DNA from: a virus
IMG/VR virus record: IMGVR_UViG_3300031772_002537
Coordinates: 1-23,319 of that record
DNA: 23,319 bases
Strand: one strand, 5' to 3'
Shown: piece after piece, positions 1-23,319 of the stretch
Layout of the letters: each line of letters opens with the position of its first letter
Numbering within the stretch: the first letter of the stretch is position 1
Notes under the pieces: generated by a model
Databases searched by the model: none
What the model was told of the DNA's origin: nothing
What the model saw: only the letters and a program-made list of their open reading frames with translations
Program-made: the position numbers and the translations under genes

Positions 1-1
1 C

Positions 2-517
2 GTACCGCAATCCCGCGAACGCCTGATCTTCATCGGCATACGTGAAGACCTCGACCTCGAACCAAGTCACCCGAAAGGGCAGACCATCCCGATCACGACG
101 TGGCAGGCAATCGGCCACCTTGGCAATGAACAGATACCCGAACGCGGTCACGTCTGGCTTGATGAATCTCCGCAAGGACGAAATACGAAAACCTGGGTCA
201 AGGCCATGAAGGCCAAACCGGGGGAAAATTATGCTGGACAGCGTATCCGCGGACGATGGGACCGGTCGTCTTTTACGTTGACTACGGGTTTCCCTGTGCA
301 TTATCTGAGTTCCGTCGGGTGTCACCCGCGTTTCACACGCACGTACTCATTACTGGAACGTCGGCTATTGTCGTCGTTCCCTGAGCCGTTTAAGTTCACG
401 GGCACCATGCAAGCCGGGATCAAGCAGACCGGGAATTGCGTCCCGCCGCTGTTCATGCGGGCTATCGCGGAACACGTCAAGCAGGTCCTGGGTTGCACGG
501 CGGCTGCTCGTGGCTAG
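2..517 (+). CDS. C5-cytosine DNA methyltransferase, C-terminal part (5' truncated by window edge)
   Basis: This is the C-terminal 171 residues of an AdoMet-dependent DNA (cytosine-5) methyltransferase. The frame is open from base 2, so the real start and the catalytic Pro-Cys motif lie outside the window. What is visible is diagnostic. It begins with VPQSRERLIFIGIR, the motif VIII Q-x-R-x-R block. Later comes an R-F-T-R-T-x-S-L-L-E-R-R-L-L-S-S-FP stretch, matching motif IX. Near the end is KQTGNCVPPLFMRAIAEHV, the motif X GN-x-V-P-P helix. The variable target-recognition region lies between VIII and IX, so the recognition site cannot be read. The likely role is modification of phage DNA against host restriction. 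An ATG at 206 is internal and is not the start. No matching restriction endonuclease is visible here. Confidence 0.88.
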   Translation, partial: VPQSRERLIFIGIREDLDLEPSHPKGQTIPITTWQAIGHLGNEQIPERGHVWLDESPQGRNTKTWVKAMKAKPGENYAGQRIRGRWDRSSFTLTTGFPVHYLSSVGCHPRFTRTYSLLERRLLSSFPEPFKFTGTMQAGIKQTGNCVPPLFMRAIAEHVKQVLGCTAAARG

Positions 518-526
518 AATCAGGCG

Positions 527-937
527 ATGGACGAGAATGTCGACAACGTCGACAACGTGCGCGCGCCTGACCCGGCCTTGGCCCCGGACGCGGGGGGTAG
601 GGGGGAGCCGCTCGCCGATCCACATCGTGCTCGCGGACAGATGCTCCTCGTTCGCAAGGCTGCCCGCGAAGCCTGGGGAGTCTCGGAGAATATGCGGAAG
701 CTCGTCATGGCGACCACGGGCCGGATCATCGTCAACAAGGACGCCGATGGGCAGCCGCTTGGCCATTCGGCACGGACCGTGCTCCGCGCCTGCGAGCTCG
801 TCGTCACGTTGGACCGGCTCGACCTGGACAAGGCCAAGTACGTAGATGCCGTGCCCACGGATGGTGAAGAAGCGCGCGTGATTCGCACGCCGCTGCCGGG
901 CCCACCGGAGGGGGTGCCCGATGAACGAAAAGAGTGA
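527..937 (+). CDS. Small phage protein of unknown function, small-terminase position
   Basis: This 136-aa protein has no family I can name with certainty. The N-terminus is acidic and low in complexity, with a duplicated 9-bp unit at the DNA level encoding V-D-N V-D-N, and a Pro/Gly-rich stretch. A helical core follows (about residues 40-105), containing W-G-V-S-E-N-M-R-K-L-V and later R-T-V-L-R-A-C-E-L-V, ending in a charged tail. Small helical proteins of this kind sit just upstream of packaging genes in many phages. Here the large terminase follows after one intervening methyltransferase, so a DNA-binding or small-terminase role is plausible but inferred from position only. The SD is weak (AGG in the bases before the ATG). 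The 3' end overlaps the adenine methyltransferase start by 17 bp, which suggests coupled translation. Confidence 0.6.
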   Translation: MDENVDNVDNVRAPDPALAPDAGGRGEPLADPHRARGQMLLVRKAAREAWGVSENMRKLVMATTGRIIVNKDADGQPLGHSARTVLRACELVVTLDRLDLDKAKYVDAVPTDGEEARVIRTPLPGPPEGVPDERKE

Positions 938-2012
938 TGGCAACGGCGAGAAGCTGAAGGCGCCTTTCGTCTACTTCGGCGGCAAGCGGCAAGTGGCCGA
1001 CATCGTATGGAGTCGGCTCGGCGACGTGGCGCATTTCGTTGAGCCTTTTTTCGGCTCCGGTGCCGTGCTGCTCGCCCGGCCGCATGAAACGCGCCTTGAA
1101 ACCGTGAACGACATCGACGGAATGATCTGCAATTTCTGGCGTGCCGTCGCGGCGGACCCGGAGCAGGTCGCCACGCTCTGCGACTGGCCCGTCAACGAGA
1201 TCGACCTGGAGGCCCGCCACCGCTGGCTCTGTACTCAGCCGGGCAAGGACGCCTTCCTGGAGCGGATGAAGAACGAGCCGGACTACTACGACGTGAAGCG
1301 CGCGGCGTGGTGGTGTTGGGGATTATGTGCATGGATCGGCACAGGCTGGTGTTCGGGCGAGTATTTCCCGGACGCTCGCGAGGATTCGCACGGGAGAGTT
1401 GTTTGTGAGGGCGCGAACAAACTGCCGAGCCTGGGCAGAGGCATGGGCGTCCACCGCCAACTGCCGAGCCTGGGCAACGGGGGCCAAGGCGTCCACAAGC
1501 TGACCGCCGGGCCGCTTATCGAGTGGTTCCAGGCACTCGCCGCACGCCTGCGCCGCGTCCGCGTCTGCTGCGGGGACTGGGCGAGAATCTGTACGGACGG
1601 TGCCACGGCGCACGGCTCTACCGTCGGCGTGTTCCTGGACCCGCCGTATTCGGCGGAGGCTGGACGAACAGGCGACATCTACCGCATGGACACCGGCGTG
1701 GTAGCGCACGAGGTCCGCGACTGGTGCATCATGCGAACGCACTGTGAGCAGGCCAAGCGATATCGGATCGTGCTCGCGGGTTACGCGGGCGAGCACAACG
1801 TACTTGCCGACGAGCACGGCTGGACGTGCCATGCGTGGAAGGCGCGCGGCGGCTACGCGAACTTCGGAAGCTACGCCAATGAGCAAGGGCAGGCGAACGC
1901 CCACCGCGAACGGCTGTGGTTCAGCCCGACGTGTCTACGGCCGCAGGACGAGGATGGTGCCCAGGGCGAGCTGTTCGCGGTCGGCCGCGACTTGTCGGAG
2001 GCCCGGCTCTGA
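921..2012 (+). CDS. D12-class DNA adenine-N6 methyltransferase (Dam-like)
   Basis: This 363-aa enzyme should transfer a methyl group from AdoMet to adenine N6 in DNA. The N-terminal FGGK (residues 19-22) and the EPFFGSGAV block (41-49) form the D12-class AdoMet-binding region. The catalytic DPPY is at residues 240-243, giving the motif order of the alpha (Dam) class. The start at 921 has a GGAGGGGG SD about 8 bases upstream and overlaps the preceding gene. An insertion around residues 167-192 contains a 13-residue tandem repeat beginning LPSLG; from memory, Gly/His-rich insertions of this kind occur in phage-borne members. The 3' end overlaps the terminase start in a TGATG junction. The likely role is protection or marking of phage DNA. 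The target sequence cannot be read from the gene. Confidence 0.9.
   Translation: MNEKSDGNGEKLKAPFVYFGGKRQVADIVWSRLGDVAHFVEPFFGSGAVLLARPHETRLETVNDIDGMICNFWRAVAADPEQVATLCDWPVNEIDLEARHRWLCTQPGKDAFLERMKNEPDYYDVKRAAWWCWGLCAWIGTGWCSGEYFPDAREDSHGRVVCEGANKLPSLGRGMGVHRQLPSLGNGGQGVHKLTAGPLIEWFQALAARLRRVRVCCGDWARICTDGATAHGSTVGVFLDPPYSAEAGRTGDIYRMDTGVVAHEVRDWCIMRTHCEQAKRYRIVLAGYAGEHNVLADEHGWTCHAWKARGGYANFGSYANEQGQANAHRERLWFSPTCLRPQDEDGAQGELFAVGRDLSEARL
1420..1497 (+). repeat. 39-bp tandem duplication inside the adenine methyltransferase gene
   Basis: An 18-nt block, AACTGCCGAGCCTGGGCA, occurs at 1420-1437 and again at 1459-1476, exactly 39 bp apart. The rest of the unit is diverged but still ends in a GGCGTCCAC segment in both copies. 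It encodes two 13-residue units (LPSLG...GVH) and keeps the frame, so it lengthens a loop between the AdoMet-binding and DPPY motifs. Confidence 0.9.
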
Positions 2013-3403
2013 TGCCCGTGACTACTCTGGCATTCACTCCACACGAAGCGGCACCCATGCCGAACCCCGGCGGCCAGGCGGCGTTCGCCTCCGACTGGAC
2101 GCACCGGCTCATCGCCGCCGAGGGCGGCTGGGGCAGCGGCAAGACGTGGATCGGTGCGCGGAAGCTCATCACGCTCCACTGCTACAACGCTGTCGATCCG
2201 GCCACGCAACGGCCGACTGGCGTGCCGAGCGTGATCGTCGGGCCGACGTATCGCAACGTCATCGACATCGACTTGCCCGCAATCGAGGCGGCGTGTGCTG
2301 ACGCGAACCTGACGGTTGAAGTCCGAATGGCCCATTCGTCGCTGCGGTTCCCTGACCTCGGCACACGTGGCCAGCCGTCGGAGATCATGGTCCGCTCGGC
2401 CGACAAGCCGGAGCTCATCACGGGCTGGGAGGTGGGTGCACTATGGGGTGACGAGCCGACTCGGTGGAAAGAGAACAGGGCAAACCCCAGGGGCGATCCG
2501 TTCGTCCAATGCCTCGGCCGCATTCGGCACCCGCGTGCTCGATTCTTGCAGGGCATTTTCACGTACACGCCGGAGGGCGACGCCACGCGGGTCTACGAAG
2601 AGTTTTCGTCGGGCAAGGCGGACTACGCTCTCTACCGGATTCGGACGCATGAGAATCCGCTGATGTTGGACTTTGAGGAGGCTCAGCGCCGGATGCTTAC
2701 GCCGGAGTTGGCACGGCAGTACCTGGATGGTGAGTGCATTTCCTTGCGTGGGCGGAACTGTTACTCGGCTTACACGCCGACGGTGAACGACTCACCGGAC
2801 GCCGTGCTCAGGCCGGGCGTGCCGGTCTGCGTCTTCATTGACTTCAACGTGGACCCAGGCATGTACTTCGGGTTCGGTCAGTACCACAAGGGCGAGGACG
2901 TGTTCAGCGTGGCTGGGGAAATCCACGAACCACGCCTTGACGTTCGGCGCGGCGTTCCGAAGGTGGCGGCGGCAATCGGGGCGGCCGGCGGGCTTGAGAA
3001 GTTCGGCGGAACGCTCGACATCTACGGCGACGCCACGGGGCGGTCGGGCTGGGCTGGCACGTCGGAGACGGTGTACCAGATTCTCCGGCAGGCGTTGGAC
3101 AAGGAAAAGATTCCGTACCGGATGCACGTACCGCAGAGCAACCCGCTGCAGCACGACCGGGTGAACGCGGTCTGCGTGGCGATGTTCGACGTTGAGGGCA
3201 AGGTCCACGTGCGGTTGAACGCCGCGAAGTGCCCCGTGCTCAAGCGTGACCTGATGCAGGTCCGATGGAACGACCAGGGGAGCGGGATCGACAAGAGCAA
3301 CCCGCTGCTCACGCACGCGAGCGATGCGTTGGGGTACTGGGTGCATTACGTTCGGCCGGCCCGTCTGAAATCGGTTGTTGTAGGCGGGCGGTTCGGGGTA
3401 TAA
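2012..3403 (+). CDS. Terminase large subunit (packaging ATPase and nuclease)
   Basis: This 463-aa protein has both halves of a large terminase. The ATPase half carries the Walker A-type loop GGWGSGKT at residues 38-45 and a Walker B-type A-L-W-G-D-E around 143-148. The RNase-H-like nuclease half carries three acidic positions: D277 in FIDFN, D340 in YGDATG and D438 in HASDALGY. It would translocate DNA into the prohead through the portal and cut the concatemer. I chose the ATG at 2012 because it forms a TGATG overlap with the methyltransferase stop. The same frame is open upstream to 1916, but that stretch lies within the methyltransferase and reads as Arg/Gly-rich shadow sequence. A second in-frame Met at residue 16 is possible. 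Length fits the family. Confidence 0.93.
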   Translation: MPVTTLAFTPHEAAPMPNPGGQAAFASDWTHRLIAAEGGWGSGKTWIGARKLITLHCYNAVDPATQRPTGVPSVIVGPTYRNVIDIDLPAIEAACADANLTVEVRMAHSSLRFPDLGTRGQPSEIMVRSADKPELITGWEVGALWGDEPTRWKENRANPRGDPFVQCLGRIRHPRARFLQGIFTYTPEGDATRVYEEFSSGKADYALYRIRTHENPLMLDFEEAQRRMLTPELARQYLDGECISLRGRNCYSAYTPTVNDSPDAVLRPGVPVCVFIDFNVDPGMYFGFGQYHKGEDVFSVAGEIHEPRLDVRRGVPKVAAAIGAAGGLEKFGGTLDIYGDATGRSGWAGTSETVYQILRQALDKEKIPYRMHVPQSNPLQHDRVNAVCVAMFDVEGKVHVRLNAAKCPVLKRDLMQVRWNDQGSGIDKSNPLLTHASDALGYWVHYVRPARLKSVVVGGRFGV

Positions 3404-3412
3404 ACTACTGAC

Positions 3413-3420
3413 AAGGAGGT
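3413..3420 (+). promoter_or_regulatory. Consensus Shine-Dalgarno of the 31-aa peptide gene
   Basis: AAGGAGGT ends five bases before the ATG at 3426. It is one of the best ribosome-binding sites in the window and is the main evidence that the short reading frame behind it is translated. Confidence 0.75.
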
Positions 3421-3425
3421 GCCTT

Positions 3426-3521
3426 ATGAGTTTGTGGACAGTGATCTTGACGGCATTGTTTGGCGGCACGCTGTTGCCGTTCATCAATGCGCTGGTGGCC
3501 CTGTTCGCGGGAACAGGATGA
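3426..3521 (+). CDS. 31-aa hydrophobic (single-pass membrane) peptide
   Basis: The reading frame gives 31 residues, starting MSLWTVILTALFGG and ending in A-G-T-G. Almost all of it is hydrophobic, with no charged residue, so it should span the membrane once. It lies in the 185-bp gap between the terminase and portal genes, where no longer ORF fits, and is preceded by a consensus SD at 5-nt spacing. I do not recognise a family. Size and composition would suit a tiny holin-like, antiholin or membrane-signalling peptide, but there is no polar or charged tail of the kind classical holins show. The function is open. Translation is supported by the SD and the position; the role is inference. Confidence 0.6.
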   Translation: MSLWTVILTALFGGTLLPFINALVALFAGTG

Positions 3522-3543
3522 AGTCGGCTTCTTTCCCCTCCAT

Positions 3544-3573
3544 CCCCCGGGCATGATTCGCTCTGCCCGGGGG
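3544..3573 (+). promoter_or_regulatory. Perfect 10-bp stem-loop just upstream of the portal gene
   Basis: CCCCCGGGCA (3544-3553) and TGCCCGGGGG (3564-3573) are exact inverted repeats around a 10-nt loop. No T-run follows, so it is not a canonical intrinsic terminator. It ends a few bases before the portal SD (AGGGAG, 3577-3582) and the ATG at 3589, so it could set portal translation level, stop 3' decay of the upstream message or act as a processing site. Confidence 0.7.
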
Positions 3574-3588
3574 CATAGGGAGTCCGCC

Positions 3589-5004
3589 ATGCCTGACACT
3601 TCGATTGAGAAAGTTTCCGTCGGCGAACTGACGAAGCACCAGAAACCTACCACGGGCATCAGCGGTCTGTCCGTCGGCGGCGATGGATATGGTTCGCCGC
3701 CGGAGGGTACGTTCGCCACGTACCGCGAGATGCGGCAGGACCCGACGATCGCGCTGGCCCGTGCGATTGCGACGGCCCCGATCCAGCTTGCGAACTGGTC
3801 ATGGGAGGAGCGTGACGCCGCCCCGTCCGGTGCCAAGGACTGGCTCGCGGAGCACTTCGACAACCTGCGACAGCACCTCATGCACCATGTAATGTTCGCG
3901 ATGGACTACGGGTTCCAGGCGTTCGAGAAGGTCATCGAACTGATCGACGTGGGCGGCGAGCAGCGGCTCGGCTACCGGAAGCTCAAACCGCTCATTCCGG
4001 ACACGACCACGATTCAGTACGCCAAGGATACGGGTGCCTTCGCCGGGCTGAAGCAGGGCGACGTTGCCTTACCCGCTGGCAAGTGCTTTGTGTACACGAA
4101 CGACATGGAGGGCACGGACCTGTACGGCCGGAGCCGCATGGAGAATCTGCGGAAGACGGTGTGGCCGGCGGCGCAGAAACTTTTTGAGCGCGAGGGCGTT
4201 TACGTCCAGAAGGCGTCCGGCATCATCCCGATGGTTCAGTACCCGGAAGGGTCGAGCCTGGACCGTGGCGGTGCCGAGGTGTCGAACTTCGAGCTGGCCG
4301 AGCGGCTGCTCGCTCACTTGGGCAAGGGCAACGGCGTGACCATGCCGAACACGATGGCCAAGTGGGTTGAGGAGTTGGCGGTCAAGGGCGTCTCTGACGC
4401 GGCCTCGATGAAGGCTTGGCTCATCGACTTCCTAGAGCCAAAGACGGCCCACGGTGCCGAGTTCGTCCAGCTTGGCGACCGGCACGACAAGTTGAAGTTT
4501 CGGGCTTGGCTCGTGCCTGAGCGGGTGGGCATGGAGGGCACGCACGGCACGAAGGCCGAGGCCGAGACTCACGTGGATGTCGCGTTGCTCGTGGCCGAGC
4601 TTTTCTTGCAGGACCTGGCCCGGCACGTCAACTGGTTTCTGGTTGACCCGCTGCTTGAATGGAACTGGGGGCGGCAGGCGCGTGGCAGCGTGTACATGGT
4701 GCCTGAGAAGCTGGTCGATGAGCAGAAGGAGATGCTCCGTGCCATCATGCGTGCGGCGTTGTCAGCGAACCTGGACGCCTTGAATGATCTGCTGAACGTG
4801 GATGCGGCGATGGATATTCTCGGCCTGCCCAAGGCTGAGGACACGGTATCCATCATTGACCGGCCGAAGCCGGATGCACTTGCGGTCAACGAGATGCTCA
4901 ACAGAGCGGCAGGTGCTGGCCCAGGTGGCAACGGCAAGGTGGGTGAACCTTCTGAGGCGGCCGTGGTCGCGGCTGGGAGGTTGATCCGTGGTTTTGGCGT
5001 CTGA
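3589..5004 (+). CDS. Portal protein, Mu gp29-type (DUF935-like)
   Basis: The 471-aa product matches the Mu gp29 portal type. It has an N-terminal segment with Y-R-E-M-R-Q-D-P-T-I-A-L-A-R (early-portal pattern), W-S-W-E-E, then H-H-V-M-F-A-M-D-Y-G-F-Q-A-F-E-K-V, and D-L-Y-G-R-S-R at residues 177-183. The portal ring occupies one capsid vertex, is the DNA conduit for the terminase and nucleates head assembly. The start at 3589 (MPDTSIEK) has AGGGAG six bases upstream. The frame is open back to 3460, but that extension is Cys/Arg/Trp-rich and runs through the 31-aa peptide gene and the hairpin, so I reject it. The last 17 bp overlap the next gene. The order terminase, portal, gpF is the Mu-like head order. 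Confidence 0.9.
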   Translation: MPDTSIEKVSVGELTKHQKPTTGISGLSVGGDGYGSPPEGTFATYREMRQDPTIALARAIATAPIQLANWSWEERDAAPSGAKDWLAEHFDNLRQHLMHHVMFAMDYGFQAFEKVIELIDVGGEQRLGYRKLKPLIPDTTTIQYAKDTGAFAGLKQGDVALPAGKCFVYTNDMEGTDLYGRSRMENLRKTVWPAAQKLFEREGVYVQKASGIIPMVQYPEGSSLDRGGAEVSNFELAERLLAHLGKGNGVTMPNTMAKWVEELAVKGVSDAASMKAWLIDFLEPKTAHGAEFVQLGDRHDKLKFRAWLVPERVGMEGTHGTKAEAETHVDVALLVAELFLQDLARHVNWFLVDPLLEWNWGRQARGSVYMVPEKLVDEQKEMLRAIMRAALSANLDALNDLLNVDAAMDILGLPKAEDTVSIIDRPKPDALAVNEMLNRAAGAGPGGNGKVGEPSEAAVVAAGRLIRGFGV

Positions 5005-5914
5005 GGCAGTCAAGCGATCCACGGCCCGGAGCCGGGCGATTGCCGCTCGGCAGTTGCGGGTTCGGCTCGCGATGGAGGCGGCCGTGGACAAGATCGCACG
5101 GCGCTACGCTGGGAAGCTTCGCAAGGCTATCCTCGCGGCGGTGCGGGCCGGGCGGAAGCCGAACATCGACGGACTGCTTGGCGAGTGGCGTGCGGCGATC
5201 CTCGCGGTGCTGGCCAGTGCGTTCGTGGTGGGCAACGACGCTACGGACAGGTCATTCAAGCAGCGTGGCGGCCGTGCGTTCCGCAGCGTGCCGGCAGGCG
5301 TTGTCGCACGCGGCGTCGAGGCCGACGTGCGGCGGCTGGTTGCCGAGACGCGGGCCAGGGCGCCTGGTGACCTGGCCCGGCTGCGAAACCTGTTCGAGGA
5401 CCAGGCGTGGAAGGCGGCGGCCCAGACGAACGGCGCGATCAAGGAGCGGGTAACGGCGGCCGTGGTCGAGGGCGGTGACGACATCGCCGCGATCCGTGCG
5501 AAGCTCGATATCGTGGGCATCGGGTACGAGAAGCCGCACCTGTTGCAGACGATCTTGCGGACCCAGCTTCACCTGGGTTATTCCGCTGGGCAGTTGGACG
5601 CGGTGCAGGACCCGGTGGTTCAGGCAGAACTCTGGGGCTACGAGTACGTGGCGATCCTCGATGACCGGGTTCGGCCGGAGCACGAGGCGTTGGACGGGAC
5701 GAAGCTGGCGAAGGACGATCCGAAATGGAATGCGATCTTCCCGCCTAACGGTTTTCAATGTCGCTGCGCCGCAATCGAAGTTTGGAACGACGAGGCTCCC
5801 GACTCACCGGTCGGGCCTCGGACGGACCTCGTCAACGACGACGGGTCGGAGGTGGTTGCCGGGCCGGACCCCGGATGGGCGTTCTCGCCGTCTGAAATTG
5901 TAAGTAGCGCATGA
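4988..5914 (+). CDS. Minor head / head morphogenesis protein, Mu gpF (SPP1 gp7)-type
   Basis: This is a 308-aa protein. The C-terminal half has the Mu_F signature: I-L-D-D-R-V-R-P-E-H-E-A-L-D-G (D225 onward), then W-N-A-I-F-P-P-N-G-F-Q-C-R-C with C258-R-C260, the usual Cys-Arg-Cys end of this domain. The N-terminal half is helical and basic, typical of the portal-associated part. In Mu, SPP1 and relatives this protein binds the portal and is carried in the capsid in few copies. The start is GTG at 4988, overlapping the portal stop by 17 bp, with GGGAGG at 4975-4980 and 7-nt spacing. A TTG two codons on is an alternative. The C-terminal 50 residues are Asp/Pro-rich and not conserved in type. 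Confidence 0.88.
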   Translation: MVLASEAVKRSTARSRAIAARQLRVRLAMEAAVDKIARRYAGKLRKAILAAVRAGRKPNIDGLLGEWRAAILAVLASAFVVGNDATDRSFKQRGGRAFRSVPAGVVARGVEADVRRLVAETRARAPGDLARLRNLFEDQAWKAAAQTNGAIKERVTAAVVEGGDDIAAIRAKLDIVGIGYEKPHLLQTILRTQLHLGYSAGQLDAVQDPVVQAELWGYEYVAILDDRVRPEHEALDGTKLAKDDPKWNAIFPPNGFQCRCAAIEVWNDEAPDSPVGPRTDLVNDDGSEVVAGPDPGWAFSPSEIVSSA

Positions 5915-5936
5915 CGTAGGATAAGGGAAAAGCACC

Positions 5937-6335
5937 ATGACGGACGCGGATACGATTGGACTCAGAGAGTACATCGAGCAACGCATGGAGGATTGCCGAG
6001 CGTGTCACGATGCACAGATGGAGGCGATGGACAAGGCCATCGAGCTTGCGGCATCACAGCTTGGCGTGCGACTGGACCACATGAACGAGTTCCGGGACAC
6101 GTTGAAAGACCAGAGCTCGACGTTTATTCCGAGGCCCGAGTTCGAGAAGATCATGACCTCGATCTCGGAGAACCACAACGAACGGCTGCGCGCTCTGGAG
6201 TTGAGCCGGGCGGAGTTGCAGGGCAAGGCGAGCCAGGCAAGTTTGAACGTGGCGATGGTCGTGGCCGTGATGTCCGCGATCATCAGTATCGTGGGAGTCG
6301 TGACCCGAATCCTGCGGGACATCGGGCCACGTTGA
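5937..6335 (+). CDS. Coiled-coil protein with C-terminal transmembrane anchor (XhlA-like layout)
   Basis: The 132-aa product has a long polar helical region (residues about 10-100) rich in Glu, Arg, Gln and Met, including E-Y-I-E-Q-R-M-E-D and I-S-E-N-H-N-E-R-L-R-A-L-E. One hydrophobic segment (about 104-123, N-V-A-M-V-V-A-V-M-S-A-I-I-S-I-V-G-V-V) and a short basic tail follow. That tail suggests the C-terminus stays in the cytoplasm. The layout resembles the haemolysin XhlA group of phage membrane proteins that act with holins, but I see no decisive motif. It sits between the gpF-type gene and the protease gene. An SD-like AAGGGA lies about 10 bases upstream of the ATG. A lysis-related or membrane-docking function is inference; the topology is what is seen. 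Confidence 0.7.
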   Translation: MTDADTIGLREYIEQRMEDCRACHDAQMEAMDKAIELAASQLGVRLDHMNEFRDTLKDQSSTFIPRPEFEKIMTSISENHNERLRALELSRAELQGKASQASLNVAMVVAVMSAIISIVGVVTRILRDIGPR

Positions 6336-6392
6336 CCGCCGCATAATCCGCGACGATGAAAGGGCCGAATAAAGATTTCCGCGTTTCGGGGC

Positions 6393-6421
6393 TTGACAGT
6401 GGATAAACTGAGACGGATGGT
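6393..6421 (+). promoter_or_regulatory. Possible sigma70-type promoter upstream of the protease/scaffold gene
   Basis: A perfect TTGACA at 6393-6398 lies in one of the few gaps of the operon (6336-6427), where the sequence is locally more A/T-rich. The -10 candidate at 17-bp spacing (GATGGT, 6416-6421) is poor, so this is only a candidate for an extra start site for the capsid genes. Confidence 0.25.
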
Positions 6422-6427
6422 ATCGCC

Positions 6428-7636
6428 ATGACGCATCCTGCGAAACCTGTAAGCCGTCCGGTGCGAACACCGCCTCCGCGGCGCGATGCCAGGTTCGTGC
6501 TGGAAGACCCGGAGCAGCGTGCCTTCGATGCGGCCTCTTCGACCGCGATTGAGTATGGCCTGCCCGTCGAGCGGCGGGTCAAGACGATCCTGCGAGTCGG
6601 CGACTACGTTCACCCGTCCGAAGGCTGGACGTTCAACGTGACGCTGGACCGGCTCAAGGAACTCGCGGCCACGTTCACCTCGATGCGTGAGCACGGCGTG
6701 GATTGCAACGTCGTCAAGGACCACTCATTCACGGCAACGGACCACCTCGGATTCGTAACGGACATGTGGGTCGAAGGGGATTCCCTTGTGGCCATACACG
6801 AGTTGCGCGGTGAGCAGGCCATTGACCTTGCCAAGCGTCTGCCCCGCACGTCAGTCTGGATCGAGAAATCGTACCGCGACGGCGAGGGCCGGGTCTACGG
6901 CGAGGCGATTGTCCACAACAGCATTTCCCAGGACCCCGTTGTGCCTGGGATGCACGATGAGTTTGTTCCTGTACCCGATGACCTCGGCGGCGGGCGAGCG
7001 GCGGTGTTAAGCCGCCGCTTCGCCGCCTCAGACAACAACAAGGAGTGTGACATGAATCTTACACCCGAAACGCTGAGGATTCTCACGGAGAAGCTCGGCG
7101 TCAAGGAACTCGGCGACGAGAAGGCGCTGCTCAAGGGCATCGATGCGATTGTCGCCGGCGTCGCCGAGACGGCGAAGAAGATCGTCGACCTGGAGGCGGC
7201 CGTTGCCAAGGCCGCGGAGTCCGAGGCGGCGGCGGTGGCCAAGGCGACGGAGGCGCTGAAGGTCAAGCGGGAGATTGACCCGGAAGTCGCTGAGCTCGTG
7301 GCGACCACGGTCGAGAGTATCGCGGCCTCGTGCGTCGAGAAGGGCCGGTTGACACCGGCCACGGCGAAGACGCTTTCCGAGTTGCTCATCGGCGCTGAGG
7401 GCACCCGGAACGGGTTCGCCCTGAGTCGGTCCGCGACGGGCGGCAGGAAGCCGCTGGCGATGGCCGTGTTCCAGGCACTCGCCGACAACGACGTGGTGGC
7501 ACTTGGCGAGATGACCCGCGAGCAGGTGATCGGGTTGGCCCGCGTGATCCCCGGCACCAAGGGCGACGCGGACATTGCGGCGGTGACAGCGGCGATGCTC
7601 GTCGCCGCGAACGCGAAGACGACGGCGGTCCTGTAG
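6428..7636 (+). CDS. Capsid maturation protease with C-terminal scaffold, Mu gpI-type
   Basis: This is a 402-aa fusion of two parts. Residues about 40-190 form a compact alpha/beta domain with R-V-K-T-I-L-R-V-G-D-Y, then V-V-K-D-H-S-F-T-A-T-D-H-L-G (D98, H99, S100), and S-V-W-I-E-K-S-Y. This pattern and its place before the capsid gene fit the Mu-type protease that processes the prohead; the catalytic residues cannot be assigned with certainty. After a Gly/Arg linker, residues 209-402 are Ala/Lys/Glu-rich, with a coiled-coil stretch E-T-A-K-K-I-V-D-L-E-A-A-V-A-K-A-A-E-S-E, typical of scaffold. An SD-led internal Met at 209 can make the scaffold alone. The start at 6428 has only a weak SD; a four-codon ATG...TGA at 6417-6431 overlaps it. 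Confidence 0.82.
   Translation: MTHPAKPVSRPVRTPPPRRDARFVLEDPEQRAFDAASSTAIEYGLPVERRVKTILRVGDYVHPSEGWTFNVTLDRLKELAATFTSMREHGVDCNVVKDHSFTATDHLGFVTDMWVEGDSLVAIHELRGEQAIDLAKRLPRTSVWIEKSYRDGEGRVYGEAIVHNSISQDPVVPGMHDEFVPVPDDLGGGRAAVLSRRFAASDNNKECDMNLTPETLRILTEKLGVKELGDEKALLKGIDAIVAGVAETAKKIVDLEAAVAKAAESEAAAVAKATEALKVKREIDPEVAELVATTVESIAASCVEKGRLTPATAKTLSELLIGAEGTRNGFALSRSATGGRKPLAMAVFQALADNDVVALGEMTREQVIGLARVIPGTKGDADIAAVTAAMLVAANAKTTAVL
7040..7045 (+). promoter_or_regulatory. Internal Shine-Dalgarno for the nested scaffold start
   Basis: AAGGAG lies six bases before the in-frame ATG at 7052, inside the protease gene. In the full-length protein this DNA encodes the linker D-N-N-K-E-C-D, which looks shaped by the need for a ribosome site rather than by protein structure. 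Confidence 0.75.
7052..7636 (+). CDS. Nested in-frame capsid scaffold protein (internal start)
   Basis: Starting at the internal ATG gives a 194-aa protein, beginning MNLTPETLRILTEKLGVKEL, that is the same frame and C-terminus as the protease gene. It is rich in Ala, Lys, Glu and Val, and strongly helical, as expected of a scaffold that fills the prohead interior and is then cleaved or expelled. The arrangement copies lambda C/Nu3 and Mu I/Z, where a scaffold is made from an internal start of the protease gene. Direct evidence is the AAGGAG SD at 6-nt spacing and the clean domain border at this Met. The scaffold role comes from family knowledge and position ahead of the major capsid gene. Confidence 0.72.
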   Translation: MNLTPETLRILTEKLGVKELGDEKALLKGIDAIVAGVAETAKKIVDLEAAVAKAAESEAAAVAKATEALKVKREIDPEVAELVATTVESIAASCVEKGRLTPATAKTLSELLIGAEGTRNGFALSRSATGGRKPLAMAVFQALADNDVVALGEMTREQVIGLARVIPGTKGDADIAAVTAAMLVAANAKTTAVL

Positions 7637-7689
7637 AAACAACGTCCGGCACCGGCGAGTCCGGGTCCGGCTGACAGAAGGAGAATCCA

Positions 7690-8391
7690 ATGAGTTCTGC
7701 TGCAACACCTGGCGTTTACACGGGCCACGCTTCGACGCACAAGGTCGTGTGCTTGAAGGACCCGCTCTACTCGCCGAAGCCCGTCATTGTGGACGGGACT
7801 TACGCGCGAGACCCGACCAACACGACGGAGATTCGGAATCTGCAACCCGGTGTGATCCTCGGCAAGATCACGTCGGGCGGCCTGTACGCTCCGAGCATCA
7901 TCGGCCTGGTGACGGCGGATGCAAACGCTGCGGCAACGCACCTGATTGTGTCCGTGGCAACGGCGACGGAGCTTGTCCGGCGCCGAGGATCGAATGGCAC
8001 GTTCAACCTGAACTACTCCATCGATGGGACGACGGCCGTAGTGACGGTGACGGTGGCATTTAGCGCCGTCGCTATTTCGACGGGTGACATCACGATCACG
8101 GCGCCTGCTGGCAACCCGGCCATTCACACCGGCTCGATTCTCGGTGACCTTGACGGGTCCCAAGTGGCAAAGGGCATCGTCCCCGACGGGTCGGGCGTGG
8201 ACGTGTTCGACATCCGGCGCGCGACGACGGACGACATCGACGCCTACGTGCCCAACCTGCTGATGGGTGGGTTCATCCGCACGGCTGGCATCGTGAACTA
8301 CCCTACCGCCGCGCACACGGCGTTCATCACGTTTCTCAAGGCGCAACTCCGGGCCGCGGGCGGCTGGTACGTGTTCGATGACGACATCTAG
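7690..8391 (+). CDS. Putative head decoration protein
   Basis: The 233-aa product has no signature I can name with certainty. It starts with a short region containing P-V-I-V-D-G-T-Y and then G-V-I-L-G-K-I-T-S-G-G-L-Y, which resembles the early part of gpD-like decoration proteins (a conserved 'G-x-I/V-L-G-x-I-T' turn). The middle is Thr/Val/Ala-rich beta sequence. The C-terminal third has an F-I-R-T-A-G-I-V-N-Y segment and ends in Y-V-F-D-D-D-I. It lies between scaffold and major capsid genes, exactly where decoration genes sit in many siphoviruses. The SD AAGGAG is 6 bases upstream of the ATG. If correct, it binds the outside of the expanded capsid. An unrelated structural protein is the alternative. 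Confidence 0.55.
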   Translation: MSSAATPGVYTGHASTHKVVCLKDPLYSPKPVIVDGTYARDPTNTTEIRNLQPGVILGKITSGGLYAPSIIGLVTADANAAATHLIVSVATATELVRRRGSNGTFNLNYSIDGTTAVVTVTVAFSAVAISTGDITITAPAGNPAIHTGSILGDLDGSQVAKGIVPDGSGVDVFDIRRATTDDIDAYVPNLLMGGFIRTAGIVNYPTAAHTAFITFLKAQLRAAGGWYVFDDDI

Positions 8392-8442
8392 GCCGACAGG
8401 AAACTGAGCGGTCCTGACCGGATCGCATGAAGGAGAAAACCT

Positions 8443-9555
8443 ATGGCAACCACAGAGCAAATCCTGTCGGGCAAGAATCTGACGGGACTCATTCAGGGCG
8501 TGAAGAGCGGCTTGCCGCTGAAGATTCCCCCGGCGTTCCTGACGCCGACGCGGAGCGTCAAGGGCAACGTCGCCACCTATCGCAAGGTCGAAGGTGCGCG
8601 GGAGGTCGCGAAGATCGTGGCCTACGGCAACGCGGCCCAGGTCCGGGCTCAGAAGGGCGTGACCGAGGTGCCGGTGAACCTGCTGCACACGTTCGAGTCG
8701 ATCAACATCTCGCCGTCCAAGCTCATCAATCTGCTCACGTCGGACGGCGGAGCGGACCAGAAGCTCGGCGCGGACGAGGTGACGCGGCAGGTGACGGAGT
8801 TCAAGCAGGCGTTCGTCAATCTGCGGATCGCGGCGACGATGCAGGCGCTGCTCCAGTTCCACATCTACGCGAACGTGGATGGGAACCTTCTGCCGTCGAG
8901 TTCCAACGCCGTCGTCAACGTGGACTACGGCGTTGCGGCCTCGCAGATCAACAACGGTGCGGCGGGCATCGATCCGCTTGTGACCAGTACGAATATCATC
9001 CTCGCGTCCTGGGCGACGGCGGGCACGCCGATCATCACGCAACTGCGGAACCTCAAGCAGGCGGCGATGCAGTTCAGCGGGTATCCGCTGGCGTATGCGT
9101 TCTACGGGAACTCGATCCCCGGCTACATCGCAGCCAACACCGAGGCGAGCAAGTACCTCGCTGGAAACCAAGAGCTCTCTCGGCAGTACCTTGAGAGCGG
9201 CGAGGTCCCGGCCGGGTTCATGGGTATGACGTGGATTCCCATCGGCGACGCCTTCTACGTGGACCAGAACGGCGCGGTCCAGACGTTGCTCGCGGTTGAC
9301 AACGTGGTGTTCACTCCGGCTCCGTCGCTGGACTGGTGGGAGTTCATTGAGGGCACGTACCCCGTGCCGTCGAACTTCGGGCCGACGGCGGTGGACGCAT
9401 CGGCTCTGATCCAGGGGATGTCCGAGGTTGCCGGGATGTTCTCGTTCGCGGGCGGGACCTTGAACCCGCCGAGCGTTCAGATGTTCGCGGGCGACACGTT
9501 CCTGCCGGTGCTCAAGGTGCCGAAGGCCGTGTTCCGCGTGGATACCGCCTGGTAG
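8443..9555 (+). CDS. Major capsid protein
   Basis: This 370-aa protein fits an HK97-fold major capsid protein in length, position and sequence texture. It has an N-terminal region with P-P-A-F-L-T-P-T-R-S-V-K-G, a helical spine-like stretch (V-T-R-Q-V-T-E-F-K-Q-A-F-V-N-L-R-I-A-A-T-M-Q-A), an Ala/Gly/Asn middle with repeated turns, and a C-terminal part with W-W-E-F-I-E-G-T-Y-P-V-P. It follows the scaffold and putative decoration genes and is followed by the strongest hairpin in the window. The start at 8443 has AAGGAGAAA 7-8 bases upstream. An ATG at 8427 in another frame lies inside that leader and opens only a shadow frame. No covalent cross-link residues can be assigned by eye. Confidence 0.85.
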   Translation: MATTEQILSGKNLTGLIQGVKSGLPLKIPPAFLTPTRSVKGNVATYRKVEGAREVAKIVAYGNAAQVRAQKGVTEVPVNLLHTFESINISPSKLINLLTSDGGADQKLGADEVTRQVTEFKQAFVNLRIAATMQALLQFHIYANVDGNLLPSSSNAVVNVDYGVAASQINNGAAGIDPLVTSTNIILASWATAGTPIITQLRNLKQAAMQFSGYPLAYAFYGNSIPGYIAANTEASKYLAGNQELSRQYLESGEVPAGFMGMTWIPIGDAFYVDQNGAVQTLLAVDNVVFTPAPSLDWWEFIEGTYPVPSNFGPTAVDASALIQGMSEVAGMFSFAGGTLNPPSVQMFAGDTFLPVLKVPKAVFRVDTAW

Positions 9556-9593
9556 GGATTCGGTTCTGGGTCACGCTGTTCGACTCCTGTGGC

Positions 9594-9623
9594 GTCGGGG
9601 GGCTGGGCGACCGGCCCCCCGGC
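9594..9623 (+). promoter_or_regulatory. 13-bp GC-rich hairpin with GCGA tetraloop after the major capsid gene
   Basis: Bases 9594-9606 pair with 9611-9623 (13 pairs, two of them G-U), capped by GCGA at 9607-9610, a GNRA-type tetraloop. The core is GGGGGGC against GCCCCCC. No T-run follows, so it is either a non-canonical or partial terminator, or a 3' stabiliser or processing site for the abundant capsid message. It starts 39 bases after the capsid stop, and the next gene follows after a fresh SD. Confidence 0.75.
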
Positions 9624-9646
9624 AACAGGGGCGCGGAGGAAGGATC

Positions 9647-9982
9647 ATGGTCCGCGTTTTCTGTCTGGCCTGCCTGGCGATGTCGTGCATTTCCGCCTGT
9701 GCCCCGAACCAGGAGCCGATGGAGCGGGCGCTCAATCGGATGCTGACGGAGGTTGTTGGTCCGGCTGTTACCAAGGCCATCGAGGAAACGGTGACGGAGA
9801 CGGCCGGGCTGACGGGCGGTGCCCAGGCTATTGAGCCGGGATATCGCATCGAGTTCGAGGGCTGGTTTGGTACTGGCGTCAAGGGTATCGCCGTCGTGAA
9901 GTTGACTGGCATCAGCGGCCAGTTGACCGGGCACGTCCAGACTTCTGGGAGTATCGGCCCGCCCGCCCCGAGGCAACCGTGA
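9647..9982 (+). CDS. Small lipoprotein
   Basis: This is a 111-aa protein with a short signal peptide and lipobox I-S-A-C, placing the lipid-modified Cys at residue 18. Cleavage by signal peptidase II would leave a 94-aa mature lipoprotein. The mature part has a helical half (residues about 24-55, with M-E-R-A-L-N-R-M-L-T-E-V-V-G-P-A-V) and a beta-like half rich in Gly and Val, ending in a Pro-rich tail. The SD GGAGGAAGG is 3-4 bases upstream of the ATG. The 3' end overlaps the next lipoprotein gene in a GTGA junction, so the two are probably made together. Possible roles are a partner in lysis or a superinfection-exclusion lipoprotein; neither is proven by sequence. I do not recognise a family. 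Confidence 0.72.
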   Translation: MVRVFCLACLAMSCISACAPNQEPMERALNRMLTEVVGPAVTKAIEETVTETAGLTGGAQAIEPGYRIEFEGWFGTGVKGIAVVKLTGISGQLTGHVQTSGSIGPPAPRQP

Positions 9983-10353
9983 ACCGGCCGCGTCAGGATG
10001 GCCGGGAGGCCGCCTTCCGTGCCCCGTGGCGCGTTTTGCTGGCCTGCCGGTACGTTTACCCGTGCCTGTTGGCGGCGTGGCTGCTGGCGGGCTGCACGTT
10101 CAACGTCGCTCCGAACGCCACGGACGGTTCGCTCCTGACGGTGCGTGGCGGGAACACGGACTCCACCGTGCCACAGCCTGTAGGGTCGAACGGCATAGCT
10201 GCCGTGCATCCGGGCGGTTCCGATCCGCAGTCCACGTCGGACCGGATCGTTTACATTCTGTTTGCCGTGGCCACGGCGGCGTACCCGATCTGGCGGCAGA
10301 TACGCAAGTGGCGTGAGAGTCGAAACTGGAACGGAGAAAAGGTGAAACCATGA
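9979..10353 (+). CDS. Lipoprotein with C-terminal transmembrane segment (unimolecular spanin-like)
   Basis: The 124-aa product has a basic N-terminus, then a signal core with perfect lipobox L-A-G-C (lipidated Cys39). A Gly/Ser/Thr/Pro-rich linker of about 50 residues follows, then a hydrophobic segment, I-V-Y-I-L-F-A-V-A-T-A-A-Y-P-I-W (90-105), and a strongly basic tail, R-Q-I-R-K-W-R. An outer-membrane lipid anchor at one end plus an inner-membrane helix at the other is the layout of unimolecular spanins such as T1 gp11 (similar size), which join the two membranes during lysis. The start is GTG at 9979, overlapping the previous stop in GTGA. The function is inferred from topology only. The gene lies among head genes, and no endolysin is visible in the window. 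Confidence 0.68.
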   Translation: MNRPRQDGREAAFRAPWRVLLACRYVYPCLLAAWLLAGCTFNVAPNATDGSLLTVRGGNTDSTVPQPVGSNGIAAVHPGGSDPQSTSDRIVYILFAVATAAYPIWRQIRKWRESRNWNGEKVKP

Positions 10354-10655
10354 TTACGAATCCACAAGCGGTGGCGTTCTGCAACGGCCGGGTGCGGCCG
10401 ATGGCGGACCAGTTGGCGCAGGCGTACTACGCCTGCCTCGCACTACAGAACGACTGGTTTGCACAGGGAGTCGGTGACGTGCTGACGAACACCTCTGACG
10501 TGGTGGATGACGGCGCTGCAGTGGACGGCCGAGCACCCATCACGGGCGCTGCCGCCGTGAGCGTCATCACGCGGGCGATGGAGTTCGTGACGGAAATGCA
10601 GGCTGGCGGGAAGCTCGGAACCGTGCTGGCCGTCGCGGTGAATCCGACGAGGTAA
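10350..10655 (+). CDS. Small helical phage protein of unknown function
   Basis: This 101-aa protein starts in an ATGA overlap with the preceding stop. It begins MITNPQAVAFCNGRVRPMAD, continues with an A-Y-Y-A-C-L-A-L-Q-N-D-W-F helix, an Asp-rich turn (V-V-D-D-G-A-A-V-D-G-R-A-P-I-T-G), a second helix, and ends V-L-A-V-A-V-N-P-T-R. The pattern 'x-I-T-N-P-x-A-V' plus 'D-G-R-x-P-I-T-G' is one I associate with small proteins in head regions of environmental siphoviruses, but no function is known to me. It sits between the spanin-like gene and the beta-helix gene. It has no signal peptide or membrane segment. A structural accessory or assembly role is a guess. Confidence 0.6.
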   Translation: MITNPQAVAFCNGRVRPMADQLAQAYYACLALQNDWFAQGVGDVLTNTSDVVDDGAAVDGRAPITGAAAVSVITRAMEFVTEMQAGGKLGTVLAVAVNPTR

Positions 10656-10659
10656 ATGC

Positions 10660-12417
10660 ATGGCACTCAGCGTATCAACAGTCTGGGAAGTGCGGACGAC
10701 CGGATCAGCGACCAACGGCGGCGGGTTCAACCCGGCCGCCCCGGATGCGGGGACGGACTACTCCCAGCAGGACGCCGCACAACTCGCCTTGACGAACCTT
10801 TCATGCGATGTCGCGAACTTCATCGCGTCCGTCGCCGGCGGGTTCACGAACGCGATGGTCGGGAACCTGGTGTATATCTCCTCGAACGCGGCTGGCTGGG
10901 TAGCCGGGTTCTACGAGATCGTCGGCTACGAAAGCCCCAACCAGGTGGAGCTGGACAGAGTGCCGACGACGGGCGGCCCGGCGTCGGGCGGCGCGGGCAA
11001 GGTCGGCGGGGCGCAGTCGAACCTCGGCATGGTGTGTGCGGCCATTCCGGCGGCGTCGGCCGACGGCGCGAACGTGGTCCACGTGAAGGCCGGCACCTAC
11101 GCGCGGGACACGCACTTCACGAACCAGGTGAAGCTCAACAATGCCGGGCACTACCTCAACCACCACGTCGTTCGCGGCTACAACGCGACGCGCGGTGACG
11201 CGATCGCGCCGTGCGTGACGCTGGACGGGGTCAACGCCTACGACGTGTACTACTCGAACAAGGCGTACATCCAGCTTGCGAACGTCGCGGTCAACGGTTA
11301 CGCCGGCGGCACGCCGACGTACGCCAGTCACGGGTTCAACCTGGACACGGGCGCGGACGGGAACACCCTCTATCGCTGCCGGGCGGTGAACACGGGGGCG
11401 ATGGGGATCCGGGCCGTGGCGAACGGTTGCGGGCTCGATGGCTGCGAGGTGAGCGGGTTCGGGCGGGCCGCGAGCAGCATCGGGATCGGTGTCGGCGGGA
11501 ACGTTGTGTCCCTGGTCGGCTGCCACGCGCACGACGGGACGGGGGATGCTTTCAATGTGTGGTCGGCGTATCCGGGACTGTTGGCCTACTGCATCGGGGC
11601 CGGCTGTACGCAGTACGGCCTGAACATGAACTACAACGGCGCGATCTATCCGCAGGCGGTTGTACACTGCGTGTTTCACGGCAACGGGTCGCACGGCATT
11701 TACGCCTCCGGATCCACGTCCGGCCGGCCTGGGCGGATCGTCAACACGATCCTGTCGAACAACGGCGGGTACGGGATCGCCGCGCACGCGACGGGCAAGT
11801 GCCGGGCGATCCTGCGCGGCGTCGCGTTCTACGGAAACTCCAGCGGGCAGGTTGATGCGAACACGACCGTCGAGGAGTCCGTTGCCAGGATAACCCTGAC
11901 ATCCGATCCGTTCGTGGATGCGGCGGCTGGCGACTTCCGATTGACGCAGGCCGTGTCCGGCGCCCTGGGTACCGGCTGGCCGGGTGCGTTTCTGTCGGCC
12001 GGGGCACTGACGAGTTGGACGGGTGCCCCGGACCTGGGTGCGGTGCAACTGGCCTATCCCGAAGCCGTGGCGGACATCACGCCACGGATCGCCACGGGCG
12101 AGACGCGGCTCCTGCTGAGCGACGTTCTCAATTCTCGATCCGCCATTCTCGACGTGACGCCGTTCTCGTATGGCGTCATTTCCGCTTCGATGATCGGCGG
12201 AACGTGGGCGCTCGGGCGGATCACGCCTGAGTATTCCTTGGACGGCGTGAACTGGGCGGCGCTTGGCAGTGCGTTGTCGGCCGCCGGGTACACGAGGCCG
12301 GTGGACCTGCGTGGCGTGCGGTACTTGTCGTTTCGGCTTTCGACCGTGCAGGCCGGGTATGCCGAGGTGGACCTGGACGTTTGGGCGGACGATAGCGCCC
12401 CGGACCCGGCGGTCTGA
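10660..12417 (+). CDS. Large right-handed beta-helix virion protein (pectate-lyase-like fold)
   Basis: This 585-aa protein begins with V-W-E-V-R-T-T-G-S-A-T-N-G-G-G-F and D-Y-S-Q-Q-D-A-A-Q, a capsid-adjacent N-terminus I associate with virion beta-helix proteins. From about residue 150 to 400 come short repeating coils such as V-A-N-G-C-G-L-D-G-C-E-V-S-G-F-G, L-V-G-C-H-A-H-D-G-T-G and N-T-I-L-S-N-N-G-G-Y-G, the Asn/Gly/Cys-stacked pattern of a parallel beta-helix. The last 120 residues form a separate beta domain. The fold is well supported. The activity, whether polysaccharide binding, cleavage or purely structural, is not, and no catalytic triad can be assigned. The gene lies between capsid and head-completion genes, which suggests a head fibre or surface protein rather than a tail spike. 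The SD is GAGG, 7 bases before the ATG. Confidence 0.75.
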   Translation: MALSVSTVWEVRTTGSATNGGGFNPAAPDAGTDYSQQDAAQLALTNLSCDVANFIASVAGGFTNAMVGNLVYISSNAAGWVAGFYEIVGYESPNQVELDRVPTTGGPASGGAGKVGGAQSNLGMVCAAIPAASADGANVVHVKAGTYARDTHFTNQVKLNNAGHYLNHHVVRGYNATRGDAIAPCVTLDGVNAYDVYYSNKAYIQLANVAVNGYAGGTPTYASHGFNLDTGADGNTLYRCRAVNTGAMGIRAVANGCGLDGCEVSGFGRAASSIGIGVGGNVVSLVGCHAHDGTGDAFNVWSAYPGLLAYCIGAGCTQYGLNMNYNGAIYPQAVVHCVFHGNGSHGIYASGSTSGRPGRIVNTILSNNGGYGIAAHATGKCRAILRGVAFYGNSSGQVDANTTVEESVARITLTSDPFVDAAAGDFRLTQAVSGALGTGWPGAFLSAGALTSWTGAPDLGAVQLAYPEAVADITPRIATGETRLLLSDVLNSRSAILDVTPFSYGVISASMIGGTWALGRITPEYSLDGVNWAALGSALSAAGYTRPVDLRGVRYLSFRLSTVQAGYAEVDLDVWADDSAPDPAV

Positions 12418-12428
12418 TGGAGACGTGA

Positions 12429-12845
12429 ATGGGCACCTACGCTGTCACCGCTGACCTCGAAGCCGTCTGGGGCGTTGACACCATCGCAGAGTGGGCGAAC
12501 CTGGAGAACGCCGACCCGGCGGTACTCGCGGCCACGCGGATCACGTCGGCGATCACCTGGGCCGAGGGCTACCTGGAGGCTCGCATGACGGACGGTCCTT
12601 ACAAGGTGCCGCTCTCTACGTCCGGCGGTGACCTCGCGGTCGTGAAGGATGTAGTTGCTCGGTTCGCAGGGCAGTGGCTTTACGTGAACCGCGGACGTGG
12701 AAAGGCAGAGGAGACGGATCGGGTCATGGCGGTGGCGGCGTTCGCGGAGCGGATTGTGGACAAGTTGTTGAGCGGCGTGTTGCGGCTGCGGACGGGTACG
12801 AAGGCATTTACCACGCCGACGGCGCCGGTTGTGGAGGGCACCTGA
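12429..12845 (+). CDS. Head-tail joining protein, Mu gp36-type (DUF1320-like)
   Basis: This is a 138-aa protein with the gp36 pattern. It starts with Y-A-V-T-A-D-L-E-A-V-W-G, then A-A-T-R-I-T-S-A-I-T-W-A-E-G-Y-L-E-A-R and P-Y-K-V-P-L, the 'i..Ai..A...i..yL...Y.lPl' core of DUF1320 and related head-completion adaptors. A helical second half and a Thr/Pro-rich tail follow. Such proteins dock under the portal and prepare the neck for tail attachment. GGAGA lies about 6 bases upstream of the ATG. The stop overlaps the next start in TGATG. Together with the next gene it recreates the Mu order gp36, gpG-type neighbourhood. Confidence 0.75.
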   Translation: MGTYAVTADLEAVWGVDTIAEWANLENADPAVLAATRITSAITWAEGYLEARMTDGPYKVPLSTSGGDLAVVKDVVARFAGQWLYVNRGRGKAEETDRVMAVAAFAERIVDKLLSGVLRLRTGTKAFTTPTAPVVEGT

Positions 12846-13417
12846 TGCTTTCGGTTGGGCGGGTAGTCGCGAAGCTGGACGGGCTCAAGCGGGTCGTCGG
12901 CTCGCTGCAAGCGTCCGAGCTTCCGCACGGCCTGCCGCTGCTGTTGGCGAAGAGGTACGAAACGTTCATCAAGCGGCGGTACCTCGCGGCTTCGCGCGGC
13001 GACGGTACCTGGGCGCCGCTCGCCGCGAGCACGCTCGCCCGTCGCGGTGGCAAGGACACGCAGAAGGCACGCAAGGCTGGGAAGATCGGCAAGAATAAGC
13101 CTGGTCCTGGGACGGTGGGGAGAGGGAACGCGGAAATCCTCAAGGACACCGGAACGCTGTTCAATGCACTCGTCATCGGGAATCCTGGCAACCTATGTCG
13201 GTCGATTCCCGGCGGCGTGCGGTTCGGCGTCATCGGACCAGGACGGCACTCGAAGTTCAAGGGCGACATCAAGACTCTGGCCCTGATCCATGACCAGGGC
13301 AAGGGCCACATGCCGCGCAGGCAGATCATCGTGGAGCCGGACGCGGCGACGGTGAAGGCCCTGGAGGGCGCGGTGGAACGAACGGTGAAACGACTTATCG
13401 CGGAGCAAGGCAAGTGA
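12845..13417 (+). CDS. Virion morphogenesis / tail completion protein, Mu gpG-type
   Basis: The 190-aa product carries the Phage_tail_S pattern. It has G-T-W-A-P-L-A-A-S-T-L-A-R-R (the 'gW.pl...T' block at about residues 55-70), a Lys/Gly-rich segment, I-L-K-D-T-G-T-L-F-N-A-L (the 'iL..tG.L..si' block), and late L-I-H-D-Q-G-K-G-H-M-P-R-R-Q-I-I-V (the 'iHq.G....iPaR.fl' block). Members act in head maturation and head-tail joining. I chose the ATG at 12845, which overlaps the previous stop by one base. The frame is open upstream to 12674, but that part lies inside the gp36-type gene and is shadow. It overlaps the next gene by 4 bp (GTGA). Confidence 0.85.
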   Translation: MLSVGRVVAKLDGLKRVVGSLQASELPHGLPLLLAKRYETFIKRRYLAASRGDGTWAPLAASTLARRGGKDTQKARKAGKIGKNKPGPGTVGRGNAEILKDTGTLFNALVIGNPGNLCRSIPGGVRFGVIGPGRHSKFKGDIKTLALIHDQGKGHMPRRQIIVEPDAATVKALEGAVERTVKRLIAEQGK

Positions 13418-13905
13418 GCGACACTGATCCATTCACGCTCGGATATCATGCGGTGCGGGACGCACTCATCGTCCAGCCGGAGATCGCGGCCGCGATCCGG
13501 GACAAGAATCTCATCGACCTGACGGCGGCGGACGCCCGGCCGTTCAAGGACCAGCACGGCACGCGGGACGTGCCGGAGCTTGCGATCCTGCCCGGCGGGC
13601 TCGCGTTGTCGCCGCACTTCTCTTCATCGACGGTGCAGGCCGTGCTGTCGCTGAGCGTGGTCGTGTTGCACGGTGATCTGCGGTTGCACCTTGCGGTGTA
13701 CCCGATCCTGTGGGCCGTGGCGAAGGCGGTTGTGCGGCTGAGCGGGTTGATCCCGTCGGCGTTGCCCGTGCCGGTTGCCGGGTTGCAGGCGTTGACGGTG
13801 GCGGGCGTGACGACGGACCGGGTGGAGATTGAGGACTTGGACGGCTGGACGAACGTGGCGACTGTGGCGTTGACGTACCGCTGGGGCAAGGCGGAACTGG
13901 TATGA
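13414..13905 (+). CDS. Putative tail terminator / neck protein
   Basis: This 163-aa protein starts with GTG in a GTGA overlap. It opens with a helix, G-Y-H-A-V-R-D-A-L-I-V-Q-P-E-I-A-A-A-I, then a beta-rich body with repeated hydrophobic strands (Q-A-V-L-S-L-S-V-V-V-L-H), a helical P-I-L-W-A-V-A-K-A-V-V-R-L-S-G, and a last strand, T-V-A-L-T-Y-R-W-G-K. Helix plus sheet at this length, directly after a gpG-type gene and upstream of the tail tube, fits a tail-terminator protein (lambda gpU or Mu gp37 position), the ring that caps the tail tube. There is no exact motif to prove it. A role as head-tail stopper is the alternative. Confidence 0.6.
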   Translation: MSDTDPFTLGYHAVRDALIVQPEIAAAIRDKNLIDLTAADARPFKDQHGTRDVPELAILPGGLALSPHFSSSTVQAVLSLSVVVLHGDLRLHLAVYPILWAVAKAVVRLSGLIPSALPVPVAGLQALTVAGVTTDRVEIEDLDGWTNVATVALTYRWGKAELV

Positions 13906-14492
13906 GCACGGTTCTACAAACACGGGCGTCGCTTCGGCTCAATCTGGCCGTGTCCCAGGACGTGACCGGCGGGCCGTCGTTCGTGGTTTCGGCCAAGGTG
14001 CCGCTGTCCTACCCGCTGAATCTGGCCTGGGACTACGGCTGGGGCGTCGGGCAGATCAATGCGATGGTCGCTCGATACTACGGTGATGAGGATATCGGCA
14101 TCTCACTTGACCTGTGGACCCTCAGCGAGCAATTCGACGTTGAGCATGGTCCATTATCCCCCGGAATGGCGAACTTCACACAGCCTTTTCGGATGCGGGC
14201 ACTTCACGCGATGATGCTCTACCACCGGGGGTCCATAGGGACTGTGCAATCGCCGCCGGTCGGGGACCGTTTACAGATCGGCCTGTCCGGTGTGGCGACG
14301 TTCCTGCCGATGGCGCAGGGTGACATCATCCTATATCCAGGTGGTCTGTTTCTGTGGACACGACCGAAGGTGCCGACGGCCGGGACGGACGATTACGCGA
14401 CGAACCACGTACTGGACGTGACGAACCTGGACGGCGGTTATGTGGATAACAGATTCGACATTGTGCTGATTGGGAATCGGAAATATACGTGA
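13902..14492 (+). CDS. Unknown phage protein, possible virion component
   Basis: The 196-aa product starts in an ATGA overlap. I recognise no family. Visible are an N-terminal beta region, S-L-R-L-N-L-A-V-S-Q-D-V-T-G-G, an aromatic-rich patch, N-L-A-W-D-Y-G-W-G-V-G-Q-I-N, and alternating strand-like segments up to V-D-N-R-F-D-I-V-L-I-G-N-R-K-Y. There is no signal peptide, membrane segment or repeat. From mid-gene the DNA is less GC-rich at third codon positions than its neighbours, as is that of the next gene. With its partner it occupies the slot between tail terminator and tail tube, where one would expect few extra genes. A virion protein is likely from context; function unknown. Confidence 0.62.
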   Translation: MSTVLQTRASLRLNLAVSQDVTGGPSFVVSAKVPLSYPLNLAWDYGWGVGQINAMVARYYGDEDIGISLDLWTLSEQFDVEHGPLSPGMANFTQPFRMRALHAMMLYHRGSIGTVQSPPVGDRLQIGLSGVATFLPMAQGDIILYPGGLFLWTRPKVPTAGTDDYATNHVLDVTNLDGGYVDNRFDIVLIGNRKYT

Positions 14493-15085
14493 TTACGCTG
14501 GCATCCATCCAGGCCGACTTGAAGATCGTTGCACGCGGTACCTATGCCGAGGTCTGCGACAATGGGGTTGACGACTGGCCAAGTGCGCTTGCGGCGGCGC
14601 GGGCCGAAACCATGATGGGGGAATCCGGTACTACGTGGTCCATTGGGGCAGACGTAGGAGAGGTTAATACTGCTTTCACGGATGATTTCGACGTAGCCGC
14701 CGAAGGTGGGAATGCGTATATCGACCTGTACAGCATGGCTACTCCATTATCCACGCCGAAGGACTTACAGTATTACGCCGTCGGGTTCTCGCACGTTTTG
14801 GTCCTTGGCATGGAGGTGATTTCGCCAGACTACGGAGCGGATGCCACCAAACTGATTACGGTCACTTCCGTGGGCGTGGGATCTCCAGACTACGGGTGGT
14901 CGTCTGGACCCATCGGGACGATCAAGCTCGCCTGTCCGAGTCGAATGTTGTTTGTTCGACCACCTGGCGATCAAGGTTGGCCGGTGGGTTTTCCGTACAC
15001 GAAGATCAAGTTGTCCAACCCGAATGCACTGGCTGCGGTGGTTCGAGTTATGGTAGCGGGGCGTCGTTCGATCTATACCCCATAG
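14489..15085 (+). CDS. Unknown phage protein, partner of the preceding gene
   Basis: This is a 198-aa protein starting with GTG in a GTGA overlap with the preceding gene, so the two are tightly coupled. The N-terminal third is helical (L-A-S-I-Q-A-D-L-K-I-V-A-R-G-T-Y, then W-P-S-A-L-A-A-A-R-A-E-T-M-M). The remainder is strand-rich, with a paired motif S-P-D-Y-G: once as I-S-P-D-Y-G-A-D and again as G-S-P-D-Y-G-W-S, about 30 residues apart. It ends in a basic M-V-A-G-R-R-S-I-Y-T-P. No family is recognised. It looks like the most A/T-relaxed gene in the middle of the window. The following tail-tube gene starts 13 bp later behind its own GGGAGG SD. Confidence 0.62.
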   Translation: MITLASIQADLKIVARGTYAEVCDNGVDDWPSALAAARAETMMGESGTTWSIGADVGEVNTAFTDDFDVAAEGGNAYIDLYSMATPLSTPKDLQYYAVGFSHVLVLGMEVISPDYGADATKLITVTSVGVGSPDYGWSSGPIGTIKLACPSRMLFVRPPGDQGWPVGFPYTKIKLSNPNALAAVVRVMVAGRRSIYTP

Positions 15086-15097
15086 GGAGGTTTTCTC

Positions 15098-15493
15098 ATG
15101 GCAACGTCAACGATAAGCGGGATCGGCGGAACGCTGCAAACGGCGGCCGGAGTCGTCGCCGACATCAAGAGTTGGTCCCTTACCCGGACGTCCAAGCTCG
15201 GCGAGATCGTGTCCTCCTCAACCGGAGGGATCGTTCAGCGCGTGGTCGGTGCTACGGACTGGACGGCCAAGGCAGACTTCGTGTGCGATGGTAGCACACC
15301 CGCGAACCTGCCCGTCAATGGCGCGACGGTGACGCTGGACCTGCGAGCGGGCGGCGTTGGCACGGCGCGCTTTTACAACATGGTCGGTTGGGTTGAGAGC
15401 ATCGACATCAACCTGACGGTCAGTGAGGAGCCGGTGGGCGGCACGGTCAATATCAGCGGCAACGGCGCGATAACGGAAGGCAACGTAACGTAA
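15098..15493 (+). CDS. Major tail tube protein, copy 1
   Basis: This 131-aa protein has the tail-tube texture: V-A-D-I-K-S-W-S-L-T-R near the start, T-D-W-T-A-K-A-D-F in the middle, and a C-terminal S-I-D-I-N-L-T-V-S-E-E-P-V-G-G-T-V-N-I-S-G-N-G-A-I, the strand-turn-strand end typical of gpV/TP901-type tube subunits. It would polymerise as stacked rings around the tape measure. GGGAGG lies 8 bases upstream of the ATG. The gene is paralogous to 16234-16611: the two products are near-identical over residues about 5-12 and 44-75 and in the S-I-D-I-N-L-T-V-S-E-E-P segment, and differ in a loop around 76-95 and at the C-terminus. A UUCG hairpin follows the stop directly. Confidence 0.78.
   Translation: MATSTISGIGGTLQTAAGVVADIKSWSLTRTSKLGEIVSSSTGGIVQRVVGATDWTAKADFVCDGSTPANLPVNGATVTLDLRAGGVGTARFYNMVGWVESIDINLTVSEEPVGGTVNISGNGAITEGNVT
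15476..15490 (+). repeat. 15-nt direct repeat, left copy (bracketing the Ala-rich gene)
   Basis: GAAGGCAACGTAACG here encodes the last residues (E-G-N-V-T) of tail tube copy 1. The same 15 bases recur at 16205-16219, between the Ala-rich gene and tail tube copy 2. Confidence 0.9.
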
Positions 15494-15494
15494 C

Positions 15495-15508
15495 CCGCCT
15501 TCGGGCGG
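15495..15508 (+). promoter_or_regulatory. cUUCGg tetraloop hairpin after tail tube copy 1
   Basis: CCGCC (15495-15499), UUCG (15500-15503) and GGCGG (15504-15508) form a short, exceptionally stable tetraloop hairpin one base after the TAA. No T-run follows, and the SD of the next gene (GGGAG) begins within two bases. This suits a processing, stabilising or attenuating element between an abundant product and the next gene. Confidence 0.7.
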
Positions 15509-15522
15509 CTGGGAGAATCCCG

Positions 15523-16197
15523 ATGAATCACGTAGGAACACACGTGCAGATCAAGGCGGCGGCCACGACGGCCGTGGCCTGCGACGCAACCCAGGAAACG
15601 TGCGGTGCCACCAAGGTGACGTGCGATAACGCCGCAACGGCGGCTGCCGGAGCACTTGTTACCGCCGAGTCCAATCTGACCGACGCGAACGCGGCCTGCG
15701 TCACGCCGGACTCCGACTACGCCGCGGCGCTGCTTGCGGCGTCGGCCGCGGACGATGCTGTCGCCGTGGCCGACTTGGCATGGTACGAAGCCGAGGCCTA
15801 CAAGCAACTGGCGGACGAAGCACATCTGGCTATCTGCCGAGAAGTGCGCACCGGATGGTCGGCTGGTGCGTTGGCGCTGTGGACGAACCAGCTCGCGGCG
15901 GCGGTTGCGGCAAAGGTCATCACGGATGCGGCCTACTCGAGTGCCGTGGATGCCAAGGCGATCACGGACGCGGCCAAGGTCATTACGGATGCCGCCGTGG
16001 TCTCGACGGCGGCGGCCAAGGCGATCACGGACGCGGCAAAGGCCGTCGCCGTGGCAGCCCATGCGGCGGCACACGTAACGGACACGGCGGCGAAGGCTGC
16101 GAAGGTCATTGCCGATGCAGCGGTGACAGCGGCGGACGCGGCCGCGGTGGTGGCGAATGATGCCCTTGACGTGAAGATCGCTGAGCAGGGGGCATAA
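15523..16197 (+). CDS. Alanine-rich repeat protein lodged between the tail-tube paralogues
   Basis: The 224-aa product is dominated by Ala, with Val, Asp, Thr and Lys. The second half is a chain of loose repeats around A-K-x-I-T-D-A-A (residues about 125-215: K-V-I-T-D-A-A, K-A-I-T-D-A-A, K-V-I-T-D-A-A, K-A-I-T-D-A-A and diverging K-V-I-A-D-A-A). These should form long helices or a coiled coil. The N-terminal third has four Cys residues (C-D-A-T-Q-E-T-C, V-T-C-D, A-A-C). The middle carries a Trp/Tyr-rich linker, L-A-W-Y-E-A-E-A-Y. No signal peptide is seen. GGGAG lies 7 bases before the ATG. A stalk, tail-associated fibre or assembly protein is plausible; the family is not recognised. The gene is bracketed by a 15-nt direct repeat, suggesting insertion into a tail-tube duplication. 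Confidence 0.7.
   Translation: MNHVGTHVQIKAAATTAVACDATQETCGATKVTCDNAATAAAGALVTAESNLTDANAACVTPDSDYAAALLAASAADDAVAVADLAWYEAEAYKQLADEAHLAICREVRTGWSAGALALWTNQLAAAVAAKVITDAAYSSAVDAKAITDAAKVITDAAVVSTAAAKAITDAAKAVAVAAHAAAHVTDTAAKAAKVIADAAVTAADAAAVVANDALDVKIAEQGA
15952..16037 (+). repeat. Internal coding repeats of the Ala-rich gene
   Basis: A 23-nt block starting GCCAAGGCGATCACGGACGC occurs at 15952-15974 and identically at 16015-16037. Related blocks with K-V-I-T-D-A-A coding lie before and between them. The repeats keep frame and encode the helix heptad-like unit. Confidence 0.8.
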
Positions 16198-16204
16198 CCC
16201 TGCT

Positions 16205-16219
16205 GAAGGCAACGTAACG
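16205..16219 (+). repeat. 15-nt direct repeat, right copy
   Basis: GAAGGCAACGTAACG here is non-coding, lying after the Ala-rich gene stop and overlapping the approach to the SD (GAAGGAG) of tail tube copy 2. It looks like a remnant of the 3' end of tail tube copy 1. Confidence 0.9.
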
Positions 16220-16233
16220 AAGGAGACTCCATT

Positions 16234-16611
16234 ATGGCAACTAGTGCGATAAGCGGGATCGGCGGAACACTGAGAGTCGGGCCGACGAATGTCATTGCAG
16301 ATATCAAGGGCTGGTCCCTGACGCGAAATGCGAAACTCGGCGAAGTAGTTTCGTCCTCAACGGGCGGCATGGTGGCCCGCGTTGTGGGCGCGACTGACTG
16401 GACGGCAAAGGCAGACTTCGTCTGTGACGGATCGACGCCGACGAACCTGCCAGTCCCCGGCGCGGCCATTGCGCTCGTGCTCTTGTCCGGTGCCGCCACG
16501 TACACGGGCACGGGCATCGTCGAGAGCATCGACATCAACCTGACGGTGAGTGAGGAGCCCGTAAGCGGCTCCGTCAACATCAGCGGCAACGGCGCGATGG
16601 TCGAGACGTAG
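16234..16611 (+). CDS. Tail tube protein, copy 2 (paralogue)
   Basis: This 125-aa paralogue of the tail tube protein at 15098 shares the opening I-S-G-I-G-G-T-L, I-A-D-I-K-G-W-S-L-T-R, the central V-G-A-T-D-W-T-A-K-A-D-F-V-C-D-G-S-T-P, and the C-terminal S-I-D-I-N-L-T-V-S-E-E-P. The copies differ in the segment after N-L-P-V and at the extreme C-terminus, which is shorter here (ending A-M-V-E-T). Synonymous changes are frequent between the genes, so the duplication is not recent. Either both build a mixed tube, or one is the tube and the other a specialised end ring or surface-exposed variant. AAGGAG lies 9-10 bases upstream of the ATG. The stop TAG is part of the SD of the next gene (TAGGAGG). 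Confidence 0.78.
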   Translation: MATSAISGIGGTLRVGPTNVIADIKGWSLTRNAKLGEVVSSSTGGMVARVVGATDWTAKADFVCDGSTPTNLPVPGAAIALVLLSGAATYTGTGIVESIDINLTVSEEPVSGSVNISGNGAMVET

Positions 16612-16622
16612 GAGGTATCCGC

Positions 16623-17111
16623 ATGGCCGTGGAACTTCTCTATCACGTCAAAACGACCGTGAAGGAAACGCTCGCGGCCGGGGTGGACGCCGCCGCACCC
16701 GCCGGCCGGGTGATCGTCCACGACCAGTTCGACACTGGCATCATCCTGAACGCGGGGACTACCCCGGCGGCGACGAAGGTCGCGGCGTGGACTCGCACGA
16801 TTGCCAACGTGAATGAGGTTATCGACTTGACGGCGCTGACTGGCGCCGGTGGCGCGGCGCTGGATGCGACTGGGCTGAGAGTTCGGGCGTTTTTTCTTCG
16901 GAACACGGGAGCCAACACCGTCACTCTCAGTGGAGTTGTCACCAACGGGTATCTTCTGTTGGGTTCGGCATGGCTTCTCGCGGTTGTGCCCGGTGGCATT
17001 CTGTCTTACTACGCCAGTGCGACGGCACCTCTCGTCGGCGCGACATCAAGGTACATCGTCTCGCTGGGGACCGTCGGGCAAACCTACGATTGCATGGTCG
17101 TTTTCGGATAG
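16623..17111 (+). CDS. Unknown beta-rich phage protein of the tail module
   Basis: This is a 162-aa protein, strand-rich throughout, with Gly/Ala/Thr/Val turns: V-I-V-H-D-Q-F-D-T-G-I-I-L-N-A-G-T-T-P, then R-V-R-A-F-F-L-R-N-T-G-A-N-T-V-T-L-S, V-V-P-G-G-I-L-S-Y-Y, and a last strand, G-Q-T-Y-D-C-M-V-V-F-G. This is the texture of small jelly-roll or Ig-like virion proteins; the 'V-P-G-G-x-L' turn followed by a terminal strand recurs in such proteins. I cannot name a family. A surface decoration of the tail or an accessory tube protein is plausible. AGGAGG lies 6 bases before the ATG, sharing the preceding stop codon. The next gene follows after a 9-bp gap with an even stronger SD. Confidence 0.62.
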   Translation: MAVELLYHVKTTVKETLAAGVDAAAPAGRVIVHDQFDTGIILNAGTTPAATKVAAWTRTIANVNEVIDLTALTGAGGAALDATGLRVRAFFLRNTGANTVTLSGVVTNGYLLLGSAWLLAVVPGGILSYYASATAPLVGATSRYIVSLGTVGQTYDCMVVFG

Positions 17112-17120
17112 GAGGAAGGT

Positions 17121-17612
17121 ATGGGCATCGAGGATGCAGTGGCGGCTGAAATCTCCCTGACGGTGGACGACAAGCGGTACGAGTTCGCGCCGCTCACGGT
17201 GCGGGCGTGGGGGCGGCTCGTCCGGTGGGCACAGGATGAATACCTTGCCACCGCAATGTCAGCCGCCGCGGCCGTGCCAGACGTGGGATTGAGGCAGGAA
17301 CTCATCGACCGTGCCCTGGTGTTCGTCGGGCGGGTTTCGCTGACGGCTCGCGAGACGGACCGCGAGGGATTCGATGCCTTCACACGGCAACTCAGCGGCA
17401 TCTCCGGCGTTCGGCAGACGATTTCCGAATCGCTGCTCTGCGCCAAGCGGACCGGCTCTTATCAGAAGACCGCGATCACCGATGACTTCGTGGATGAACT
17501 GTTCGGCCGCATCAAGGGTGCCGGGAAGCTCCCTGAGATCATCGACCGAATATTCGCGGCATCCGGGATCAAGGAGGAACCGGGAAAAAACCAGGCGGGG
17601 GCTCCAGCCTGA
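17121..17612 (+). CDS. Tail assembly chaperone, short form (lambda gpG-like position)
   Basis: The 163-aa zero-frame product is helical and polar, beginning MGIEDAVAAEISLTVDDKRY, with P-L-T-V-R-A-W-G-R-L-V-R-W-A-Q-D-E-Y and a long acidic/basic helical middle, ending E-E-P-G-K-N-Q-A-G-A-P-A. It lies directly before the tape-measure gene, where tailed phages encode the chaperone that coats the tape measure during tube assembly. The decisive evidence is at its 3' end: a slippery GGGAAAAAAC in the correct phase, a stem-loop behind it and a -1 frame open to the start of the tape-measure gene. AGGAGGAAGG ends 1 base before the ATG at 17121, so the effective SD core is a few bases further back, merging with the previous stop. 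Confidence 0.8.
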   Translation: MGIEDAVAAEISLTVDDKRYEFAPLTVRAWGRLVRWAQDEYLATAMSAAAAVPDVGLRQELIDRALVFVGRVSLTARETDREGFDAFTRQLSGISGVRQTISESLLCAKRTGSYQKTAITDDFVDELFGRIKGAGKLPEIIDRIFAASGIKEEPGKNQAGAPA

Positions 17613-17806
17613 CGCTGGGGTCCCTGTCTCAGTTGGAGTATCTGATGTCGCGAGTGCTCGAGGAAACGGTGTGGCCGATGGATGTGATTGCTGATATGAC
17701 CGTGCCTCAGATTCTCTGGCTGTTCGTGGACCGGCCGACCGGAAAGGGCGGTGCCCATCGGACTGTTTCGCTCGCGGAGTACAAGCGCATGAAGGGGATC
17801 AAATGA
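17121..17806 (+). CDS. Tail assembly chaperone, -1 frameshift fusion (lambda gpG-T-like)
   Basis: A -1 shift on the slippery run joins 156-157 zero-frame codons to 71-72 codons of the -1 frame, giving a 228-aa fusion whichever heptamer is used. The added part begins P-G-G-S-S-L-T-L-G-S-L-S-Q-L-E-Y, continues D-V-I-A-D-M-T-V-P-Q-I-L-W-L-F, and ends Y-K-R-M-K-G-I-K. The -1 frame stop (TGA 17804-17806) overlaps the tape-measure ATG at 17803. In lambda, G and GT are made at a fixed ratio; both bind the tape measure, and GT recruits tube subunits. Without frameshifting, this 190-bp stretch would be an unexplained gap. A separate 53-codon start at ATG 17645 is the less likely alternative. Confidence 0.8.
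17582..17591 (+). promoter_or_regulatory. -1 ribosomal frameshift slippery sequence
   Basis: GGGAAAAAAC is read in the zero frame as ..G GGA AAA AAC. It holds two overlapping slippery heptamers in the correct phase: G GGA AAA (17582-17588), one base away from the lambda G/T heptamer, and A AAA AAC (17585-17591), a classic -1 site. Confidence 0.85.
17593..17629 (+). promoter_or_regulatory. Frameshift-stimulating stem-loop
   Basis: Bases 17593-17608 can pair with 17614-17629 around the loop CTGAC: 16 pairs with four G-U wobbles (595/627, 597/625, 601/621, 603/619). The GC-rich upper stem (17598-17608 with 17614-17624) begins six bases after A AAA AAC, the spacing usual for -1 frameshift stimulators. 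Confidence 0.75.
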
Positions 17807-19152
17807 GCCTGGGCGAGGGATTCATCGACCTGAAGCTGGACACGCTCCACCTGGACGCGGGACTGAAGACCGTCGCCGCGAAGTTTTCCGGCCTGAGCAG
17901 TCAGATCAACGCACAACTGTCCGGCGGCATGTTCGGCGGCGGAAAGACGTTCGGCGTGATGGAGGGCATGTTCGGCGGTCTGGACAAAGGCTCGCTCAAT
18001 ACGGTAAGCGCTGGGCTTGGTGACGCAAGGAAAAGCGTCACGGATATGAGCAATGCGTTTGGAGAAATGGGCAGAACGTCAAAGAGCGCGATCACTGGTT
18101 TGGAGGGTGGTTTTGCACGGACGGGGGCCATTACGGGGATCGCGGTTATGGCGATCGCGCGCATCGCGCGGGGGATCGCGGAGGGCGCCGCCAAGGCGCA
18201 CGAACTGGCTGATGCATTCCGGTCCGGCGCGATGTCGGCGAACGACGTTGGCCTTGAACTCGCCAAGAGCCTGCCGATCATCGGGAGCCTGGTCAAAGCG
18301 GCAATCGACTTGCAAGAGGCGATCGCGCCGGTAGGCGTAGACCTGTCGAAACAACATGGCATCGCGCTGGACATGGTGACGGCCGCCAAACGGGAGCGCG
18401 ACCTTGCCGTCGCGGCCACCGACATTGACCGTCAGCGAGTCGCTGAGGCGCAGCGATATAAGGATGCCAAGGAAAAGATCGCGGCGCAGGAACGCGAAGC
18501 GGCAGCCGAAGGTCGCATGAACTCGGTAGAGGCGAACAAGGCCGCGAATCAGGCGTTGAGGTTTGCGGAAGAAACGAATGCCGCGAACGTGGCCAAGATC
18601 GACAAGGCCGCAGCAGACCTGAAAGCGAAAGGCATCGCCGACGTGGCCGAGAGGACAAAACGAGTTGCGGATGAAGTGAGCGAGGCCGCCGAACGGAGGG
18701 AAAAGGATGCGGCCGACGCGACGGCCGCCAAGTGGAAGACCATCAGCGAACGGATCGCGGCGCTCGGAAAGGAAGTCCAGACGCCCATCGAAGTCTACCG
18801 GGACGGGATGAAGGAGATTTCGGAGCTCATGGCGACCGGCCTTATGGGCAAGGACGTGTTCGCCCGCCAGGCGGCGAAACTGAAAGACGAACTCGGCAAG
18901 ACCAACCTGAACGAACTCGGCAAGACCAACCTGAAGGAACTGCCCGTTGACGTTGCGGTAGGCGGACGGCTGGGTCTTGAGGACATCGCCAAGAATATCC
19001 AGGTGGCGCAACTCAAATCGTCGAAGGACGAACGGCAACTCGCCGCCGCCGAGGAAACGGCCAAGCAGACGCGGGAATCTAACGAGCACCTGAAACGCAT
19101 GGCGGACGTAGGTTTCGCACCGGGCGGATCGGGGCGCGGCGTCTTTAGCTAA
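17803..19152 (+). CDS. Tape measure protein
   Basis: This 449-aa protein follows the tail chaperone pair with an ATGA overlap. It starts with a tube-binding-type segment, F-I-D-L-K-L-D-T-L-H-L-D-A-G-L-K. A Gly/Met-rich stretch with two M-F-G-G motifs follows, then a hydrophobic region (about 105-125, A-I-T-G-I-A-V-M-A-I-A-R-I-A-R-G-I) and a second weaker one near 155-180. A long Ala/Glu/Lys/Arg coiled coil then runs from about 185 to the end. It sets tail length and is probably ejected with DNA. At about 0.15 nm per residue the tail would be near 65-70 nm, a short siphovirus tail. No lysozyme or peptidase domain is visible. A 24-bp tandem repeat lies at residues about 363-378. Confidence 0.83.
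   Translation: MSLGEGFIDLKLDTLHLDAGLKTVAAKFSGLSSQINAQLSGGMFGGGKTFGVMEGMFGGLDKGSLNTVSAGLGDARKSVTDMSNAFGEMGRTSKSAITGLEGGFARTGAITGIAVMAIARIARGIAEGAAKAHELADAFRSGAMSANDVGLELAKSLPIIGSLVKAAIDLQEAIAPVGVDLSKQHGIALDMVTAAKRERDLAVAATDIDRQRVAEAQRYKDAKEKIAAQEREAAAEGRMNSVEANKAANQALRFAEETNAANVAKIDKAAADLKAKGIADVAERTKRVADEVSEAAERREKDAADATAAKWKTISERIAALGKEVQTPIEVYRDGMKEISELMATGLMGKDVFARQAAKLKDELGKTNLNELGKTNLKELPVDVAVGGRLGLEDIAKNIQVAQLKSSKDERQLAAAEETAKQTRESNEHLKRMADVGFAPGGSGRGVFS
18888..18935 (+). repeat. Perfect 24-bp tandem duplication in the tape-measure gene
   Basis: Two identical 24-bp units, 18888-18911 and 18912-18935 (each starting CGAACTCGGCAAGACC), encode E-L-G-K-T-N-L-N then E-L-G-K-T-N-L-K. Exact identity at the DNA level suggests a recent slippage or duplication that added eight residues to the tape measure. 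Confidence 0.92.
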
Positions 19153-19172
19153 CCCTCGCCAGGATCGCGCCA

Positions 19173-19193
19173 GGCGGCCGGAAACGGCCCGCC
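19173..19193 (+). promoter_or_regulatory. GAAA-tetraloop hairpin after the tape-measure gene
   Basis: GGCGGCCG (19173-19180) pairs with CGGCC and GCC (19185-19193, one bulged C at 19190) around GAAA. It lies about 20 bases after the tape-measure stop, in the 99-bp gap before the next gene, with no T-run behind it. The rest of this gap holds only the SD GAGAAGG before the ATG at 19252. Confidence 0.6.
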
Positions 19194-19251
19194 ACGCGAC
19201 GCAAACTGGCCGGACGGCTTCCAGGACGGGCAGAACGGCAGGAGAAGGCTT

Positions 19252-20157
19252 ATGGGCTTCTGGGCAGGAACCACCGTAGACAACAACTACGTGCTCAGCG
19301 ACTTCTGCTCGCCAGCCGTCGGGGCACCCTGCGGAATCGTGGACGGCTCACCCCAGGAGGAGTGGGACGCCAACGGATTCCGGGCCACGGTCGAACTGAT
19401 CGTGCCGTGGGCCACGCGGTACGCAACCGCCTTTCAGTTCAAGGGCGGACTATCCGGGACCGCTCGCGTTCGGCCCATGCGGTACACGCCGTTTCCGCTG
19501 GCCGTATGCACGTCAGTCCGCATGGCGCCGGGATTCACCATCGGCGGAATCTCATACGCCGGTGTTGTTGTCGATCCGGTCCAATACCTGACGGCCGGTT
19601 GCCGCATGACCGTCACGTTCGAGACGGTGGACTGGGAGGGCGGGCACCGACTGCTCACGGACAAGACGCTCAACGTGTCCGAGTCGCTGGACGGCTCGGC
19701 CGACTTCATCACGCTGCCCCTGAAGGAGGTCTACTGGGACATGGCCGCCAAGAACCCGCTCAAGGCTATCGAGGCCCCGGCCCGGTGCGAGCGGCTGACG
19801 ATCTGGACGCTGAATCTGCTGAACGTGGACACCTTGCCGGTTAACCTGTTTGACAATGCGGGCCTCGTCAATTCGGACGTGCTCACGTCGGCGAAGTACG
19901 GCAGAACGTTCGCCGCTGAAACGCTGCTGTGGCTGGCACCGACTGTACGCGATGCGGCGTCGGCCGAAAACACGCGCGGATTCAACGTCACGCTGCCGCT
20001 CTCTCACAACGCCGAGGGGTGGAACAAGTTCTGGAAGCCGGGCACGGCGCCGGGCACGGCGGGCGTCGCAAAGCAGCCCGTCTATAACATAGACGGTGCG
20101 GTGTGGAAGCCCTACAAGACCGTGGCTTTCAAGGCCACGCTGACGATGTTGCCCTGA
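19252..20157 (+). CDS. Distal tail protein candidate, family not recognised
   Basis: This is a 301-aa protein, beta-rich, with no signal or membrane segment. It starts MGFWAGTTVDNNYVLSDF, has R-A-T-V-E-L-I-V-P-W-A-T-R-Y, and a central R-M-T-V-T-F-E-T-V-D-W-E-G-G-H-R-L-L-T-D-K-T-L. It ends with a strand, K-P-Y-K-T-V-A-F-K-A-T-L-T-M-L-P. Being the first gene after the tape measure, it holds the slot of the distal tail (Dit) protein or the first hub protein in siphoviruses. The sequence does not prove which, and no Dit motif is obvious. GAGAAGG lies 4 bases upstream of the ATG. The stop overlaps the next start (TGATG), and the next two genes are likewise coupled, so the three probably build one distal structure. 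Confidence 0.65.
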   Translation: MGFWAGTTVDNNYVLSDFCSPAVGAPCGIVDGSPQEEWDANGFRATVELIVPWATRYATAFQFKGGLSGTARVRPMRYTPFPLAVCTSVRMAPGFTIGGISYAGVVVDPVQYLTAGCRMTVTFETVDWEGGHRLLTDKTLNVSESLDGSADFITLPLKEVYWDMAAKNPLKAIEAPARCERLTIWTLNLLNVDTLPVNLFDNAGLVNSDVLTSAKYGRTFAAETLLWLAPTVRDAASAENTRGFNVTLPLSHNAEGWNKFWKPGTAPGTAGVAKQPVYNIDGAVWKPYKTVAFKATLTMLP

Positions 20158-21047
20158 TGCCTGATGTCTTTCACGATCTGCCCACGATTCGACCGGCGGT
20201 GCCCGGAGGCCCGCTCCGCGCCCGCGACTTCAATCTTCTCGTGCGTGGCGTTCGGCAGGCCACGGCACCTGGGTACCAGTCCGGGACCATCGTCGATCCG
20301 CAGGGTACGTTTCAGCGGACGATCCCCGTGGAGGCGGCCGGGACAACGGCGATCCTCGCAATCGTCACGGCCCACGAAAAGTACGTCGCCGCGGCCCCGC
20401 CGCCCGACCCGCCGAGTGCTCGCGTGGGCGCGATCTACCGGCACGTTGCCAAGCCCATCGTGGCGGCGGATCACGTCAACACCTACTACGGCTCGGATGA
20501 ATACCGCTTCTCGGCGATCCAGCCGGGCGGATTCTTTCACCTGGGGCAGCTCGTAACGATCTTCGAGCTCGGCGCCGGCAGTGGCATCTACAAGGCCAAC
20601 TGCCCAGGCTTCTTCGGCAAGGTCAGCAGGGCCGACGCCGAAGGCCCGGCCGGTGGGCCGTGGGGGCTTGTCGAGGTGACACCATTCGACGGCGAACCGG
20701 GCAAGTTCTACGCGACGCCTGCGGCCCTGACGTTTTTCGACAACGTGACAACCGTCGGCGACGCCCGCGTGTGGAAGGCGCAGACGTTCATCGGTACGGA
20801 GCCGCTCATCGGCAGTCCGGTTTGGTGCCAGCCCATCGGCGGCTTCGAGAACGGGACCGGCGTGTATGTCCCGCAGTGGCTTGCGTGGGCCGTGCCGAAC
20901 CTGTTCGGACACCCGACGGACGCGGACTACGCGAACAAGGAGCCGACGGACAACCTGAATTGCCCTGAGACGGACCCGAAGATCCCCGTGGCGAAGCCGA
21001 CGCGAGATACCCTGGGCACGCTGCCCAGCGTGGTGACGACCGGATGA
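20157..21047 (+). CDS. Tail-tip structural protein of unknown family
   Basis: The 296-aa product starts at ATG 20157 (TGATG overlap). An ATG at 20103 in the same frame lies within the preceding gene and is rejected. The N-terminus, P-A-V-P-G-G-P-L-R-A-R-D-F-N-L-L-V-R-G-V-R-Q, resembles the trimerising or attachment leader of phage fibre-type proteins ('P.GPL.A.DfN'). After a Pro-rich linker (A-A-A-P-P-P-D-P-P-S-A) comes a mixed alpha/beta body with many aromatic and Gly residues, and a polar tail, P-E-T-D-P-K-I-P-V-A-K-P-T. No enzyme motif is visible. It is probably part of the tail tip or a fibre base. Its stop overlaps the next gene in ATGA. Confidence 0.62.
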   Translation: MPDVFHDLPTIRPAVPGGPLRARDFNLLVRGVRQATAPGYQSGTIVDPQGTFQRTIPVEAAGTTAILAIVTAHEKYVAAAPPPDPPSARVGAIYRHVAKPIVAADHVNTYYGSDEYRFSAIQPGGFFHLGQLVTIFELGAGSGIYKANCPGFFGKVSRADAEGPAGGPWGLVEVTPFDGEPGKFYATPAALTFFDNVTTVGDARVWKAQTFIGTEPLIGSPVWCQPIGGFENGTGVYVPQWLAWAVPNLFGHPTDADYANKEPTDNLNCPETDPKIPVAKPTRDTLGTLPSVVTTG

Positions 21048-22732
21048 GTCCAGTACCGGACATTGGCTGCCCCGTATACCCGTACCAGTCACCTGTACTG
21101 CCCTACGCCGGTGCTGGCGGAGGCGCCACGCAGGGAGCGAACGAGGATGATCGCGTGGAACTCGCCCACTTCTACCGGCGTGGGGCACGCGGGAAACTTG
21201 CACTTCGCAACACGACGATCCCGACAGAACCTCCGCTGAATCAGTACACGTCCCTGCACGCCCGCACGCGCGGGGACCTGTACCACGTGCCCGCCCGCGG
21301 GCTCGTGCGGGCGCGGAGCATCTACGACGGCCCGAACTACGTCGTTGGACCGAAAGCCGGGCAGCCGGTGTTTCAGAATCTCGCCGGTAACGGCCCGGCC
21401 CTCCGGGTCGGGCTCTGCTGGTCTGATGCGAAGGAACTCGAACGCGGCACCGTAACGACGTCCACGGCCAGTCTGGTGACGGCTACGCCGACGGACGCCA
21501 CGCGGTACTTCAACCGCTACAAGGTGGGCGCGTGGAATGACTACACGATGACCTTCCTGACGGGCGCGGCCACCGGGGTCTCGGCAACGGTGGGAACCTT
21601 CACCGGACACCCGACGGCGACGAACCGCTCGGCGACGTTCACGCTGAGTCCGGCGTTGGCGGTGGCCCCGGCGGCGGGCGACCTGTTCAGTCTGCGCCGG
21701 TCCGCCGGACCCGTATTGGACGCAACCCCAGTTCCGCCAGATATCACCCGCAGAATGCGGGGCGGCAACAAAGTCCGGGCTCGGCTGCCCTATCGTACCA
21801 TGCGTCGCATGACAAGCGGCAACTCGAACGAGCGGCCTTTCGACGAGTATGGTGGAAGGTTACTCTATCCGACCAAGGATGAACGCCCCGCCATGATGTG
21901 GAAGTTTCTCAAGGTGGTTTTCGAGGACTACTACTCCATCCACGGACCAATCCTTGTTGGACGGAGCCTCTGGAGTCCGCTTACTGCGACGGACAGGTGT
22001 CGGGCCGGGTACGATGCGGCGGCACTTCCGAAAGCGTTTTTTGATCCCGTGTTCGGTATGGACATCTACACCGAGTTGTACGACTGGGAGTTTCCCGAAG
22101 AGCCGTCGTGGAACAACCTGTTTTTCGAGTATCGGTATGGCATTTCGGGAAATCCCGGTGCCACGGACTACAGGCGATCCTGTGCCGTGAAGGTCGGGTA
22201 CAACCCCAATCTCGGCGTCACATTCTGGCTGAACGAGATTCAGATCATTATCGACGGAGGTTTGATCGGCGGCGGGATCGCCGCGATGAACTCATTCAAG
22301 CTGCCGACGAGCTTTCCGCCGACGGAGGAAAATGCGCGATTCGCCGTGACGATGGTCCCGCACCTGATACTGTGCTGGATTGCCACGGACTCAGCGGGAC
22401 GGGTATACGGCGACTGGCACAATCACCCTGAAGTCTATCCTGATGACGGTATCTGGCAACCGCACATCTTCTACGTGGCTTGGGGCGCTGGCGGTTACGA
22501 ATTCGGCCTGAGTGACCAGGTATCCGTCAACCCGAATCCAACGGCAAGCGGGGAAGAGCGTTGGACGATGAATGAGTGGGACTACAACGACCCTGAAACC
22601 TACGTGGCTGAACAGCGACTTTACGAATCTCCGAATACGGCGATCCAGCTCTCCCCCGTTCGGTGGGAGCCACCACAACTTGAGTTTCAACACCATTTCC
22701 CCATGTACGGACTGAAACTGCATTACGAATAA
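21044..22732 (+). CDS. Large tail-tip or fibre protein of unknown family
   Basis: This is a 562-aa protein, the largest in the tail-tip cluster, starting in an ATGA overlap. The N-terminal 160 residues are Gly/Pro/Tyr-rich (P-V-Y-P-Y-Q-S-P-V-L-P-Y-A-G-A-G-G-G-A). Residues about 155-225 form a small beta domain, T-R-Y-F-N-R-Y-K-V-G-A-W-N-D-Y-T-M-T-F-L-T-G-A, with a later P-A-A-G-D-L-F-S-L, a module I associate with phage particle proteins. The remainder is rich in Trp, Tyr and Phe (for example E-L-Y-D-W-E-F-P-E-E-P-S-W-N-N-L-F), suggesting a ligand-binding surface. The second half looks less GC-rich than neighbours, often a sign of a host-range region. No catalytic motif is recognised. Confidence 0.65.
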   Translation: MSPVPDIGCPVYPYQSPVLPYAGAGGGATQGANEDDRVELAHFYRRGARGKLALRNTTIPTEPPLNQYTSLHARTRGDLYHVPARGLVRARSIYDGPNYVVGPKAGQPVFQNLAGNGPALRVGLCWSDAKELERGTVTTSTASLVTATPTDATRYFNRYKVGAWNDYTMTFLTGAATGVSATVGTFTGHPTATNRSATFTLSPALAVAPAAGDLFSLRRSAGPVLDATPVPPDITRRMRGGNKVRARLPYRTMRRMTSGNSNERPFDEYGGRLLYPTKDERPAMMWKFLKVVFEDYYSIHGPILVGRSLWSPLTATDRCRAGYDAAALPKAFFDPVFGMDIYTELYDWEFPEEPSWNNLFFEYRYGISGNPGATDYRRSCAVKVGYNPNLGVTFWLNEIQIIIDGGLIGGGIAAMNSFKLPTSFPPTEENARFAVTMVPHLILCWIATDSAGRVYGDWHNHPEVYPDDGIWQPHIFYVAWGAGGYEFGLSDQVSVNPNPTASGEERWTMNEWDYNDPETYVAEQRLYESPNTAIQLSPVRWEPPQLEFQHHFPMYGLKLHYE

Positions 22733-22744
22733 GGAGAAACCACA

Positions 22745-23319
22745 ATGGCGACAACCGACTGGACTGGCGACGCGGCGGACGGCGACTGGGGCAACAACGG
22801 CAACTGGTCCGGCGACAAACCGGCCACGGGCGATACGGCTCGTTTCCTCGATGGCGCGCTTTCGGTAACGACCGGACTTGACCAGTCGGCCGTCAACCTG
22901 GCCAACCTCATCATCGGTCCTGGCTACTCCGGCAACATCGGCCTGAGTGGTAGCTACTTGAAGATCGGGTGCGACGACTTGTACATCAACGGCGGCGGCA
23001 TCCTGTATATCGAGCCGGGCACCGCGGCCATCGACGAGGTTCGCGTGCTGGCCACCGAACAGACGACGGGCCTGACGCTGAAGTCCAGCGTGCAGACGGC
23101 GCTCTGGGTCTGGGCCGGGATCGTGAACTACGTTTTCGACACGGCGGCTGACGACCTGGACCTGTACGTGCTCGGCTCTGCGGCGGACGTGACGATCACG
23201 GACTCGGCGGCCGGCGACTTGAACACGCTGCTTGTCGAGGCGGGGGCCGTCGAGCTCGATATGGATGCGAGCGACTTCCCCGCGACGGTGGACGTGCGGG
23301 GGGGAACCCTGACCGTGAC
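22745..23319 (+). CDS. Beta-solenoid fibre-type protein (3' truncated by window edge)
   Basis: The frame opens at ATG 22745 behind AAGGAG (about 8 bases upstream) and stays open to the last base, giving 191 residues with no stop. It begins MATTDWTGDAADGDWGNNGN and continues W-S-G-D-K-P-A-T-G-D-T-A-R-F, the 'W-x-G...D-G-x-W....NW....P..GD.A.F' start seen in many repetitive beta-solenoid surface and fibre proteins. Short strands with Gly/Asn/Asp/Ala turns follow (for example I-G-P-G-Y-S-G-N-I-G-L-S-G-S-Y-L). It probably forms a fibre or adhesin shaft. The C-terminal, likely receptor-binding, part lies outside the window. No other reading frame over this region is convincing. Confidence 0.72.
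   Translation, partial: MATTDWTGDAADGDWGNNGNWSGDKPATGDTARFLDGALSVTTGLDQSAVNLANLIIGPGYSGNIGLSGSYLKIGCDDLYINGGGILYIEPGTAAIDEVRVLATEQTTGLTLKSSVQTALWVWAGIVNYVFDTAADDLDLYVLGSAADVTITDSAAGDLNTLLVEAGAVELDMDASDFPATVDVRGGTLTV

Follow-up and report, generated by a model that had tools for sequence, protein, structure and literature searches.

The window analysed here, a stretch of 23,319 bases from an IMG/VR virus record (GC content 64%), very probably carries a programmed -1 ribosomal frameshift in a tail-assembly chaperone gene, organised in the manner of the lambda G/GT pair (Table 1). This is a textbook phage device, i.e., a kind of system already known, in a divergent new lineage. The lambda G/GT type is characterised by the production of both G and GT at roughly 30:1 and by the absence of the two from virions, and the lambda heptamer is G_GGA_AAG. 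In lambda, many gpG and few gpGT molecules (at a molar ratio of about 30:1) bind the tape measure protein, the T part recruits the tube protein, and this type of tail chaperone frameshift is widely conserved (PMC5009743). The window resembles lambda in the position of the gene just before that for the tape measure protein, in a predicted -1 slip towards the 3' end of G, and in a short product accompanied by a G-T fusion, both of which are predicted in the window (PMC5009743). On the other hand, the window differs from lambda in its heptamers (G_GGA_AAA and A_AAA_AAC), in possessing a strong stem-loop and an SD-like element, and in that neither G nor T is recognised by any model in the Pfam, PHROGs or NCBIfam libraries. 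As ORFs of different phages show low sequence similarity (PMC5009743), the absence of a family match does not exclude membership of the G/GT type. The gene order is that of the lambda type, with the second tail-tube-like gene followed by an ORF at 16623-17111, G and the tape measure gene, the last of which was identified via related loci.

Table 1. Features of the probable frameshift locus in the window and in related loci
Feature	Position	Strand	Basis or description
Tail-tube-like protein, copy 1	15098..15493	+	93/132 aligned columns identical with copy 2
Tail-tube-like protein, copy 2	16234..16611	+	E 0.0013 against phrog_1407 (major tail protein)
G gene, tail assembly chaperone (zero frame, 163 aa)	17121..17612	+	ORF; HMM of five relatives' G, E 8.6e-10
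SD-like AAGGAGG, candidate 5' stimulator	17571..17577	+	duplex with anti-SD, -11.4 kcal/mol
Slippery run GGGAAAAAAC: G_GGA_AAA (17582-17588) overlapping A_AAA_AAC (17585-17591)	17582..17591	+	computed phase
T part, -1 frame, stop TGA 17804-17806	17588..17806	+	open frame; HMM of relatives' T
16-bp stem-loop, candidate 3' stimulator	17593..17629	+	MFE -29.7 kcal/mol
Tape measure protein gene, 449 aa	17803..19152	+	tape-measure HMM from relatives, E 1.7e-5
L003	A_AAA_AAA at 15673		T in -1; TAA 15889 overlaps ATG 15891; nine-A run
L009	A_AAA_AAA at 20945		T in -1; TAA 21176 overlaps ATG 21178; eight-A run
L013	A_AAA_AAT at 18896		T in -1; TGA 19109 just inside tape measure (ATG 19101)
L014	T part at L014:10192-10434		T in -1; without canonical heptamer
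L023	G011:6500-14500	reverse	T in +1 (equally -2)
L024			-1 frame open; C_CCT_TTA in phase; weak T similarity

The preliminary description of this DNA had placed a slippery run in the correct phase at the end of G, and our computation agrees: read from the gene start, the zero frame is CCG GGA AAA AAC, which puts both X_XXY_YYZ heptamers in phase. The GGGAAAAAAC decamer occurs once in the whole window. In-phase heptamers of the form XXX(AAA or TTT)N number only five in the 7004 codons of the window's genes, and two of the five are those described here. When the last 15 codons of G were resampled synonymously, any in-phase heptamer appeared in 8% of the cases and the GGGAAAAAAC decamer in 0.7%. 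No stop interrupts the -1 frame between 17537 and 17803, and the TGA that closes it overlaps the tape-measure ATG, again as described earlier; a shuffled stretch of 70 codons remains open in 7% of cases. The computed translations likewise reproduce the product sizes given before, namely 163 aa for the unshifted protein and 228 aa after a -1 shift. Slipping at A_AAA_AAC is predicted to create the junction ...PGKNPGGG... with the trans-frame peptide NPGGGSSLTLGSLSQLEYLMSR, and slipping at G_GGA_AAA the junction ...PGKKPGGG... (K-K-PGGG, the KPGGG... form).

The stem-loop reported behind the run was also recovered by folding. Its arms (17593-17608 and 17614-17629) form 16 pairs, and the zero-frame TGA lies inside the 5-nt loop. 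Against dinucleotide shuffles its z value is -3.2, with one of 200 shuffles as good, and it ranks seventh among 3325 windows of 48 nt, neighbouring windows sharing the same stem. The stem begins 1 nt downstream of A_AAA_AAC (4 nt downstream of G_GGA_AAA), a spacing that suits a -1 cassette. The possibility of the stem being a terminator was ruled out, as a T tract is absent. The earlier account of the cassette did not include the AAGGAGG element, which is located 7 nt upstream of A_AAA_AAC and 4 nt upstream of G_GGA_AAA and may act as a 5' stimulator, judging from its duplex with the anti-SD. An SD-like element of this strength was found in the window only and is not conserved in the relatives.

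In E. coli dnaX, the spacing between the SD element and the heptamer is about 10 nt. That gene (A_AAA_AAG) and the window share an SD-like element, a heptamer and a stem-loop in the same order, whereas the window has a shorter SD spacing (4-7 nt), heptamers that are weaker by E. coli standards, and a frameshifted product that is the long one. The g-t genes of the haloarchaeal tailed viruses HCTV-1/-2/-5 differ from those of the window in their archaeal hosts and in the single heptamers reported. No use of GGGAAAAAAC for frameshifting was recognisable from the titles of the literature matches listed.

The efficient heptamers in E. coli include V_VVA_AAR, and A_AAA_AAC is a low-efficiency one (PMC4066793). 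G_GGA_AAA is called inefficient in the introduction of the same study, which cites earlier work, and is among the better heptamers in its own data (PMC4066793). Because V_VVA_AAR is among the efficient motifs, G_GGA_AAA is expected to be shift-prone when stimulators are present. The main slip site is thus probably G_GGA_AAA, with A_AAA_AAC secondary, on efficiencies that are those of E. coli and may not be those of the host. The overlap of two heptamers, previously regarded as unusual, follows by itself, as any G3A6C run contains both automatically. Nor is the suggestion of a high or two-site rate supported: A_AAA_AAC is poor in E. coli, and low-efficiency motifs serve naturally where little fusion is wanted (PMC4066793), so that a high rate is not implied.

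In the scheme that we infer (the occurrence and rate of slipping, the action of the stimulators and the contacts between the proteins included), most ribosomes would translate G up to its TGA at 17610 and yield the 163-aa chaperone, which would coat the tape measure protein. The stem-loop, and perhaps also the internal SD-like element, would pause a minority of the ribosomes, which would slip back by one base on GGGAAAAAAC and continue in the T frame as far as 17803, which would give the 228-aa G-T fusion. By analogy with lambda, the T end of the fusion would then recruit the tail-tube protein to the complex of tape measure and chaperone.

Relatives of this locus were obtained via TerL (one contig, L002/L003) and then via alignments of the capsid and portal (the rest), giving loci that include the tail region (L003, L009, L010, L013, L014, L023 and L024). 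Direct searches of viral contigs with G, the tape measure, the capsid, the portal and a 562-aa gene found no relatives, and none was found among the genome contigs scanned. A collection of isolated phages gave no match for G or the tape measure of the window, or for G of L009. A profile comparison with the chaperone of Corynebacterium phage Stiles, which shares the layout of the window and whose portal distantly resembles that of the window, detected no similarity.

G in the relatives is only 19-25% identical to that of the window. Nevertheless, HMMs of G (from five relatives) and of the tape measure, both built with the window excluded, matched their counterparts in the window (Table 1). The tape measure of L003 in turn matches phrog_1533, a tape measure family, with an E-value of 2e-84, and strong matches to phrog_1533 are also present in the L009 and L023 records. 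A window-free HMM of T from five relatives, searched against 506 six-frame ORFs, matched the -1 ORF at 17537-17803 with an E-value of 2.3e-4 (the next best being 1.5) and recognised T in no frame but -1; leave-one-out tests recovered the relatives' own T parts at 1.1e-5 to 6e-14. T of the relatives has a common core, W-x6-LTxxQ (WDANQVSLLTIPQ in L003, WDPDTVDGLTLPQ in L009, WDANTVKDLTPAQ in L013, WTLEQVTELTPLQ in L014 and WTPSEIADLTWPQ in L023), which appears in the window as WPMDVIADMTVPQ, with M replacing L. The proposal of a G/GT-type chaperone pair is therefore strengthened, as divergent relatives keep G, a shifted T and an adjoining tape measure gene. One could still suppose that an A run in a linker, a GC-rich hairpin and a functionless open frame, or a sequencing indel, came together by chance, as the single features have chance rates of 0.2-8% and the GC content is high. 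We give this next to no credence: homology recognises T in the -1 frame only, the layout is common to related loci, and the L009 and L010 assemblies are identical over 921 bases including the slippery site, an agreement that speaks against an indel artefact. Modest as the single features are, together with the homology of T they go far beyond chance.

T can be recognised in five relatives, few and divergent loci among which L009 and L010, being identical over the site, are counted as one. It lies in the -1 frame in four of them and in the +1/-2 frame in the fifth; L024 was left out of these counts, being too distant for a firm assignment of T. An in-phase A_AAA_AAN occurs at the equivalent place in three of the five (L003, L009/L010 and L013), and in these -1 relatives the T stop is at, or overlaps, the tape-measure start. 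The canonical site is missing in L014 and L023. T is out of frame in both nonetheless, indicating that the site itself is replaceable. The direction of frameshifting is known to differ between phages (-1, -2 or +1; PMC5009743), and in L023 the sequence near the end of G is GAA CCC GGT AAA GAT TGA, where CCC_GGT is a candidate +1 slip site. Of the relatives, L009 alone shares with the window a strong downstream stem; L003 and L013 lack one. As to whether run, stem and -1 frame are conserved together in related phages, the shifted T frame is indeed kept, whereas the strong stem is confined to L009 and the heptamer to three of the five.

The same loci bear on two other ways of expressing T. T could be a separate small protein made from its own internal start with no frameshift, as an ATG at 17645 in the T frame of the window is preceded by a well-placed SD-like GGAG (17635-17638) and L003 likewise has an ATG near the equivalent place. 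In L009, L014 and L023, on the contrary, the T frame contains no ATG, GTG or TTG before the conserved core, so that T there needs a frame change to be made (i.e., as a fusion). Initiation at 17645 would in addition lose the N-terminal part of T and leave the in-phase slippery run unexplained, and we consider it very unlikely. Alternatively, the frame might be changed by RNA polymerase slipping on the A run rather than by the ribosome. Transcriptional slippage is used by dnaX of T. thermophilus (PMC5009743), and the runs of nine A in L003 and eight A in L009 are of lengths that make it plausible. It appears extremely unlikely here, as the run in the window has just six A, set in perfect heptamers before a strong stem-loop, and that of L013 also has six. 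A -1 shift by the ribosome thus remains the preferred reading for the window. A further-reaching reading would be that the overlapping heptamers, the strong SD-like element and the strong stem make the shift unusually efficient, with two junctions, and that the family switched between -1 and +1/-2 shifting while keeping the same T; we regard this extension as unlikely.

The present findings place divergent uncultured tailed phages, the chaperones of which are unrecognised by family models, within the G/GT scheme, and offer a route to finding the gene through locus order, the out-of-frame W-x6-LTxxQ core and the slippery site. The loci also form a natural series, from -1 arrangements with various heptamers or none that is obvious to a +1/-2 arrangement, in which the replacement of a recoding signal without loss of its product can be studied.

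For the fold of G, an AlphaFold2 model with the G of the window as the first sequence had a pLDDT of 51 and was not used. With the G of L003 first, the pLDDT was 76.8, and the predicted structure comprised a beta hairpin followed by helices. Foldseek of this L003 model against the PDB returned nothing credible, and the hits of a sequence profile search of the PDB were limited to helical chains, one of them a designed protein and others, for example, SNAREs. It was the second look with VIA-align, over 279 chains, and not Foldseek alone, that named tail chaperones. The HK97 tail assembly chaperone (2OB9) ranked first (Z 6.5, 94 aligned, rmsd 4.6) and B. subtilis YqbN (3KLU), which we take to be a tail-chaperone-type protein of the skin-prophage tail cluster, second (Z 6.0, 89 aligned, rmsd 3.0), ahead of a third row at Z 4.5; Z values of 6-6.5 fall in the range where chance similarity occurs and below the level that proves homology. 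The sequence identity of these two to the G of L003 is just 9-14%. Matches of the L003 model in BFVD, all with weak E-values, included N15 GT and several proteins annotated as tail assembly chaperones. That two tail-chaperone-type proteins head the list for the L003 model is suggestive.

On the precedent of lambda, T is expected to have a tail-tube protein as its partner. The window carries two tail-tube-like copies, which show about 70% protein identity and 73% identity at the DNA level. Two copies are also present in L009, and one each in L003, L013 and L014. Between the two copies in the window lies a gene (15523-16197) for an alanine-rich repetitive protein of 224 aa (79 of the 224 residues are Ala) with AAKAITDAAK-like units and without a family match in Pfam or PHROGs. 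The ORF that separates the second copy from G encodes 162 aa and lacks a confident family match; in L003, G directly follows the tube gene, with no equivalent ORF between them. Elsewhere in the window, the portal is of the Mu type and the head genes are F-like, and a D12-class adenine methyltransferase gene is located at 921-2012, its end overlapping the start of the listed terminase ORF.
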